Shown: positions 1 through 64,000 of the stretch, in pieces
Layout of the letters: each line of letters opens with the position of its first letter
Numbering within the stretch: position 1 is the first letter of the stretch
Source: Kribbella sindirgiensis
GTDB lineage: Bacteria > Actinomycetota > Actinomycetes > Propionibacteriales > Kribbellaceae
Assembly (NCBI RefSeq): GCF_004331435.1
Contig: NZ_SJKA01000010.1
Coordinates: forward strand, 124,001-188,000
Length of the DNA: 64,000 bases
Direction: 5' to 3'
Translations under genes and position numbers: made by a program
The notes under the pieces: model-generated
Seen by the model: the letters and a program-made list of their open reading frames with translations, nothing else
Database searches by the model: none
What the model was told of the DNA's origin: nothing

Positions 1-640
1 CCGGTGCGCCGGCGGCCGCGCCGGGTCGGCTCTCGACGATCGCCGTACCGGAGTCGTAGTCCGTGTCCGGGGCCAGCGTGAGCGCGGAGATCTGCGCGTT
101 GTAGTAGAACGGCTCGTCGTCCCAGGCCCAGCTGTCGCCGAGGCGGACGTGGTCGAAGTACGTGTCGTCCGCGATCAGGTCACCGTGCACCCGCCGGACG
201 CCGGCTGCCTTGAGCTGCTCGGCGAGCGCGGCGTAGTCCGACTCGAGCGCGGTCGGGTCGCCGTACCCCTTGAGATAGAGGTTGCCGAGCAACTGCCCGC
301 CGCGGACGGGAGCGGCGGCGAGTACGTCGGTGTGGAAGCGGTACGACGGGCCGAGGACGTGCATCGCGGCGGTCGAGCTGAACAGCTTGGTGTTCGACGC
401 GGGCAGCATCCGCTGGGCGCCGTTCCGGTCGTACAGCGTCTCGCCGGTGGTCGCGTCGCGAACCACGAGCGCCACCTGCGAACCGTCGTACCGGCTGTCG
501 TTCAGCAGCCCGTCGAGCCGCTGCTGAAGCGCGGTTGCCTGTACGGCGGTGGGCGCCGCGACGGACTGTGTGACGACCCCACCCACCGCTGCTGCGACGG
601 CCGCGACCGCGGCGATCATCCCTCTCGGTAAACGACTCAC
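1..640 (-). CDS. dacB: D-alanyl-D-alanine carboxypeptidase/endopeptidase, PBP4 type (partial, 3' end outside window)
   Basis: The minus-strand reading from a GTG at 640 gives about 213 residues before the window ends. It opens with a signal peptide or membrane segment (MSRLPRGMIAAVAAVAAAVG) and reaches the penicillin-binding SxxK motif in LPASNTKLF at about residues 79-87, then a YRFHTDVLAA stretch and a GDLIADDTYF stretch typical of peptidase family S13. These enzymes trim or cleave peptidoglycan cross-links outside the membrane. A GAGGGAG ribosome-binding site precedes the GTG and supports this start. The SxN and KTG motifs would lie in the missing part. Confidence 0.88.
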   Translation of the reverse strand, partial: MSRLPRGMIAAVAAVAAAVGGVVTQSVAAPTAVQATALQQRLDGLLNDSRYDGSQVALVVRDATTGETLYDRNGAQRMLPASNTKLFSSTAAMHVLGPSYRFHTDVLAAAPVRGGQLLGNLYLKGYGDPTALESDYAALAEQLKAAGVRRVHGDLIADDTYFDHVRLGDSWAWDDEPFYYNAQISALTLAPDTDYDSGTAIVESRPGAAAGAP

Positions 641-787
641 GAGACACTCCCTCACCCATGGCGGAAACCAACTAGCGGGAGTCAACACCCCGCATTCCCC
701 GGGGTCCAGTGATTGAGGTCTCGCGTTTCAGGTGAATCGATGGAAAAGTTCCTCCCACAGGTATCCGCCCCCACCTGAGGAGTCCCC

Positions 788-2086
788 ATGAGACGACTTC
801 TGGCGGCCGTTCTGGCCGTCTTCAGCCTCTCCGCCGTCCTGTCGCCCGCGGTCCACGCCGCGACCACAGCGGCGGTCTTCCCGAGCGAGATCATCGGTGA
901 GAACTTCCCCGACCCGGACGTCTTCGAGCAGAACGGCACCTGGTACGCGTACGCGACCAACGGCAGCCGCGGCACCCTCCCGGTTGCGACTGCCCCGAGC
1001 GCGAACGGGCCGTGGACGGTCCGCGGCGACGCGATGCCCGGCGGCCCGTCCAGTGCCTGGGCCCAGCCCGGCCGCACCTGGGCGCCGGACGTCTACCCGA
1101 ACGCCGACGGCACCTACACCCTCACCTACACCGCCTGGCACAAGGCCTCCGGCCGCCAGTGCATCGGCGTGGCCACCGCCACGAATCCGCTCGGCCCGTT
1201 CCAGCCGGTCGGTACGGCGCCGCTGATCTGCCCGCTCGACCTGGGCGGCGCGATCGACGCGAACACGTTCGTGGCCAACGACGGCACCCGGTACCTGGTC
1301 TGGAAGAACGACGGCAACGCCATCAGCCAGCCGTCGACACTCTGGCTGACCAGAACGGCGAACAACGGCCAGACGCTGGTCGGCGGCAACACCGCGATGC
1401 TCACGTCGAGCGGGGTGATCGAGGCGCCGGATCTCGTCCAGCGCGGCAGCCAGTACGTGCTGTTCTTCTCCGGCGGCGGGTACAACGACTGCAACTACCT
1501 GACGTCGTACGCGACCTCGACGAGTCTGAGCGGGCCGTGGACCACGGCGTACCGGCCGTTGATGACGACCGCGACGTTCGACAGTCACGTCTGTGGGCCG
1601 GGCGGCGCGGACGTGGTCGGCGGCAAGGTGTTCGTCCACGGCTGGGTGAACGGCGGACGGCATCTGTACGTCGCTGACATCGGGTACGCCAACGACTACC
1701 CGGTGGTCCGCGGGAGCCGGGTCCGGTACGAGGCGGAGCGCGGCACGCTGAACCACTGCGTCGTACGGTCCAACGCGGCCGGCGCGTCCGACGGGAAGGT
1801 GGTCGCGTACATCGACTACGCCGACTCGTGGGTGGAGAACACGGTGTTCGCCCCGGTCGCGGGCGGCTACACCCTGCACGTCGGGTACGCCAACGGTTCG
1901 GCGTCGACCGCGAGCCACGGACTCGTTGTCAACGGCAACAACGCCGGCTCGGTCAGCTATCCGGTCACGGGCTGGGACAACTGGCAGCAGAGTTCGGTGT
2001 CCGTCACGCTCAACGCCGGCTGGAACACGATCCGGCTGACGAAGGGCACCCTGTACACGGAGGTCGACTACCTGGAGGTGCAGTAA
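788..2086 (+). CDS. Secreted glycoside hydrolase family 43 with C-terminal carbohydrate-binding module
   Basis: This 432-residue protein has a Sec signal peptide ending near AVHAA (about residue 25). A five-bladed propeller follows with the three GH43 acids visible: PDPDV near residue 42 (base), WAPDV at Asp101 and IEAPDL at Glu212 (acid). From about residue 315 (YEAERGTLNHC) to the end (TEVDYLEVQ) there is a CBM6/35-like beta-sandwich. Such enzymes release arabinose or xylose from plant polysaccharides outside the cell; the substrate cannot be read from sequence. GAGGAG sits just upstream of the ATG. It is transcribed alone, divergently from the carboxypeptidase gene. Confidence 0.9.
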   Translation: MRRLLAAVLAVFSLSAVLSPAVHAATTAAVFPSEIIGENFPDPDVFEQNGTWYAYATNGSRGTLPVATAPSANGPWTVRGDAMPGGPSSAWAQPGRTWAPDVYPNADGTYTLTYTAWHKASGRQCIGVATATNPLGPFQPVGTAPLICPLDLGGAIDANTFVANDGTRYLVWKNDGNAISQPSTLWLTRTANNGQTLVGGNTAMLTSSGVIEAPDLVQRGSQYVLFFSGGGYNDCNYLTSYATSTSLSGPWTTAYRPLMTTATFDSHVCGPGGADVVGGKVFVHGWVNGGRHLYVADIGYANDYPVVRGSRVRYEAERGTLNHCVVRSNAAGASDGKVVAYIDYADSWVENTVFAPVAGGYTLHVGYANGSASTASHGLVVNGNNAGSVSYPVTGWDNWQQSSVSVTLNAGWNTIRLTKGTLYTEVDYLEVQ

Positions 2087-2151
2087 GGCCGTCGCTGGGA
2101 CCCCGTACTCTCGTACTGCACACGAGTACTACGGGGAGCACGAACCAGGCG

Positions 2152-4257
2152 ATGGCGAAACCACCAGAACAGGTGTCGAAGAACCGGCGTGGACGTCCGG
2201 TGTGGCTCGACCTGCGCCGCACCGGACGCGGCCTGCAGGCGATGCTCGTCGGCGGGCTGCTGTCGCTGGTCTCGCTGGTGATCACGTTCTGGACCTTGCC
2301 GCAGATCAGCAGCGACGGCCGGCTCCCGATCCTCCGGCTGGTCGTCCTGCTGGCGGTCTTCTCGGTGCTGATGCGCTGGATCCTGGCCGGTGTCGCGGTC
2401 CTGATCGGGTCGCTCGGCGTCCTGGTCGGCGGCCTGCTCTCACAGTTCGGCGTCGTCTACCTCGCGATCACCGTGGACCCTGGCGTGAACCTGCACGGCG
2501 GCGTCGAGGCGCCGCTGCTGGTCTCGATCGTGATGTCGTCGGTGAGCGCCTTCGTCGGCTGGATCGCGTACGCGGGCAGTGACGACGCGTACGTCGCGGA
2601 GGTGATGCGGGTGGTGCACCGCCGGGCCCGGCGGATCCAGCCGGCGCCGAAGACCGGGATGCTGATCATCCAGATCGACGGCCTGTCCGCCCCGCTGCTG
2701 AACTGGATGGTTCTGGCCGGCAACCTGCCGAACCTCGGCGGCTGGATCCGGGACGGCAAGCACTCGATGCTCGCCTGGCACACCGGCGTACCGGCCACCA
2801 CCCCGGCCAGTCAGGCCGGCATCCTGCACGGCGGCTCCCGTCACATCCCGGCGTTCCGGTGGTACGAGAAGGAGACCGGCCGGGTGATGGTCACCAACCG
2901 CAGCCGGGATGCCGCGGAGATCGAGGCCCGGATGTCCACCGGCCGCGGCCTGTTGGCGGACGGCGGCGTCAGCATCAGCAACAACTGGTCCGGCGACGCG
3001 GACAAGTGCGAGCTGGTGTTCAGCCGGGCCGCCCTGCCGAACAGCCGGAGCCGCGGATACGTCCGGTTCTTCTCCAGTCCGCAGGGCGCCACCCGCGGTC
3101 TGGTGCTGTGTGTTGCCGAGATGGTGAAGGAGCTGCACCAGGCCCGGCGACAGCGGGCCCGGCACCTGGTTCCGCGGGTCAAGCGCGGCGGGTCGTACAT
3201 CTTCCTGCGGGCGATCAGCAACGTCCTGCTCCGCGACCTGAACGTCTCGCTGATCACCGACGAACTGGTGCGGGGTACGCCGGTCATCTACTGCGACTTC
3301 GTCGACTACGACGAGGTCGCGCACCACGCCGGCCCGACCCGCGCCGAGTCGCTGCAGACGCTCGAAGGTCTGGATCGGGTGCTCGGCGCGTTGCAGCGGA
3401 TCATCGAGATCCTCCCGCACTCGTACGAGATCGTCGTACTGTCCGACCACGGCCAGAGCCAGGGCGCGACGTTCCTGCAGCGCTACGGCCGCACCCTCGC
3501 CGAGGTGGTCGACGACCTGGTCGACACCACCAAGGAGCCGGTCGCGGCGGTCGGCAGGTCCGAGGGCTGGGGCCCCGTGAACGCGTTCCTCACCGAGCTG
3601 AGCATGCGCCGCAGCGTGGCCGGGACCGTCACCCGGAAGGCCCTGCACGGTAAGGCCCGCGGCGGTGAGGTGGAGCTCGGGCCGAAGGACTGCGAGCCGC
3701 CGGTCGCGGCGGACGAGCAGATGGTCGTCACCGCGTCCGGCAACCTGGCGCTGATCTACCTCGCGACGACGCCCGGCCGGGTGCCGCTCGAGGAGATCGA
3801 GCTGTTGCACCCGAAGCTGGTCCCGGGCCTCGCGACCCATCCCGGGATCGGGTTCGTCGTCGTCGACTCGCTCGCCGAGGGACCGGTCGCGATCGGACGC
3901 GCCGGGGTCCACGTGCTTCGGTCCGGCCGGGTCGAGGGTGAGGACCCGTTGACGCCGTACGGCGAACTCGCGGCGCCCTCGTTGCTTCGCCAGGCGGAGA
4001 TGCCGCACAACGGCGACCTGGTGGTGGTGAGTCGACTGGACGACTACACCCATGAGGTGGCGGCGTTCGAGGAGCTGGTCGGATGCCACGGTGGCATCGG
4101 CGGCTGGCAGACCGAGGCGGTCATGGTGCACCCGAGTCGCTGGGTGCTGAACGAGCCTCCCGTAGGCTCCGACGCGGTCCATCAAGTGCTGATCGACTGG
4201 CTGGAGAAGCTGGGTCAGCGCAAGGACCTGCCGGTCGAGTCGAAGGTGGAGGCCTGA
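2152..4257 (+). CDS. Membrane-anchored alkaline phosphatase-superfamily phosphodiesterase/nucleotide pyrophosphatase
   Basis: The chosen ATG gives 701 residues. An upstream extension in this frame overlaps the GH43 gene and is not used. About four hydrophobic segments lie within residues 28-145. A type I phosphodiesterase/nucleotide pyrophosphatase domain follows: LIIQIDGL near 171 (metal ligand Asp), ATTPASQAG near 217 (nucleophile Thr), YCDFVDYDEVAHHAG near 379 and VVLSDHGQSQG near 430 (metal-binding Asp/His). Related actinobacterial proteins are often labelled phage holin family because of the N-terminal membrane part; nothing here suggests phage. Substrate unknown. It is probably co-transcribed with the next two genes. 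Confidence 0.82.
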   Translation: MAKPPEQVSKNRRGRPVWLDLRRTGRGLQAMLVGGLLSLVSLVITFWTLPQISSDGRLPILRLVVLLAVFSVLMRWILAGVAVLIGSLGVLVGGLLSQFGVVYLAITVDPGVNLHGGVEAPLLVSIVMSSVSAFVGWIAYAGSDDAYVAEVMRVVHRRARRIQPAPKTGMLIIQIDGLSAPLLNWMVLAGNLPNLGGWIRDGKHSMLAWHTGVPATTPASQAGILHGGSRHIPAFRWYEKETGRVMVTNRSRDAAEIEARMSTGRGLLADGGVSISNNWSGDADKCELVFSRAALPNSRSRGYVRFFSSPQGATRGLVLCVAEMVKELHQARRQRARHLVPRVKRGGSYIFLRAISNVLLRDLNVSLITDELVRGTPVIYCDFVDYDEVAHHAGPTRAESLQTLEGLDRVLGALQRIIEILPHSYEIVVLSDHGQSQGATFLQRYGRTLAEVVDDLVDTTKEPVAAVGRSEGWGPVNAFLTELSMRRSVAGTVTRKALHGKARGGEVELGPKDCEPPVAADEQMVVTASGNLALIYLATTPGRVPLEEIELLHPKLVPGLATHPGIGFVVVDSLAEGPVAIGRAGVHVLRSGRVEGEDPLTPYGELAAPSLLRQAEMPHNGDLVVVSRLDDYTHEVAAFEELVGCHGGIGGWQTEAVMVHPSRWVLNEPPVGSDAVHQVLIDWLEKLGQRKDLPVESKVEA

Positions 4258-4260
4258 AGC

Positions 4261-4307
4261 GTGCGAGTCACATGCGAGTGATATGCGGGTGACATGCGGG
4301 TGACATG
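4261..4307 (+). repeat. 11-bp tandem repeat reiterating a start codon
   Basis: Four near-identical 11-bp units (ATGCGGGTGAC with minor changes, the first beginning GTGCGAGTCAC) run directly into the metallo-hydrolase gene. ATG triplets occur at 4272, 4283, 4294 and 4305. Because 11 is not a multiple of three, successive ATGs fall in different frames, and only 4294 opens the real reading frame. No good ribosome-binding site fits between the units. Confidence 0.9.
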
Positions 4308-5058
4308 GTGGGGGCACGCCACCACCACGATCGAGGCGAACGGCACGCGGCTCCTGACCGACCCGGTGCTGACGTCGCGGATCGCCCACCTGCGCCGTCG
4401 TCGCGGTCCGACGCCGGCACCGGAGGCGGGGCAGTGTGACGCGGTCCTGATCTCGCATCTGCACGCCGACCACCTGCACCTCACGTCGCTGCCGTTCGTC
4501 TCGCCGGACGCCGCGCTGATCGTGCCGCGCGGCGCGGCCAGGCTCATTCACAACGACAGCGGACCGACGTACTCCGACCGCTGCATCGAGGTCGCTCCCG
4601 GGCATCAGGTCCGGATCGGGTCGCTCGAGATCACCGCCGTCACGGCCCACCACGACCAGCGCCGGCTGCCCTGGTCGTCGTACGCCGCTCAACCGCTCGG
4701 GTACCGGGTCGACGGATCCCGGAGTGTCTGGTTCGCGGGTGACACCGATCTGTACGACGACCTCGCGGCCGAGGCCGGTGCGATCGATCTCGCGCTGGTG
4801 CCCGTGGGCGGGTGGGGGCCGTCGCTCGGGCCGGGGCATCTGGATCCGGTCCGCGCGGCCGAGGCGGTGCGGCGGGTCGGTGCGTCGACGGCGGTGCCGG
4901 TACATTTCGGGACGTTCTGGCCGATCGGCCTCGACTGGGTCAAGCCGGAGTTGTTCCTGCCACCGGGGGACAGGTTCAAAGCCGCGATGACCGAGGTGGA
5001 TCCCGCGGTGAAGGTGGAGGTTCTGGTGCCGGGCGAGTCGATCGAAGTGCCGTCATGA
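4294..5058 (+). CDS. UlaG-like metallo-beta-lactamase fold hydrolase
   Basis: The 254-residue product begins MRVTWWGHATTTIE, the usual N-terminus of UlaG-like (lactonase-type) metallo-hydrolases. It carries the metal motif SHLHADHLH near residues 54-62, then TAHHD near 111, AGDTDLYDD near 148 and VPVHFGTFWP near 203, all expected metal or active-site loops. The start is fixed by frame: of the reiterated ATGs upstream only 4294 reads into the fold. The stop overlaps the next start (ATGA), so translation is probably coupled to the DedA-like gene. The natural substrate cannot be inferred. Confidence 0.88.
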   Translation: MRVTWWGHATTTIEANGTRLLTDPVLTSRIAHLRRRRGPTPAPEAGQCDAVLISHLHADHLHLTSLPFVSPDAALIVPRGAARLIHNDSGPTYSDRCIEVAPGHQVRIGSLEITAVTAHHDQRRLPWSSYAAQPLGYRVDGSRSVWFAGDTDLYDDLAAEAGAIDLALVPVGGWGPSLGPGHLDPVRAAEAVRRVGASTAVPVHFGTFWPIGLDWVKPELFLPPGDRFKAAMTEVDPAVKVEVLVPGESIEVPS

Positions 5059-5639
5059 CGGGTGACGCCAAGTTCGATCTCTGGTACTTGTTCGCGTTGG
5101 CGGGGGCGGTCTTGATCGGGGCGGTGCTGCCTGTGCTGCCGACGGGCGCCGCCGTGTCGGCGGGTGCCGTACTGGCGTCGCACAGCAATCCGATCGGTCT
5201 GGTCGGCGTACTGATCGCGGGCGCGGCCGGGGCGTACATCGGTGACCTGATCGTGTACGCCGGCTGCCGCTTCGGCGGCGAACGGCTGGCGAAGCGGATC
5301 GGCTGGTTGCGCGACAACGCGTCGCTGGACGCGCTCCGGGAGCGACTGGCCGAGCACGAGATCAGTGTGCTGCTCACGTCCCGGCTGATCCCCGGCGGCC
5401 GGGTCCCCGTCCTGCTCGCGGCCGGGCTCGCGGGCTACAAGTGGGAACGATTCGCCCTCGTCGACCTGTTCGCGTCGTCGCTGTGGGCGGCGGTCTACAT
5501 GGCAATCGGCCTGCTCGGCTACGTGCTGTTCGACGAGCCCTGGCAGGGCGTCGTCGCCGCGATCGTGCTCGTCATCCTCACGACAGTGGTGAGCAGGCTG
5601 ATCCAGCGCGCGCGCCGCAAGCGGTCAAACGCCAAATGA
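5055..5639 (+). CDS. DedA family (VTT domain) membrane protein
   Basis: This is a 194-residue integral membrane protein with four or five hydrophobic segments. The SRLIPGGRVPVLLAAG stretch near residue 115 matches the DedA/VTT hallmark (arginine, proline and glycine in a re-entrant loop). DedA proteins act in lipid or undecaprenyl-phosphate scrambling and membrane homeostasis. The ATG overlaps the preceding stop by 4 nt. Its last 15 nt overlap the 3' end of the convergent gene on the other strand. Confidence 0.85.
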   Translation: MTGDAKFDLWYLFALAGAVLIGAVLPVLPTGAAVSAGAVLASHSNPIGLVGVLIAGAAGAYIGDLIVYAGCRFGGERLAKRIGWLRDNASLDALRERLAEHEISVLLTSRLIPGGRVPVLLAAGLAGYKWERFALVDLFASSLWAAVYMAIGLLGYVLFDEPWQGVVAAIVLVILTTVVSRLIQRARRKRSNAK

Positions 5640-6266
5640 CGCGTTGCGGAGCCGCTCGACTGTCTCCGCGTCGCCGTCCAGTTGTACGTCGGCCACCTGC
5701 TGCCGCCCGAAGCAGAACAGCACCAGCTCGCCGGGCTCGCCCGTCACGGTGACGGAGCCGTGCTCGTTCGGCCGCTTCGCGACGGACGTCGTACCGTCCG
5801 GCCGCCGGAGCACCAGACCGGTCGGCGACTTCCGGGTCATCCCCTTCGCCGCGAGCCGGACCGCCTTCCACAGACCGTCCTGCTGCTCGGCGGGCAGTTC
5901 GCGCACGTCGTACGACGCCTGCGCCCGGCGGACGTCCTCGTGGTGCACGAAGTACTCGGTCGTGTTGAGCTGGTGCCCGAGCTTCGGCAGGGCGTAGATC
6001 GAGACCGGCGGCGGACCGTTGCGGACCTTGTCGACGACCTCGGCGAAGCCGTAGCGCTCCTTGACCCGCTGCATCCGTCTCTCGGTGGTGTCCGCGAGCG
6101 CCGGGATCATGATCCCGGGCCCCGCCATCGGGTCCGCCTCCCGGACGTACAGATGGACCGCGAGGTCGTAGGCGTCCCAGCCGTCGCACAGCGTCGGAGC
6201 GGCGGGGCCGACCTCCTCGAACAGGTCACACAGAGCGAGTCGTTCTACCCGGCTGTAGTCGGTCAC
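5625..6266 (-). CDS. TIGR03085-family metal-binding protein (maleylpyruvate isomerase/DinB-like fold)
   Basis: The protein is about 213 residues from a GTG opening VTDYSRVERLALCDLF. It has the four-helix mycothiol-dependent/DinB-like N-terminal pattern: TLCDGWDAYDLAVHLYVRE supplies one metal-ligand His, and TEYFVHHEDVRRAQ the later ones. A C-terminal beta domain (GSVTVTGEPGELVLFCFGR) follows. An ATG 24 codons further upstream gives a longer reading, but family length and homologous N-termini favour the GTG. No strong ribosome-binding site is seen for either. Function is unproven; the fold suggests thiol- or metal-dependent chemistry. Confidence 0.8.
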   Translation of the reverse strand: MTDYSRVERLALCDLFEEVGPAAPTLCDGWDAYDLAVHLYVREADPMAGPGIMIPALADTTERRMQRVKERYGFAEVVDKVRNGPPPVSIYALPKLGHQLNTTEYFVHHEDVRRAQASYDVRELPAEQQDGLWKAVRLAAKGMTRKSPTGLVLRRPDGTTSVAKRPNEHGSVTVTGEPGELVLFCFGRQQVADVQLDGDAETVERLRNASFGV

Positions 6267-6381
6267 AACTCGATCGTAGTTGTCGGAGGGGAGTGGCAGA
6301 ATGTCAATCGTTGTCATGCCTGTGTCCCACGTATGCACCTGACTGCCCTGGAGCGTGTCTTGCCTGTCCCGAAAGTGTCAT

Positions 6382-6399
6382 CTGGGGGACGACCCCCAG
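6382..6399. repeat. Short perfect hairpin in divergent intergenic region
   Basis: CTGGGGG-ACGA-CCCCCAG forms a perfect 7-bp stem with a 4-nt loop in the 180-nt gap between the divergent TIGR03085 and exporter genes. It lies about 50 nt before the exporter start. It could be a leader-RNA hairpin or a protein site. The rest of the gap shows no clear promoter elements. Confidence 0.5.
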
Positions 6400-6446
6400 G
6401 CCCCCGGGTCCCAGACAAGGGCGGCGTCACCCGGAGAGGTTTCGGG

Positions 6447-8228
6447 GTGTTGCGGGTCGCGATCTGGGAGGAGCCGGGCATCTTCGCGCTGTCCGTGCTC
6501 GCCGCCATGCTGTACGGCGCGATGACCGTCGCCGGCGGCTGGGCGCTCGGCTGGTCCACCGACCATCTGATCCGCCCGTCGTTCGAGCGTGGTGACACCA
6601 CCGGCGGCACGATCGCGGCGCTGATCTCGCTGTTCATGGGGATCGCGATCCTGAACGCGATCGGCGTCGTCGGGCGGCGGCTCGGGGCCGGCGTCATGCA
6701 GTTCCGGCTGCAGGCGACGTACCGCCGCCGGGTCACCCGGCAGTACCTGAAGCTCCCGCTGGAGTGGCACCACCAGCACTCGACCGGCATGTTGCTGTCG
6801 AACGCCAACGCCGACGTGGAGTCGACCTGGTTCGTGATCGCGCCGCTGCCGATGGCGATCGGCGTGATCGCGATGCTGGTGTTCGCGACGATCGCGATGT
6901 TCGCGGCCGACGTCTGGCTCGCGCTGGTGGGGTGCCTGGTGTTCCCGCTGGTCTTCGTCGCGAACGTGATCTTCCAGCGCTACCTGCAGCCGCTCGCGAC
7001 CCGCGCGCAGCAACTCCGCGCGGAGGTCTCCGAGGTCGCGCACGAGTCGTTCGACGGCGCTCTGGTGGTGAAGACGCTGGGCCGCGAGGCCGCCGAGACG
7101 GAGCGGTTCCGCGCGCCGACGTACGCGCTCCGGGACGCGAACATCGCGGTGAACAAGGCCCGCGGCATGTTCGACCCGGTGATCGACGGCCTGCCCAGGC
7201 TCGGCGTGCTCGCGGTGCTGCTGGTCGGCGTCGGGCGGGTACGGTCCGGCGGCGCGGACGCGGGGGACGTGGTCCAGGTGGCGTTCCTGTTCACGTTGAT
7301 CGGCTTCCCGATCCGGGCTCTCGGCTGGGTCCTCGGCGAGCTGCCCCGATCGGTCGTCGGGTGGGACCGCGTGCAGCGGGTGCTGACCGCCGAGGGCGGG
7401 ACGGAGTACGGCGAGGCGCGGCTGACGTCGACGAAAGCGGCCCGGCTGCAGGTCGCCGGCGTCCGGTTCGGGTACCTGCCGGAGCGCGACGTACTGGCCG
7501 GTGTCGACTTCACGATCGAGCCCGGCCGGACCGTCGCGGTCGTCGGGCCGACGGGCGCCGGGAAGTCGACGCTCACCACGCTGCTGACGCGACTTGTCGA
7601 CCCGGAGACCGGGGCGGTGAAGGTGGACGGGATCGACCTGCGGGACCTGGCGCGCGACGAGCTGGCCGGATCGGTCGCGCTGGTGGCGCAGACCGCGTTC
7701 CTGTTCGACGACACGATCCGCGGCAACATCACACTCGGCGGGGATTACAGCGACGACGACGTGTGGGACGCGCTGCGGATCGCGCAGGGCGACGGCTTCG
7801 TGAAGGCGATGCCGGACGGGCTGGACACCAAGGTCGGCGAGCGCGGTACGACGCTGTCCGGCGGGCAGCGGCAGCGGATCGCGCTCGCGCGGGCCCTGGT
7901 ACGGCGGCCGCGGTTGCTGATCCTGGACGACGCGACGAGCGCGGTGGACCCGCAGGTCGAGGCACGGATCCTCGCGGGCCTGCGCACCGCGGTCCAGGAG
8001 GACGCCGGCGCGGCGACGACGGTGCTGGTGATCGCCTACCGGAAGGCGACGATCTCGCTCGCCGACGAGGTGCTGTTCCTGGACGAGGGCCGGATCCAGG
8101 CGCACGGCACCCATACCGAACTGCAGGCGTCCACTCCCGCCTACCGGGACCTGGTGGACGCGTACGAGAAGGACGCCGAACGCCGCCAGGAAGAAGCAGA
8201 ACTCGACGAAGAAGAGGTGTCGGCCTGA
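6447..8228 (+). CDS. ABC exporter half-transporter, subunit 1 (degenerate ATP site)
   Basis: The GTG start is set by GGAGAGG 7 nt upstream and gives 593 residues; the longer open frame upstream lacks family similarity. Six transmembrane helices occupy roughly residues 15-300. The nucleotide-binding domain has Walker A GPTGAGKST near 368, the signature LSGGQRQRIALARAL near 470 and Walker B LLILDDATSAVD near 490. The usual catalytic Glu after Walker B is Asp and the switch His is Tyr (VIAYRKAT). With subunit 2 this predicts a heterodimeric exporter having one consensus and one degenerate ATP site. Substrate unknown. Confidence 0.9.
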   Translation: MLRVAIWEEPGIFALSVLAAMLYGAMTVAGGWALGWSTDHLIRPSFERGDTTGGTIAALISLFMGIAILNAIGVVGRRLGAGVMQFRLQATYRRRVTRQYLKLPLEWHHQHSTGMLLSNANADVESTWFVIAPLPMAIGVIAMLVFATIAMFAADVWLALVGCLVFPLVFVANVIFQRYLQPLATRAQQLRAEVSEVAHESFDGALVVKTLGREAAETERFRAPTYALRDANIAVNKARGMFDPVIDGLPRLGVLAVLLVGVGRVRSGGADAGDVVQVAFLFTLIGFPIRALGWVLGELPRSVVGWDRVQRVLTAEGGTEYGEARLTSTKAARLQVAGVRFGYLPERDVLAGVDFTIEPGRTVAVVGPTGAGKSTLTTLLTRLVDPETGAVKVDGIDLRDLARDELAGSVALVAQTAFLFDDTIRGNITLGGDYSDDDVWDALRIAQGDGFVKAMPDGLDTKVGERGTTLSGGQRQRIALARALVRRPRLLILDDATSAVDPQVEARILAGLRTAVQEDAGAATTVLVIAYRKATISLADEVLFLDEGRIQAHGTHTELQASTPAYRDLVDAYEKDAERRQEEAELDEEEVSA

Positions 8229-8267
8229 TGAGCGAGCGGAGCGAGTTCATCGTCAAGCACAGCGCCA

Positions 8268-8319
8268 CGCCGCGCTCATCCGCGCCCGGAGCGAAGCGAG
8301 GACGCGGATGAGCGCGGCG
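8268..8319. repeat. 17-bp perfect inverted repeat overlapping a start codon
   Basis: The arms at 8268-8284 and 8303-8319 are perfect complements (right arm CGCGGATGAGCGCGGCG). The 18-nt loop is purine-rich (GGAGCGAAGCGAGG). The right arm contains the ATG (8308) of exporter subunit 2 and the loop contains its likely ribosome-binding site. The element begins just after the subunit 1 stop. A 27-codon reading frame (8228-8311, MSERSEFIVKHS...) bridges the two genes, with ATGA overlaps at both ends. Confidence 0.85.
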
Positions 8320-10104
8320 GAGGCGTCCCGGCTGGACCACGGTGACGACGCGGGTGGGCTTCAGACCCTCAAGGACGGGCTGAAGGTCTCGCCCGAGCTC
8401 GCGCGCGGGTGGTGGCTGACCGGGTTGCTCGCGCTGACGATGACGGCCGGGCGGATCGTCGTACCGATCGCGGTGCAGCAGACGATCGACAAGGGCCTGT
8501 CCGGCGCGGGCGGCCCCGACATGTCGTACGTCGCCTGGATGTGCCTGGTGTGCGCGCTGGGCGTGATCCTCACCGCAGGAGCGTCGTACCTGACGACCGT
8601 GCGGCTCGCGGTCAACTCGGAGCACGGGCTCGCGACGATGCGGATCAAGGCGTTCCGGCACGTGCACGACCTGCCGGTGCTGACCCAGAGCACCGAGCGC
8701 CGCGGCGCGCTGGTCAGCCGGGTCACGTCGGACGTGGACACGGTGTCGCAGTTCCTGCAGTTCGGCGGGTTCATCTTCCTGGTCAGCATCGGGCAGATGG
8801 TGCTCGCGACAGTCGTGATGTTCTTCTACTCGTGGCAGCTCGCACTGGTCGTGCTGCTGTGCTTCATCCCGCTGTTCGCCAGCCTGAAGTACCTGCAGCG
8901 CGCGATGTCGAAGGCGTACGGCGTGGTGCGGGCCAAGGTCGGCGAGATGCTGTCCGCGATCGCGGAGCCGGTGGTGGGCGCGCAGGTGGTGCGCTCGTAC
9001 GCGATCCAGCAGCGCACGCAGGACCGGATCGACGCGTCGATCGAGGACTACCGGAAGACCGCGACGAGGGCGCAGGCGCTGACCGGCGTAACCTTCTCGA
9101 TCGGTGGTCTGGCGGCCGGTCTCGCGAACGCCGGCGTGCTGACCGTCGGCGTACTGCTCGGCATCGACGGGAAGGCGACGCTGGGGGAGCTGCTCGCGTT
9201 CATGTTCCTGGTGGCGCTGTTCTCGGACCCGGTGCAGATCGCCACCCAGGTGCTGACCGACGCGCAGAGCGCGTTCGCCGGCTGGCGGCGGGTGCTCGGC
9301 GTGATCGCCACACCGGCCGATGTCGCGGACCCGGGCGACGACGGCGTGAAGCAGGCGCGCGGACCGATCACGGTCGAGTTCGACGACGTCGATTTCGCTT
9401 ATCCGGAAGGCGAACTGGTGCTGCGCGACGTCCGCGTCCGGATCGAACCGCACCGCCGGGTCGCGGTGGTCGGGGAGACCGGGTCCGGCAAGACGACGTT
9501 CGCGAAGTTGCTGACCCGGCTGATGGATCCGACGTCCGGGGCGGTGCGGCTGGACGGCGTGGACGCTCGGGAGATCTCGTTCGAGTCGCTGCGGGAGCGG
9601 GTCGTGATGGTGCCCCAGGACGGGTACCTGTTCGACGCGTCGCTGGCGGAGAACGTGCGGTTCGGGCGGCCCGAGGTGACGGACGCGCAGCTGGTCACGG
9701 CGTTCGAGTCGCTCGGGCTGACGGAGTGGCTGGAGTCGCTGCCGGACGGGTTGCAGTCGCCGGTCGGGCAGCGCGGTGAGTCGTTGTCGGCGGGGGAGCG
9801 GCAGCTGGTGGCGCTGGTCCGCGCGAACATCGCCGACCCGGACCTGCTCGTCCTCGACGAGGCGACGTCAGCGGTCGATCCCGGTACGGAGGTGCGCGTG
9901 AACGCGGCGCTGGAGCGGCTGATGTCCGGCCGTACGTCGGTCACCATCGCCCACCGCCTGTCGACCGCCGAGGCCGCCGACGAGGTCCTGGTCTTCGACG
10001 AAGGCGAGATCGTGGAACGCGGTCCGCACGCCGATCTCGTCGGCGCGGGCGGCGTCTACACCCGCCTGCACGACAGCTGGATCGCCCAGCGCAGCGCCCT
10101 CTAG
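8308..10104 (+). CDS. ABC exporter half-transporter, subunit 2 (consensus Walker B)
   Basis: This 598-residue partner of the preceding gene has six helices (about residues 35-320) and a nucleotide-binding domain. Walker A is GETGSGKTT near 392, Walker B LLVLDEATSAVD near 515 has the catalytic Glu, and the switch motif TIAHRLST is intact. Its signature is LSAGE instead of LSGGQ, so the composite site made from subunit 1 Walker motifs and this signature is doubly degenerate. That is the pattern of asymmetric heterodimeric exporters such as TM287/288. The ATG lies inside the right arm of an inverted repeat. Confidence 0.9.
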   Translation: MSAAEASRLDHGDDAGGLQTLKDGLKVSPELARGWWLTGLLALTMTAGRIVVPIAVQQTIDKGLSGAGGPDMSYVAWMCLVCALGVILTAGASYLTTVRLAVNSEHGLATMRIKAFRHVHDLPVLTQSTERRGALVSRVTSDVDTVSQFLQFGGFIFLVSIGQMVLATVVMFFYSWQLALVVLLCFIPLFASLKYLQRAMSKAYGVVRAKVGEMLSAIAEPVVGAQVVRSYAIQQRTQDRIDASIEDYRKTATRAQALTGVTFSIGGLAAGLANAGVLTVGVLLGIDGKATLGELLAFMFLVALFSDPVQIATQVLTDAQSAFAGWRRVLGVIATPADVADPGDDGVKQARGPITVEFDDVDFAYPEGELVLRDVRVRIEPHRRVAVVGETGSGKTTFAKLLTRLMDPTSGAVRLDGVDAREISFESLRERVVMVPQDGYLFDASLAENVRFGRPEVTDAQLVTAFESLGLTEWLESLPDGLQSPVGQRGESLSAGERQLVALVRANIADPDLLVLDEATSAVDPGTEVRVNAALERLMSGRTSVTIAHRLSTAEAADEVLVFDEGEIVERGPHADLVGAGGVYTRLHDSWIAQRSAL

Positions 10105-10114
10105 ACCCAAGAAT

Positions 10115-10152
10115 GCACGCCGGCCGGGGCTCATGGTTCCCGGCCGACGTGC
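10115..10152. terminator. Bidirectional terminator hairpin
   Basis: GCACGCCGGCCGGG pairs with CCCGGCCGACGTGC (13 of 14 bases) around a 10-nt loop, between the convergent exporter operon and the HesB-like gene. There is no T-tract, which is usual for actinobacterial terminators. Confidence 0.75.
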
Positions 10153-10164
10153 AGCTTGGTTGAA

Positions 10165-10485
10165 TCAGGGGGTCGGGACCGCGCCGTTGCCCGGGCCCGG
10201 CTGCGGTACCAGCAGGAACTCGACACCGCCCTTGTCGTCGACCGCAGCGTCCAGGATCTTGTCGTCGAGGGCGTTCGCGGCCTTCTGCTCGAGGAAGACC
10301 CGGGCACCCGCCTCCTCGACGACCTGGTCACCCGGTTGCGGAGCCTCGGTCGTGGTCACCGCGAGCGCCGGATCCGCCGGGTTCTCCTGCGAGATCCGCA
10401 CCCCGGCCCCGTCCGGCGCACCCTCGACCCCGGTGATGCTCTTGATCACCAGCGTCGCGTTCTCAGTCAGGGTCAGCACAGCCAC
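10165..10485 (-). CDS. HesB/IscA-like small protein lacking all cysteines
   Basis: The 106-residue product (MAVLTLTENATLVIKSITG...) resembles the A-type Fe-S carrier fold: beta-rich, with an LTENA start, GAGVRIS strand and ARVFLEQKAANALDDKILD strand-helix. The three cysteines that bind iron or a cluster in true IscA/HesB proteins are all missing; I see no Cys in the whole translation. It therefore cannot be a conventional cluster carrier. It stands alone, with the palindromic repeat just upstream of its start. The fold assignment is moderately secure, the role unknown. Confidence 0.72.
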   Translation of the reverse strand: MAVLTLTENATLVIKSITGVEGAPDGAGVRISQENPADPALAVTTTEAPQPGDQVVEEAGARVFLEQKAANALDDKILDAAVDDKGGVEFLLVPQPGPGNGAVPTP

Positions 10486-10554
10486 TCCATCCGTCGATTG
10501 TCACTAGCCCCCGCCCCGTGCCCGACCACCAAATCCCCAAACCCACCCCGCCCC

Positions 10555-10643
10555 ACCTTGAGCACCCACCAACCACTGACCCGCACCTTGAGCACCCACC
10601 AACCACCGACGGGCTCTGAAAATGGTTGGTCCGTGCTCAAGGT
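10555..10643. repeat. Dispersed palindromic element, copy 1 (with duplicated left arm)
   Basis: The 21-nt arm ACCTTGAGCACCCACCAACCA occurs at 10555-10575 and again, 30 nt later, at 10585-10605. Its inverted counterpart TGGTTGGTCCGTGCTCAAGGT is at 10623-10643, complementary at 19 of 21 positions. The element lies between two minus-strand genes and ends in the stop codon of the upstream one, so it could also terminate transcription. Related copies are at 11715-11808 and 32784-32848. Confidence 0.85.
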
Positions 10644-11650
10644 CACGCGGCGTCGGCGCGCGGCGGCGGTACGGCGCGCCAGCGGGGTGGCTCCGTGGTG
10701 CGGGACTCGCCGCGGGCGAACGCCGCCCGCAGGCGCGCGATCAGGTCCGAGCGTGGATCGACCACGTCCTCCCACCCGAAATGAACCAGCTCGACGCCAC
10801 GGTCGCTGAGGCGCTGGTCACGGCGATGGCTCCTGCGGAGCAGCAACCGCCGCTCCGCCGGACTGTTCGCTTCGTACTTCGCGAGCCCGTCCGCCTCCCC
10901 GACGGTTCGAAACCATGGCCACCAGAAGTCCACGCGCTCGGGCATCCAGCCGAAACCGTCGAAGAACTGCACCTGCAGCAGCGGGGTGGGCAGGCCGGCA
11001 GCCGCGAACACCGCCCTGGCGATCGACTCCATCACGGACTCCGCTGACGGGTCACCGAAGGCGATAGCCTCCTGCGCTCGCCGGACGCCCGGCCAGTGCT
11101 GCTGGCGTTCGGCAACTGCGTGCAGCTCCGCCGGCGTAGTGCCGGCTCGCAATGCGCCGTCGACGGTGACGATCGACTCACGGAGCGGCAGTTCCCGGGC
11201 CAGGTCGACCACGGTCCTGGCGACGCGGGTGACCGGCAACCACCCGTGACCTGCGAGATCAGCAGCCGTCAGGCCGGCTCGCCGTACGACGATGTCCGGG
11301 CGTCGCTGATTACGCGGGGCCTCCGGCGGACGGGTCAGCCACGCGGCATCGATCGGGGCGCCGCTCGGGCGGCCACTGTCGGTCCACACCGGGAGGCCCG
11401 CTAGCCGGGCGGCGCTGAAATGACTCACGACCGAGCTCGGGTACGCCGCGTGTGCGCAGGCGATCGTCGCGAGTTGCTCGTCGAGCCGGCCGTCGACGTA
11501 ATGACCGTGGTGGTGTCGCAGAGCGCCACGCCGTACGAGCCGCCGGAGGTCGGCGTCGCCGATCCCGAGTTGACGCAGGGCCGCACGCCGTTGGGGAGTC
11601 CGCGCAAGCGCAACCAGTCGCTCCCGCACGCCGTCGCCGAGCCGATCCAT
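10643..11650 (-). CDS. AbiEi-type antitoxin-domain/DUF559-like protein
   Basis: The product has 335 residues from the ATG reading MDRLGDGVRERLVALA. An in-frame ATG 12 codons earlier, behind GGAGG, is an alternative start. The N-terminus resembles the AbiEi antitoxin winged-helix region (RAALRQLGIGDADLRRLVRRGALRHHH). The middle (RVARTVVDLARELPLRESIVTVDGALR) and the C-terminal region with FDGFGWMPERVDFWWPWF resemble the Vsr/DUF559 nuclease-like family common in actinobacteria. No AbiEii toxin gene is adjacent, so it is not a recognisable toxin-antitoxin pair. The biological role is unknown. Confidence 0.7.
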   Translation of the reverse strand: MDRLGDGVRERLVALARTPQRRAALRQLGIGDADLRRLVRRGALRHHHGHYVDGRLDEQLATIACAHAAYPSSVVSHFSAARLAGLPVWTDSGRPSGAPIDAAWLTRPPEAPRNQRRPDIVVRRAGLTAADLAGHGWLPVTRVARTVVDLARELPLRESIVTVDGALRAGTTPAELHAVAERQQHWPGVRRAQEAIAFGDPSAESVMESIARAVFAAAGLPTPLLQVQFFDGFGWMPERVDFWWPWFRTVGEADGLAKYEANSPAERRLLLRRSHRRDQRLSDRGVELVHFGWEDVVDPRSDLIARLRAAFARGESRTTEPPRWRAVPPPRADAA

Positions 11651-11714
11651 CGCCCCACTCTGACGCCTCTCCGACCTCCGCCGCATCCCACCTCCACCAA
11701 CTTGTGGAAAACCT

Positions 11715-11808
11715 CTTTGGGCCTCGGCCAACCAAATCTCGCCGCGGATTTTGGTTGGTGGAGGCTCAAAGTGGCGGTGGAGTGGTTGATGGGGACTCAA
11801 AGTGGGCC
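11715..11808. repeat. Dispersed palindromic element, copy 2 (with extra right half)
   Basis: The outer arms CTTTGGGCCTC (11715-11725) and GAGGCTCAAAG (11761-11771) pair at 10 of 11 positions. They enclose inner arms CCAACCAAATC and GATTTTGGTTGG. A degenerate second right half (GTGGTTGATGGGGACTCAAAG) follows at about 11782-11802. The element sits between divergent genes and shares the TTGGTTGG and CTCAAGG/CTCAAAG cores with the other copies. Confidence 0.75.
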
Positions 11809-11830
11809 TGGGGTGCGGTGGGGTGGGGCG

Positions 11831-12715
11831 ATGGTGTGGGATCGGGGGATGGGTATTGAGATGGGTACGGCGGGGATCGGGGAGTTGGGCGCGGTTGTGG
11901 GGGTGCTGCGGGGGTGGCAGCGGGAGGGGGTGGCGTTGCAGTTGCATCCGGGGGATCTGGGGTGGTTCTGGCGGTTTGGGGTGGAGCGGACGGCGGCGGC
12001 GACGCGGGTCTGGCGGCGGGGCGGGGAGATCGTCGCGATCGGGATGCTCGACGAGCCGGACTGGCTGCGGACGGCGATCGCGCCGGACCTCTTGCGGGAC
12101 GAGGAGCTGGCGCAGCGGATCACCGAGGACGTGTCCGCGCCCGAGAAGGGTGTGCTGATCGAGGGCAAGGTGTACGTCGAGACGCCGACCGGAGCGCTCG
12201 TCCAGGAGTTGCTGTTCAAGGACGGGTGGAAGGCGGACGCGCCGTGGGTCCCGGTGTGGCGCGACCTGACCGATCCGGTGCCGGATCCGGGCGTCCGGAT
12301 CGACGTGATCGGCGCCGAGGAGGCCCACGAGCGGACCGGCGTCCAGCGGGCGTCGTTCGACGGGTCGACGTTCACCGACGACCGCTGGTTCGCGATGGCC
12401 GACGGGCTGCCGTACGCCGACGCGCGCTGCCTGGTGCTCCGCAACGAGATCGGCGAGTCCGTGGCCGCTGCCACCGTCTGGTCGGCCGGCGAGGGACGCC
12501 CCGGCTACATCGAGCCGATGGGCGTCCACCGCCTGCACCGCGGCCGCGGGTACGGCACCGCGATGGTCCTCGGCTGTGCGCGCACGCTCCGGGAGATGGG
12601 CTCGTCCAGCATCTACACGGTCACTCCGGCGACGAACGTCGGCGCCGTCGCGACGTACCAGGCCGCCGGGCTCGAGCCGCTGGACGAGATCCGCGCCCAG
12701 TACCGAGAGGCTTAA
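11831..12715 (+). CDS. GNAT family N-acetyltransferase
   Basis: The product has about 294 residues from ATG 11831; in-frame ATGs at 11849 and 11861 are alternatives because the region is G-rich and lacks a clear ribosome-binding site. The C-terminal half (about 135-294) is a GNAT domain with the acetyl-CoA loop HRGRGYGTAM after VHRLHRG, and a closing NVGAVATYQAAGLEPLDE helix-strand. The N-terminal 130 residues (LHPGDLGWFWRFG) are a separate partner region seen in similar proteins. Acceptor substrate unknown. Its stop codon overlaps the stop of the convergent M19 gene. Confidence 0.78.
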   Translation: MVWDRGMGIEMGTAGIGELGAVVGVLRGWQREGVALQLHPGDLGWFWRFGVERTAAATRVWRRGGEIVAIGMLDEPDWLRTAIAPDLLRDEELAQRITEDVSAPEKGVLIEGKVYVETPTGALVQELLFKDGWKADAPWVPVWRDLTDPVPDPGVRIDVIGAEEAHERTGVQRASFDGSTFTDDRWFAMADGLPYADARCLVLRNEIGESVAAATVWSAGEGRPGYIEPMGVHRLHRGRGYGTAMVLGCARTLREMGSSSIYTVTPATNVGAVATYQAAGLEPLDEIRAQYREA

Positions 12716-13806
12716 AGAGCGACGTCGTCCGCGGCCCGGAGCACGCGCAGGATGTTGCCGCCGGCAAGTTTGCCGAGCTCCTCGTCGTTCCAGCCGCGGT
12801 CGGCCAGCGCGCTGAACAGCACCGGGTACGACGCCACGTCCGGCAGCTCGACCGGGAACTCAGGGCAGCCGTCGTAGTCGCCGCCCAGACCGATGTGGTC
12901 GACGCCCGCCACCTCGCGGACGTGCTCGACATGCTCGACCACGTCCGCGAGCCTGATCTCCGGCCGCGGTACGCCGTACATCGCCTCGACCTGTTCGCGG
13001 TGCTGGGGATCCTCCAGGCCGTGCTCGACGGCCAGTGCGCGCATCCCGTCCAGCCAGTCGACGTACGCCTGCGACGTGAAGTACGGCACGAACGTCACCA
13101 TGCACACGCCGTCGTTGCCGGTCAGCGTCTCGAGGACGTCGTCGGGCGCGTTCCGCGGTACGTCGCAGACCGCGCGCGCCGACGAGTGGCTGAAGATCAC
13201 TGGCGCGCTCGTCACCCGCAGCGCGTGCCGCATCGTGTCCGCGGAGACGTGCGAGAGGTCGACCAGCATGCCGATCCGGTTCATCTCCCGGACGACGTCC
13301 TCGCCGAACTCGTTCAGCCCGCCGAGCACCGGTTCGTCGGTGGCCGAGTCCGCCCAGGACACGTTGTTGTTGTGGGTCAGCGTCATGTACCGCACGCCGA
13401 GCGCCCGCATCACCCGCAGCACACCGAGCGACTCACCGATCGAGTGACCGCCCTCCATCCCCATCAGCGACGCGACCCGGCCCGCCTTGATCGCCGCCTC
13501 GACCTCGTCGGCGGAGTCGGTGAGCTGCAGATCCGCGGGGAAGCGCGCGACGAGGCGCCGGACGAAATCGAGCTGCTCGAACGTACGCCGTACCGCGTGC
13601 TCGTCCTGCGGCACCCACAAGGACCAGAACTGCGCGCCCACGTGACCCGCGCGCAGCCGCGGCAGGTCCGTGTGGAGCTCCGGCACCGGCCCGGCCAGGT
13701 CGTGGGCGTCCAGGTCGTACCCGCACAGCTCGTAGAACGCGATCGGCAGGTCGTTGTGCCCGTCGATCACCGGATGCTCCGCCAGCAACGCCTCGATCCG
13801 ACTCAT
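12712..13806 (-). CDS. Membrane dipeptidase, peptidase family M19 (renal dipeptidase type)
   Basis: This 364-residue zinc hydrolase shows the M19 landmarks: VIDGHNDLP near residue 13 (His-x-Asp ligands), the bridging Glu in [10 protein letters not shown] near 116, [11 protein letters not shown] near 182, [15 protein letters not shown] near 204 and GLGGDYDG near 309. Family members cleave dipeptides including D-residue substrates. No signal peptide is visible, so it is probably cytoplasmic despite the family name. It is divergent from hisI with a 65-nt gap. Confidence 0.93.
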
Positions 13807-13871
13807 TGGGTCATCTTCGCAAGTTCGGGACCGTGGTCGGACGGCAACCCCGGATCGGGGACAATGGGCGG

Positions 13872-14204
13872 GTGACTATCGACGAGTTGACCTTCGACGC
13901 GGCCGGTCTGATCCCGGCGGTGGTGCAGCAGTACGACACGCGCGAGGTCCTGATGGTGGGCTGGATGAACGCCGAGGCGGTGCGCCGTACCGCGGAGAGC
14001 GGCCGGAGCACGTTCTGGTCGCGCAGCCGGCAGGAGTACTGGGTGAAGGGCGAGACCAGCGGCCACCGTCAGCACGTGAAGCAGCTGCTCGTCGACTGTG
14101 ACGCCGACACCCTGCTCGTCCTCGTCGACCAGGAAGGCCCGGCGTGTCACACCGGGACGCGCAGCTGCTTCGAGCACGGCGAGATCGAGGTGAAGGCAGC
14201 GTGA
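13872..14204 (+). CDS. hisI: Phosphoribosyl-AMP cyclohydrolase
   Basis: HisI opens the adenine ring of phosphoribosyl-AMP in histidine synthesis. The 110-residue protein from GTG ([16 protein letters not shown]) contains [28 protein letters not shown], the metal-binding DCDADTLL and [12 protein letters not shown], all conserved in the family. It heads the trp gene run and its stop overlaps the trpE GTG start by 4 nt, which indicates coupling of histidine and tryptophan genes. There is no HisE fusion. Confidence 0.95.
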
Positions 14205-15691
14205 CGGCGCCGGCGCTCGAGACGTTCCGCGAGTACGCGAAGGACCGCCGGGTCATCCCGGTGACGCGGCGGCTGCTCGCCGACGCGGAGACCCCGATCG
14301 GTGTCTACGGCAAGCTCGCGGCCGAACGGGAAGGCACGTTCCTGCTGGAGTCGGCCGAGAACGGCGGCGTCTGGTCGCGCTACTCGTTCATCGGCGTGCG
14401 AAGTGCCGCCACCTTGACCGAACGCAACGGCGAGGCCGTCTGGACCGGCAACCCGCCGGTCGGCCTGCCGCAGACCGGCGACCCGCTGAAAGCGCTCCGC
14501 GAGACGCTCGAGATCCTGCACACGCCGCGGCTGCCGGACCTGCCGCCGCTGACCGGCGGCATGGTCGGCTTCCTCGGGTACGACGCCGTCCGCCGCCTCG
14601 AGCGCTTGCCGGACACGACCACGGACGACCTCGGCCTGCCCGAGCTGACGTTCCTGTTCGCCACCGACCTGGCCGCCCTCGATCACGAGACCGGCGAGAT
14701 CTGGCTGATCGCGAACGCGGTCAACTGGGACGACTCCGACGAACGCGTCGACGAGGCGTACGCCGACGCGGTACGCCGCCTGGACGCCATGGAGCGCGAC
14801 CTCGCCCGGCCCACCCCGTCGTACGTCGTCCGTGCGGACCGGCAGGCCCAGCCGGACCCGCACCGGCAGCGTTCCAGCGCCGAGTACCGGCAAGCGGTCG
14901 AGGACGCGAAGGAGGAGATCCGCGCGGGCGAGGCGTTCCAGATCGTCGTGTCGCAGCGGTTCGAGCTGCAGAGCAGCGCGTCCGCGCTCGACATCTACCG
15001 GGTGCTGCGCCGCTCGAACCCCAGCCCGTACATGTACCTGGTCCGCCTGGACGGCTTCGACATCGTCGGCTCCAGCCCGGAGGCCCTGGTCAAGGTCACC
15101 GACAACAAGGTGATCCTGCACCCGATCGCCGGCACCCGCCGCCGCGGCGCGACGCCGGAGGAGGACCACGCGCTGGAGGAGGAGCTGCGCGCGGACGCGA
15201 AGGAACGCGCCGAGCACCTGATGCTCGTGGACCTCGGCCGCAACGACGTCGGCAAGGTCTGCGCGCCCGGCACGGTCGAGGTCGTCGACTTCATGGACGT
15301 CCGCCGCTACAGCCACGTGATGCACCTGGAGTCGACGGTCACCGGGCAGCTGAAGGCCGGGATGACCGCGTTCGACGCGCTCACCGCCGCGTTCCCCGCG
15401 GGGACGTTGTCGGGGGCACCGAAACCTCGCGCGATGGAGATCATCGACAAGCTCGAGGTCACCCGGCGCGGCGTGTACGGCGGTGTCGTCGGCTACCTCG
15501 ACTTCGCCGGCGACGCCGACACCGCGATCGCGATCCGCACCGCGGTGCTGCGCGGCGGTACGGCGTACGTCCAGGCCGGGGCCGGGATCGTCGCGGACTC
15601 GGATCCGGCCGCGGAGGACGCCGAGTGCCGGACGAAGGCGGCCGCCGTACTCAACGCGATCGCGGTCGCGGGAACGTTCAGTGACGTATGA
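14201..15691 (+). CDS. trpE: Anthranilate synthase component I
   Basis: This 496-residue chorismate-utilising enzyme makes anthranilate with the glutaminase subunit TrpG. The GTG start overlaps the hisI stop (GTGA). The N-terminal part ([18 protein letters not shown]) holds the tryptophan feedback pocket, including the ESAE motif. The C-terminal chorismate-binding domain has [40 protein letters not shown] and the [18 protein letters not shown] segment. trpG is not in the window and must be elsewhere. No leader peptide rich in Trp codons is visible upstream of hisI. Confidence 0.96.
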
Positions 15692-15698
15692 GGGCCGG

Positions 15699-16241
15699 AT
15701 GAGACCCCAACGCGTGGTCGACCTCCTCGCCCTGGTGGCGCTGGTGCTGCTCGGCCTCTCGGCGTACCTGACCTGGGTTTCGGTCAACCCCGGTAACGGC
15801 CGCGTCGACGAGGTCTTCAACGGCTACTCGATCACCAAGGCCCCAGTCGCGCTGGCACTCGCGTCGCTCGTCGCGGTCATCGTCACCAAACTCGCAGGTA
15901 CGGCGCTGCGCCGCCTGCTCGGCGCACTGGTCGTCGTGCTGGGCGCGATCGCGGTCGCGGTCGCGCTGCTGGTGCGGCCCGACGGCCCCGAGCTCAGCCG
16001 GATCCGGCCGGTGCTCAGCGCCGTACTGGCCGACCAGGTCGTGGAGACCGGCGGCCCGGCGCCGTGGTTCGCCCTGGGCGGCGGACTCGCGCTGGTCGCG
16101 GCCGGTCTGCTGACCGTGCTGACAGCGCATCGCTGGCGTAGCGCGACCCAGCGTTACGAGCGTGATCCGGCCGCCTCAGGGCGGGCTGACGGGGCCGATC
16201 AGTGGAAGGCGATCGACGCCGGGGAGGACCCGACTCTCTGA
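15699..16241 (+). CDS. Trp biosynthesis-associated membrane protein (TIGR02234)
   Basis: The product is 180 residues with about four transmembrane segments (near 8-28, 48-66, 72-92 and 122-142) and the opening VVDLLALVALVLLG. Genes of this type sit beside trpE in many actinobacteria and carry the name only by association. The chosen ATG has a GAGGG site a few bases upstream. An in-frame GTG at 15681 would overlap trpE. The role in tryptophan synthesis is not established. Confidence 0.85.
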   Translation: MRPQRVVDLLALVALVLLGLSAYLTWVSVNPGNGRVDEVFNGYSITKAPVALALASLVAVIVTKLAGTALRRLLGALVVVLGAIAVAVALLVRPDGPELSRIRPVLSAVLADQVVETGGPAPWFALGGGLALVAAGLLTVLTAHRWRSATQRYERDPAASGRADGADQWKAIDAGEDPTL

Positions 16242-16297
16242 TCGCGGCGGGCTACCGCCACAATAGGACGGGACGACGAGGAGGAGTGGCGCCAACT

Positions 16298-16555
16298 ATG
16301 GACAATACGGTGGCGGATCAAGGGGCCAGTCGGATCGAGGAGGAAGCTCCGCACGATCTGCACGGCAACAGCCCGGCTGCGTGGACGGCGGTGGCGATCG
16401 TGCTGGTCGCGTTCACGGTCGGCGCCATCGCCATGGTGCTCGGGCCGAACTGGGTGCTGTTCTGGATCTCCGTCGGAATCGCGGTGCTGGGGGCGCTGGC
16501 CGGCAAGGTGCTGCAGCTGCTGGGCTTCGGGGTCCCGACCGACGGCGACCACTGA
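16298..16555 (+). CDS. HGxxPAAW family small membrane protein
   Basis: The 85-residue protein carries the family motif in [12 protein letters not shown] near residue 21, followed by two transmembrane segments ([17 protein letters not shown] and [17 protein letters not shown]). This uncharacterised actinobacterial family is commonly found between trpE and trpC. GAGGAG lies 11 nt before the ATG. A GTG at 16286 is an alternative start. Confidence 0.88.
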
Positions 16556-16568
16556 AGGGCGGACGGAC

Positions 16569-17375
16569 ATGACTGTGCTTGACGACATTCTCGCTGGGGT
16601 CCGCGAGGACCTTGCGGAGCGCCAGGCCCGGGTCAGCCTGGACGACCTGAAGCAGGAGGCCCAGCGCAAGCCCGACGCCAAGGACCCGATGCCGGTGTTC
16701 CGCGGCGACGGGATCGCGGTGATCGCCGAGGTGAAGCGCTCCAGCCCGTCCAAGGGCGAGCTGGCCGAGATCACCGACCCGGCCGCGCTGGCCGGTGAGT
16801 ACGAGCTGGGCGGCGCCGCGGCGATCTCGGTGCTGACCGAGGAGCGCCGGTTCAACGGCAGCCTCGACGACCTGCGGGCGGTCCGCGGCCGGGTCGACGT
16901 ACCCGTGCTGCGCAAGGACTTCATCGTCTCGTCGTACCAGCTCTGGGAGGCGCGGGCGGCCGGTGCCGACATGGTGCTGCTGATCGCGGCGGCGCTGGAG
17001 CAGGAGGCGCTGGTCTCGCTGATCGAGCGGGCCCAGTCGATCGGCCTCTGCCCGCTGGTCGAGGTGCACGACGAGGAGGAGACGCGGCGTGCGGTGGACG
17101 CCGGCGCCCAGCTCATCGGCGTGAACAACCGGAACCTGAAGACCCTCGAGGTCGACCGGGACACCTTCGCCCGGGTCGCGCCGACGATCCCGACCGAGCT
17201 CGTCCGGGTGGCCGAGTCCGGGGTCCGCGGTCCGCATGATGTAATCGAGTTCGCGCGCGCCGGGGCCGATGTCGTCCTCGTCGGTGAAACCCTGGTGACC
17301 GGCCGCGATCCTCGCGCCTCGGTCGCCGACCTCGTCGCCGCCGGATCGCACCCCGCCATCCAGCAGCGGCACTGA
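16569..17375 (+). CDS. trpC: Indole-3-glycerol phosphate synthase
   Basis: This 268-residue TIM-barrel enzyme converts carboxyphenylamino-deoxyribulose phosphate to indole-3-glycerol phosphate. The catalytic Lys motif [13 protein letters not shown] is near residue 51, [12 protein letters not shown] near 116, LVEVHDEEE near 159, [13 protein letters not shown] near 180 and [12 protein letters not shown] near 211. It is monofunctional, not fused to TrpF. A 13-nt gap follows the HGxxPAAW gene, so the run is probably one transcript. Confidence 0.96.
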
Positions 17376-17452
17376 CCTCTCCTCCCGGTCCAAACGGGTA
17401 GGGGCAGTAACTCCCCGAGCCGTCTGGGCCGGGATCGGAAGGTTTTAGTCGG

Positions 17453-18655
17453 ATGAGTACTGTGCTGCCCGACCAGTTCGGGCACTTCGGCCGTTTCGGC
17501 GGCAGGTTCATGCCGGAGGCGCTGATCGCGCCGCTCGACGAACTCACCCAGGCCTGGCGCGACGCCATGGCCGACCGGGAGTTCACCGACGAGTTCGAGC
17601 GGATGCTGCGCGAATACATCGGCGCCCCCAGCCTGCTGTACGACGCGACCCGGCTGTCGGACGTCGCCGGTGCGCGGATCCTGCTGAAGCGCGAGGACCT
17701 GAACCACACCGGCGCGCACAAGATCCGGAACGCGATCGGCCAGGCGCTGCTGACCAAGCGGATGGGCAAGCCGCGGGTGATCGCGGAGACCGGTGCCGGG
17801 CAGCACGGCGTCGCGACCGCGACCGCCTGCGCCTACCTCGGCCTGGAGTGCGTGGTCTACATGGGCGAGGTCGACACCGAGCGCCAGGCGCTGAACGTGG
17901 CCCGGATGAAGCTGCTCGGCGCCGAGGTGATCTCGGTGAAGACCGGGAGCCGGACGCTGAAGGACGCGATCAACGAGGCACTGCGCGACTGGGTCGCCAG
18001 CGTCGACAAGACCCACTACATCCTCGGTACGGCGGCCGGTTCGCACCCGTTCCCGGCGATGGTCCGCGACTTCGTGCGCGGGATCGGCGACGAGGCGCGG
18101 GAGCAGTCGCTCGCCCTGCTGGGCAAGCTGCCGGACGCCGCGGTCGCCTCGGTCGGCGGCGGGTCGAACGCGATCGGCCTGTTCACCGCGTTCATCGGTG
18201 ACGACGACGTGAAGCTGTACGGCGTCGAGCCGGGCGGCGACGGGTTCGAGACCGGACGGCACGCGGCGACGATCAGCGCCGGGCAGGTCGGCGTACTGCA
18301 CGGTGCGCGATCGTTCCTGCTGCAGGACGAGGACGGGCAGACGATCGAGTCGCACTCGATCTCCGCGGGGCTGGACTACCCGGGCGTCGGTCCGGAGCAC
18401 GCGTGGCTGGCGGAGACCGGGCGGGCGACGTACCGGCCGATCACCGACGCCGAGGCGATGGAGGCGTTCAAGCTGCTGTCGCGGACCGAGGGGATCATCC
18501 CGGCGATCGAGTCGGCGCACGCGGTCGCCGGCGCGCTCGACATCGCGAAGGAACTGGGGCCGGAGGCAACCATTCTGGTGAACCTGTCCGGTCGCGGTGA
18601 CAAGGACATGGACACGGCCGCGACGTGGTTCGGCCTGGGGGGTTCCGATGAATGA
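17453..18655 (+). CDS. trpB: Tryptophan synthase beta chain
   Basis: TrpB is the 400-residue PLP enzyme that joins indole and serine. The start [20 protein letters not shown] is typical. [15 protein letters not shown] near residue 83 contains the PLP-binding Lys, [10 protein letters not shown] the substrate loop with the catalytic Glu region, and [12 protein letters not shown] the phosphate-binding loop. GGAAGG lies upstream of the ATG. The 77-nt gap after trpC contains short inverted repeats and could hold an internal promoter. The stop overlaps trpA by 8 nt. Confidence 0.97.
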
Positions 18656-19472
18656 CGTAGTTGCCCTGGGCAACGCCGGGGTCGCGATCCGGAAGGCGAA
18701 CGACGCGGGCCGCGGCGCCCTGGTCGGGTACCTGCCGGCCGGTTTCCCGACGTACGACGGTGCCGTGGACGGCGTCAAGGCGATGATCGACGGCGGCGCC
18801 GACGTGATCGAGCTCGGTCTGCCGTACAGCGATCCGGTGATGGACGGTGTCACGATCCAGCGCGCCACCGAGATCGCGCGGGCCGGCGGGCTGCGGACCC
18901 GGGACGTGCTCAGCACGGTCGAGAAGCTCACGGCGTACTCCGACGTGCCGGTGCTCGTGATGACCTACTGGAACCCGATCGAGCGGTACGGCGTGGACCG
19001 GTTCGCGGCCGATTTCGCCGGCGTCGGGGGAGCGGGGCTGATCACGCCCGACCTGATCCCGGACGAGGGCGCGGAGTGGATCGCGGCCGCCGACAAGCAC
19101 GAGCTCGACAAGGTGTTCCTGGTCTCGCCGTCGTCGACCGACGAGCGGATCGCGATGACCACGGCGAACTGCCGCGGTTTCGTGTACGCGACGGCTGTGA
19201 TGGGTGTCACCGGGGCGCGGGACAAGCCGTCGGAGCTGGCGGCGCCGCTGGTCGCCCGGGTGAAGGCGGCGACCGGCCTGCCGGTCGGCGTCGGCCTCGG
19301 CATCTCCAACGGCGACCAGGCGGCCGGTGTGGCGGCGTTCGCGGACGCCGCGATCGTCGGCGCGGCACTCGTCAAGGCACTCCAGGACGGCGGCCCGGCC
19401 GGTGTGCGGAAGCTCACCGAAGGTCTGGCCGAAGGTGTCCGCCGGGAACCCCGCGCGACCGTTGCTCGTTAG
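18648..19472 (+). CDS. trpA: Tryptophan synthase alpha chain
   Basis: TrpA (274 residues) cleaves indole-3-glycerol phosphate and channels indole to TrpB. The catalytic Glu is in [16 protein letters not shown] near residue 49, which also holds the second catalytic Asp. [13 protein letters not shown] and [11 protein letters not shown] form the barrel loops. The ATG ([11 protein letters not shown]) lies inside the last codons of trpB, so the two are translationally coupled as expected for an equimolar complex. Genes trpD, trpG and trpF are absent from the window. Confidence 0.96.
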
Positions 19473-19479
19473 TACGCCC

Positions 19480-20139
19480 GTGAGTCGAACCAGGAACACC
19501 GCCGTCCTTTTCTTGGCGGCGGTGGCTCTGCTCGCCCTCGCGGGCTGCAGTGGCAAGGAAGAGAAGCCGGACAACCCGGGCGGTGCGATCATCCGCAGCA
19601 GCCAGGACCCGAACGGGTTGCGCGGCGCCACTCTCGACGCGCCGTACTCGATGCCCGCGGCCACCTTGACCGACACGTCCGGGAACCCGTTCAACCTGGT
19701 CACGTCCACGAAGAAGCCGGTCACGCTGGTGTTCTTCGGGTACACCAACTGTCCCGACGTGTGCCCGACCGTGATGGCCGACGTGGCGTCCGCGCTGACC
19801 AAGCTCGACGACCAGGTGCAGGACCAGATCCAGATGCTGTTCATCACCACCGACCCGGCGCGGGACACCGGGCCGGTGATCCGTAAGTACCTGGACCGGT
19901 TCGACCCGGCGTTCGTCGGGCTGACCGGGTCGCTGACGTCGATCAAGGACATCGCGAAAGCCGTCGGCGTACCGGTGGAAGGGATGCAGAAGCTGCCTTC
20001 CGGTGGGTACGAGGTCGGTCACGGAGCGCAGGTGATCGGCTTCGGGAAGAACGACAAGGCGAACGTGCTCTGGTTGTCGAACGCCGCGATCGGCGACCTG
20101 GCGCACGACTTCGGGAAGCTGGTGGAGGACAACCGGTGA
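19480..20139 (+). CDS. SCO1/SenC family lipoprotein (copper/thiol chaperone)
   Basis: This 219-residue lipoprotein has the lipobox LALAGC. Its thioredoxin-like SCO domain carries the copper-binding CxxxC in TNCPDVCPTVM near residue 89 and the distal His in GYEVGHGAQVIGF near 176. SCO proteins deliver copper to the CuA centre of cytochrome oxidase or act as membrane thiol oxidoreductases. The GTG start is 7 nt after trpA, so it may be read through from the trp operon. The next two genes are also thiol-redox membrane proteins. Confidence 0.9.
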   Translation: MSRTRNTAVLFLAAVALLALAGCSGKEEKPDNPGGAIIRSSQDPNGLRGATLDAPYSMPAATLTDTSGNPFNLVTSTKKPVTLVFFGYTNCPDVCPTVMADVASALTKLDDQVQDQIQMLFITTDPARDTGPVIRKYLDRFDPAFVGLTGSLTSIKDIAKAVGVPVEGMQKLPSGGYEVGHGAQVIGFGKNDKANVLWLSNAAIGDLAHDFGKLVEDNR

Positions 20140-20630
20140 AGTCGTGGATTCCCTGGGTCTCCCTGGTGGCGCGGCTGGTGCTCGGCGGGGTGATGCTGGT
20201 CGCCGGCGCGCTGAAGGTGACCGATCCGGAGACCGCCGCGCAGGCGGTCCGCGCGTACGAGCTGCTCCCGTCGGCCCTGGTCGAACCGGTCGGCTGGGGG
20301 CTGCCGTTCCTGGAGATCGCGATCGGGTTGCTGTTGATCATCGGCTTCGGTGTCCGCGCGTCCGCGGCGGCCGCGGGTGTTTTCATGATCGTCTTCATCG
20401 CCGCGGTGTCGTCGGCCTGGGCCCGCGGGCTGTCGATCGACTGCGGCTGCTTCGGCGGCGGTGGTCAGGTCGCCCCGGGACAGACGAAGTACCTGCAGGA
20501 GATCCTGCGCGATCTCGGGCTGCTGGTGCTGGCCGTCTGGCTGTGGCTGAAGCCCGTCAGCAAGTTCGCCGTCGTATCGGAACCGAGCACAGAACCAGAT
20601 ACCGGACCGCAAGGAGCCACCGCGTCGTGA
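20136..20630 (+). CDS. MauE/DoxX family redox-associated membrane protein
   Basis: The 164-residue protein has four transmembrane helices (near 8-25, 45-70, 72-95 and 118-138). A CGC pair in SIDCGCFGGGGQ near residue 103 is typical of MauE/DoxX-like electron-transfer partners of periplasmic thioredoxins. The GTG start overlaps the SCO1 stop and its own stop overlaps the DsbA-like start. It probably passes reducing or oxidising equivalents across the membrane to the neighbouring DsbA-like protein; this is inferred from context. Confidence 0.88.
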   Translation: MKSWIPWVSLVARLVLGGVMLVAGALKVTDPETAAQAVRAYELLPSALVEPVGWGLPFLEIAIGLLLIIGFGVRASAAAAGVFMIVFIAAVSSAWARGLSIDCGCFGGGGQVAPGQTKYLQEILRDLGLLVLAVWLWLKPVSKFAVVSEPSTEPDTGPQGATAS

Positions 20631-21346
20631 GCAAGACCAAACCCCCGGTGAAGTCCCCTGGGAATCCGCTGCTGCAGCAGCCCAAGCGCAGGATCACCCC
20701 CGGGATCATCGTGGTGATCGTCCTCGTGCTGGCTCTCGGCGCGGGTGTCGGCGTGCAGTACTACCGCGGCCACTCCAAGGTCGAGGTGAGCTCGAACGGG
20801 CGCCCGGAGCCGACGGTCGTCACCGGTCCCGGCTCGGCCGGCAAGGGCATCACGGTCGGCAAGTCCGGCGCGAAGGTGAACATCGACCTGTACCTGGACT
20901 TCCGCTGCCCGCACTGCGCGGAGTTCGAGGAGGCCAGCGGCGCCACGGTCGACAAGCTCGTCCAGGACGGTACGGCGACGCTCACGTACTGGCCGTTGCA
21001 GTTCGTGAACCCGGACGCCTCGCCGCGGCTCGCGAACGCGTTCGCCGCGGCGGCCGCGAACGGCAAGGCGCTGAGCTTCGTCGACGAGTTGTACGGCGAC
21101 TTCTCGAAGTCCTGGACCACCGACCAGCTGCTGGAGCTCGGCAAGCAGCTCGGGGTCGGCGACGCGAAGTTCCAGCAGGCCGTGCAGGACAACACGTACG
21201 CGAGCTGGCTGGAGTCCGTGGGCACGGCCGCCGACGACCGGGGTGTGACCGGTACGCCGACCGTCTTCGTCAACGGCAAGCAGCTGGAGGCCAACGAGCT
21301 CACCGCCGAGGGCCTGCAGAAGGCCGTCGATGCGATCGCATCGTGA
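20627..21346 (+). CDS. Membrane-anchored DsbA-like thioredoxin-fold oxidoreductase
   Basis: This 239-residue protein has one N-terminal anchor (GIIVVIVLVLALGAGVGV, about 26-43). An extracytoplasmic DsbA-type domain carries the active site CPHC in LDFRCPHCAEFEE near residue 95 and the cis-proline loop GVTGTPTVFVNG near 206. It presumably forms or reduces disulfides in secreted proteins. The GTG start overlaps the previous stop (GTGA). Confidence 0.9.
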   Translation: MSKTKPPVKSPGNPLLQQPKRRITPGIIVVIVLVLALGAGVGVQYYRGHSKVEVSSNGRPEPTVVTGPGSAGKGITVGKSGAKVNIDLYLDFRCPHCAEFEEASGATVDKLVQDGTATLTYWPLQFVNPDASPRLANAFAAAAANGKALSFVDELYGDFSKSWTTDQLLELGKQLGVGDAKFQQAVQDNTYASWLESVGTAADDRGVTGTPTVFVNGKQLEANELTAEGLQKAVDAIAS

Positions 21347-21397
21347 CCCTGCGTTTGTGGCCGCGCCCTGCCGGGTCGAGTAGCGTCTCTGTTTGCC

Positions 21398-22357
21398 ATG
21401 TCTAGTCTGATTCCCGCCGTGATGGTTCCGGCGTTCATTCCCAGCCCGAGCCAGGGTGTCTGGCACGTCCTCGGCCTGCCGATCCGCGCGTACGCGTTGT
21501 GCATCCTGGCCGGCATCTTCGTCGGCTACTGGCTCGGCCGCCGGCGCTGGGTGGCGCGCGGCGGCTCGGCGCCGGTGCTCGCCGACATCATGTTCTGGGC
21601 GATCCCGTTCGGGCTGGTCGGTGCGCGGATCTACCACGTGATCACCGACGCCGAGCTGTACTTCGGCGAGGGCAAGCACCCGATCGACGCACTGAAGATC
21701 TGGCACGGCGGGCTCGGTATCTGGGGCGCGGTCGGCTTCGGCGCGCTCGGCGCGTGGATCGCGTGCCGGCGGGCCAAGGTGCCGTTCCTGGCGGTCGCGG
21801 ACGCGATGGCGCCCGGAATCGCGCTGGCGCAGATCTTCGGGCGGTTCGGGAACTACTTCAACCAGGAACTGTTCGGCGGCCCGACGACCAAGCCGTGGGG
21901 CCTGGAGATCGCCCCGGACCACCGGCCGGCCGGGTACGCCGACTTCGCGACGTTCCACCCGACGTTCCTCTACGAAGCGGTCTGGAACCTCGGCGTCGTG
22001 GCGCTGATCCTGCTCGCCGACCGCCGCTTCAAGCTCGGTCACGGACGGGCGTTCTTCCTGTACGTCGCGGCGTACACCGCCGGCCGCGCGTGGATCGAAC
22101 ACATGCGCATCGACACCGTGAACCACATCCTCGGCCTGCGCCTGAACGTCTGGACCGCGATCATCCTGTTCGTCCTGGCCGTCGCGGCGTTCGTCGTCAG
22201 CGCCCGCAAACGCCCCGGCCAGGAAGACATCAGCACCGGCGCCGCCGCCGGCAAACCCACCGACGGCCCCACCGAGCCGAGCGAAGCGAAGACGGACACG
22301 ACCGCGGCGGATGCCGAGGCGACCACCGCGAAGGCCAACGACGGGTCAAGTGACTGA
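21398..22357 (+). CDS. lgt: Prolipoprotein diacylglyceryl transferase
   Basis: Lgt transfers diacylglycerol to the lipobox cysteine of prolipoproteins. This 319-residue protein has about seven membrane segments and the Lgt signature AQIFGRFGNYFNQELFG near residue 145, plus PTFLYEAVWNL near 189 and GRAFFLYVAAYTAGRAWIE near 216, which contains an essential Arg. A hydrophilic Ala/Thr-rich tail of about 45 residues follows the last helix, as in other actinobacterial Lgt proteins. At least three lipoproteins in this window are likely substrates. Confidence 0.96.
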   Translation: MSSLIPAVMVPAFIPSPSQGVWHVLGLPIRAYALCILAGIFVGYWLGRRRWVARGGSAPVLADIMFWAIPFGLVGARIYHVITDAELYFGEGKHPIDALKIWHGGLGIWGAVGFGALGAWIACRRAKVPFLAVADAMAPGIALAQIFGRFGNYFNQELFGGPTTKPWGLEIAPDHRPAGYADFATFHPTFLYEAVWNLGVVALILLADRRFKLGHGRAFFLYVAAYTAGRAWIEHMRIDTVNHILGLRLNVWTAIILFVLAVAAFVVSARKRPGQEDISTGAAAGKPTDGPTEPSEAKTDTTAADAEATTAKANDGSSD

Positions 22358-23075
22358 GACGCCTGAGGTTTCTGCCGAGCATCACGGGGACCACACGCAC
22401 CGTGATGTGAACGGCGGCTGGCTGCGGCCGGCGGTGTTCGGGGCGATGGACGGCCTGGTGTCGAACTTCGCGCTGATCGCCGGCATGGACGGCGGCACCA
22501 GCTCCGGCTCGAAGTTCATCGTCCTGGCCGGACTCGCGGGCCTCGCCTCCGGTGCGTTCTCGATGGCGGCGGGGGAGTACACCTCGGTCGCCTCCCAGCG
22601 CGAGCTCGCCCGCGCCGAGATCGAGGTCGAGCGCCGCGAGATCAAGAAGCACCCGATCGACGAGGAGATCGAGCTCGCCGAGACCTACCGGGCGAAGGGC
22701 CTCGACCCGGACCTGGCCAGCAAGGTCGCGAAGCAGTTCCACGCCGACCCGGAGCAGGCCCTCGAGGAGCACGTCCGCGAGGAACTCGGCATCGACCCCA
22801 CCGACCTCCCGAACCCGGTGACCGCGGCCGCCTCGTCGTTCATCTGCTTCGCCATCGGTGCGTTCGTCCCGCTGGCGCCGTACCTGGTCGGCGCCGGCAG
22901 CGTCGTACCGTCCCTGATTTTCGCCCTGACGGCCCTCTTCGTCTGCGGCGCCGTGGTCTCCCGCGTCACCAGCCGCTCCTGGTGGTACTCCGGTCTCCGC
23001 CAGCTCCTTCTCGGCGCCGCAGCTGCAGCCCTCACCTACTTCGTGGGCACGCTCGTCGGCCCCGGAATCGGTTGA
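22350..23075 (+). CDS. VIT1/CCC1 family iron/manganese transporter
   Basis: The product is 241 residues from a GTG overlapping lgt by 8 nt. N-terminal helices begin [18 protein letters not shown], matching the VIT1 DGLVSN motif. A charged Glu-rich cytoplasmic segment (about residues 80-150, [19 protein letters not shown]) is the family's metal-binding region, and three further helices follow. Family members move Fe2+ or Mn2+ out of the cytosol. The last 40 nt overlap the convergent PLP-enzyme gene. Confidence 0.88.
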
Positions 23076-24085
23076 GTGTGGGTGAACAGGCTGCTGTAGG
23101 CGTTCAGGGCGGGCTGGCCGCCGAGGTGGGCGTACAGAACGGTTGAGTCCGCGGGGATGTCGCCGGTGCGGATCAGATCGATCAGGCCGGCCATCGACTT
23201 CCCTTCGTACACCGGGTCGATGATCATCCCCTCGAGCTGACCGGTCAGCCGGATCGCGTCGAGGGTCGACTGGACGGGTATGCCGTACTCGTCGCCGGCC
23301 CAGCCCTCCAGGACGGTGATCTCGTCGGCGCGGAGGTCGCGGCGGAGGCCGATCAGTTCCGCGGTGGCGCGGGCGATCCGCTCGACCTGGTCGCGGGTCT
23401 CCTGGAGCTTGGCGCTGGCGTCGATCCCGATCACCCGCCGCGGACGGTCCTGGCCGGCGAACCCGGCGATCATCCCGGCGTGCGTGGACCCGGTCACCGA
23501 GCAGACCACGATCGTGTCGAAGAAGACCCCGAGTTCGCGCTCCTGCTGCTCCACCTCGGAAGCACACTGCGCGAACCCGAGCCCGCCGAGCCGATGGTCC
23601 GACGCGCCGGCCGGGATCGCGTACGGCGTACCGCCGCGCGCCTCGACGTCCGCGAGCGCCTGCCTCCAGCTGTCCTTGAACCCGATCCCGAACCCGGCCG
23701 GGTCGAGTCGCACCTCGGCGCCCATGATCCGGCTGAGCAGGATGTTCCCGACCCGGTCGTTGAGGGCGTCCGGCCAGTTCACCCAGTTCTCCTGGACCAG
23801 CACCGCCTTCAGCCCGACCTTCGCGGCGACCGCGGCGACCTGGCGGGTGTGGTTCGACTGGTACCCGCCGATCGACACCAGCGTGTCAGCGCCCTGCGCG
23901 AGCGCGTCCGGGATCAGGTACTCCAGCTTCCGGGTCTTGTTCCCGCCGTACGCGAGCCCGGCGTTGCAGTCCTCCCGCTTCGCCCAGATCTTCGCACCGC
24001 CCAGGTACGCGCTCAGCCGGTCGAGCGGGTGCACCGGACTCGGACCGAACAGCAACGGGTACCTCGGAAAATCACTCAGCGCCAT
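23036..24085 (-). CDS. ACC deaminase/D-cysteine desulfhydrase family PLP enzyme
   Basis: This 349-residue fold-type II PLP enzyme has the PLP Lys in [12 protein letters not shown] near residue 50 and [14 protein letters not shown] near 73. Overall it reads like 1-aminocyclopropane-1-carboxylate deaminase, including [15 protein letters not shown] and [14 protein letters not shown]. The stretch YGIPVQST aligns with YGVPNEGT of characterised ACC deaminases, so the substrate-selective Glu appears to be Gln. The activity may be ACC deamination, D-cysteine desulfhydration or something else. It overlaps the VIT1 gene tail-to-tail by 40 nt. Confidence 0.85.
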
Positions 24086-24111
24086 CAGTTCCTCCCACTA
24101 CGATCGGCGGA

Positions 24112-24879
24112 ATGTTCCCCGGTGAGATCGATGTCCCTCCGGCCACCTACCTCGACCACCTAGGCACCATCTTCGCTCTCTTCGACACACAAGACTCCGG
24201 AAACATCTCGTACGGCGTCCAGACCGCCACCGCGAGGTATTTCGTGAAGACAGCGGGCGATCCCGCCGCACCCAACCTGTTCCTCGACTTCGACGCCCGC
24301 GTCACCCTCCTCCGTACCGCGGCCGAACTGGCGCGATCGGGCACGCACCCGGCGATGCCCGCGCTGCATGCGGTGATCGAGTCGCCGGCCGGCCCGGTCC
24401 TCGTGTACGAGTGGCGCGACGGCGACCTGCTCCACGAACCCGCGGCGCGCGAGCGCTTCAAGGCGCTGCCCACCGCGGAGATCCTTGCCGTCCTCGATGC
24501 TCTCTACGAGCTGCACGCCGCCCTCGACGCAGCCGGGTGGGTCGAGGGCGACTTCTACGACGGCGCGATGATGTACGACTTCGACGCGCGCCGGCTGACG
24601 GTGATGGACCTGGACACGTACCGGCGCGGACCGCACCGGAACACCATGGGCCGCATGTTCGGCTCGACCCGCTTCATGGCACCCGAGCAGCTCGCCCTCG
24701 GCGCGCCCATCGACACCCGTACGACGGCGTACGTCATGGCCCGCGCCGCGCTCGTCCTGCTCCCCGAGCCGCCGCCCGCGCTGCACGCCGTACTGCTCGA
24801 GGCGACGACCACGCGCTTCCCGAGCTACGAAGCCTTCTACGACGCGTGGCTGACCGCTTCTTCCACGATCGCCGTGTGA
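24112..24879 (+). CDS. Protein-kinase-like/phosphotransferase-fold protein
   Basis: The 255-residue protein has kinase-fold landmarks: a glycine-containing loop GNISYGVQT, a Lys in ARYFVKTAG near 48, an APH-like GDFYDGAMMYD near 150, VMDLDTYRRG near 165 in the place of DFG, and FGSTRFMAPEQL near 185 resembling the kinase APE region. The Asn that binds Mg in kinases and phosphotransferases is not where expected, so it may be catalytically altered. It starts 26 nt from the divergent PLP-enzyme gene and its end overlaps the next minus-strand gene by 43 nt. Function unknown. Confidence 0.68.
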   Translation: MFPGEIDVPPATYLDHLGTIFALFDTQDSGNISYGVQTATARYFVKTAGDPAAPNLFLDFDARVTLLRTAAELARSGTHPAMPALHAVIESPAGPVLVYEWRDGDLLHEPAARERFKALPTAEILAVLDALYELHAALDAAGWVEGDFYDGAMMYDFDARRLTVMDLDTYRRGPHRNTMGRMFGSTRFMAPEQLALGAPIDTRTTAYVMARAALVLLPEPPPALHAVLLEATTTRFPSYEAFYDAWLTASSTIAV

Positions 24880-25694
24880 GCGATCAACCGCTCCAGGTGC
24901 TCTCCGGGGTCGGGTTGATTCAGCGCCCACGCCGCCCGGGCGACGAGGGTGACGGCAGCGGTCAGTACGGCGCCTCGTCGAACTGACTCGGCTTGCCACG
25001 TGGCCGAGCTGCCCGCTTGGTAAGCGGCTACGAGTTCGTCGACCGGTGCGCTTGTGGACTGCAGCAGGTAGCCGAGATCGAAGCCCAGCGGCCCGAGGCC
25101 GAACTGGTCGAAGTCCACCGCGATCACGTCGTCGCCGTCGCGCCGGACCAGGTTCGGCAGGTGGATGTCGCCGTGTACGACCACCTGCGGAAGCCTGTCG
25201 AGTTCCTCCATCAGCGCCATCCGCTGGGCCGAGAGGCTTTCGCATATGCGCCGTACGTCGGCCGGCAGTACGTCGGCGGTGGCGCAACCCGACCAGCCGC
25301 CGTGGACCGCGTCGTCGTCCAGCCGGTCCCGCAGAATGCGCCGCGCGAACCACGGCTCCGGCCGCAGCCGGTTCAGCCCGAACCGCCCGAGTGCCGTGGC
25401 AGCCTCGTCCACCCCGACCGGCCCTGGCTCGACCGCTTCGGTCCACACCAGGATCCCGTCCGCATCTGCCTCGGTCTTCAGGTACTTCGGCGCCCGCAGC
25501 CCCTTGGTCCACTCGAGTACGCCGCTACTCGCCACCTCGTCCTGCCGACGCCAGTACCCGTACCGCGCCGGTCGCTCGTCGCCAGGCACCAGGCGCTTGA
25601 CCACCATCCGCTCCGGCGTCCGCCACACGCCCCCATGCGCCAACTCCTTAGGCGCGGCCAGCAGCGTCCAGTCGTCCCCAGGCTCCCATCGCAT
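24837..25694 (-). CDS. Phosphotransferase, aminoglycoside phosphotransferase/choline kinase fold (paralog A)
   Basis: This 285-residue protein has the APH catalytic loop VVHGDIHLPNLV near residue 172 (Brenner-type HGDxHxxN) and the metal-binding segment VIAVDFDQFGLGPLGFDLGYL near 190-210. The N-terminal nucleotide lobe begins MRWEPGDDWTLL with Lys in RMVVKRLVPG. It is clearly a paralog of the neighbouring gene at 25721-26545, sharing GGVWRTP, VVKRLV and FGLGP-GFDLGYLL. Natural substrate unknown; resistance is possible but unproven. Confidence 0.82.
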   Translation of the reverse strand: MRWEPGDDWTLLAAPKELAHGGVWRTPERMVVKRLVPGDERPARYGYWRRQDEVASSGVLEWTKGLRAPKYLKTEADADGILVWTEAVEPGPVGVDEAATALGRFGLNRLRPEPWFARRILRDRLDDDAVHGGWSGCATADVLPADVRRICESLSAQRMALMEELDRLPQVVVHGDIHLPNLVRRDGDDVIAVDFDQFGLGPLGFDLGYLLQSTSAPVDELVAAYQAGSSATWQAESVRRGAVLTAAVTLVARAAWALNQPDPGEHLERLIAHTAIVEEAVSHAS

Positions 25695-25720
25695 CCGCGA
25701 TCATCTACCACCCCCAAGGT

Positions 25721-26545
25721 TCACGCGAGGTAACCAACCGCCTCCTCCACGACGCCGGCCAACCCCACCAACCGCGCGACAAGATCCCCGGGATCCGGCT
25801 GCGTGAGCGCCCACGCACCCCGCGACACTCCGGTGTACGCCGCTACCAGCACCGCACCGCTCCGCACAGCGTCCCCGTGCCCATGTGCTGCCACGAGATC
25901 ATCGAGCGGCACATCCACCGCAAGCAGCAGGTATCCGAGGTCGAAGCCGGCCGGCCCCAGGCCGAACTGCTCCCAGTCGATCGCGATCACATCGTCGCCC
26001 TGACGCCCGAGCAGGTTCACCGGATGAGCATCCCCATGCGTCGGCACCCGAGGCAGCCCGTCGAGCACATCCAACGCCGACTCCCGCCGAGCCCACAGCT
26101 CCTCGATCGCCGGTGACGCGAGCCCAGCGCGGCCCAACGCCTCCCACCCACCACGCCGCTCCACAGTCCTCAGACGGTCCCGCAGAACGTCCCGGGCGCC
26201 CCAGCCAGGCTCCGCCACGAAACCCCCCGCGAACCGCCCCAGAGCCCCAGCCAGCCCCTCCGCAGACCACGTGACGGCAGGCGTATACGCCATCCGCAGC
26301 GTGATGCCGTCCGCATCCCGCTCGACGCCCCAGCAGGCCGGCGCACGCAAGCCCGGCGTACCGGCGACCACACCCGATTCCGCAACCAGCGCTTGCCGCT
26401 CCCAGAAGGCGTGATGACGAGGATCGGTGACCCCGCGGACCAGCCGCTTCACCACCTGGTCGTCAGGCGTCCGCCAGACGCCTCCGGTTGCCTGTCCGGT
26501 GCCGGGGGTGAGTGGTTTCCAGTCGGAAGCGGGGTGCCATGGCAT
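25721..26545 (-). CDS. Phosphotransferase, aminoglycoside phosphotransferase/choline kinase fold (paralog B)
   Basis: The product has 274 residues, colinear with paralog A. The catalytic loop is PTHGDAHPVNLLG near residue 169 and the metal segment VIAIDWEQFGLGPAGFDLGYL near 188. It begins MPWHPASDWKPLTPG and keeps GGVWRTPDDQVVKRLVRG. The two genes are 26 nt apart on the same strand, so they look like a tandem duplication in one transcript with B first. Sequence divergence suggests an old duplication. Substrate unknown. Confidence 0.82.
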   Translation of the reverse strand: MPWHPASDWKPLTPGTGQATGGVWRTPDDQVVKRLVRGVTDPRHHAFWERQALVAESGVVAGTPGLRAPACWGVERDADGITLRMAYTPAVTWSAEGLAGALGRFAGGFVAEPGWGARDVLRDRLRTVERRGGWEALGRAGLASPAIEELWARRESALDVLDGLPRVPTHGDAHPVNLLGRQGDDVIAIDWEQFGLGPAGFDLGYLLLAVDVPLDDLVAAHGHGDAVRSGAVLVAAYTGVSRGAWALTQPDPGDLVARLVGLAGVVEEAVGYLA

Positions 26546-26787
26546 AGGGACGATCTATCAGTCTCAGCAAGTGGATTTCGGTGGGTGTGGGTGGTTGGGG
26601 GCGCGGTGGGCTGGGAAGATGGGGAGTCGAGTAGTGAGCGCTTGCTTACGGAGGGTCATCAAGGCGTTGCGCGGTGGACAGGAAGTCCATTTGGCGGGCG
26701 TCATGAGGTAGTCTCGGGACTCCCGGCTTGGGCCAGTGTTGTCCCGCGGCCAGTTGTTTTTGACCGTAGGACGACGGGAGCTCCTGA
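26546..26787. promoter_or_regulatory. Divergent control region of phosphotransferase B and gltB with a dyad
   Basis: This 242-nt gap must hold promoters for both genes. A 16-bp dyad GTGAGC-GCTT-GCTTAC lies at 26634-26649 (5 of 6 positions per half match), resembling a TetR-family operator. No TetR gene is nearby. I cannot place convincing -35/-10 boxes or a GlnR site. Confidence 0.35.
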
Positions 26788-29700
26788 ATGTTTGGTAGCC
26801 CGCCATTCCCGAGCGAGGGTCTCTACGACGGACGGCACGAGCACGACGCGTGCGGTGTTGCCTTCGTCGCGACTCTGACCGGTGAACCCAGCCACGACAT
26901 CGTGGCGAAGGCCTTGACCGCCCTGCGGAACCTCGAGCACCGTGGCGCGTCCGGTGCCGAGCCCGACTCCGGCGACGGCGCCGGCATCCTGATCCAGGTA
27001 CCGGACGCCTTCTACCGCAAGGTGTGCGAGTTCGAGCTGCCCGCGCCGCACAGCTACGCGACCGGTATCGCGTTCCTGCCGGCCGACGCCGACGACGCCG
27101 CGAAGGCGATCGACCGGATCGAGGAGCTCGCGGCCGAGGAGCAGCTGACGGTGGTCGGCTGGCGGGACATCCCGACCACGCCCGACCTGCTCGGCGCGAC
27201 CGCGCGTTCGGTGATGCCGACCTTCAAGCAGCTGTTCGTGACCGCGCAGGCGGGCCGCGTGCTCGGCCTGGCGCTGGAGCGGATGGCGTTCCGGCTGCGC
27301 AAGCGCGCCGAGAAGGAGACCGAGACCTACTTCCCGTCGCTGTCCGGCCGGACCATCACCTACAAGGGGATGCTGACCACCGACCAGCTGGACAAGTTCT
27401 TCCCCGAGCTGACCGACCCCGACCTCGCCTCGGCGATCGGCATCGTGCACAGCCGGTTCTCCACGAACACGTTCCCGTCCTGGCCGCTGGCCCACCCGTA
27501 CAGGTACATCGCCCACAACGGTGAGATCAACACCGTCCAGGGCAACCGGAACTGGATGCGGGCCCGCGAGGCGCTGCTGTCCAGCGACCTGATCCCGGGC
27601 GACCTGGAGCAGCTCTACCCGATCTGTACGCCGGGTGCGTCCGACTCCGCGTCCTTCGACGAGGTCCTCGAGCTCCTGCATCTCGGCGGCCGCTCGCTGC
27701 CGCACGCGATGCTGATGATGATTCCGGAGGCGTGGGAGAACGCCGCCACCATGGACCCGCAGCGGCGGGCGTTCTACGAGTTCCACTCGACGCTGATGGA
27801 GCCGTGGGACGGCCCGGCGTCGGTGGTCTTCTCCGACGGCACCAAGGTCGGCGCGGTCCTGGACCGCAACGGCCTGCGCCCGTCGCGGTACTGGGTGACC
27901 GACGACGGTCTCGTCGTACTCGCCTCCGAGGCCGGCGTCCTGGACATCGGCCCGGCGACCGTGACCGAGAAGGGGCGGCTCGAGCCTGGCCGGATCTTCC
28001 TGGTCGACGTCGACGCGCACCGGATCATCACCGACGCCGAGGTGAAGAACGCGCTCGCCGCCGAGCACCCGTACGACGAGTGGCTGCACGCCGGCCTGAT
28101 CCGGTTCGAGGACCTGCACGAGCGCGAGCACGTCGTCCACAGCCACGCGTCGGTGACCCGGCGGCAGCAGGTCTTCGGGTACACCGAGGAGGAGCTGCGC
28201 GTCATCCTCACCCCGATGGCGAAGTCCGGCGCCGAGCCGATCGGCTCGATGGGCACCGACACGCCGATCGCGGTCCTGAGCGATCGTCCGCGATTGCTGT
28301 TCGACTACTTCGCGCAGCTGTTCGCGCAGGTCACGAACCCGCCGCTGGACGCGATCCGCGAGGAGCTGGTGACCTCGCTGTCGTCCAGCCTCGGCCCGGA
28401 GTCGAACCTGCTCAACCCGAGCCCGGCCTCCTGCCGCCAGGTGGTGATCCCGTTCCCGGTGATCACCAACGACGAGCTGGCCAAGCTCCGGCACATCAAC
28501 CTCGACGGCGACATGCCCGGCCTGGCCACCACGGTCCTGCGCGGCGTGTACGACGTCGAGGGCGGCGGCGAGGCGCTCCGGACCCGGCTCGACGAGCTGT
28601 GCGCCGAGGCGAGCGCCGCGATCAACGACGGCGCCCGCATCCTGGTGCTGTCCGACCGGCACTCGAACGCCGACAGCGCCCCGATCCCGTCGCTGCTGCT
28701 CACCTCCGCGATCCACCACCACCTGGTCCGGGAGAAGACCCGCACCCAGGTCGGTCTGGTGGTCGAGGCCGGTGACGTCCGCGAGGTCCACCACGTCGCG
28801 CTCCTGATGGGGTACGGCGCGGCCGCGATCAACCCGTACCTGGCGCTGGAGTCCGTCGAGGACCTGTGCCGGCGTGGTACCTACCTGCCCGGCATCGAGC
28901 CCGAGCAGGCGATCCGCAACGTGGTGAAGTCGCTCGGCAAGGGCGTCCTCAAGGTCATGTCGAAGATGGGTGTCTCGACGGTCGCGTCGTACACCGGCGC
29001 CCAGATCTTCGAGGCGAACGGGCTGTCCCCGTTCCTGGTCGACATCTACTTCACCGGTACGTCGTCCCGGATCGGCGGCGTCGGCCTGGACGCGATCGCG
29101 GAGGAGGTACGGCGTCGCCACCTGCGCGCGTATCCGGCCGACGGGATCCTGCCCGCGCACCGCAAGCTGGAGATCGGCGGCGAGTACCAGTGGCGCCGCG
29201 AGGGCGAGCCGCACCTGTTCGACCCGGACACGGTCTTCCGGCTGCAGCACAGCACCCGGACCGGGCGGTACGACATCTTCAAGCAGTACACGTCGAAGGT
29301 CGACGAGCAGTCCGAGCGGCTGATGACCTTGCGCGGTCTGTTCGGCTTCAAGTCCGACCGCGGGCCGATCCCGATCGACGAGGTCGAGCCGGTGAGCGCG
29401 ATCGTCAAGCGGTTCTCCACCGGCGCGATGAGCTACGGCTCGATCAGCGCCGAGGCGCACACCACGCTGGCGATCGCGATGAACCAGCTCGGCGGCAAGT
29501 CGAACACCGGCGAGGGCGGCGAGGACGCCGAGCGGCTGTACGACCCGGCCCGGCGGAGCTCGATCAAGCAGGTGGCGTCCGGCCGCTTCGGCGTCACCGC
29601 GGAGTACCTGACGAACTCCGACGACATCCAGATCAAGATGGCGCAGGGCGCGAAGCCCGGTGAGGGCGGGCAGCTGCCCGGCCCGAAGGTGTACCCGTGG

Positions 29701-31311
29701 GTGGCGAGCACCCGGCACTCGACGCCGGGCGTCGGCCTGATCTCACCGCCGCCGCACCACGACATCTACTCGATCGAGGACCTGGCGCAGCTGATCCACG
29801 ACCTGAAGAACGCGAACCCGTCGGCGCGGATTCACGTGAAGCTGGTCTCGGAGGTCGGCGTCGGTACGATCGCCGCGGGCGTCAGCAAGGCGCACGCGGA
29901 CGTCGTACTGATCTCCGGCCACGACGGCGGCACCGGCGCGGCGCCGCTGACCTCGCTGAAGCACGCGGGCGGTCCGTGGGAGCTGGGTCTCGCCGAGACG
30001 CAGCAGACCCTGCTGCTGAACGGTTTGCGCGACCGCATCGTCGTCCAGACCGACGGCCAGCTGAAGACCGGCCGGGACGTGATCATCGCCGCGCTGCTCG
30101 GCGCGGAGGAGTACGGTTTCGCGACCGCGCCGCTGGTGGTGTCGGGCTGCATCATGATGCGGGTCTGCCACCTGGACACCTGCCCGGTGGGCGTCGCGAC
30201 GCAGAACCCGGTGCTGCGGGAGCGGTTCTCCGGCAAGCCCGAGTTCGTCGTCAACTTCTTCGAGTTCATCGCCGAGGAGGTCCGCGAGTACCTGGCGGAG
30301 CTCGGGTTCCGGACCCTGGACGAGGCGATCGGTCACGCCGAGGTCCTCGACATCCAGCGGGCCGTCGACCACTGGAAGGCCGACGGGCTCGACCTGTCGC
30401 CGATCCTGCACGTGCCGGCGCTGCCGGAGGGCACGTCGCTGCACCAGACCATCGAGCAGAACCACGGTCTGGACAAGGCGCTCGACAACGAGCTGATCCG
30501 GATCTGCCAGCCGGCGCTGGAGAACGGCGAACCGGTCCGGGCGCAGCTCGCGATCCGGAACGTCAACCGGACCGTCGGCACGATGCTGGGCCACGAGATC
30601 ACCAAGCGGTACCGCGCGGCCGGGCTGGCCGACGGCACCATCGACCTGACCTTCACCGGGTCGGCCGGCAACTCGTTCGCCGCGTTCGTGCCGCGTGGTG
30701 TCACGCTGCGACTCGAGGGTGACGCGAACGACTACGTCGGCAAGGGCCTGTCCGGCGGCCGGGTCGTGATCCGGCCCGACCGGCACGCGCGGTTCGACGC
30801 CGCCGACCAGATCATCGCCGGCAACGTGATCGCGTACGGCGCCACGTCCGGCGAACTGTTCATCAGCGGCGGCGCCGGGCAGCGGTTCTGCGTCCGGAAC
30901 TCCGGCGCGACCGCGATCGTCGAAGCGGTCGGCGACCACGCGTGCGAGTACATGACCGGCGGGCGCGTCGTCGTACTCGGCGCCGTCGGCCGGAACTTCG
31001 CGGCCGGCATGTCGGGCGGCGTGGCCCACGTGATCGACCTGGACCCGGCGTTGGTGAACCCGGAGCTGGTGGATCTGCACCCGGTCACCACCGACGAGTC
31101 CGAACTGCTGCACGACCTGGTCCGCAGGCACTTCGAGGAGACCGGTTCGGAACGGGCGGCCAAGCTGCTCGCCGACTGGCCGGCCGCGGCTGCCAGGTTC
31201 ACCACGGTGATGCCCCGCGACTACGCCCGGGTGCTGGCGGCCAAGGCGGCCGCCGAGCGCGACGGGCTGGACGAGGACGCCACCACGCGAGCGATGATGG
31301 AGGCCATCTGA
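26788..31311 (+). CDS. gltB: Glutamate synthase (NADPH) large chain
   Basis: GltB (1507 residues) makes glutamate from 2-oxoglutarate and glutamine-derived ammonia. A 21-residue propeptide is removed to expose Cys22 ([10 protein letters not shown]), the glutaminase nucleophile. The amidotransferase domain spans roughly 22-400; the central and FMN-binding synthase domains span 420-1180, with [12 protein letters not shown] lining the tunnel. The 3Fe-4S motif [12 protein letters not shown] lies near residues 1117-1128. The C-terminal right-handed beta-helix includes GGRVVVLG. Its stop shares one nucleotide with the gltD start. Confidence 0.98.
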
Positions 31312-32777
31312 TGGCTGATCCCAAGGGATTCCTGACCACCCCGCGCGAGGTCGCCGACCGGCGGCCGGTGGAGGAACGCAAGCAGGACTGGAAAGAGGTC
31401 TACCCCGGCGGTCCCGGCAAGGCGCTGCTGCCGATCATCACCAAGCAGGCCGGCCGCTGTATGGACTGCGGCATCCCGTTCTGCCACAACGGCTGCCCGC
31501 TGGGCAACCTGATCCCGGAATGGAACGACCTGGTCTGGCGCGACGACTGGTCGAGCGCGATCGAGCGGCTGCACGCGACCAACAACTTCCCGGAGTTCAC
31601 CGGGCGGCTCTGCCCGGCGCCGTGCGAGACCTCCTGCGTGCTCGGCATCAACCAGGACCCGGTGACGATCAAGAACGTCGAGGTCGCGATCATCGACAAG
31701 GCCTGGGAGACCGGTGACGTCAACCCGCAGCCGCCGGAGTGGCTGACCGGTAAGACGATCGCGGTCGTCGGCTCGGGCCCGGCCGGCCTGGCCGCCGCGC
31801 AGCAGCTGACCCGCGCGGGTCACACGGTCGCGGTGTACGAGCGCGCCGACGCCCCGGGAGGCCTGCTGCGGTACGGCATTCCCGAGTTCAAGATGGAGAA
31901 GGTCCAGGTCGACCGCCGCATCCAGCAGATGAAGGAGGAGGGCACGGTCTTCCGCTCCGGCGTCAACGTCGGCGTGGACGTCACCGGCACCCAGCTCAAG
32001 CAGCGGTACGACGCCGTGGTCATCGCGACCGGCTCCACGGCCGCCCGCGACCTGCCGGTGCCGGGCCGTGAGTACGGCGGCATCCACCAGGCGATGGAGT
32101 ACCTGCCGCAGGCCAACCGGGTCGCGCTCGGGCAGACCGTCGACGGCCAGATCGTTGCTACTGGCAAGGACGTGGTGATCATCGGAGGCGGCGACACCGG
32201 CGCCGACTGCCTGGGGACCGCGCACCGGCAGGGCGCGCGGACGGTCACCCAGCTGGAGATCATGCCGCGGCCCGGCGACGACCGTCCGGGCAACCAGCCG
32301 TGGCCGACGTACCCGATGATCTACCGGGTCGCCTCCGCGCACGAGGAGGGCGGCGAGCGGGTGTACGCCGTCTCCACGGTGAACTTCGAGGCCGATGCTG
32401 CCGGCAACGTGTCCGGGCTGAACCTGGTGGAGGTCGAGTTCAAGGAGGGCCGCTTCGCGCCGATCGAGGGCACCGAGCGGCACATCCCGGCGCAGCTCGT
32501 ACTCCTGGCGATGGGCTTCGTCGGCCCGGAGCGCGAGGGTTTCCTCGAGCAGCTCGGCGTCGAGCTCGACGAGCGCGGCAACGTGAAGCGGGACAACCGG
32601 TACCAGACGTCGGTCGACGGGGTCTTCGCCTGCGGTGACGCCGGCCGCGGCCAGTCGCTGATCGTCTGGGCGATCGCCGAAGGCCGCTCCTGCGCCGGCG
32701 GCGTCGACGCCCACCTCACCGGATCGTCGACGCTCCCCACACCGATCCCGCCGACTGCCCGCCCCCTCGCAGTCTGA
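31311..32777 (+). CDS. gltD: Glutamate synthase (NADPH) small chain
   Basis: The 488-residue beta subunit feeds electrons from NADPH to GltB. The N-terminal cysteines CMDCGIPFCHNGCP (near 45-58) and CPAPCETSC (near 97-105) bind two 4Fe-4S clusters. The FAD loop is VVGSGPAGLAAA near 146 and the NADPH loop IIGGGDTGADCLG near 288. FACGDAGRGQSLIVWAI near 440 closes the FAD site. Translation start and gltB stop form TGATG. Confidence 0.98.
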   Translation: MADPKGFLTTPREVADRRPVEERKQDWKEVYPGGPGKALLPIITKQAGRCMDCGIPFCHNGCPLGNLIPEWNDLVWRDDWSSAIERLHATNNFPEFTGRLCPAPCETSCVLGINQDPVTIKNVEVAIIDKAWETGDVNPQPPEWLTGKTIAVVGSGPAGLAAAQQLTRAGHTVAVYERADAPGGLLRYGIPEFKMEKVQVDRRIQQMKEEGTVFRSGVNVGVDVTGTQLKQRYDAVVIATGSTAARDLPVPGREYGGIHQAMEYLPQANRVALGQTVDGQIVATGKDVVIIGGGDTGADCLGTAHRQGARTVTQLEIMPRPGDDRPGNQPWPTYPMIYRVASAHEEGGERVYAVSTVNFEADAAGNVSGLNLVEVEFKEGRFAPIEGTERHIPAQLVLLAMGFVGPEREGFLEQLGVELDERGNVKRDNRYQTSVDGVFACGDAGRGQSLIVWAIAEGRSCAGGVDAHLTGSSTLPTPIPPTARPLAV

Positions 32778-32783
32778 CCGCAG

Positions 32784-32848
32784 CCCACCTTGGGCCCCAG
32801 GCAACCAAAATCCGCGACGGAAAATGGTTGGTCGGTGCTCAAGGTGGG
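32784..32848. repeat. Dispersed palindromic element, copy 3
   Basis: The outer arms CCCACCTTGGGC (32784-32795) and GCTCAAGGTGGG (32837-32848) pair at 11 of 12 positions. The inner arms CAACCAAAATCCG and CGGAAAATGGTTG form an imperfect second stem. It begins 7 nt after the gltD stop and ends about 17 nt before the next gene. The string AAAATGGTTGGTC is shared exactly with copy 1 at 10619-10631, and GTGCTCAAGGT follows in both. It may serve as a gltD terminator. Confidence 0.82.
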
Positions 32849-32864
32849 GCTTCTCGGTAGGTTG

Positions 32865-34421
32865 GTGAGTGTGGTGGTACGGCTGGTGACGAAAGAGCGG
32901 CTGCGGGCGGCTGCGCCGTGGGCCGGATTGAGCCTGCTCTTCGTGCTGACCTCGGTCGTGGTGGGACTGTTCGGGTTCGTGAACGACTCCGAGCGGGTCA
33001 CGATCGGCGCGCACGCGGCGACCGTGTCGCCGACGTTCGACGGACACGCCACCCTCGACCTCGGCGCCGTCCTGCCGCGGCTGCGGATCCCGACCAACAC
33101 GCCGGGCGGGGTCGGCGTCAACGTCGACGTCCAGGAGACCGACGCCGACAACCTCACCGAGTTGCTCACCCGCGACACCCTGATCGCTTCTCAGCCCGAC
33201 GGTGAGATCGGGCGGATCCAGCAGGTCATCCAGGAGATGGCGGTCGACAACGCGGTCGCCGGGGCCGGGTCGGGCCTGCTCGTGGTCGTGGTGGTCGCGA
33301 CCCTGTGGACAGCCCTCGGCGTACGGCGCCGCAGCGAGCTGTGGCACCTCGTGCACCGGCACGAACGGCGGACCGAGCACCGGATGATCGTCGTGCTGGT
33401 CGCGATGCTGATCACGATCGCGTCGATCTTCGGACCGGGACGGATGCGGCAGGCCGACGTGCCGCCCACGCAGTGGCAGCCGTTGTTCAAGCTGCTGCCG
33501 GAGATGTCGTTCGACGACCGGCTGAAGTCGGTCGAGGTCGCGTCCGGGTTCTCCACCACCGGTGGCGTCGGGGTGATCCGGACGCTGGTGGAGACGTACC
33601 GCAAGTCCACCGAGCTGTACGGCAAGCTCAAGGACCGGGTCGCGGACGTCGCCCCGCAGCTGCACCAGCCGAACGAGAACGAGACGGTCGCGCTGCTGGT
33701 CTCGGACCGGCACGACAACATCGGCATCGACGGGTTCGCGGCCGAGGTCGCGAAGCGCGGCGGCGCCAAGTTGCTCATCGACGCCGGTGACGACACCTCG
33801 TCCGGGCAGAGCTGGGAAGCGTTCAGCATCAACTCGCTGCGGCAGCACTTCAAGGGCTTCAAGGTGGTCGCGGTGGCCGGCAACCACGACGCCGGCGGCC
33901 ACGTCGAGGAGTTCATGCGCAAATCCGGGTTCACCGTCCTCGACAGCAAGCCGGTTGAGGTCGAGGGCATCCGGTTCCTCGGCGACAGCGACCCGACCCG
34001 CACCGGGCTCGGCAGCGCCGACAGCCCCGGGGACGAGACGATCGAGCACCAGTCGGAGCGGCTCGCGGACATCGCCTGCGACCAGCCGGAGGACAAGCGG
34101 ATCTCGACCATGGTGGTGCACGACCCCTCGTCGTACGCCGACACGGCCGCCCGCGGGTGCGCGACGCTGCTCCTGTCCGGTCATTTGCACCGCCAGGTCG
34201 GGCCCGAACACCGGGTGGTCGACGGCCGCGCGGTCACGACGTACACGAACGGGACGACCGGGGGAGCGGCGTACGCCTTCGCGCTGGGCTACACGTTGCG
34301 CAAACCGGGTGAGGTCACCCTCATCACGTACCAGAAAGGGCTGCCGGTCGGTCTGCAGACCGTCACCGCCCAGCCCAGCGGGGACGTGACCGTCGGGCCC
34401 TACACCCCCTTCGGTTCTTGA
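32865..34421 (+). CDS. Membrane-bound calcineurin-like metallophosphoesterase
   Basis: The product has about 518 residues from GTG 32865; GTG 32871 is equally possible, and the earlier ATG lies inside the repeat element. N-terminal helices (about 18-38, 125-147 and 165-183) flank an extracytoplasmic domain. The C-terminal phosphoesterase domain has VSDRHDNIG near 282 (the usual SDxH with Arg inserted), DAGDDTSSG near 306, VAGNHDAGGH near 335, a VVHDPS motif near 410 and SGHLHRQVGPEH near 437. GNHD and GHxH metal ligands are intact. It resembles secreted/membrane metallophosphoesterases of actinobacteria; substrate unknown. Confidence 0.83.
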   Translation: MSVVVRLVTKERLRAAAPWAGLSLLFVLTSVVVGLFGFVNDSERVTIGAHAATVSPTFDGHATLDLGAVLPRLRIPTNTPGGVGVNVDVQETDADNLTELLTRDTLIASQPDGEIGRIQQVIQEMAVDNAVAGAGSGLLVVVVVATLWTALGVRRRSELWHLVHRHERRTEHRMIVVLVAMLITIASIFGPGRMRQADVPPTQWQPLFKLLPEMSFDDRLKSVEVASGFSTTGGVGVIRTLVETYRKSTELYGKLKDRVADVAPQLHQPNENETVALLVSDRHDNIGIDGFAAEVAKRGGAKLLIDAGDDTSSGQSWEAFSINSLRQHFKGFKVVAVAGNHDAGGHVEEFMRKSGFTVLDSKPVEVEGIRFLGDSDPTRTGLGSADSPGDETIEHQSERLADIACDQPEDKRISTMVVHDPSSYADTAARGCATLLLSGHLHRQVGPEHRVVDGRAVTTYTNGTTGGAAYAFALGYTLRKPGEVTLITYQKGLPVGLQTVTAQPSGDVTVGPYTPFGS

Positions 34422-34520
34422 CGATTCAGGCGATGCGGCCGCTTGTCTTCAACTGTTAACTGTCCAGTAACGGGGGCGGACCAGCGGGCCCAGTGGTTTG
34501 CAGGAGTAGGGTTTTGTGAC

Positions 34521-35972
34521 GTGCGTCGCGCAAAGATCGTTTGTACGCTCGGCCCGGCTACGGCCGCCCCGGAGCGCATCACAGAACTCGTCCAAGCAGG
34601 TATGGACGTCGCAAGGCTCAATCTGAGCCACGGCGCCCACGCCGAGCATGAGCGCATCTATCAGCGGATCCGCACCGCTGCGGCGGAGACCGGGGCCAAC
34701 GTCGGCATCCTGGTCGACCTGCAGGGCCCGAAGATCCGGCTGGCCGAGTTCGCCGAGGGCAAGGCAACGCTGACCTACGGCGAGCGCTTCACGATCACCA
34801 CCCGGGAGGTGCCCGGTGACCAGACCATCTGCGGTACGACGTACGACGGTCTGCCGGGCGACGTGAACCCGGGCGACCAGCTGCTGATCGACGACGGCCG
34901 GATCGCGCTCGTCGCCGAGGAGGTCACCGAGACCGACGTGGTCTGCCGGGTCACCGTCGGCGGCCCGGTCTCCAACCACAAGGGCATCAACCTGCCCGGC
35001 GTCTCGGTCAGCGTGCCCGCGCTGTCCGAGAAGGACGCCGAGGACCTGCGCTGGGCGCTGCACCTGCCGGCCGACATGATCGCGCTGTCGTTCGTCCGGG
35101 ACGCCGCCGACATCCAGCTCGTGCACAAGATCATGGACGAGGAGGGTCTGCGGATCCCGGTCGTCGCCAAGATCGAGAAGCCGCAGGCGGTCGCCAACCT
35201 GGACGAGATCATCGAGGCGTTCGACGGGTTCATGGTGGCCCGCGGCGACCTCGGCGTGGAACTCCCGCTCGAGGAGGTCCCGCTGGTCCAGAAGCTGATC
35301 ATCGACCAGGCCCGGCTGAACGCGAAGCCGGTGATCGTCGCCACCCAGATGCTGGAGTCGATGATCTCCGCGCCGCGACCCACCCGGGCCGAGGCCTCCG
35401 ACGTCGCGAACGCCGTACTCGACGGCGCCGACGCGGTCATGCTGTCCGGCGAGACCAGCGTCGGCCGGTTCCCGATCGAGACCGTCAAGACGATGGCCCG
35501 GATCGTGGAGTCGACCGAGGAGCACGGTCTCAGCCGGGTCCAGGAGATCGAGTGGGAGCCGAAGACCAAGGGCGGCGTCATCGCCCGCGCGGCCGCGGAC
35601 GTCGCGGAGCGGCTCGAGGCGAAGTACCTGATCGCGTTCACCCAGTCCGGTGACACCGCACTGCGGCTGGCCCGCTACCGCACCGAGGTGCCGCTGCTCG
35701 CGTTCACGCCGGTGCCGTCGGTCAGCTCCTGGCTGAGCGTGGTGTGGGGCATCACCACCCACATCGTCCCGACCGTCGACCACACCGACGAAATGGTCCG
35801 CCAGGTCGACCAGCGCCTCCTCGAACTGGGCATCCTCAACAAGGGCGACCTGGTAGTCATCGTCGCCGGCTCCCCACCCAGCATCCCCGGCTCCACCAAC
35901 GCCCTCCGAGTCCACCGCATGGGCGACGCCATAGAAGGCAACGCCCCCGCCTACCGAAGCCCCAACCCGTAA
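34521..35972 (+). CDS. pyk: Pyruvate kinase
   Basis: This 483-residue glycolytic enzyme transfers phosphate from phosphoenolpyruvate to ADP. The GTG start reads VRRAKIVCTLGPAT, the standard N-terminus. An upstream ATG would add 26 atypical residues, and TAGGG about 9 nt before the GTG supports it. Active-site features include ARLNLSHG near 30, the catalytic Lys in VAKIEKPQAV near 213, the metal ligands in MVARGDLGVELPLEEVP near 237, and MLSGETSVG near 310. The C-terminal allosteric domain is complete. Confidence 0.96.
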   Translation: MRRAKIVCTLGPATAAPERITELVQAGMDVARLNLSHGAHAEHERIYQRIRTAAAETGANVGILVDLQGPKIRLAEFAEGKATLTYGERFTITTREVPGDQTICGTTYDGLPGDVNPGDQLLIDDGRIALVAEEVTETDVVCRVTVGGPVSNHKGINLPGVSVSVPALSEKDAEDLRWALHLPADMIALSFVRDAADIQLVHKIMDEEGLRIPVVAKIEKPQAVANLDEIIEAFDGFMVARGDLGVELPLEEVPLVQKLIIDQARLNAKPVIVATQMLESMISAPRPTRAEASDVANAVLDGADAVMLSGETSVGRFPIETVKTMARIVESTEEHGLSRVQEIEWEPKTKGGVIARAAADVAERLEAKYLIAFTQSGDTALRLARYRTEVPLLAFTPVPSVSSWLSVVWGITTHIVPTVDHTDEMVRQVDQRLLELGILNKGDLVVIVAGSPPSIPGSTNALRVHRMGDAIEGNAPAYRSPNP

Positions 35973-35981
35973 GACCCGGTC

Positions 35982-36011
35982 GAGGCGGGTCACTGATTGC
36001 CCGCCCGCCTC
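35982..36011 (+). terminator. Probable pyk terminator hairpin
   Basis: GAGGCGGG pairs perfectly with CCCGCCTC across a 14-nt loop, starting 10 nt after the pyk stop. There is no T-tract. Confidence 0.6.
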
Positions 36012-36026
36012 AAGAAGGGTTCTCCC

Positions 36027-36078
36027 CTCGTGTTGGGGGTTCTCTGCTGGTATGCGAGCGGAGAACCCCCAACACGAG
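36027..36078. repeat. 18-bp perfect inverted repeat between pyk and tRNA-Leu
   Basis: CTCGTGTTGGGGGTTCTC and its exact complement GAGAACCCCCAACACGAG are separated by 16 nt. The stem is much longer than the pyk terminator just upstream. It could be a second, bidirectional terminator insulating the tRNA gene or the remnant of a mobile element. No other copy is seen in the window. Confidence 0.8.
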
Positions 36079-36184
36079 CGGATATCCAGTCCCGTGGCCC
36101 CTCCAGGAGCCTCACCCGGATCGCCGATTCCGATGGTGCCCGTCACGGCGGGGCCGATAGGCGGAATCGACCGGCTTGCGGCTA

Positions 36185-36202
36185 GAGTTGCTCCAGCAAC
36201 TC
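36185..36202. repeat. 8-bp palindrome abutting the tRNA 5' end
   Basis: GAGTTGCT-CC-AGCAACTC is perfectly self-complementary and its last base is the one immediately before mature tRNA nucleotide 1. In the precursor it would place a hairpin directly at the RNase P cleavage site. Confidence 0.7.
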
Positions 36203-36285
36203 GCCGGGTTGGTGGAATGGCAGACACGACGGACTCAAAATCCGTTGCTCGCAAGGGCGTGTGGGTTCGAATCCCACACCCGGCA
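36203..36285 (+). tRNA. tRNA-Leu (anticodon CAA)
   Basis: The sequence folds as a class II tRNA. Acceptor strands GCCGGGT and ACCCGGC enclose a D-arm beginning TGGTGGAATGGCAGACAC. Anticodon stem ACGGA/TCCGT has loop CTCAAAA, giving anticodon CAA (reads UUG). A long variable arm (GCTCGCAAGGGC) and T-arm GTGGGTTCGAATCCCAC follow. The discriminator is A and CCA is not encoded. Position and sequence make the assignment firm; ends are by inspection. Confidence 0.95.
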
Positions 36286-36317
36286 CAAATTGTCGGTGGC
36301 GACGATGACCATGAGGC

Positions 36318-37048
36318 ATGGGGCACATCAGGTCGCAGGAGACGGTGGACTCCGCGTTGCGGATGTCGGACGACGGGGTCAGTGACAAGGCGAATGCCGA
36401 GATCCACGGGGTCGCGATCAAGACGATTCGGCGGTGGCGGCGGCTGTATCAGCGGCGGGGGTTGCCGCGGGGGACCGGGTTTCAGCCGACGCCTTGTCCG
36501 CGGTGTGATGGGGCTGAGTTGGACGAGGCGGCGTACGCATTGCTTCTCGGGTGGTACTTGGGCGACGGTTCCATCGCGACGGCACGACGAGGCGTGTTCA
36601 CGCTGCAGATCGCGAACGACGAAAGGTACCCGGAGCTCAACCGCGAGATCTTCGAGACCATTAAGCGGGTCAAGCCGACTGCGAGCCCTTGTCCCCGGCT
36701 CCGCGTCGGTGTGGTTCTGACCGAGGCTCGCTGGAAGCACTGGCCGTGCTTGTCCCCGCAGCACGGTCCGGGGCGGAAGCACTTGCGGAAGATCGAGTTG
36801 GCCGACTGGCAGCGGGAGATTGTTGCCAAGTACCCCGAACAGCTCCTGCGCGGGCTCTTCCACTCGGACGGGTGCAGGATCGTGAACTGGGCGAGCAGAC
36901 CCCGCCGCGACTAGCGGTACCTCTACGTGCGCTATCTGTTCTCGAACAAGTCCGACGACATCCGGAACATACTCACGGATGCACTGGATCTCTTGGGCAT
37001 AGCTTGGCGGTTGCCGCGTTGGATGTGTTCGTGGGGCCGAAGTCGTGA
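36318..37048 (+). pseudogene. Decayed HTH plus LAGLIDADG homing-endonuclease-like gene
   Basis: The frame opens MGHIRSQETVDSALRMSDDG with a helix-turn-helix (KANAEIHGVAIKTIRRWRR). A CPRCDG zinc motif and the LAGLIDADG-type segment AYALLLGWYLGDGSI near residue 73 follow. It stops with TAG at 36912-36914 after CRIVNWASRPRRD. Reading on in the same frame restores family-like sequence (RYLYVRYLFSNKSDDIRNI), and the expected C-terminus AVAALDVFVGPKS appears in another frame ending at 37048. So there is a nonsense codon plus an out-of-frame deletion. It begins 32 nt after the tRNA-Leu gene. Intact relatives are stand-alone proteins in actinobacteria. Confidence 0.78.
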
Positions 37049-37072
37049 GGTGGGGTCGCTAGGGTGTGCGGT

Positions 37073-37651
37073 GTGACTGCTAAGCGTGTGGTGATTGCTG
37101 AGGACGAGGCTTTGATCCGGATGGATCTGGCTGAGATGCTCGCGGAAGAGGGGTACGACGTCGTCGGGCAGGCGGGGGACGGCGAGGAGGCGATTCGGCT
37201 GGCGGTGGAGCAGCGGCCGGATCTGGTGATTCTCGACGTGAAGATGCCGAAGCTGGACGGGCTGAGTGCGGCCGAGAAGATCGCGGGGGAGCGGATCGCT
37301 CCGGTGTTGATGCTGACCGCGTTCTCGCAGCGGGAGCTGGTCGAGCGGGCGCGGGACGCCGGCGCGATGGCGTACCTGGTGAAGCCGTTCTCCAAGGCCG
37401 ATCTGCTGCCCGCGATCGAGATCGCCGCGTCCCGGTACGTCGAGCTCGCCGAGCTGGAGCGGGAGGTCGCGGATCTGGCCGAGCGGCTGGAGACCCGCAA
37501 GCTGGTCGACCGGGCGAAGTCGATCCTGCAGACCAAGTTCGGGCTGTCCGAACCGGACTCGTTCCGCTGGATCCAGAAGACCGCGATGGACAAGCGGGTG
37601 TCGATGCGCCAGGTGGCCGAGCTGGTCGTCAACGAAGCCGGCGATTCCTGA
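37073..37651 (+). CDS. pdtaR: ANTAR-domain response regulator, PdtaR type
   Basis: This 192-residue regulator has a receiver domain (VVIAEDEALIRMDLAEML, phospho-acceptor Asp in LVILDVKMPKLDG near 55, Thr in MLTAFSQ, Lys in YLVKPFSK). A coiled linker and an ANTAR RNA-binding domain (about 130-185, LVDRAKSILQTKFGLSEPDSF) follow. PdtaR-type proteins bind paired hairpins in mRNA leaders and cause antitermination when phosphorylated by the separate kinase PdtaS; no kinase gene is here. AGGG 8 nt before GTG 37073 supports this start over GTG 37064. Confidence 0.9.
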   Translation: MTAKRVVIAEDEALIRMDLAEMLAEEGYDVVGQAGDGEEAIRLAVEQRPDLVILDVKMPKLDGLSAAEKIAGERIAPVLMLTAFSQRELVERARDAGAMAYLVKPFSKADLLPAIEIAASRYVELAELEREVADLAERLETRKLVDRAKSILQTKFGLSEPDSFRWIQKTAMDKRVSMRQVAELVVNEAGDS

Positions 37652-38003
37652 TCGGGCAGACGGCGTTGCCCACGTCGGCAACAATCTGCGTCCGCCGCCT
37701 CCCGTAGCGGCGTGTCGTGACCGTGTGCTGAACGCGATGGCGGCTTCGTGACGAATCGTGACAGTCACCCAGGTTGACAGCCGCCGAATCTCACCCAGAA
37801 CGACGGCCCGCTGACCGTACGTCACCACAATGCCCCACCGGACAGTAATCAGGTCATAGGACGATGCTTACCGGGGTAACGACCTCACAACACAGCCGAT
37901 GCGCTGTTCGCTTGGAACCACCGCTGGGTCTAACCTGCGGGTGCTCGTGGCAAATGCGCGAGAGTCCCGGATTCACTGGGACTATCCAGACATGGGAGGA
38001 ACA
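37652..38003. other. 352-nt intergenic region between ANTAR regulator and livK
   Basis: A hairpin close behind the regulator gene (GTTGCC-CACGTC-GGCAAC at 37665-37682, with flanking GCAGA/TCTGC extending the stem to 37656-37689) is a likely terminator. Downstream there is a GTGAC repeat (CGTGACGAATCGTGAC near 37750) and a TTGACA near 37774, but I cannot pair it with a good -10. The GGGAGG ribosome-binding site of livK is at the right end. No gene or tRNA is visible. Confidence 0.5.
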
Positions 38004-39233
38004 GTGCACCAGCGTTCCGTAGTACGGGTCGGCGCGTCGCTGATCGTTGCGTCGTTGGCCCTGACTGCCTGCGGTTCACGCAGTGGCGACGACTCTGGCG
38101 GGGGCTCCGAAGAAGCGACCAAGACCGCGAAGATCGGCGTCATCGCGCCGCTGTCCGGAGACTTGTCGGCCCTGGGTCTGGGTATCCAGCACTCCGTCGA
38201 ACTCGCTGTGAAGCAGGCCAACGAGGCGAAGGCGATCCCGGGCTGGAAGCTCGAGGTGGTCCCGAAGGACGACGAGGGCAAGACCGAGCCGGGTAAGAAC
38301 GCGGCGACCGCGCTCGCCAGCGACAAGGACGTGATCGGCGTCGTCGGCACGCTGAACACCAGCGTCGCCCAGCAGGTCCAGCCGGTGCTCGCGCCGAAGA
38401 ACATCGTTCAGGTCTCCCCGGCCAACACCGGCCCCGGCCTGACCCAGGGCGCCAAGTGGCAGACGGACCCGCAGCGGCCGTACCCGACGTACTTCCGCAC
38501 CTGCACCACGGACGCAGTCCAGGGTCCGTTCGCGGCGCGGTACCTGTACGAGACCGCGAAGATCACCAAGGTCGCGACGATCCACGACAAGAAGGCGTAC
38601 GGCCAGGGCCTGGTCGGCACCTTCACCGAGGAGTTCAAGAAGCTCGGCGGTCAGGTCGTGTCGGCGCAGACGATCAACCCGGACGAGTCGAACTACCAGG
38701 CCGTGATCTCCGCGGTCAAGCCGTCCAACCCGCAGGCGGTCTACTACGGCGGTGAGTACCCGAACGCCGGTCCGCTCTCGCAGCAGATGAAGGCTGCCGG
38801 CCTGAACGTCCCGCTGATGGGCGGCGACGGCATCTTCGACCCGAAGTACATCACGCTGGCCGGTAAGACGGCCGACAACGACCTGGCCACCTCGGTCGGC
38901 GCCCCGATCGACACGCTGGAGACGGCGAAGAAGTTCGTCGCCGACTACACGGCCGAGAAGTACAAGGAGCCGTACGCCGCGTACGGCGGCTACTCCTACG
39001 ACGCCGCGAACGCGATCATCGCCGCGCTGAAGGAATCGCTGAAGGACGCGTCGGACGTCGAGTCCGCGCGGAAGGCGACGGTCGACGCGATGGCGAAGGT
39101 CAGCTTCGACGGCGTCACCGGCAAGGTCGCCTTCGACCAGTACGGCGACACCACCTCGAAGGTCCTGACCGTCTACAAGGTTGCCGGTGGCAAGTGGGCG
39201 ACCGTGGAGACCAAGGACTTCGAAACCAAGTAA
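38004..39233 (+). CDS. livK: Branched-chain amino acid ABC transporter substrate-binding lipoprotein
   Basis: This 409-residue lipoprotein starts at GTG (VHQRSVVRVG), placed by GGGAGG 5 nt upstream. Its signal peptide ends in the lipobox LALTAC near residue 19. The mature part has the type I periplasmic-binding fold of Leu/Ile/Val proteins: IGVIAPLSGDLSALG, GVVGTLNTSVAQQV, VATIHDKKAYGQGL and YGGYSYDAANAI. It precedes livHMGF, separated by a strong hairpin that should let the binding protein be made in excess. Confidence 0.93.
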   Translation: MHQRSVVRVGASLIVASLALTACGSRSGDDSGGGSEEATKTAKIGVIAPLSGDLSALGLGIQHSVELAVKQANEAKAIPGWKLEVVPKDDEGKTEPGKNAATALASDKDVIGVVGTLNTSVAQQVQPVLAPKNIVQVSPANTGPGLTQGAKWQTDPQRPYPTYFRTCTTDAVQGPFAARYLYETAKITKVATIHDKKAYGQGLVGTFTEEFKKLGGQVVSAQTINPDESNYQAVISAVKPSNPQAVYYGGEYPNAGPLSQQMKAAGLNVPLMGGDGIFDPKYITLAGKTADNDLATSVGAPIDTLETAKKFVADYTAEKYKEPYAAYGGYSYDAANAIIAALKESLKDASDVESARKATVDAMAKVSFDGVTGKVAFDQYGDTTSKVLTVYKVAGGKWATVETKDFETK

Positions 39234-39253
39234 GCAGAGTCGACCTCATGTCT

Positions 39254-39282
39254 CGGGGGTGGGAGCGATCCTCCCACCCCCG
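39254..39282 (+). terminator. Intercistronic hairpin between livK and livH
   Basis: CGGGGGTGGGAG and CTCCCACCCCCG form a perfect 12-bp stem around a 5-nt loop, 21 nt after the livK stop. It is probably a partial terminator or mRNA-stabilising end within the operon. Confidence 0.8.
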
Positions 39283-39317
39283 TGGCATGTCACAACCGAG
39301 GCAGATGGGAGGTCGAC

Positions 39318-40634
39318 GTGGACCAGTTCTTCCAGCAACTCGTCAACGGGTTGACCTTGGGCTCGCTGTACGCCCTGATCGCGGTCGGCTACACGGTGGT
39401 GTACGGCATCGTGCAGCTCATCAACTTCGCCCACGGCGAGGTGTTCATGATCGGCGCGTTCGGCGCGCTGACGACGTACCTGTTGTTCTTCGACGGCAAG
39501 ACCGCCGTGTGGATCCTGCCGATCATGATCATCGGCGCGATGATCGCGTCGGTCGGCACCGCGGTGCTGATGGAGCGTGTCGCGTACCGTCCCCTGCGGA
39601 ACGCGCCACGACTCGCACCGCTGATCACGGCGATCGGTATCTCCGTGTTCCTGCAGGAGTTCATCCGCCTCTTCTACGAGGAGCCCGCCTGGACGGTCGT
39701 GGTGTTCGCCGGTCTGGCGATCGCCGTCGGCTACGTCGCCGGCGGCCGGGTGGCCAAGATCGACCTGAACCACCCGCTGTCCCGGTGGTTCGACCGTGCG
39801 CCCCTGCTCGGCGGCGCAGGTGGCGCCGTCGCCCTGTGGATCGTCGTACGGCTGGTCAACCGTGACCTGAATCCGCTGCTGATCATCGGCGTGGTCGTGG
39901 GCGGAGCGCTCGTCGGTACGGCGCTCGGTCTGCTGGCCGGTCTATTGGTACGGCGGAACGCCCGGGCCGAGGCGCCGCTTCCGGCGATCGCTGCTGCCGC
40001 TGTCGGCGCCGCCGTCGTCGCCGAGGTCGGCTGGGTGCTGTTCAAGAAACTGATCACCACCGTTGAGTGGCCGAGTGCCAAGCTGCGGATCCCGTTCCCG
40101 CAGATCGACGTGGTGACGGGCAAGGCGCTGCAGGTCGGCGGCGTGACGATCCAGCGGTCCGCGCTGTTCACGGTCGGGGCGCTGCTGATCTGCGCCGTCC
40201 TGCTCTGGTTCTTCATCAACCGGACCCGGATCGGCCGCGGGATGCAGGCGGTCTCGCAGGACCCGGACACCGCGCGGCTGATGGGTATCAACGTCGACCG
40301 GATCATCGTGGTCGCGTTCGCCCTGGGTGCGGTACTCGCCGCGATCGCCGGTGTCTCGCAGGGTCTGCAGAACACGAACATCGACTTCCGGATGGGCTTC
40401 CTGGCCGGCCTGAAGGCGTTCACCGCCGCGGTGCTCGGCGGTATCGGCAACATCTACGGCGCCGTCGCCGGTGGTCTGGTCCTCGGCGTCGTCGAGGCGA
40501 TGGCCACCCAGTACATCCCCGGCCAGTTCGGCGGTAGTACCTGGAAGGACGTCTGGGCGTTCGTGATCCTGATCCTGGTTCTGGTGTTCAGGCCGCAGGG
40601 CCTGCTGGGCGCAAGGGTGGTGGACCGCGCATGA
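39318..40634 (+). CDS. livH: Branched-chain amino acid ABC transporter permease LivH
   Basis: The GTG start (VDQFFQQLVNGLTLGSLYAL) is preceded by GGGAGG and gives 438 residues. Conserved parts are GYTVVYGIVQLINFAHGEV near 24-42, MERVAYRPLR, and the C-terminal GRGMQAVSQDPDTARLMGI loop that contacts the ATPase. Typical LivH is about 300 residues. Here an extra block of roughly 130 residues (about 120-250) with two or three hydrophobic segments splits the two halves. Its stop overlaps the livM ATG. Confidence 0.93.
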   Translation: MDQFFQQLVNGLTLGSLYALIAVGYTVVYGIVQLINFAHGEVFMIGAFGALTTYLLFFDGKTAVWILPIMIIGAMIASVGTAVLMERVAYRPLRNAPRLAPLITAIGISVFLQEFIRLFYEEPAWTVVVFAGLAIAVGYVAGGRVAKIDLNHPLSRWFDRAPLLGGAGGAVALWIVVRLVNRDLNPLLIIGVVVGGALVGTALGLLAGLLVRRNARAEAPLPAIAAAAVGAAVVAEVGWVLFKKLITTVEWPSAKLRIPFPQIDVVTGKALQVGGVTIQRSALFTVGALLICAVLLWFFINRTRIGRGMQAVSQDPDTARLMGINVDRIIVVAFALGAVLAAIAGVSQGLQNTNIDFRMGFLAGLKAFTAAVLGGIGNIYGAVAGGLVLGVVEAMATQYIPGQFGGSTWKDVWAFVILILVLVFRPQGLLGARVVDRA

Positions 40635-42349
40635 CCGATTTCGAGACTCCTGTCGACGACCTCTCGGAGGCTCCGGCGGTGAAGCCGGGCAAGCCGATCG
40701 CCTGGCCGCTGGGCCTGGCCGGCGTCGCGCTGGTGATCGTCGGCGCGTTCCTGTCCTGGAGCTACGACGGGCAGATCCTGAACGATCTGTCGGTCAACTT
40801 CTATCCGAACGGCCTGCAGAACCTGGCGATCATCCTCGCCGTGCTGTCCCTGGTGCTGCTGCTCGCCGAGAAGGGCCCGCTGGTGAAGCTGGGCTCGTGG
40901 GTGGACGCGACTCTCGGGTTGCGGGCCCTCGGTCTCGGACTCGTGCTGTACATGGTGCTGGTCCTGATCGCGATCTCGATCGAGTCCGACGGCCTGATCA
41001 ACGTCAACCCGGGCGGGTACGTCACGCTCGTCGGCGCCGCGCTGATCGCGGCGTCCGCGTGGATGCTGCCGTTGCATCAGCTGCGGGACATGAGCGAGGC
41101 GCGGATGCCGGCCTGGTTCGAGATCCTCTCGATCGCGTTCCTGATGGCGGCCCTGCTGTTCACCGCGGCGTACACGCTGGCTCAGGACGAGGCCTGGCCG
41201 CTGATCCTGTGCCTGGTGTTCGCCGGGACGGCCGCGACCGCTCTGTTCCGGTCCGGGGTGATGTCGTTCGTGGGCCACGCCGGGCAGCGGCACCGCAAGG
41301 TGCTGACCCTGGCGGCGTTCGCGGCGGCGTTCCTGTTCCCGTTCACCCAGAACGGGGACGACACGAACATGTCGATCGCGGGCGCGGTGCTGGTCTTCAG
41401 CGCCACCGCGATGGGCCTGAACATCGTGGTCGGCCTGGCCGGCCTGCTGGACCTCGGGTACATCGCGTTCCTCGGATCGGGTGCGTACGTCGCGGCGACG
41501 CTGTCGACGTCGGCGTTCGCGACCATCGGCTGGAAACCGCCGTTCCTGGTCGTGGTGCTGGTCGGCGCCTGTGTGGCGGCGACCCTCGGCCTGATCATCG
41601 GTTCGCCGACGCTGCGGGTGTCCGGCGACTACCTGGCCATCGTGACGCTCGGCTTCGGTGAGATCTTCCGGTTCTCGATGTTCAACCTGGACGGCAACAA
41701 CGGCCCGAACCTGACCAACGGGCCGAACGGAATCCCCGGCATCCCGGACCTGGAGCTGTTCGGCTTCAACTTCGGGACCGACCACACGATCGCGGGGATC
41801 GACCTCACCCGGAACTCGAACTACTACTTCCTGCTGCTGCTCCTGATCGGCGGCGTCATCCTGGCGTTCTCCCGGCTGAACAACAGCCGGATCGGGCGCG
41901 GCTGGGTGGCGATCCGGGAGGACGAGAAGGCCGCCGAGGCGATGGGCGTGAACGTGTTCGGGCTGAAGCTGCTCGCGTTCGCGATCGGCGCCTTCCTGGC
42001 CGGTATGGCGGGCACGGTCAAGGCCCACCAGGACGGCGCCGTCAGTCCGGACCAGTACATCTTCCTGGAGTCGGCGTTCCTGCTGGCCGCGATCGTGCTC
42101 GGCGGCATGGGCACCATCGTCGGCGTGCTGCTGGGTGCGACGATCCTGAAGGTGCTGCCGGAGAAGCTGCGGTTCTTCCTCGAGTACCGGCTGCTGCTGT
42201 TCGGCCTGCTGCTGGTGCTGATGATGCGGTTCCGGCCCGAGGGGCTGGTCGCGAGCAGACGCCGGAAGCTGGAGTTCCACGAGGAGGACGAGGCGTTGGC
42301 CGTCGCCGTCGAAGAGGAACGGCTGATCGCGGCGGAGGAGGCGAAATGA
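40631..42349 (+). CDS. livM: Branched-chain amino acid ABC transporter permease LivM
   Basis: The product has 572 residues. The first 230 or so contain several hydrophobic segments not present in short LivM proteins. The conserved LivM core follows: GLNIVVGLAGLLDLGYIAFLG near 260, LRVSGDYLAIVTLGFGEI near 330, RIGRGWVAIREDEKAAEAMG (coupling helix) near 425, and LVLMMRFRPEGL near the end. ATGA overlaps with both neighbours indicate tight coupling. It forms the membrane channel with LivH. Confidence 0.93.
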   Translation: MTDFETPVDDLSEAPAVKPGKPIAWPLGLAGVALVIVGAFLSWSYDGQILNDLSVNFYPNGLQNLAIILAVLSLVLLLAEKGPLVKLGSWVDATLGLRALGLGLVLYMVLVLIAISIESDGLINVNPGGYVTLVGAALIAASAWMLPLHQLRDMSEARMPAWFEILSIAFLMAALLFTAAYTLAQDEAWPLILCLVFAGTAATALFRSGVMSFVGHAGQRHRKVLTLAAFAAAFLFPFTQNGDDTNMSIAGAVLVFSATAMGLNIVVGLAGLLDLGYIAFLGSGAYVAATLSTSAFATIGWKPPFLVVVLVGACVAATLGLIIGSPTLRVSGDYLAIVTLGFGEIFRFSMFNLDGNNGPNLTNGPNGIPGIPDLELFGFNFGTDHTIAGIDLTRNSNYYFLLLLLIGGVILAFSRLNNSRIGRGWVAIREDEKAAEAMGVNVFGLKLLAFAIGAFLAGMAGTVKAHQDGAVSPDQYIFLESAFLLAAIVLGGMGTIVGVLLGATILKVLPEKLRFFLEYRLLLFGLLLVLMMRFRPEGLVASRRRKLEFHEEDEALAVAVEEERLIAAEEAK

Positions 42350-43197
42350 CGGTAACCGAAACGCAGGACGTGGCCGCGCGGCCGATCGGCGACCCGGTGC
42401 TGGAAGCCTCCGGTGTGACCATGCGGTTCGGCGGTCTGCTGGCGGTCAACGACGTCAACCTGACCGTCCGCGAGGGCGAGATCGTCGGTCTGATCGGCCC
42501 GAACGGGGCCGGCAAGACGACGTTCTTCAACTGCCTCACCGGTCTCTACAAGCCGACCAGCGGGCAGGTCCGGTTCTCCGGTACGCCGTTGCCGCCCAAG
42601 CCGCGGGCCGTGGTCCGGGCCGGGATGGCGCGGACGTTCCAGAACATCCGGCTGTTCGCGAACATGACCGCGCTGGAGAACGTGATGGTCGGGCGGTACT
42701 GCCGGACCAGCGCGGGCGCGCTCACGTCGGTGCTGCACGGCCCGAAGTTCCGCCGCGAGGAGGCGGCCACCCGGGCCCGGGCACAGGAGCTGCTGGAGTT
42801 CGTCGGGCTCGGCCGGTCGACCGAGCACCTGGCCCGGAACATGCCGTACGGCGACCAGCGCCGGCTCGAGATCGCGCGGGCGCTGGCCACCGACCCGAAG
42901 CTCATCCTGCTGGACGAGCCGACCGCCGGTATGAACCCGCAGGAGACCCGGCAGGCCAGTGACCTGATCTTCAAGATCCGGGACTCCGGGCTGTCGGTCG
43001 TGGTGATCGAGCACGACATGCGGTTCATCTTCAACCTGTGCGACCGGGTGCTCTGTCTGGTCCAGGGGTCGGCCCTGATCGAGGGCACGCCCGAGGAGGT
43101 GCAGTCCGATCCGCGGGTGATCGAGGCCTACATCGGCACCGGCGAGGACGACGAGGACGAGGGCCCGCAGGACGACGTACCGGGAGGTGAGGTCTGA
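42346..43197 (+). CDS. livG: Branched-chain amino acid ABC transporter ATPase LivG
   Basis: This 283-residue ATPase has Walker A IGPNGAGKTTFFNC near residue 49, a family-typical RTFQNIRLFANMTALENVMVG stretch split by the Q-loop, signature NMPYGDQRRLEIARAL near 165, Walker B LILLDEPTAGMN near 185 and switch His in VVVIEHDMRF. The signature is PYGDQ where most ABC ATPases have LSGGQ, a normal LivG variation. Stop and next start share one nucleotide (TGATG). Confidence 0.95.
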   Translation: MTVTETQDVAARPIGDPVLEASGVTMRFGGLLAVNDVNLTVREGEIVGLIGPNGAGKTTFFNCLTGLYKPTSGQVRFSGTPLPPKPRAVVRAGMARTFQNIRLFANMTALENVMVGRYCRTSAGALTSVLHGPKFRREEAATRARAQELLEFVGLGRSTEHLARNMPYGDQRRLEIARALATDPKLILLDEPTAGMNPQETRQASDLIFKIRDSGLSVVVIEHDMRFIFNLCDRVLCLVQGSALIEGTPEEVQSDPRVIEAYIGTGEDDEDEGPQDDVPGGEV

Positions 43198-43913
43198 TGA
43201 GCGCGATGCTCGAGGTCAAGGACCTGGAAGTTGCCTACGGCAAGATCCTTGCGGTGAAGAAGATCAGCTTCAGCGTGGAGCAGGGGCAGGTGGTGTCGCT
43301 GATCGGCACCAACGGCGCCGGCAAGACCACCACGCTGAAGACGATCTCGGGTCTGCTCCGGCCGACCGGCGGCGAGATCTGGTTCCAGGGCGAGCGGATC
43401 GACCACGTGGCGGCGCACGACATCGTCACCCGTGGTCTGGCGCACTCGCCCGAGGGCCGGCGGATCTTCCCGCGGCTGTCGGTCGAGGAGAACCTGATGC
43501 TCGGCGCGTTCTCCCGCCGCGATCCCGCGGGCGTGCGCACCGACCTGCAGGCGGCGTACGACCTGTTCCCGATCCTGGGGGAGCGGCGCAAGCAGCCGGC
43601 CGGTACGTTCTCCGGCGGTGAGCAGCAGATGCTGGCGATGGGCCGGGCGATGATGAGCCGGCCGAAGCTGCTGATGCTGGACGAGCCCTCGATGGGGCTG
43701 TCCCCGATCATGATGAAGCGGATCATGACCACGGTGAGCGAGTTGCAGCGGCAGGGTACGACGATCCTGCTGGTCGAGCAGAACGCCCAGGCCGCGCTGA
43801 AGCGGGCCGACTACGGGTACGTGCTCGAGGTCGGGAAGGTCGTGCTCTCGGGCAGCGGCCGCGACCTGCTGGTGAACGACTCGGTCCGCAAGGCCTACCT
43901 GGGCGAGGACTGA
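43197..43913 (+). CDS. livF: Branched-chain amino acid ABC transporter ATPase LivF
   Basis: LivF has 238 residues and is the second ATPase of the importer. Walker A is IGTNGAGKTTTLKT near 37, the Q-loop region GLAHSPEGRRIFPRLSVEENL is characteristic of LivF, the signature is TFSGGEQQMLAMGRAM near 138, Walker B is LLMLDEPSMGLSP near 160 and the switch His is replaced by Gln in LLVEQNAQAAL, which is normal for LivF. It ends the operon just before a bidirectional terminator. Confidence 0.95.
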   Translation: MSAMLEVKDLEVAYGKILAVKKISFSVEQGQVVSLIGTNGAGKTTTLKTISGLLRPTGGEIWFQGERIDHVAAHDIVTRGLAHSPEGRRIFPRLSVEENLMLGAFSRRDPAGVRTDLQAAYDLFPILGERRKQPAGTFSGGEQQMLAMGRAMMSRPKLLMLDEPSMGLSPIMMKRIMTTVSELQRQGTTILLVEQNAQAALKRADYGYVLEVGKVVLSGSGRDLLVNDSVRKAYLGED

Positions 43914-43920
43914 CGCGGTT

Positions 43921-43966
43921 GCTGCTGGTTCAGTTGCGGATGACAACGAGCAACTGAACCAGCAGC
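43921..43966. terminator. Bidirectional terminator after livF
   Basis: GCTGCTGGTTCAGTTGC and GCAACTGAACCAGCAGC are perfect 17-bp complements around a 12-nt loop. The hairpin starts 7 nt after the livF stop and covers the last codons of the convergent DUF554 gene, so it encodes protein on one strand while serving both transcripts. Confidence 0.8.
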
Positions 43967-44670
43967 GGCGCGACGATCAGCGCGGGCAGGAGATCGGCCA
44001 CGGCGACCTGCTTCAGCTTCAGCAGCCTGAGTGCCACACCGATCAGCATCACGCCTCCGGTCGCGCCGAGCGCGGTGACATGAGCGTCGGGCAGTACGTC
44101 GCCCAGTAACGCTCCGACGAGCGTCATCGATCCCTGGATCACCAGGACGACCAGCGCGGACGCCGCGACGCCCCAGCCGAACGAGGCGGCGAAGGCGATC
44201 GACGCGAAGCCGTCCAGCACCGCCTTCAGGAACAGCTGATCGGCGCCGCGCCCGAGACCGTCGGACAGCGATCCGAGGAAGGTCAGTGGCCCGACGCAGA
44301 ACACCATCGAGGCGGACACGAACCCCTCGACGAAGGTGCCCCGCCCCTCGCCGCGATCGAACCGGCGCTGCATCCAGCCGCCGAAGTCCTCCAGCCGCTG
44401 CTCGATCCGCAGGATCGAACCGACGATCCCGCCGATCAGCATCGCGCCGAGCACGATCAGGATCGGGGCGCTGTCGCCGACCGCGTCGCTGAGCGCGGCA
44501 TCCCCTACCGTGAGTGCCGAGCTGATCGCGATCAGGAGCGTGACCAGTCCCAGCGCGTCGGTGACGAGATCCCTGGTGCGGTGACTGAGCCGGTGTCCGA
44601 CGAGTACGCCGAGTACCGAACCGACGAGCACCGTCGCGACGTTCACGACGGTCCCGATTCCGATGAACAA
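43930..44670 (-). CDS. DUF554 family integral membrane protein
   Basis: This 246-residue protein has six or seven transmembrane segments and the DUF554 pattern: a start GIGTVVNVATVLVGSVLG, the GAMLIGGIVGSILRIEQRLE segment near 75, and EGFVSASMVFCVGPLTFLGS near 113. Function is not established; the fold suggests a transporter or channel. It is monocistronic and convergent with livF. Confidence 0.88.
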   Translation of the reverse strand: MFIGIGTVVNVATVLVGSVLGVLVGHRLSHRTRDLVTDALGLVTLLIAISSALTVGDAALSDAVGDSAPILIVLGAMLIGGIVGSILRIEQRLEDFGGWMQRRFDRGEGRGTFVEGFVSASMVFCVGPLTFLGSLSDGLGRGADQLFLKAVLDGFASIAFAASFGWGVAASALVVLVIQGSMTLVGALLGDVLPDAHVTALGATGGVMLIGVALRLLKLKQVAVADLLPALIVAPLLVQLLVVIRN

Positions 44671-44782
44671 ACTGGTCTCCCACTCGACTTTGCAGGTGAC
44701 CCCCGAGGGCCTACTGTTGCGCGAGGACGAGCGTATCGGCCCGTCTGTTCACCTCGGGGGTGGACCGGACCGGGAGGTCGCT

Positions 44783-45376
44783 GTGGTGGCAGCCGTCGAG
44801 GTGAGGGACGCCCGGCCGAGCGACGCCGACGCGCTGGTGGCGCTGTGGCGTGAGCTCAGCACCGCTGCCGGTCTGCCGTCCCGGCTCCCGGCACCGCCGT
44901 CCACGGCCGCCGCCGAGGTTGCCGTCAGCAAGCATCTGGACGACCCGCTCGGCCGGCTGCTGGTGGTCGAGCTGGACGGTCAGGTGCACGGTATGGCGTA
45001 TCTGCGCCGGACCGCGATCAGTCCGCTGCACGACGACACGACGGTCACGGTCGAGTACCTGCACGTCAGCGACACGTCCCGCCGGCACGGCCTCGGCAAG
45101 GCGCTGATCGCGGAAGCAGTCACCTGGGCCGAGCACGAGAGCTGCGTCCACCTGGCCGTGGTCGCGCCCGCGATCGCCCGCGAGGCGAACCGCTTCCTCG
45201 CCCGCCTCGGCCTCGGGCAGGCCGGCGTCCTGCGGTTCGCGAACACGCACACCGTGCGTCGCCGGCTCACCGCCGAGCACGCACCGAACCTGCTCGCCCT
45301 GCTGTCGTCGCGCCGCTCGGCGGTGGCCCGGCGCGCGGTCAGCTCCCGGGCGGAGCCGGAATCAGCTGGCAAGTGA
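44783..45376 (+). CDS. GNAT family N-acetyltransferase
   Basis: The product has about 197 residues from GTG 44783 (GTG 44786 also possible) behind GGGAGG. The GNAT core includes VEVRDARPSDADALVALWREL at the start, VEYLHVSDTSRRHGLGKALI near 93 with the acetyl-CoA loop RRHGLGKAL, and a terminal AREANRFLARLGLGQ helix. A basic tail follows. Acceptor unknown. The last 38 nt overlap the convergent thioesterase gene. Confidence 0.8.
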   Translation: MVAAVEVRDARPSDADALVALWRELSTAAGLPSRLPAPPSTAAAEVAVSKHLDDPLGRLLVVELDGQVHGMAYLRRTAISPLHDDTTVTVEYLHVSDTSRRHGLGKALIAEAVTWAEHESCVHLAVVAPAIAREANRFLARLGLGQAGVLRFANTHTVRRRLTAEHAPNLLALLSSRRSAVARRAVSSRAEPESAGK

Positions 45377-45758
45377 TCCGGGCGGTGCACACCCGCTTGT
45401 CGCGGTCGTCGGTGACGACCACCTCGTACGACGTGGTGGTGCGGCCGAGGTAGATCGGTGTCGCGACGCCGGTGACGACTCCGTCGCGGACCGCGCGGTG
45501 GTGGGTTGCGTTGATGTCGACGCCGACCGCGACCTTCCCGGACGTCGCCGCGTGCAGGGCCGACCCGATCGAGCCGAGGCTCTCGGCCAGCACACAGGAC
45601 GCGCCGCCGTGCAGCAGACCGTAGGGCTGCGTGTTGCCCTTGACCGGCATCGTCGCCACGACCCGCTCCGGGGTCGCCTCGGTGACAACGATTCCCATCA
45701 GCTGCAGGAGCGTGCCCTCCATGCCCATCCCCGGGCCCAGGTTCATTTCATCTGTCAC
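45339..45758 (-). CDS. PaaI-like hotdog-fold thioesterase
   Basis: This 139-residue single hotdog domain has the PaaI/YbgC-like signature YGLLHGGASCVLAESLGS near residues 46-62, in which the HGG loop and following Glu form the acyl-CoA thioesterase site, then VDINATHHRAVRDG. It begins at a GTG (VTDEMNLGPG); an ATG four codons later is possible. It probably hydrolyses aromatic or acyl-CoA esters; substrate unknown. It is divergent from polA. Confidence 0.87.
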   Translation of the reverse strand: MTDEMNLGPGMGMEGTLLQLMGIVVTEATPERVVATMPVKGNTQPYGLLHGGASCVLAESLGSIGSALHAATSGKVAVGVDINATHHRAVRDGVVTGVATPIYLGRTTTSYEVVVTDDRDKRVCTARITCQLIPAPPGS

Positions 45759-45805
45759 GGAAGCAGTGTGTCAGAACTGTCCGTGGGACCCACTAGAGTC
45801 GGTAC

Positions 45806-48547
45806 GTGGCTCCAGAAACTCAGACTTCGACGTTGACTGCAGGTTCCCCCAAGGACACCGCGACCCCGGGCACCGGGCGACCGCGGGTCCTGCTGCTGGA
45901 CGGGCACTCGCTGGCGTACCGGGCGTTCTACGCGCTCCCGGTGGAGAACTTCTCCACGACCACCGGGCAGCACACCAACGCGGTGTACGGGTTCACCTCG
46001 ATGCTGATCAACATGCTGCGCGACGAGCAGCCCACGCATGTCTGCGTCGCGTTCGACGTGTCCCGCAAGACCTTCCGCTCCGAGCAGTACACGGAGTACA
46101 AGGCGGGCCGGTCGAAGTCGCCGGACGAGTTCAAGGGGCAGATCTCGCTGGTCAAGGAGGTGCTGGAGGCGCTCCGGATCCCGACCACGGAGATCGACGG
46201 CTGGGAGGCCGACGACATCATCGCGACGCTCGCCACGCAGGCGTCCGAGCAGGGCTTCGAGGTGCTGATCAGCAGCGGTGACCGGGACTCGTTCCAGCTG
46301 GTCAGCGAGGACATCACGGTGCTGTACCCGAAGCGCGGTGTGTCCGAGATCGCCCGGATGGACCCGGCCGCGATCGAGGAGAAGTACGGTGTCGGCCCGC
46401 GGCTGTATCCCGATCTCGCCGCGCTGGTGGGGGAGCAGAGCGACAACCTGCCGGGGGTGCCCGGGGTCGGCCCGAAGACGGCGGCCAAGTGGCTGAACCA
46501 GTTCGGCTCGCTGAACGACGTCGTCGACCGGGTGAACGAGATCAAGGGCAAGGCCGGTGAGTCGCTGCGCGAGCACCTCGCCGACGTGATCCGGAACCGG
46601 CAGATCAACGAGCTGGTCCGCGACCTGACGCTGGACGTCTCGATCGACGACCTGGTGCGGGTGCCGTGGGACCGGGAGAAGGTGCACACGCTGTTCGACA
46701 GCCTGGAGTTCCGGGTGTTGCGCGAGCGGCTGGTCGCCGAGCACGAGGAGGTCGACGCGGCCGTCGATCACGGGTTCGAGCTGGATGGCGTGCAGCTGAA
46801 GCCGGGTGAGGTCGGGGCCTGGCTCAAGGAGCACGTGAGCGGCGGTGACCGCGTCGGGGTCGCGGTGCAGGGCAGCTGGGGCGGCGGCACCGGTCAGATC
46901 ACCGGTCTGGCGCTGGCGAACACGTCCGGTGCGGCGGCCTGGTTCGACCCGACCACGATGACCCCGGACGACGAGTCCGCCTGGCGGGCCTGGCTCGCGG
47001 ACGAGAAGCAGCCCAAGGCGCTGCACGACGTGAACGGCCCGCTGCTCGGCTTCCTGGAGCGCGGCTGGACCCTGGCCGGTCTGAGCTCGGACACCCAGCT
47101 CAGCGCCTATCTGGTCCGCCCGGACCAGCGGGCGTACGACCTCGCCGACCTCACCGTTCGGTACCTCAAGCGTGAGTTGCGCAACGAGGAGGCCGAGAAC
47201 GGCCAGCTCAGCTTCGACGACGTCGAGGGCGGGCCGGCCGCGGACCACACGATGCTGCGGGCCCGCGCGATCGCGGACCTCGCCGACACCCTCGACGCCG
47301 AGCTCGAGAAGCAGGCCGGTACGGCGCTGCTCGCGGACGTCGAGCTGCCGTTGATCCAGGTGATCGCGGCGATGGAGCGGGACGGTATCGCGGTCGACCG
47401 CGCGTATCTGGAGGAGCTCGAGGAGCGGTTCGCCACCGGCGTACGGGAAGCGGCCACGGCGGCGTACGAGGTGATCGGCAAGGAGATCAACCTCGGGTCG
47501 CCGAAGCAGCTGCAGGTGGTGCTTTTCGACGAGCTGCAGATGCCGAAGACCAAGCGGACCAAGACCGGGTACACCACGGACGCGGACTCGCTGCAGGCGC
47601 TGTTCGAGAAGACCGAGCACCCGTTCCTGGCGTACCTGCTGGCGCACCGCGACGCGACCCGGCTGCGGCAGACGGTCGAGGGGCTGCTGAAGACGATCAG
47701 CCCGCGCGACGGCCGGATCCACACGACGTTCAACCAGACCATCGCGGCGACCGGCCGGCTGAGCTCTACCGAGCCGAACCTGCAGAACATCCCGATCCGC
47801 ACCGAGGAGGGCCGCCGGATCCGGCAGGCGTTCGTGGTCGGCGAGGGCAACGAGTCGCTGATGTCGGCCGACTACAGCCAGATCGAGATGCGGATCATGG
47901 CGCACGTGTCGCAGGACCAGGGCCTGATCGACGCCTTCAACTCCGGGATGGACTTCCACTCGGTGACGGCGTCGCGGGTGTTCTCGGTCGAGCCGTCCGC
48001 GGTGACCCAGGAGCAGCGCGCGAAGATCAAGGCGATGAACTACGGCCTCGCGTACGGCCTGTCGGCGTACGGGCTGAGCCAGCAGCTGAAGATCGGCGTC
48101 GACGAGGCCAAGGGCCTGATGGACGAGTACTTCGAGGGCTTCGGCGGGGTCCGGGACTACCTGCGGTCGATCGTGATCGACGCCGGCAAGACCGGGTACA
48201 CCGAGACCATCCTGGGCCGCCGGCGGTACCTGCCGGACCTGACCAGCGACAACCGGCAGCGCCGCGAGATGGCCGAGCGGATGGCGCTGAACGCGCCGAT
48301 CCAGGGGTCGGCGGCGGACGTCATCAAGATGGCGATGCTGAAGGTCGAGCGGTCGCTGCGCGAGTCCGGCCTGAAGTCACGGATGCTGCTCCAGGTCCAC
48401 GACGAACTCGTCTTCGAGATCGCCCCCGGCGAACGCGAGGCCCTCGAGCAGCTGGTCCGCCACGACATGGGCCACGCCGTCGAGATGGCCGTCCCGCTCG
48501 ACGTCTCCGTCGGCGTCGGCCGCACCTGGCACGAGGCAGCGCACTAA
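45806..48547 (+). CDS. polA: DNA polymerase I
   Basis: PolA has 913 residues. The 5'-3' exonuclease domain (about 30-320, LLLDGHSLAYRAFYAL and EADDIIATLA) is intact. The middle domain lacks the acidic proofreading residues: where E. coli has the DTE motif, this reads VGVAVQGSW. The polymerase domain has motif A MSADYSQIEMRIMAH near 692, the O-helix KAMNYGLAYGLSAYG near 746 and motif C LLQVHDELVFE near 863. The O-helix discriminator position is Tyr where E. coli has Phe762. It fills gaps in repair and lagging-strand synthesis. Confidence 0.97.
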   Translation: MAPETQTSTLTAGSPKDTATPGTGRPRVLLLDGHSLAYRAFYALPVENFSTTTGQHTNAVYGFTSMLINMLRDEQPTHVCVAFDVSRKTFRSEQYTEYKAGRSKSPDEFKGQISLVKEVLEALRIPTTEIDGWEADDIIATLATQASEQGFEVLISSGDRDSFQLVSEDITVLYPKRGVSEIARMDPAAIEEKYGVGPRLYPDLAALVGEQSDNLPGVPGVGPKTAAKWLNQFGSLNDVVDRVNEIKGKAGESLREHLADVIRNRQINELVRDLTLDVSIDDLVRVPWDREKVHTLFDSLEFRVLRERLVAEHEEVDAAVDHGFELDGVQLKPGEVGAWLKEHVSGGDRVGVAVQGSWGGGTGQITGLALANTSGAAAWFDPTTMTPDDESAWRAWLADEKQPKALHDVNGPLLGFLERGWTLAGLSSDTQLSAYLVRPDQRAYDLADLTVRYLKRELRNEEAENGQLSFDDVEGGPAADHTMLRARAIADLADTLDAELEKQAGTALLADVELPLIQVIAAMERDGIAVDRAYLEELEERFATGVREAATAAYEVIGKEINLGSPKQLQVVLFDELQMPKTKRTKTGYTTDADSLQALFEKTEHPFLAYLLAHRDATRLRQTVEGLLKTISPRDGRIHTTFNQTIAATGRLSSTEPNLQNIPIRTEEGRRIRQAFVVGEGNESLMSADYSQIEMRIMAHVSQDQGLIDAFNSGMDFHSVTASRVFSVEPSAVTQEQRAKIKAMNYGLAYGLSAYGLSQQLKIGVDEAKGLMDEYFEGFGGVRDYLRSIVIDAGKTGYTETILGRRRYLPDLTSDNRQRREMAERMALNAPIQGSAADVIKMAMLKVERSLRESGLKSRMLLQVHDELVFEIAPGEREALEQLVRHDMGHAVEMAVPLDVSVGVGRTWHEAAH

Positions 48548-48558
48548 GAAGCCGCCGA

Positions 48559-49032
48559 CTAAGAGGTCGCGAACACCGGCTCCGGGCCGGGGGACAGGGC
48601 GTTCTTGATACACGCCAGCTCCCGGTCCGTGAGGTCCGGAAGGTCGTCCAGCGGCCACCAGCGGACGTCGAGGGACTCGTCGTCGTTGACCCTGGGCTCG
48701 CCGCGGACGGGGTGGCAGCGGAAGCAGAGGTCGAGGAACTGGACCTGGTCGCCGTTCGGGTAGCTGCCGGGCGGAAGTGACTCGACACTGACCAGGCGCT
48801 CGACGACCGCCTCGACCGCGGTCTCCTCCTGGATCTCGCGGACCAGCCCGACGGCCGGCTGCTCACCTGGTTCGAGGATGCCCGCGACCAGGCTCCACCG
48901 CCCGTTGTCGGCGCGCCGGACGAGGAGCACCTCGTCGGCGTCGTTGAGCACGACCGCGGTCAGCCCGCTCAGCCAGAGCAGGTCGTGCCCGATCTTCGCG
49001 CGCAGGTCGAGGACGAATTTCGGCGTCGGCAT
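48559..49032 (-). CDS. NUDIX hydrolase
   Basis: The product has 157 residues from ATG (MPTPKFVLDLRAKIGHDLLW) with AGGG 8 nt upstream; an upstream extension is open but lacks family similarity. The Nudix box is GILEPGEQPAVGLV followed by REIQEET, so the catalytic RExxEE core is complete while the usual Gly after it is replaced. The N-terminal LSGLTAVVLNDADEVLLVRR strand is typical. It probably hydrolyses a nucleoside diphosphate derivative. It converges on polA with an 11-nt gap. Confidence 0.9.
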   Translation of the reverse strand: MPTPKFVLDLRAKIGHDLLWLSGLTAVVLNDADEVLLVRRADNGRWSLVAGILEPGEQPAVGLVREIQEETAVEAVVERLVSVESLPPGSYPNGDQVQFLDLCFRCHPVRGEPRVNDDESLDVRWWPLDDLPDLTDRELACIKNALSPGPEPVFATS

Positions 49033-49085
49033 GCCCAGCACCCTACCGAAGCCGTCGCGCCATCCCACACGCAAGAAACTGTCAG

Positions 49086-49111
49086 TGAAACGTTCAGTGG
49101 CAAGCGTTTGC
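49086..49111. promoter_or_regulatory. Two adjacent LacI-family-like operator dyads
   Basis: TGAAACGTTCA (49086-49096) and GCAAGCGTTTGC (49100-49111) are dyads centred on CG, 14-15 bp apart, each after a CAGTG. GCAAnCGnTTGC matches the general LacI/GalR operator form. They precede the sugar transporter operon by about 165 nt. No LacI-type regulator gene is adjacent. Confidence 0.55.
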
Positions 49112-49274
49112 ACGAAATATCCCGACAGTGACCGGTCAACTTCGGCCGGTGACACCTGACCTCTTCCGAAGCCGCCCTTTCTATGTCATTCTCCCGGGCA
49201 AAGATCCGAGATCCTATTGGATATCGCAATCGGATATTTCGTCTCCGTTCCGATCCCGCCGCCTAGGAGGAACC

Positions 49275-51023
49275 ATGCCGAACGATCACGCACGCCCGGG
49301 ACTCAGCCGCCGATCACTCATTGCCGGGGCACTCGGACTGACCGCGGCCGCCGGCGGTGGAGTGCTCAGCGCGTGCAGCGGCTCGAGCAACGCCGGCACC
49401 ACGGCCGCAGGCGCCGGCGGTGCGGCGCCCAGCGTCACGCTCGGCCCGAAGCTGGCGACGGTGCAGTACCCGGAGGGGTACGTCGGCCCGGTCGCCCGCG
49501 AGCTGAAGCCGATCACCAGCGAGAAGGTGACGTTCAAGATCGTCGTACCGCAGGACGTGACGATCGGGGACTGGAAGACCAACGCCTTCACCAAGTGGCT
49601 GGAGCAGAAGACCAACATCCACATCGAGTGGAACCAGGTCGGCGGGACCGACGACGACATCATGACCAAGGTCAACGCGATGATCGCCGCGGGCGACATC
49701 CCGGACGCGTTCATGGGCGTGAACTTCACCCGGTCGCAGCTGTTCCTGTACGGCCAGCAGGGCCTGTTCGCCGACGTCGGCCAGTACATCGACGGCTATG
49801 CGCTGAACCTGCAGCAGGCGATGAAGGACTACCCGGACGCCCGCAAGCTGGTGCAGGCGCCGGACAAGAAGATCTATTCGTTCCCGAACATCAACGACTG
49901 CTACCACTGCCGGGCCAGCAACGGCCGGACGTTCCTGAACACCGACTGGATCAAGCAGGTCGGGCTGGCCGTCCCGAAGACCACCGACGAGTTCGTCGAG
50001 GTGCTGCGTGCCTTCAAGAAGGCCGATCTGGGCGGCAACGGCCGGACGATCCCGTTCGCCGGCTACAAGGACGCGCCGTTCGACACGTTCTTCATGAACT
50101 CGTTCCTGTACAACCCGGGCGAGCCGTGGCTGGTGGTGAACGACGGCAAGGTCGATGTCACCTTCGACAAGGACGAGTGGCGCGAGGGCCTGAAGTTCAT
50201 CCACGGGATGTACGCCGAGGGCCTGATCAACAAGGACGTGTTCACCGCCGACCAGGACCAGATGGACCGGTACGGGAACGCGCCCGGTAAGCCGATCATC
50301 GGCGGCGCCCGGTCGTACTACTGGGGCGGCTTCCTGGACATCGACCAGAAGGACCCGAACGCTCGCTGGCGCAAGTATCAGGCGATCCCGCCGCTGAAGG
50401 GACCGAACGGCGTGCAGTACGCCGCCTGGAACTACCTCGGCGTCGGCGTCGAGGTGGCCAAGCTGGTGATCACCAAGAAGTGCGCGAAGCCTGAGTTGCT
50501 GGTCCAGTGGGCCGACGCCCAGATGGAACTGGAGGCGATCCTGCGCGGGTACGGCGGGCCGAAGTTCGAGTGGGCCAAGAAGGGCGAGCTCGGGATCAAT
50601 GGCAAGCAGGCGGTGTACGGGTTCTCCGCGACCTGGAACACCGAGAAGAACATCTCCTGGAGCCAGGAGAACACGATGTACCGCTCTCAGGACTTCCGGC
50701 TCGCCGAGCGGGTGAATCCGGCCGATCTCACCTTCGAGAAGCCGCTCTACCAGCAGACAGTGGACAACTACTTCCCGTACAAGCAGCCGCAGGAGATGCA
50801 GTTCCCACCGGTCACGCTGGACCAGGACCAGGCCGCGCAGGAGGCGGAGCTGAAGACGAACCTGAAGAGCGAGGTCAACCTGTCGTTCTCCAAGTTCGTC
50901 ACTGGACAGCTGGACCCGAACGACGACGCCGCGTGGAACGGCTACAAGGACCGGGTGGCCAAGATCGGCGTGAAGCCGTATCTGGAGCTCCAGCAGGCCG
51001 CCTACGAGATCTACAACGGATGA
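49275..51023 (+). CDS. Extracellular carbohydrate-binding lipoprotein of an ABC importer (LipO/YtcQ type)
   Basis: The product has 582 residues from ATG with AGGAGG 5 nt upstream. The leader has twin arginines (LSRRSLIAGALG) and a lipobox LSAC near residue 38, so it may be Tat-exported. The mature part is a large family 1-type solute-binding protein with WLEQKTNIHIEWNQVGG, MIAAGDIPDAFMG and GNGRTIPFAGYKD. Size and partners match the lipoprotein/LplB/YtcP systems that import oligosaccharides. Its stop overlaps the next start by 4 nt. Confidence 0.9.
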   Translation: MPNDHARPGLSRRSLIAGALGLTAAAGGGVLSACSGSSNAGTTAAGAGGAAPSVTLGPKLATVQYPEGYVGPVARELKPITSEKVTFKIVVPQDVTIGDWKTNAFTKWLEQKTNIHIEWNQVGGTDDDIMTKVNAMIAAGDIPDAFMGVNFTRSQLFLYGQQGLFADVGQYIDGYALNLQQAMKDYPDARKLVQAPDKKIYSFPNINDCYHCRASNGRTFLNTDWIKQVGLAVPKTTDEFVEVLRAFKKADLGGNGRTIPFAGYKDAPFDTFFMNSFLYNPGEPWLVVNDGKVDVTFDKDEWREGLKFIHGMYAEGLINKDVFTADQDQMDRYGNAPGKPIIGGARSYYWGGFLDIDQKDPNARWRKYQAIPPLKGPNGVQYAAWNYLGVGVEVAKLVITKKCAKPELLVQWADAQMELEAILRGYGGPKFEWAKKGELGINGKQAVYGFSATWNTEKNISWSQENTMYRSQDFRLAERVNPADLTFEKPLYQQTVDNYFPYKQPQEMQFPPVTLDQDQAAQEAELKTNLKSEVNLSFSKFVTGQLDPNDDAAWNGYKDRVAKIGVKPYLELQQAAYEIYNG

Positions 51024-51958
51024 GCGCGGCAGGGACCCTGCCGCCGGACGAGCGGCGGCTGGGAGCCGGCGCGCCGATTCAGGACACCCGCGGCGACAAG
51101 ATCGCGCTGGCCTGCATCTACACCGCGCTCGCACTGTTCTGCCTGGCGATCCTGTATCCGATCGTCTACGTCCTCAGCGCGTCGGTGAGCGACACCCACA
51201 AGGTGTCGGCCGGCCAGGTGTGGTTGTGGCCGGTCGGCTTCACCCTGGACGCGTACAAGGCGATCTTCGACTACGACGCGATCGTCAGCAGCTTCGGTAA
51301 CTCCGTGTTCTACGCCGTGGCCGGCGCGCTCGTCGCCACGGTTCTCACGCTGCTGGCGGCGTACCCGCTGTCGCGGAAGGGGCTGCCGGGCAAGGGGATC
51401 ATCATGGCGGCGTTCGTGTTCACGATGATGTTCAGCGGCGGGCTGATCCCGACGTACCTGGTGGTCGACCAGCTCGGGCTGCTGAACACGCGGTGGGCGA
51501 TGATCCTGCCGACTGCGCTGGCGGTCTGGAACGTGATCATCACCCGGACGTACTTCATGGTGACGATCCCCGAGGAGCTGGTGGAGGCCGGGAAGGTGGA
51601 CGGGTGCAGCGACTTCGGGTTCTTCTGGCGGATCGTGCTGCCGCTGAGCAAGCCGATCATTGCGGTGAATCTGCTGTTCTACGCGGTCGGGCAGTGGAAC
51701 TCGTTCTTCAACGCGCTGATCTACCTGACCAACGAGCACCTGTTCCCGTTGCAGGTGGTGCTCCGGCAGATCCTCATCCAGTCCAAGGTCGACCCGTCCC
51801 AGATGCCCGACACGAGCAAGCTGGCGCAGCTGAAGGAGCTGCAGCAGCAGCTGAAGTACTCGCTGATCGTGATCGGGATGATCCCGCCGTTGCTGGTCTA
51901 CCCCTTCGTCCAGAAGCACTTCGTCAAGGGAGCCATGATCGGCTCCCTGAAGGGATAA
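51020..51958 (+). CDS. Carbohydrate ABC transporter permease, YtcP/MalG-like
   Basis: This 312-residue permease has six membrane segments. The EAA loop EELVEAGKVDGCSDFGFFWR near residue 190 is the ATPase-coupling site. The start is MSAAGTLPPDERRLG, and MFSGGLIPTYLVV is typical of the YtcP group. The insertion LAQLKELQQQLKYSLIVIG near the C-terminus is also group-specific. It pairs with the following LplB-like permease. Confidence 0.92.
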   Translation: MSAAGTLPPDERRLGAGAPIQDTRGDKIALACIYTALALFCLAILYPIVYVLSASVSDTHKVSAGQVWLWPVGFTLDAYKAIFDYDAIVSSFGNSVFYAVAGALVATVLTLLAAYPLSRKGLPGKGIIMAAFVFTMMFSGGLIPTYLVVDQLGLLNTRWAMILPTALAVWNVIITRTYFMVTIPEELVEAGKVDGCSDFGFFWRIVLPLSKPIIAVNLLFYAVGQWNSFFNALIYLTNEHLFPLQVVLRQILIQSKVDPSQMPDTSKLAQLKELQQQLKYSLIVIGMIPPLLVYPFVQKHFVKGAMIGSLKG

Positions 51959-51964
51959 CGCCCC

Positions 51965-52951
51965 ATGACCACAACGGAAACAGACGCGCGGTCGTCGGTT
52001 CGGTCGGCGGCCCACAAGCGCACTCGGGTGGCGAAGTCCAGGGTCGGCCTCGGGTTGCGGATCCGGCGGAACTGGCAGTTGTACGCGATGCTGGCGCTGC
52101 CGCTGATCTGGCTGGCGGTCTTCGCCTACTGGCCGATGTACGGCGTCATCATCGCCTTCAAGGACTACAACGTGGTGTCCGGGATCTGGGGCAGCCCGTG
52201 GGCCGGCATGAAGTACTTCGAGCGGTTCGTGGAGTCGTACCAGTTCTGGAAGCTGATCAAGAACACGATCTATCTGCACGTCTACGAGCTGGTGGCGACG
52301 TTCCCGCTGCCGATCCTGCTCGCGCTCTTCCTGAACACCGTGCGGAAGAAGTGGTTCAGCCGGTCGGCCCAGCTGATCACCTACGCGCCGCACTTCATCT
52401 CCACGGTGGTCGTGGTCGGTCTGGTCGTCGTACTCACCAATCCGAACACGGGCGTCGCGAACAAGTTCATCGGGTTGTTCGGCTTCGGTCCGGTCGACAT
52501 CATGGGCGACGCCGGGATGTTCCGGCACATCTACGTCTGGTCGGGGGCGTGGCAGACGATGGGGTTCGCCGCGATCATCTACCTGGCCGCCCTGACCAGT
52601 GTCCCGCCGGAGCTGCACGAGGCGGCGATCGTGGACGGGGCGTCGCGGTTGCGGCGGATGTGGCACATCGACCTGCCCGCGATCGTGCCGGTGGCCGTGA
52701 TCCTGCTGATCCTGAACATCGGCTCGATCCTGTCGGTCGGGTTCGAGAAGGTGCTGCTGATGCAGAACAACCTGAACCTGGACACCGCCGAGGTGATCGA
52801 TACATACGTCTACAAGATCGGCCTGGCGTCGGCGGTCCCGCAGTTCAGCTACGCGACCGCGATCGGGTTGTTCAGATCGGTGATCGGGCTGGTGTTGCTG
52901 GTGCTGGCCAACACGTTCGCCAGGCGTTTCGCCAAATCAAGCCTGTGGTGA
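51965..52951 (+). CDS. Carbohydrate ABC transporter permease, LplB/MalF-like
   Basis: This 328-residue partner permease carries the EAA loop HEAAIVDGASRLRRMWHI near residue 220, and the group-typical WPMYGVIIAFKDYNVVSGIW near 58. The pair plus the lipoprotein complete the membrane part of an importer. No ATPase gene is present, so a shared MsiK-type ATPase elsewhere is likely, as in many actinobacterial sugar importers. The 3' end overlaps the convergent flippase gene by 15 nt. Confidence 0.92.
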   Translation: MTTTETDARSSVRSAAHKRTRVAKSRVGLGLRIRRNWQLYAMLALPLIWLAVFAYWPMYGVIIAFKDYNVVSGIWGSPWAGMKYFERFVESYQFWKLIKNTIYLHVYELVATFPLPILLALFLNTVRKKWFSRSAQLITYAPHFISTVVVVGLVVVLTNPNTGVANKFIGLFGFGPVDIMGDAGMFRHIYVWSGAWQTMGFAAIIYLAALTSVPPELHEAAIVDGASRLRRMWHIDLPAIVPVAVILLILNIGSILSVGFEKVLLMQNNLNLDTAEVIDTYVYKIGLASAVPQFSYATAIGLFRSVIGLVLLVLANTFARRFAKSSLW

Positions 52952-54208
52952 CTCGGTGGCCTGGCGGCGCAGTCCTGCCGCCAGGCCGGCCGACAGCAGG
53001 AGCGCGCAGGTGCTGGTCATCGCGGCCAGCACCTTCACGCCGTCCAGGCCGGTCGCGGTCCCGGTGCCGAGGATGATCGCGGCGGCCACCGCGAGGACCA
53101 CGAGCCCGAGCCAGATCCCCAGCGCGGCGCGTTTCTCCTGCTGCGCGATAGCGGCGTACACGACCAGTTGCAGTACGGCGTACGCGGAGCCGGCGACCGC
53201 GAACAGCCAGGTGTAGGGGCCGAGGGGCGCGTACTTCTCCTTGCCGCCGATGATCGCGACGACGAGATCGGGAAGGATCAGCGTGCCGATGATCGTGCAC
53301 ACACCGAGCCCTCCGACGGCCGCGATCGCCTTGCGCAGCCGCAGGGTGTCACCCGGCGACTGTGCGAGGGTCGGGAACACCAGGACGATGACGAACTGCG
53401 GGAGGAACAGGCAGGCTTTCGCGATGATCACCCCGGCCGCGTAGTACCCGCTGTCCGTGCCGTCGAGCAACGCGCGGGCGAACAGTACGTCGGCGTTCGC
53501 GAGCGCGAAGAACGCCAGCAGCGTGTGCGTGCCGTGCACGGTCTCCCGCAGTACTTCCTTGATCTGGTTCTTGGTCGCACCGGTCGATCCGCGGAGCGCG
53601 ATGCGGCCGATCACGACCGGTACGGCGGCGCCGAGCGCGAGACCGATCATCGCCGCGTCGAGGGACGGACGCACGAGCAGCGCGCCGCCGCCCAGGACGA
53701 GGCGGCCGACACCGGTGGACAGGTAGACGGCGGCCAGTTCGGTCCAGCGTTTGCTGCCCTGGAGGACGCCGAGCTGCGACCCCATCACCGTCAGGCAGCC
53801 GAGCGTCGGGGCGAGCAGCAGGATCGAGACCACCGAATCGATGTGCAGCAGCCACATGAACACCGGCGTGAGTACCAGGCAGACCGCGGTCAGTCCGAGG
53901 GCCGCGCGGGTGCCCGCCTTCAGCATCGCGTCGGCCAGCGCTTGGGCGCCGGCCCCGGAGTGTGTCGCGAGTTGACGGGCGCCGGCTGCCTGCAGGCCGA
54001 GTGAGGCGACGTTGCCGATCAGCAGCAGGCCCAGCAACGCCGTGAGGGCGCCGAACTGTTCCGGCACGAGCCGGTGCGTGCCGATCAGCGTGAAGCCGTA
54101 GGCGGCCACGTTCATGATCGCCATGGCGACGGCGACCACAGTGGCCCGCCGGAGGAACGCCAGGCGCTTGGCCTTCGGTGCACTGGCCGGAGTGGTGCCA
54201 GACGTCAT
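52937..54208 (-). CDS. Polysaccharide flippase/lipopolysaccharide biosynthesis (Wzx/MVF-like) membrane protein
   Basis: The product has 423 residues from ATG (MTSGTTPASAPKAKRL) with GAGG 6 nt upstream. About twelve hydrophobic segments cover residues 22-415, including FTLIGTHRLVPEQFGALTAL, which is typical of the Wzx-type MOP flippases. It probably flips a lipid-linked glycan. The neighbouring AftD-like, acyltransferase and methyltransferase genes make a cell-envelope glycan role likely. It diverges from the AftD-like gene by a 90-nt gap. Confidence 0.86.
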   Translation of the reverse strand: MTSGTTPASAPKAKRLAFLRRATVVAVAMAIMNVAAYGFTLIGTHRLVPEQFGALTALLGLLLIGNVASLGLQAAGARQLATHSGAGAQALADAMLKAGTRAALGLTAVCLVLTPVFMWLLHIDSVVSILLLAPTLGCLTVMGSQLGVLQGSKRWTELAAVYLSTGVGRLVLGGGALLVRPSLDAAMIGLALGAAVPVVIGRIALRGSTGATKNQIKEVLRETVHGTHTLLAFFALANADVLFARALLDGTDSGYYAAGVIIAKACLFLPQFVIVLVFPTLAQSPGDTLRLRKAIAAVGGLGVCTIIGTLILPDLVVAIIGGKEKYAPLGPYTWLFAVAGSAYAVLQLVVYAAIAQQEKRAALGIWLGLVVLAVAAAIILGTGTATGLDGVKVLAAMTSTCALLLSAGLAAGLRRQATESPQA

Positions 54209-54298
54209 TCGCTGCCTCGGATCGTGTGAGATTTGCCGGACCTCACGGTACGGCAACGAAGCCGCCGAGGAGCCGCCGGATCCGTTAGTGTCCCGCCG

Positions 54299-56974
54299 GT
54301 GAGGAGGCTGAAGGCAGGGAGTTCGGAGCAGGTCGTCTGGCGGGCACGGCTCGTCCTGGGATGCCTTGCTCTCATCGCTCTGTGCTTTCAACGCGCTCCT
54401 GGCCAGATCGTTCCGGATCGCCGGCTCGAGCTGACGGCCGGGCCGGGCGGGTTCCTGTCGCGTGCACTGCACCTCTGGGATCCGCACACTTCGTTCGGTC
54501 AGCTGCAGAGCGACGCCTACGGCTACCTGTTTCCAATGGGGCCGTTCCACTGGTTGCTGGACACGCTGTCGGTGCCGGACTGGGTCACGCAGCGGCTGTG
54601 GTGGTCGCTGGTCCTGTGCGTCGCGTTCCTCGGTATCTGGAAGCTCTGCAACGTCCTGCAGTACGGCGTGCCTTGGACAAGGCTCGCCGTCGCACTGCTG
54701 TACGCCGTAGTGCCACTGGCGTTCGGTGGGCTCGCGATCGAGGTGTGGCCGCTGGCCATGGCCCCGTGGGTGCTGATGCCCCTTGTCTCACCAGGTTCCC
54801 GCTCCGGTTGGTGGCGGGTCAGCTGGTCGGCTGTCGCGTTCGCGCTGATCGGTGGCGCCAACCCGATCGCCGGCGTCGCGACTCTCGTCGTACCGGCCGT
54901 CTGGCTCGTGGCGCGCGCGAGGCTGAAGCTGACTGCCGCCTGGCTCGGCTTCGTCGTCGCGGCGTCGATCTGGTGGCTGGTCCCACTGCTGATGCTGCTC
55001 CGGTACGGCGTTGCGCCGCAAAGCGTGCGGTGGGTACCAGTCGCCGGCGCGGTGGTCGGAGTGCCGCTCGCACTCGCTGCGGCGCACTACTTGCGTCGCC
55101 TGACGAACCTATCCGTCTCACAAGGCGTCCACCGCCGCGTCGTACCGGTTCTGGTCACCTGCCTGGCTGTGGCTGCTGCCGTGCCTGTGGTGCTCGCCCG
55201 ACCGGACGGGGCGTTCGCTGCGATCCCGCAGCACTGGGAGGACGCAGCCAACTGGTTGGACGAACAGACCACGCCTGGCAGCGTGCTGGTGCTTCCCGGC
55301 TCCAGTGAACCGCTCGCCGCTCTGGTGAGCCGCCCGCTGGCCGCACTGACCAACGACATGCGCAGCCGTATCGACTCCGGCGTCGGTGACTCGGCACTGC
55401 GTCAGGAGCTGACCCGCGACGGCGTCCGGTACGTCGTGGTGCGCAACGACGTACCGGAGGACACGCCGTCGCTGGCGATCCACGAAAGCCTCGCCGACTC
55501 GGGCATCGGACGCGTGGCGTACTTCGGACCGCCCGGACAGTCCGTCCTGCCGTACCCGAGCGTGGAGATCTACGACGTCGGAGCGACCACACCGGGGCGG
55601 CTGATCCCGCGGTCCCGGCTCGTGGCGGTCGGTGGCACCGCTGACGACGTACCGACCGTGGTGGCGGCGCTCGGTGGCCAGGGCGCTGCGGTACTGCGGG
55701 CAGACGCCAACGGGAAGCTCGACGGCCTGCCGCTGATCGCTACCGAGAGCCAGCCGACCGATGGGCAGCCGAGCGCAGTGGTGTTGCGGAACGCGCAGAT
55801 CGGCCGGTCCGCGTGTCTGCACGTTGGCGCCCGGGCCCTGTGCAGCCAGGACCAGGAGATGGACTCCGCCGAACCGAACGGCCTGTCCCGCAGCGTGCAG
55901 CTCCCGCAGGCCGCGACGTACCAGCTGCGAGGGACGGCCTTGCCGCAGGACGGCGAGGCTCTCGAACGGCTGCTGTCGGTGCCGGGAGCGATCGCTGCCA
56001 CGGCGTCGTCGCGGGCCGTTGCTGCGCCGGAGGGACGGCCGGACGCCGCGGTCGACCGCGATCTCGGTACCGGCTGGCTGGCGGCGCCGGACGACCCGAC
56101 GCCGAGCCTGACCCTGAAGTTGCCTGTAGCAAGGGACGTGAAAGGGCTGCGGTTCCAGGCGTACCTGAACGGGTCCCGGCCGGCAGAGGTCGTGCTGCAC
56201 TTCGACGGCGGCGCGCCGCTGCCCGCGACGGTCGACGCCGGCGGGTATGTCCGGTTCTCGCCGCGGCACGCGCAGACCGTCAGGATCGATTTCACCGCGA
56301 CGAAGCCGCTGCAGGACGCGCGGACCAGTCCGGTCGGCGTGACCGAGGTCGAGGTGCTCGGCGCGGACGAACTGCGCAAGGCCGTCGCTCCGCAGCGCCG
56401 CGCTCCGGTGTACTGCGGCAACGGGCCGACGGTCCGCGTCGACGGCGTACCCGCCCGGACACAGGTCGCGGCGACCATGCGTGACCTGCTGCAGCGGCGC
56501 CACGTGACGTTCAGCCTGTGCGGCCAGATGTCGGCCTTCCCGCTGCGGTCCGGGCTCCACCGGGTGGAGGTGCAGACGAACGGCGGGCTGGTGCCGATCG
56601 AGGCGACGCTGGCGAAGGCGGGCTTCGGGGACGTGTCGGTGACGCCGGTGCAGGGCGTGGACGTCTGGCGTCCGAACCCGACCGAGCTGACAGTCGAGGT
56701 GCCGGGTGCGGACGAGCAGTCAGTGCTGGCAGTCGCGCAGAACTACAACGAGGGCTGGGAAGCGTACGACGGCAGCGGACAGAAGCTCACGCCGATCCGC
56801 ATCGGCGGCTGGCAGCAGGGCTGGGTCCTGCCGGCCGGACCGGAGCAGGTGGTCACGGCAAGTTTCCTGCCGGACAGGACCTACCGCGCCGGGCTGCTGC
56901 TCGGGCTGGTCGCGTTGCTCTCGGTCTTGGCCACCGCCGCGTTCTTCAGCACAGGACGTTCGACCAGGCGGTAG
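54299..56974 (+). CDS. Compact AftD-like alpha-(1->3)-arabinofuranosyltransferase (DUF3367)
   Basis: The product has 891 residues from GTG (VRRLKAGSSEQVV); no good ribosome-binding site is seen. The start matches AftD: VPDRRLELTAGPGGFLSRAL then HLWDPHTSFGQLQSDAYGYL and PMGPFHWLLDTLSVP. Multiple GT-C membrane helices follow. After WWLVPLLMLLRYG about 200 residues present in usual AftD appear missing, giving a jump to VPLALAAAHYL. The C-terminal carbohydrate-binding and DUF3367 region (LPVARDVKGLRFQAYLNG, VAQNYNEGWEA, then a final helix) is retained. Mycobacterial AftD has about 1400 residues. Activity may be altered. Confidence 0.8.
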   Translation: MRRLKAGSSEQVVWRARLVLGCLALIALCFQRAPGQIVPDRRLELTAGPGGFLSRALHLWDPHTSFGQLQSDAYGYLFPMGPFHWLLDTLSVPDWVTQRLWWSLVLCVAFLGIWKLCNVLQYGVPWTRLAVALLYAVVPLAFGGLAIEVWPLAMAPWVLMPLVSPGSRSGWWRVSWSAVAFALIGGANPIAGVATLVVPAVWLVARARLKLTAAWLGFVVAASIWWLVPLLMLLRYGVAPQSVRWVPVAGAVVGVPLALAAAHYLRRLTNLSVSQGVHRRVVPVLVTCLAVAAAVPVVLARPDGAFAAIPQHWEDAANWLDEQTTPGSVLVLPGSSEPLAALVSRPLAALTNDMRSRIDSGVGDSALRQELTRDGVRYVVVRNDVPEDTPSLAIHESLADSGIGRVAYFGPPGQSVLPYPSVEIYDVGATTPGRLIPRSRLVAVGGTADDVPTVVAALGGQGAAVLRADANGKLDGLPLIATESQPTDGQPSAVVLRNAQIGRSACLHVGARALCSQDQEMDSAEPNGLSRSVQLPQAATYQLRGTALPQDGEALERLLSVPGAIAATASSRAVAAPEGRPDAAVDRDLGTGWLAAPDDPTPSLTLKLPVARDVKGLRFQAYLNGSRPAEVVLHFDGGAPLPATVDAGGYVRFSPRHAQTVRIDFTATKPLQDARTSPVGVTEVEVLGADELRKAVAPQRRAPVYCGNGPTVRVDGVPARTQVAATMRDLLQRRHVTFSLCGQMSAFPLRSGLHRVEVQTNGGLVPIEATLAKAGFGDVSVTPVQGVDVWRPNPTELTVEVPGADEQSVLAVAQNYNEGWEAYDGSGQKLTPIRIGGWQQGWVLPAGPEQVVTASFLPDRTYRAGLLLGLVALLSVLATAAFFSTGRSTRR

Positions 56975-57918
56975 CTGACTGCGGCCAGGACGACAGAGGC
57001 CAGCAGCGTCACGGGCAGTTGTACGGCGAACGGACCGTCGATGAGTCCTAGTACGACGAACTGGTACGCCACGACGCCGTACGACAACTGCGCGGCGAGC
57101 TGCGCCGGTCGACCACCCAGTACGCGGACTGTCCCGGCTGTGGGCGTCAGGACCGGGAAGAGCACGCAGGCGACGACCACTGTGTAGAGCAGGCTCTTGA
57201 TGAGGGCCTGCGCCGCAGTGGGGGTGGTGTGGTCGTACGGACCGGCGATTGGGGTTGCGGTGATCAGCAGGAGTGCTGCGGCGATTCCCCACAGCGTGCC
57301 GGGGACTCTGGTCAGCGTGTCGAGCGTTGACGGGCCGAGCCGACCTGTGGCGCGGGCGACCTGCCAGAGCGCCATACCCATGCCCACGGCGAACCAGCCG
57401 AGGTACCCGGGCAGCCAGAGCCCCGCACCCGGGTGACCGGTTGCCATGACCGCGGCCATCCACACCGGTCCGAGTGCGGTCAACGCGACCAGAACCAGGA
57501 GCCGCCATCGGACACTCCGGCGAGTAGGACGCTCGTACCCGGTCAGCAACCGCCCCAGACCGGGCAGGAGCAAGTAGAACGGGAGGGGCGTCAGGACTGC
57601 CCAGCGGAGGTAGGTGGTCGCCGGGTCCGGGATGAGGACGATCGACAGCACGACGACGACCAGCAGCGCCGGGAGAATGCGCAGTGCACGGTTGCGCAGG
57701 TACGGGAGGGTGAGCGGCGGCAGGGTCCCGGAGAACCACGCCAGGACGTGCGGCCGGTAGAGCAGGAATCCGGACACCGCGCAGAAGATCGCCCAGCCGA
57801 CGTCCAGCCGGGACACAACCCCGGCGAACGGCGCCTGCGCGTGCAGGCCGACCTGTGACACCACGACGGCGAGTGCGGCAATCACTCGCAGTCCGTCCAC
57901 CGCGGGGAATCGGGTCAT
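56881..57918 (-). CDS. Acyltransferase family 3 membrane protein
   Basis: The product has 345 residues from ATG (MTRFPAVDGLRVIAAL), the normal opening of OafA-type acyltransferases. FCAVSGFLLYRPHVLAWF near 68 and ten or so helices follow, ending in VSYRLVERPVLK. The conserved His and Arg of the family lie in the first helices; I see RVIAALAVVVSQVGLHAQ there. It likely O-acetylates a surface glycan. Its start overlaps the methyltransferase stop by 4 nt. Its last 94 nt lie antisense to the end of the AftD-like gene. Confidence 0.85.
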   Translation of the reverse strand: MTRFPAVDGLRVIAALAVVVSQVGLHAQAPFAGVVSRLDVGWAIFCAVSGFLLYRPHVLAWFSGTLPPLTLPYLRNRALRILPALLVVVVLSIVLIPDPATTYLRWAVLTPLPFYLLLPGLGRLLTGYERPTRRSVRWRLLVLVALTALGPVWMAAVMATGHPGAGLWLPGYLGWFAVGMGMALWQVARATGRLGPSTLDTLTRVPGTLWGIAAALLLITATPIAGPYDHTTPTAAQALIKSLLYTVVVACVLFPVLTPTAGTVRVLGGRPAQLAAQLSYGVVAYQFVVLGLIDGPFAVQLPVTLLASVVLAAVSYRLVERPVLKNAAVAKTESNATSPSSSPAR

Positions 57919-58724
57919 GCGGGCTGTCCTTTGTGGCCTTTGTGGGCGGTCCAGATGGCGGTTCCGGGGACGAGAGGACCGCGCTCGGGTCCCCAGCCGC
58001 CCCAGACGAGCTGGTGCCCGGCCGGCCATTCCGGTTCGAGCAGGTCGTCGACGACGAACCCGGCGCCGGTCAGCTCCCGGATCCAGTCCCCGGTCGTGCG
58101 GTGGTGCTCGGCGTAGACCGGCGTACCGGACGCGTCGACCTCGACGTACGGCGTCCGGTCGAAGTAGGAGTGGGTGATCCGCAGCCCGGCGGCCGACGGG
58201 TCGTCGGGCATCGTCCAGCGGAACGGGTGCGTCACTGAGAACACCAGCAGACCCCCGGGCCTCAGGGTGCGCGCGATCTCGCGGAACGACGTACCGGCGT
58301 CGGCCACGAACGGGAGCGCTCCGAAGGCCGAGCAGGCGATATCGAAGGTGCTGTCGCGGTAGGGGAGTGCGACGGCGTCAGCGGCCACTGTGCGGACCGC
58401 CGTGCCGGTGCGTACGTCGAGCTCGTGAGCGATCCGGAGCTGCTCGATCGAGATGTCGAAGGCAACCACGTCCGCGCCCTGCCCGGCGAGCCAGCGCGAG
58501 CACTGGGCCGCACCGCAGCCGACCTCGAGGATCCGCTTGCCGCGCACCGGCCCGAGCAGCTGGGCCGCCTCCTCGTCGACACCCTCCGGACACCAGATGA
58601 ACCGGTCGTCTCCAAGGAAGTCACCGTGCTCAGCCAGGTACTCCGCAGCGGCCGAGTCCCAATACGTACGGCTCGCACGTGACGTCTGAGCTTCCGTCAG
58701 CTCAACCCTCCGCGGTTCAACCAC
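57915..58724 (-). CDS. Class I SAM-dependent methyltransferase
   Basis: This 269-residue protein has motif I ILEVGCGAAQCSRWLA near residue 66, the acidic loop VVAFDISIEQL near 88, the AADAVALPYRDSTFDIACSA segment and RPGGLLVFSVTHPFRW near 155. The C-terminal EPEWPAGHQLVWGGWGPERG is characteristic of an actinobacterial group. Substrate unknown. It is upstream of, and coupled to, the acyltransferase gene. Confidence 0.88.
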   Translation of the reverse strand: MVEPRRVELTEAQTSRASRTYWDSAAAEYLAEHGDFLGDDRFIWCPEGVDEEAAQLLGPVRGKRILEVGCGAAQCSRWLAGQGADVVAFDISIEQLRIAHELDVRTGTAVRTVAADAVALPYRDSTFDIACSAFGALPFVADAGTSFREIARTLRPGGLLVFSVTHPFRWTMPDDPSAAGLRITHSYFDRTPYVEVDASGTPVYAEHHRTTGDWIRELTGAGFVVDDLLEPEWPAGHQLVWGGWGPERGPLVPGTAIWTAHKGHKGQPA

Positions 58725-58772
58725 CGGCCAAGACTAGGGGACCCCGGAGTCTGCAGCCTCCGAGGTCCTGGG

Positions 58773-59525
58773 TCAGCCGTCCAGCTTGGTGTCGGCGTAG
58801 ACGGTCATGGCGTCGCGCAGGTACTCGACCAGTGCGTCGTCGCCGCTGCCGATGTTCTGCCGGAACCGCTCGTCGTCGACGTACATCTGCCCGAGTCCCT
58901 TGTACGCCTCACGTGTCGGCGTCCAGAACAGACAGGTGACCTCGTAGTGCAGCTGGATCAGCTCCTGCACACTCAGCTCGGTCACTGCGACCCCTTCCGC
59001 TTTCAGTGCGGCCAGCCCTTCGTGGACCCGCACATAGCCGGTCCGGGCCTTCTCGGCGTCCGCCTCGGTCCAGCCGCGCATCCGTTGGTAGCTGGCGTCC
59101 ACTGCTTCGTCGCCCCAGCGCTCACGCGCCTCGGCCTCGTACGGGTTGCGCTCGAATCCTTCGAAGACCTTCTCCGGTGACATCTCTCCTCCTCTCTTCA
59201 GGTTGTCGATGGTCGCGTCGACGGTCTGCACCAGCCGGCCCAGGCGCAGCTGCTCCTTGACCAGCCACTCCTTGTGCTTGGCGAGCACCTTGATCGCGTC
59301 CTGCTCGTCCCGGTGCGCGATCACCTCGCCCACCACGTCCAGACTCAGCCCGAGGTCCCGGAGCAGGAGGATCTGCTGCAACCGCAACAGCTGCTCCTGC
59401 TCGTAGTACCGCCGGCCGTTGGGCGCGACCCGGGCCGGCACCAGCAGACCGATGGAGTGGTAGTGCCGGAGCGTGCGTGACGTGACACCGGAGGACCGGG
59501 CCACCTGCGCGATCGACCACGCCAT
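58773..59525 (-). CDS. MerR family regulator with TipAS antibiotic-recognition domain
   Basis: The product has 250 residues from ATG (MAWSIAQVARSSGVTSRTL) with AAAGGAG 7 nt upstream. Residues 1-110 are a MerR winged helix and dimer coiled coil (LRHYHSIGLLVPAR, LLLRDLGLSLDVVGEVI). Residues about 130-245 are a TipAS domain (FEGFERNPYEAEARERWGDEAV, GWTEADAEKARTGY). TipAS domains bind thiopeptides and other large hydrophobic ligands and switch on target promoters. The neighbouring phosphotransferase is divergent with a dyad in the shared 106-nt gap, so both are probable targets. Confidence 0.93.
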   Translation of the reverse strand: MAWSIAQVARSSGVTSRTLRHYHSIGLLVPARVAPNGRRYYEQEQLLRLQQILLLRDLGLSLDVVGEVIAHRDEQDAIKVLAKHKEWLVKEQLRLGRLVQTVDATIDNLKRGGEMSPEKVFEGFERNPYEAEARERWGDEAVDASYQRMRGWTEADAEKARTGYVRVHEGLAALKAEGVAVTELSVQELIQLHYEVTCLFWTPTREAYKGLGQMYVDDERFRQNIGSGDDALVEYLRDAMTVYADTKLDG

Positions 59526-59574
59526 CGAACTGCTCCTTTCCGTCGTCCTTTCGGCGACGTCCCCGACGCTAGAT

Positions 59575-59591
59575 GTTGCCGCTACGTCAAC
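59575..59591. promoter_or_regulatory. Probable MerR-type operator
   Basis: GTTGCCGCTACGTCAAC is a dyad (GTTG-CG / CG-CAAC) in the gap between the TipAS regulator and the phosphotransferase. On the minus strand it reads GTTGACGTAGCGGCAAC, close to dyads found at TipAS-type MerR promoters, with TTGAAG just outside. It is suitably placed for autoregulation and control of the divergent gene. Confidence 0.6.
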
Positions 59592-59631
59592 TTCAAGCCG
59601 ATTAGTCGACGGGATGCGGCAGGATCTGGCC

Positions 59632-60504
59632 ATGAGTGATTTCGCGGCCAGTGCCGTCCCGCTGACCGGCGGGTACGGCGGGCAGACCTTCGCGGTGAGC
59701 GCCGGCGACGAGGACGCGGTGATCAAGTTCTACGCGCGGGACCCGGAGCGGGCCGCTGTCGACGCCGCGCTGCTCGAGCTGGTGCGCGGACTGCTGCCGG
59801 TGCCGCGGGTGCTGGATCTCAAGCGCGACGGCTCCTACGACGACCCGCCGTACCTGCTGACCGAGCGGTTGCCCGGGATCAACCTGGAGATCTTCCTCGA
59901 GTCGGCGGCGGACGAGCAGCGGCATCGGGTCGGGACGCAACTGGGGGAGTTGCTGGCGCGGCTGAGCGGGATGCCGTTCCTGAAGGCCGGCATGTTCCGG
60001 GACGGGGAGCTGACGGTCGAGCCGTTCGGTTCGGGTGACCTGGCGGAGTACGTCGCCGGGCTGAAGCTGGACCTGGGTGAAGGGTTCGCCGCCGTCATCG
60101 ACGAGGCGGAGGACCTGCTGGCGGACGGCGTGTCCCGGTTCTGCCTCGTGCACAGCGACTTCAACCCGAAGAACCTGCTGGTCGACCCGGAGACGGCGCG
60201 GATCACCGGGCTCATCGACTGGGAGTTCTCCCACGTGGGATCGCCGTACGCCGATCTGGGCAACCTGCTGCGCTTCTCGGAGGACCAGGTCCTGGCCGGG
60301 GCGGTGCTGGACGCGCTCCGGGGGATGGGCCTGGGGGAGCGGCTGGTGGACCGGGGTCGAGCGGCCGATCTCTGGGCGCTGCTGGACCTCGCCCAGCGGG
60401 CGGCCGAGCACGAGGTCGCGGCGGCCGCGCACCGCCTGGTCTCCCGCATGGCGGACACGGGCACGCTCGCTGGGGGCCGTCCGGCACTGGACGTCGTACA
60501 TTGA
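59632..60504 (+). CDS. Phosphotransferase, aminoglycoside phosphotransferase fold
   Basis: The product has 290 residues from ATG (MSDFAASAVPLTGGYGGQTF) with AGGA upstream; ATG 59614 is a less likely start. The nucleotide lobe has the Lys in DAVIKFYARD near 32, the catalytic loop is LVHSDFNPKNLLV near 175 and the metal segment LIDWEFSHVGSPYADLGNLL near 196. It is divergent from a TipAS-type drug-sensing regulator, so it may inactivate a drug or toxin by phosphorylation; this is inference from context. It is not closely similar to the tandem paralogs at 24837-26545. Confidence 0.85.
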   Translation: MSDFAASAVPLTGGYGGQTFAVSAGDEDAVIKFYARDPERAAVDAALLELVRGLLPVPRVLDLKRDGSYDDPPYLLTERLPGINLEIFLESAADEQRHRVGTQLGELLARLSGMPFLKAGMFRDGELTVEPFGSGDLAEYVAGLKLDLGEGFAAVIDEAEDLLADGVSRFCLVHSDFNPKNLLVDPETARITGLIDWEFSHVGSPYADLGNLLRFSEDQVLAGAVLDALRGMGLGERLVDRGRAADLWALLDLAQRAAEHEVAAAAHRLVSRMADTGTLAGGRPALDVVH

Positions 60505-60532
60505 GATCAATGGCACGTCGGGAGACCTCGGC

Positions 60533-60557
60533 GGGCGCCCGGTGACGCCGGGTGCCC
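60533..60557 (+). terminator. Terminator after phosphotransferase gene
   Basis: GGGCGCCCGG pairs with CCGGGTGCCC (one G-T pair) across a 5-nt loop, 28 nt after the stop codon and immediately before the rpsA promoter. Confidence 0.65.
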
Positions 60558-60561
60558 CAGG

Positions 60562-60591
60562 TTGTGCTGCCTCAGTCAAGACCGGTATTCT
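60562..60591 (+). promoter_or_regulatory. Probable rpsA promoter
   Basis: TTGTGC (60562-60567), an 18-nt spacer and TATTCT (60586-60591) fit a primary sigma-factor promoter. It would give a leader of about 155 nt before the rpsA ATG, long enough for autoregulation by S1. Confidence 0.6.
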
Positions 60592-60755
60592 GTGAGATGC
60601 GCTATGGGCCCGCGCGACCTCGGACGGAGCAGGCTCGTGACTCGCAGCAGCTCGGTGGTGAATCTGTCGTCTTCTGGCAATCCCGCGGTTTGGTGCGATC
60701 CAACGGTTCATGACGCGACCGCACAACACCACCAGTCCACGGAGCAACCCACCAC

Positions 60756-62234
60756 ATGACGGCCAGCATCGAGGCTCCCCTCGACCCCGCAGTGCGCAAC
60801 ACCCCGCAGGTAGCGGTCAATGACATCGGGTCGGAGGAAGACTTCCTCGCGGCGATCGATCAGACCATCAAGTACTTCAACGACGGCGACATCGTCGAGG
60901 GCACCATCGTCAAGGTCGACCGGGACGAGGTCCTGCTCGACATCGGTTACAAGACCGAAGGCGTGATTCCGTCCCGCGAGCTGTCGATCAAGCACGACGT
61001 CGACCCGAACGAGGTCGTCAACGTCGGCGATCACGTCGAGGCCCTGGTTCTCCAGAAGGAGGACAAGGAAGGCCGCCTGATCCTGTCCAAGAAGCGCGCT
61101 CAGTACGAGAAGGCGTGGGGCACGATCGAGAAGATCAAGGAAGAGGACGGCGTCGTCACCGGCACCGTCATCGAGGTCGTCAAGGGTGGTCTCATCCTGG
61201 ACATCGGCCTCCGTGGCTTCCTGCCGGCCTCGCTCGTCGAGATGCGCCGGGTCCGCGACCTCCAGCCGTACGTCGGCCAGGAGATCGAGGCCAAGATCAT
61301 CGAGCTGGACAAGAACCGCAACAACGTGGTCCTGTCCCGCCGGGCGTGGCTGGAGCAGACGCAGTCCGAGGTGCGGATGAACTTCCTCACCCAGCTGCAG
61401 AAGGGCCAGATCCGCAAGGGTGTCGTCTCCTCGATCGTCAACTTCGGTGCGTTCGTGGACCTCGGCGGCGTCGACGGTCTGGTGCACGTCTCGGAGCTGT
61501 CCTGGAAGCACATCGACCACCCGACCGAGGTCGTCGAGGTCGGCCAGGAGGTCACCGTCGAGGTGCTGGACGTCGACATGGACCGCGAGCGCGTCTCGCT
61601 GTCGCTGAAGGCGACCCAGGAAGACCCGTGGCAGCAGTTCGCCCGGACCCACCAGATGGGCCAGATCGTGCCCGGCAAGGTCACCAAGCTGGTTCCGTTC
61701 GGTGCGTTCGTCCGCGTGGAGGAGGGCATCGAGGGTCTGGTGCACATCTCCGAGCTGGCCGAGCGGCACGTCGAGATCCCGGAGCAGGTCGTCCAGGTCA
61801 ACGACGACGTCATGGTCAAGATCATCGACATCGACCTGGAGCGGCGCCGGATCTCGCTGTCGCTCAAGCAGGCCAACGAGGGTGTGGACCCGGTCTCGGA
61901 CGACTTCGACCCGACGCTCTACGGCATGACGGCGACGTACGACGACCAGGGCAACTACATCTACCCGGAGGGCTTCGACCCGGAGACGGGCGAGTGGCTC
62001 GAGGGCTTCGACGCTCAGCGCGAGGAGTGGGAGCGGCAGTACGCCGAGGCCCACACGCGCTGGGAGGCTCACAAGAAGCAGATCGAGGACGCCAAGACGG
62101 CGGACGTCGAGGCCGGCGAGGCGTCGACGTACTCCTCCGCGGCTGCCCCGAAGGACGACGCTCCCGTCGAGGGTGCGCTCGCTTCCGACGAGGCACTGCA
62201 GGCGCTCCGCGAGAAGCTGACCGGCCAGGGCTGA
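60756..62234 (+). CDS. rpsA: 30S ribosomal protein S1
   Basis: S1 (492 residues) helps mRNA bind the 30S subunit. Four S1 RNA-binding domains are visible, near residues 44-112 (GDIVEGTIVKVDRDEVLLDI), 130-196 (GTVIEVVKGGLILDIGLRGF), 215-287 (KGVVSSIVNFGAFVDLGGVD) and 302-372 (GKVTKLVPFGAFVRVEEGIE). E. coli S1 has six; four is usual in actinobacteria. The Glu-rich tail follows a YEDD-free linker (DPTLYGMTATYDDQGNYIYP). GGAG lies 12 nt before the ATG. A strong terminator follows. Confidence 0.97.
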   Translation: MTASIEAPLDPAVRNTPQVAVNDIGSEEDFLAAIDQTIKYFNDGDIVEGTIVKVDRDEVLLDIGYKTEGVIPSRELSIKHDVDPNEVVNVGDHVEALVLQKEDKEGRLILSKKRAQYEKAWGTIEKIKEEDGVVTGTVIEVVKGGLILDIGLRGFLPASLVEMRRVRDLQPYVGQEIEAKIIELDKNRNNVVLSRRAWLEQTQSEVRMNFLTQLQKGQIRKGVVSSIVNFGAFVDLGGVDGLVHVSELSWKHIDHPTEVVEVGQEVTVEVLDVDMDRERVSLSLKATQEDPWQQFARTHQMGQIVPGKVTKLVPFGAFVRVEEGIEGLVHISELAERHVEIPEQVVQVNDDVMVKIIDIDLERRRISLSLKQANEGVDPVSDDFDPTLYGMTATYDDQGNYIYPEGFDPETGEWLEGFDAQREEWERQYAEAHTRWEAHKKQIEDAKTADVEAGEASTYSSAAAPKDDAPVEGALASDEALQALREKLTGQG

Positions 62235-62259
62235 TCCTGACCCGGTAGGTAGCAGTAAC

Positions 62260-62291
62260 CGAGACCCCCGCACTCCGGTGCGGGGGTCTCG
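62260..62291 (+). terminator. rpsA terminator
   Basis: CGAGACCCCCGCAC and GTGCGGGGGTCTCG form a perfect 14-bp stem with loop TCCG, 25 nt after the stop. It also faces the convergent regulator gene. Confidence 0.85.
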
Positions 62292-62296
62292 TGCGT

Positions 62297-64000
62297 TCAG
62301 GCGAGCAGTTCGGTCAGCGTCGCGCGGTTCAGCGTGTCCGAGCCGGGCATTCCGGTCTCGTCGAGGACGTCGAGGGCGAGTTGCCAGTGCCGGCGAGCGC
62401 CCGCAGCGTCGTCGCGAAGGTCCAAGGCCTCGCCCAGGTGGGTCAGTGCGCAGACCTCCGACCAGCGGTCGCCGAGATCCCGGCTGAGCTCGAGCGCTTC
62501 CGTCGCGATCCGGACGGCGTCGTGATCGCGGCTCCCGATCAATGCGGTGGCCAGAGTGTTGAGAGCGAAGGCCTCGGCGCGTCGCTCGCCTGCGACCCGG
62601 TTGAGCTCGACCGACTCGCGTGCTGCCTCGACGGCTTCCAGGTAGCGGCCGGCGAGGAGGAAGGTCTCGGCGACGTTCGCGTGGTTGCGCGCGACACCGG
62701 CTGGGTCGTTCAACGGCTCGAGAACCTCGATCGCCGCACGGTGATGGCGAACGGACGCGTCGGTGTCACCCCAACGGCGGTACAGCCGGCCCAGGTCGGT
62801 CAATGCCGACCCCCGGCCGTGGTCGTTGCCGAGCAACTCGAACAACCGGAGCGCCTCGTCCAGGTGCTTGCACGCCCGGTCCAGATCGGACCGGAACAGG
62901 TACGCGCGACCGACAGCATGGGCCGTCACCGCCTCGGCATCGCCGTCGCCCGTACGGCGAGCAGCGTCGAGCGCCAGGCACTGGATCTCGAACAGGTCGT
63001 CGAGAGCGCGCAGGTACATGAGGTACGGCCAGAGCGCATGCGCGAGCCGGTACGCCGCCCGGTCGTGCCCCTGCTCGACCGCGGTGCGCACCGCGGCGAC
63101 CAGCCCTTGCCGCTCGTCGGTGAACCACTCAACGGCCTGCCGAGCAGTGTCGAAGACCATCGGCTCGACACCCGCCGCCGGCCGACCGAAGTCCAGGAGC
63201 GGTTCCGACTTCTCCAGTGCGACCTTGCCGTTCAGCGCCGAGTGCGCGTACCAGTCCAGCAACCGTGTCTGCGCGGCATCGCTCTCCGCCGCGTCCTCGA
63301 GCTCCTGCACGAGCCGGACCGAGTACTCAGCCAGCAGATCGTGCAGCTGGTACCTGTCTCCGGGCTGCTCGAGCAGATGCGCGCCGACGAGCTGACCGAG
63401 CGACCGGCGCGTCTCCTCAGGCGGTACGGCGAGCAGCGCGCTGACTGCCTCCAGACTCGTGTCTGGACCCGGGAGCAGTCCGAGTAGGCGAAAAACGCGG
63501 GCCGGTTGCGCGTCGAGTACGTCGTACGACCAGCCGAAGACTGCCCTTAGCGCGCCGTCGGCGTCCTCACCGACGTCCAGCAGCGCCAGCCGGTCCGGAT
63601 GCTGCTCGAGCTCGGCGGACAGCGCCCGTACGCTCCCTGCCGGCTCCCGGGTCAGGCGCTCCGCGGCGATCGCCAGTGCCAACGGCAGGTTGCCGCACAG
63701 TCGCGTGAGCTCGGCCAGCTCCGCCGTGTCGTGGCTGACGTCGTGGGCGGCGAGGATCCGCGTGAGGTACGCCGCCGCGTCGTCCGCACTGAACGGCTCC
63801 AGCGGCACGCGGTGCGCACCTTCCCGGGCTGCGAGCGACCTGAGCTGACTGCGGCTGGTCACCAGCACCAGACCGGACGACCCTGGGATCAGTGGCCGCA
63901 CCTGGTCGGCGTCCCGGGCGTTGTCCAGTACGACGAGCACCTCGCGTCCGGCCAGGACGCTCCGTAGGAGGGCTGCCCGTGTCTGCCGGCCGTCCGGGAT
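62297..64000 (-). CDS. NB-ARC/TPR (AfsR/SARP-type) regulator, C-terminal part (5' end outside window)
   Basis: The reading frame is open to the window edge and gives 567 residues. It begins inside an NB-ARC ATPase domain: Walker B GREVLVVLDNARDADQVRP, VLVTSRSQL, and the GNLPLALAIAAERL motif, followed by a winged-helix region (LDAQPARVFRLLGLLPGPD, YQLHDLLAEYSVRL). The second half is a run of TPR repeats (for example GDTDASVRHHRAAIEVLEPL). This is the arrangement of AfsR/SARP-like regulators, whose N-terminal DNA-binding domain would be beyond the window. Confidence 0.85.
   Translation of the reverse strand: MPDGRQTRAALLRSVLAGREVLVVLDNARDADQVRPLIPGSSGLVLVTSRSQLRSLAAREGAHRVPLEPFSADDAAAYLTRILAAHDVSHDTAELAELTRLCGNLPLALAIAAERLTREPAGSVRALSAELEQHPDRLALLDVGEDADGALRAVFGWSYDVLDAQPARVFRLLGLLPGPDTSLEAVSALLAVPPEETRRSLGQLVGAHLLEQPGDRYQLHDLLAEYSVRLVQELEDAAESDAAQTRLLDWYAHSALNGKVALEKSEPLLDFGRPAAGVEPMVFDTARQAVEWFTDERQGLVAAVRTAVEQGHDRAAYRLAHALWPYLMYLRALDDLFEIQCLALDAARRTGDGDAEAVTAHAVGRAYLFRSDLDRACKHLDEALRLFELLGNDHGRGSALTDLGRLYRRWGDTDASVRHHRAAIEVLEPLNDPAGVARNHANVAETFLLAGRYLEAVEAARESVELNRVAGERRAEAFALNTLATALIGSRDHDAVRIATEALELSRDLGDRWSEVCALTHLGEALDLRDDAAGARRHWQLALDVLDETGMPGSDTLNRATLTELLA

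Follow-up and report, generated by a model that had tools for sequence, protein, structure and literature searches.

Two genes in the window, a 64,000-nt stretch of the Kribbella sindirgiensis genome (contig NZ_SJKA01000010.1, positions 124,001 to 188,000, renumbered here from 1), encode ABC half-transporters, assigned as such because both match ABC_membrane and ABC_tran (Pfam). Between them lies a 27-codon mini-ORF, and the start codon of the second gene is held in a 17-bp inverted repeat. This arrangement raises the question of whether the segment is a device of this operon, setting subunit stoichiometry, or a repeat inserted at the junction; the first-pass annotation had proposed both.

The start of exporter subunit 2 lies in a dispersed element

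The junction comprises the following features.
6450-8228, + strand: ABC exporter subunit 1, part of the frame, with Pfam ABC_membrane and ABC_tran on 6450-8225 and the stop TGA at 8226-8228
8308-10104, + strand: ABC exporter subunit 2 (Pfam), opening on an ATG that the element's right end provides; GTG at this codon in most empty orthologues
8228-8312, + strand: one copy of a dispersed start-codon element (ATGA ... ATGAG), sequence-only model match G000:C1:132228-132312, 80.9 bits
8228-8311, + strand: mini-ORF of 27 codons, MSERSEFIVKHSATPRSSAPGAKRGRG, ending on ATGA, read from the sequence; geometry as in 140 of 141 copies
8228-8250, + strand: left hairpin, its loop containing GCGGAGC (GCGNAGC type) between arms 8228-8233 and 8245-8250
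8268-8319, + strand: right hairpin, perfect 17-bp arms 8268-8284 and 8303-8319, pairing 7 bp beyond ATGAG into the host gene
8298-8302, + strand: Shine-Dalgarno-like GAGGA carried by the element, in the loop of the hairpin and 5 nt upstream of the right ATG, read from the sequence

Much of this can be read directly, as the first-pass annotation had done: A8228 is common to the subunit 1 TGA and the mini-ORF ATG (TGATG), the mini-ORF stop (8309-8311) overlaps the subunit 2 ATG as ATGA (8308-8311), and that ATG sits in the right arm of the perfect 17-bp repeat with GAGGA in the loop. Extended to 20 nt (8268-8287/8300-8319), the inverted repeat matches at 95%, the outer 17 bp being perfect. The element measures 80 nt from its left start to the base before its right start. 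The subunit 2 start is backed by relatives whose gene begins at that codon too, with GTG or ATG. The left edge of this copy is unusual: the subunit 1 stop and the ATG share 1 nt, and there are two more bases here than in sister genomes.

The same element occurs at further places in this genome. An element model, built from ten sequences of which the window copy was one, matches 36 of 38 Kribbella genomes, with 0-61 matches per genome. Across the class, model matches turned up in 17 of the 138 genera sampled (a count that includes Kribbella), and also in probable Mycobacterium. Removing identical contexts and matches near locus ends reduced 154 model matches in 195 loci to 141 copies; most of these come from the top-scoring end of about 515 matches in the 38 genomes, which leaves worn copies under-represented. 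Model R2 was built from 28 of 42 sequences. Tandem units were seen in relatives outside Kribbella (L295, L306, L312, L314) and in probable Mycobacterium (L323, L333, L352).

Plasmids and phages gave no match to an 87-nt query (E 0.01, words of 11), and seven stretches with the left-end motif in viral contigs had no full element in the 181 nt around each. Rfam, searched with 8100-8500, returned two matches far below gathering scores (MIR9677 and Mcr7), both on the hairpin. Taken alone, as AGCGARGCGAG, the short GAGCGAAGCGAG-type motif is not enriched in this genome, with 44 matches against 46 for the reversed control.

The element occupies start codons that are empty in relatives

At the transporter junction, 32 of the 37 Kribbella orthologues examined have a plain GTGA or ATGA, the four nearest sisters among them, and the insert is present in five that are scattered on the tree. 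Three further starts, named from our reading of the proteins, are likewise filled in some genomes: argR (4/30, one of them the relic L220), sseA (5/30) and nuoG (4/30). Insertion at start-codon (DTGA) sites is therefore seen against empty sites at four loci with both filled and empty orthologues. Fitch reconstruction requires at least 5, 3, 4 and 3 changes on the tree for the transporter junction, argR, sseA and nuoG, respectively. For each of the five copies at the transporter junction, the nearest copy lies at another locus; for the window copy the nearest scores 0.912 and the second-nearest, L018 at the same junction, 0.887, and a common origin of these two is possible. Ancestral insertion followed by many precise losses is formally possible. 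The element end gives ATG even where empty relatives have GTG. No long target duplication was seen at most junctions; at L029, 14 nt around the starts are nearly duplicated.

Copies share one geometry and keep the reading frame

Element length is 80 nt in 137 of the 141 copies, 77 in three and 79 in one. All but one of the mini-ORFs (140/141, exception L156) end on the right-hand start, which itself opens at least 93 codons in 140/141 (exception L085). Of 79 loci, 78 have at least 90 open codons in the downstream frame, against 0 and 45 for the other frames, and an ORF of at least 100 codons ends on the left TGA at 58, against 14 and 4; the mini-ORF thus overlaps the stop and start of its flanking genes in a single orientation. 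GAGG or GAGT is found in the last 14 nt at 77 of these loci. In the class-wide set of 35 matches of at least 12 bits, three without DTGA at the model start were excluded (L287, L309 and one of L312), and all 32 others, from 27 loci, end on ATGA or GTGA. The proposal of an inserted repeat that happened to preserve coupling therefore stands as regards insertion and falls as regards chance, the geometry being the element's own (140/141 copies).

The frame is kept, and constraint on the peptide is not significant. Linkers of the 76 full-length locus representatives carry 126 synonymous and 250 nonsynonymous consensus changes, with 115.3 synonymous expected; because 98 of 1000 simulations reached the synonymous count, no clear peptide constraint emerges.

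Hairpins at both ends pair with the start codons

Compensatory changes back the hairpins at both element ends. In the left hairpin, where TCAT or TCAC pairs with ATGA or GTGA, columns 1 and 23 are paired at 78/79 loci (shuffle mean 68.1; 0/5000 reach 78) and columns 5 and 19 at 71/79 (shuffle mean 59.2; 0/5000 reach 71), while in the right hairpin, where TCAT pairs with ATGA, two positions are paired at 79/79, each with both C-G and G-C (0/2000 shuffles), all of these shuffles keeping the shared ancestry of element subfamilies in the data.

The RNA fold predicted for positions 8200-8380 has an energy of -92.8 kcal/mol; shuffles average -76.62 (z -3.99; 0/200 as good). The left hairpin is present in this minimum-energy fold and absent in that of 8228-8320. 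The element consensus shows only a moderate excess as RNA (4/200 shuffles fold as well) and no clear excess as DNA (32/200); for a class-wide variant of the left end, every one of the 200 shuffles folds better. The right arm pairs into the host gene over at least 4 bp at 3/79 locus representatives (shuffle mean 0.09; 0/2000 reach 3) and over at least 3 bp in 9/141 copies; such pairing was rejected as a general rule, the longer pairing occurring at those three loci only. At the transporter junction it extends 7 bp in the window, 6 in L018 and 4 in L021.

The first-pass annotation held that folding would hide the subunit 2 start unless ribosomes occupied the mini-ORF, and in-silico folding agrees: the predicted probability that the ATG is unpaired is 0.000 in the free RNA and 0.825 with upstream positions blocked. 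Blocking the mini-ORF shifts the predicted accessibility of the Shine-Dalgarno site only slightly, from a mean of 0.392 to one of 0.429, and L187, one of five copies tested singly, shows no predicted gain for its ATG.

A model for start-codon insertion and its alternatives

Taken together, these analyses make it very probable that the segment arose by insertion of a mobile repeat, resembling the mycobacterial interspersed repetitive units (MIRUs) reportedly described by Supply et al. in 1997, which enters start codons and would keep host genes expressed through ATGA coupling. The element would enter a gene at its DTG-A start, turning the old host start into that of its mini-ORF, and would bring a Shine-Dalgarno site of its own together with a new ATG from which the host gene is re-opened, overlapping the mini-ORF stop as ATGA. 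The terminal hairpin would close over this new start until a ribosome translating the mini-ORF opens it and hands over by re-initiation at ATGA, so that host gene expression would be tied to the old start.

A conserved translational regulator fixing the ratio of the two exporter subunits could draw on the very stable hairpin predicted around the subunit 2 start, on the predicted dependence of start accessibility on mini-ORF occupancy, and on the pairing of three of the five right arms at this junction into the host gene. It is nonetheless highly improbable, since the comparison of the junction in relatives, set in advance as its test, returned a plain overlap in 32/37, nearest sisters included, and the same element precedes unrelated genes (argR, sseA, nuoG). 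On this absence, an operon-specific stoichiometry device was rejected as a conserved function; an effect on the subunit ratio in this strain is possible as a side effect.

How the element spreads invites two further explanations. Under the HUH (Y1) model of the IS200/IS605 or REP type, hairpin ends hold cleavage sites with which internal guides pair, and a non-autonomous element so moved would fit the subterminal hairpins, the pairing of TCAT/TCAC with the starts, the lack of long target duplications at most junctions and the ATG delivered in place of GTG. However, Y1_Tnp (PF01797) was found by that Pfam model in 1/38 Kribbella genomes and not in those with 61, 41, 40 or 36 element matches, and the near-duplication at L029 is not predicted; Y1-type mobilisation is thus not supported and seems improbable, though a Y1 enzyme that this Pfam model misses is conceivable, and the PF01797 search of the 38 genomes found no transposase linked to the element. 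Somewhat better placed, though still rather unlikely, is enzyme-free spread, in which start codons (DTGAG plus hairpin) would recombine through short homology or serve for template switching, a few donor bases being copied past ATGAG. Bases just past ATGA may indeed be imported, as at nuoG (sister ATGACCCTG, filled ATGAGCTTG) and sseA (ATGAATCCC versus ATGAGTCCG; G009 and G021), although ordinary divergence could account for both differences, and at the window junction and sseA of G007 and G010 these bases equal the sister's. The arm base before CTCAT is linked to the two bases after ATGAG (Fisher p 5e-11), CA following in 22/25 cases with arm base T versus 5/48 with C, and tandem units in relatives also favour this route; single orientation and a precision of 140/141 exceed what unguided recombination would give.

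Beyond insertion of a mobile start-codon repeat, we tentatively raise a broader reading that we hold as possible rather than probable. Start-codon parasites may form a superfamily spanning the class Actinomycetes, with MIRUs as one of its branches. Their hairpin ends (GCGNAGC loop, perhaps with tandem G-A pairs) would read the target start by pairing, TCAT with ATGA and TCAC with GTGA. The same start codon may be struck repeatedly in different lineages, the first host codons rewritten to Met-Ser, and copies decay into new host N-termini (MSERSE...), the mover being an enzyme still to be found. A soil-bacterial family with hundreds of copies, empty sites and repeated strikes on one start codon would make mechanism and cost testable outside a pathogen. 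For annotation, an MSERSE-type N-terminus may be the relic of an element, and start calls that ignore the element may be wrong.

Comparison with known systems

Leader-peptide and uORF attenuators, like the Kribbella element, place a hairpin over a start that follows a short ORF, but the element is not conserved at the locus (5/37), is not tied to one gene and encodes a peptide without significant constraint. REP/BIME and IS200/IS605-derived elements are small and mobile; they have subterminal hairpins and recognise a short target motif. The Kribbella element is likewise a small repeat with these features, yet it contains an ORF and is located at start codons, and a Y1 transposase was found in 1/38 genomes.

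MIRUs are used for strain typing, and their insertion motif is DTGA. In section 11 of PMC12548453 and the discussion of PMC4213456, they appear as short dispersed repeats with an ORF, located at start codons with a 4-nt overlap with the downstream gene, regarded as mobile and forming tandem units; how they move is not explained in those sections. The Kribbella element is also short, dispersed and ORF-bearing, inserted at start codons with a 4-nt overlap. Both have many interspersed copies per genome (0-61 matches across 38 Kribbella genomes). Tandem units of the element's family were seen in relatives outside Kribbella. The Kribbella element differs in belonging to another genus and being another unit (80 nt, MxERSEF..., against 77/53 bp in M. 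tuberculosis), and in having hairpins at both ends that covary with the target start.

An insertion at the transporter junction

Inspection of the boundary between two adjacent ABC half-transporter genes (subunits 1 and 2) gave the following features, in window coordinates:

8226-8228: stop codon of subunit 1
8228..8312 (+): copy of a dispersed repeat of about 80 nt, hereafter the element
8228: ATG opening a 27-codon frame (mini-ORF)
8268-8284/8303-8319: inverted repeat, perfect over 17 bp, one mismatch across 20 nt
8298-8302: GAGGA, in the hairpin loop
8309-8311: stop of the 27-codon frame, overlapping the subunit 2 ATG as ATGA

The first-pass annotation had described this 27-codon mini-ORF, ATGA overlap, 17-bp repeat and loop-borne ribosome-binding site correctly, and had offered either a stoichiometry device or an inserted repeat. 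The junction fold was better than that of 200 out of 200 shuffled sequences (z -3.99). A 201-nt junction query matched six other places in the window genome, the last one short. Across 37 Kribbella genomes, the orthologous junction has a plain GTGA or ATGA join in 32 and an insert in five (the window genome G000, G014, G019, G001 and G022), which favours the inserted-repeat reading; on this sequence comparison, the window segment is an insertion.

The window genome's four nearest sisters all have an empty junction (tree support 100/99), as do the sisters of G014 (100/99), G001 (85/99) and G022 (100/100), a comparison that covered four of the five filled genomes (the fifth, G019, has G058 as its sister). 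The Fitch minimum is five changes, and for none of the five copies is the nearest copy found at the same locus; the copy next in similarity to the window copy is L018, from this same junction (0.887 vs 0.912 for the nearest). Elsewhere, at many loci, a copy's nearest relative does sit at the same locus, so that inheritance is common there. The five filled junctions may descend from one old insertion followed by precise losses; the simplest reading of these sequences is that this start codon was hit repeatedly by separate insertions. The G022 insert (L029) is a very different variant, with GGTGAAGGCATGAG on the left and GGTGGAGGCATGAG on the right, and looks like a duplicated ribosome-binding site and start.

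What the element brings to its host gene

Filled junctions have ATG as the right start, which reopens the host gene, whereas most empty relatives have GTG; the element therefore supplies this ATG. Empty and filled sites were also compared at argR, sseA and nuoG (names assigned from reading of the proteins). For each gene 30 loci were used, from 38, 36 and 32 genomes with a match, and four, five and four of them were filled, respectively. One of the four argR cases, L220 in G015, is a relic: ArgR carries the front half of the mini-ORF, fused in frame, and so has an MTERSELLNRHS N-terminus.

Between the empty sister G009 and the filled G021, the base after ATGA differs both at nuoG (ATGACCCTG to ATGAGCTTG) and at sseA (ATGAATCCC to ATGAGTCCG), suggesting that the element may bring along the G of ATGAG and perhaps one or two bases beyond it. 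No such change relative to the sister was found at the window junction or at sseA of G007 and G010. Across 79 loci, the arm base before CTCAT is linked to the two bases after ATGAG: T goes with CA in 22 of 25 cases, C with CA in 5 of 48 and with other bases in 43 of 48. Import past ATGAG would explain this linkage as well as the sister differences. Pairing of the right arm extends 4-7 bp into host-gene sequence in the window copy, L018, L021, L154/L168, L171, L172/L187 and L078, and in none of the remaining copies.

A dispersed family that keeps its frame

A sequence-only model, R1, built from ten copies with no hairpin encoded, had matches in 36 of the 38 Kribbella genomes (E 0.01; 0 to 61 per genome; table sum 515); an exact element stretch matched Kribbella records only (13/13). 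The range from G025 and G004 to G001 (0 to 61) within one genus offers a natural contrast for a mover search. We looked at 141 distinct copies together with their flanks, for the most part the top scorers among the 515, and grouped them into 79 loci. The mini-ORF has 27 codons in 137 copies, 26 in three and 28 in one, and the element measures 80 nt in 137, 77 in three and 79 in one. In 140 of 141 the mini-ORF ends on the right-hand start (exception L156), and in 140 that start opens at least 93 codons (exception L085), the downstream frame closing within the locus in 115 of the 141. In 137 copies the second codon of the host gene reads AGC or AGT.

As a frame control, the downstream frame was open for 90 codons at 78 of the 79 loci, compared with 0 and 45 for the other two frames, and a 100-codon upstream ORF ended on the left TGA at 58, against 14 and 4; most copies thus occupy coupled gene pairs, and roughly one in four sits at some other start. 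Synonymous changes in the linker showed no significant excess (126 vs 115.3 expected; 98 of 1000 simulations as high). Judged by these alignments, the element keeps its frame and shows no clear constraint on the peptide.

Two hairpins and a proposed coupling

The consensus fold comprises two hairpins enclosing both starts, plus a small one between; shuffles folded as well in 4 of 200 cases as RNA and 32 of 200 as DNA. In the left hairpin (DTGARC / GYTCAY around GAGCGNAGCGAG), columns 1x23 pair at 78 of 79 loci (A-T 65, G-C 12, G-T 1; one A-C; shuffle mean 68.1) and columns 5x19 at 71 of 79 (shuffle mean 59.2), with 0 of 5000 shuffles as high for either. Columns 4x20 and 6x18 gave little or no covariation signal (127 and 801 of 5000 shuffles), and 2x22 and 3x21 are invariant. 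The right hairpin (CTCATCCGCG..CC / GG..CGTGGATGAG) exchanges C-G for G-C at two positions, paired in 79/79 (shuffles 71.4 and 67.9; 0 of 2000 as high); one position fails to pair at 12 of the 79 loci, and there is little variation at most others. The window copy's left hairpin appears in a longer fold and is absent from that of 8228-8320 alone, and the class-wide left variant folds poorly under standard energies.

The left loop contains GCGNAGC, whose flanking GA/GA may form sheared pairs. PMC10527192 describes d(GCGAAGC) as a mini-hairpin of extraordinary stability. Because N falls at the third position of an Arg codon, the genetic code also accounts for its freedom.

We propose that the host's old start would initiate the mini-ORF, whose termination at ATGA beside GAGGA would pass ribosomes on to the host gene. 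Folding models predict the new ATG to be hidden in free RNA (probability unpaired 0.000 for the window copy; 0.063 on average across the first 40 of the 79 loci) and to become more accessible once the RNA upstream, up to 24 nt before that ATG, is blocked (0.825; mean 0.628); Shine-Dalgarno accessibility scarcely shifts (0.392 to 0.429). Of five copies tested singly, one, L187, showed no ATG gain on blocking.

Distribution and relation to known elements

At E 0.001 with stricter filters, R1 found matches in 32 of 394 genomes, spread over 17 of the 138 genera sampled in the class, own genome counted. In the fetched loci, every match that has DTGA at the model start (32 in all, from 27 loci, some nested) is a mini-ORF closing on ATGA or GTGA, and nearly all of them start with [MV]SERSE, [MV]NERSE or [MV]TERSE. 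The frame opened next has at least 93 codons except at L303 (85), one L300 match (52) and the first units of tandems L295 and L314 (27). Tandem units also occur at L306, L312, L333 and L352; in some of these six cases they form a single long fused frame (77 and 81 codons).

In a PPE-rich genus (g15), taken to be Mycobacterium, a second model matched 53 of 396 genomes (per-genome E 0.01), many weakly, and the left-end motif was present in 11 of 30 fetched loci. In six of these 11 (L324, L327, L329, L331, L333 and L352), a mini-ORF ending ATGA/GTGA precedes an ORF of at least 320 codons; no coupled gene was found at L323 (which contains N runs), L325, L330 or L339. At L336 (G715, same probable genus) the element is fused to a 383-codon ORF beginning MSERSERI..., and its start looks to have become a protein N-terminus.

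Several viral contigs (IMG/VR; L316-L320) carry TGA[AG]CGAGCGNAGCGAG[CT]TCA hairpin motifs, the rest of the element missing. No element copy was found in plasmid and phage sequences at the thresholds used. A Y1 transposase occurs in one of 38 Kribbella genomes, as a single Y1_Tnp match (L322, G031). A literature search, which left most subscription journals outside, returned no description of the element in Kribbella or outside mycobacteria among the matches listed.

The insertion target of MIRUs is DTGA. In a 2025 review (PMC12548453, citing Supply 1997), MIRUs are described as apparently mobile, inserting at start codons and carrying an ORF coupled to the gene at -4 nt spacing; another report (PMC4213456) describes MIRUs of 77 bp and 53 bp lying between senX3 and regX3.
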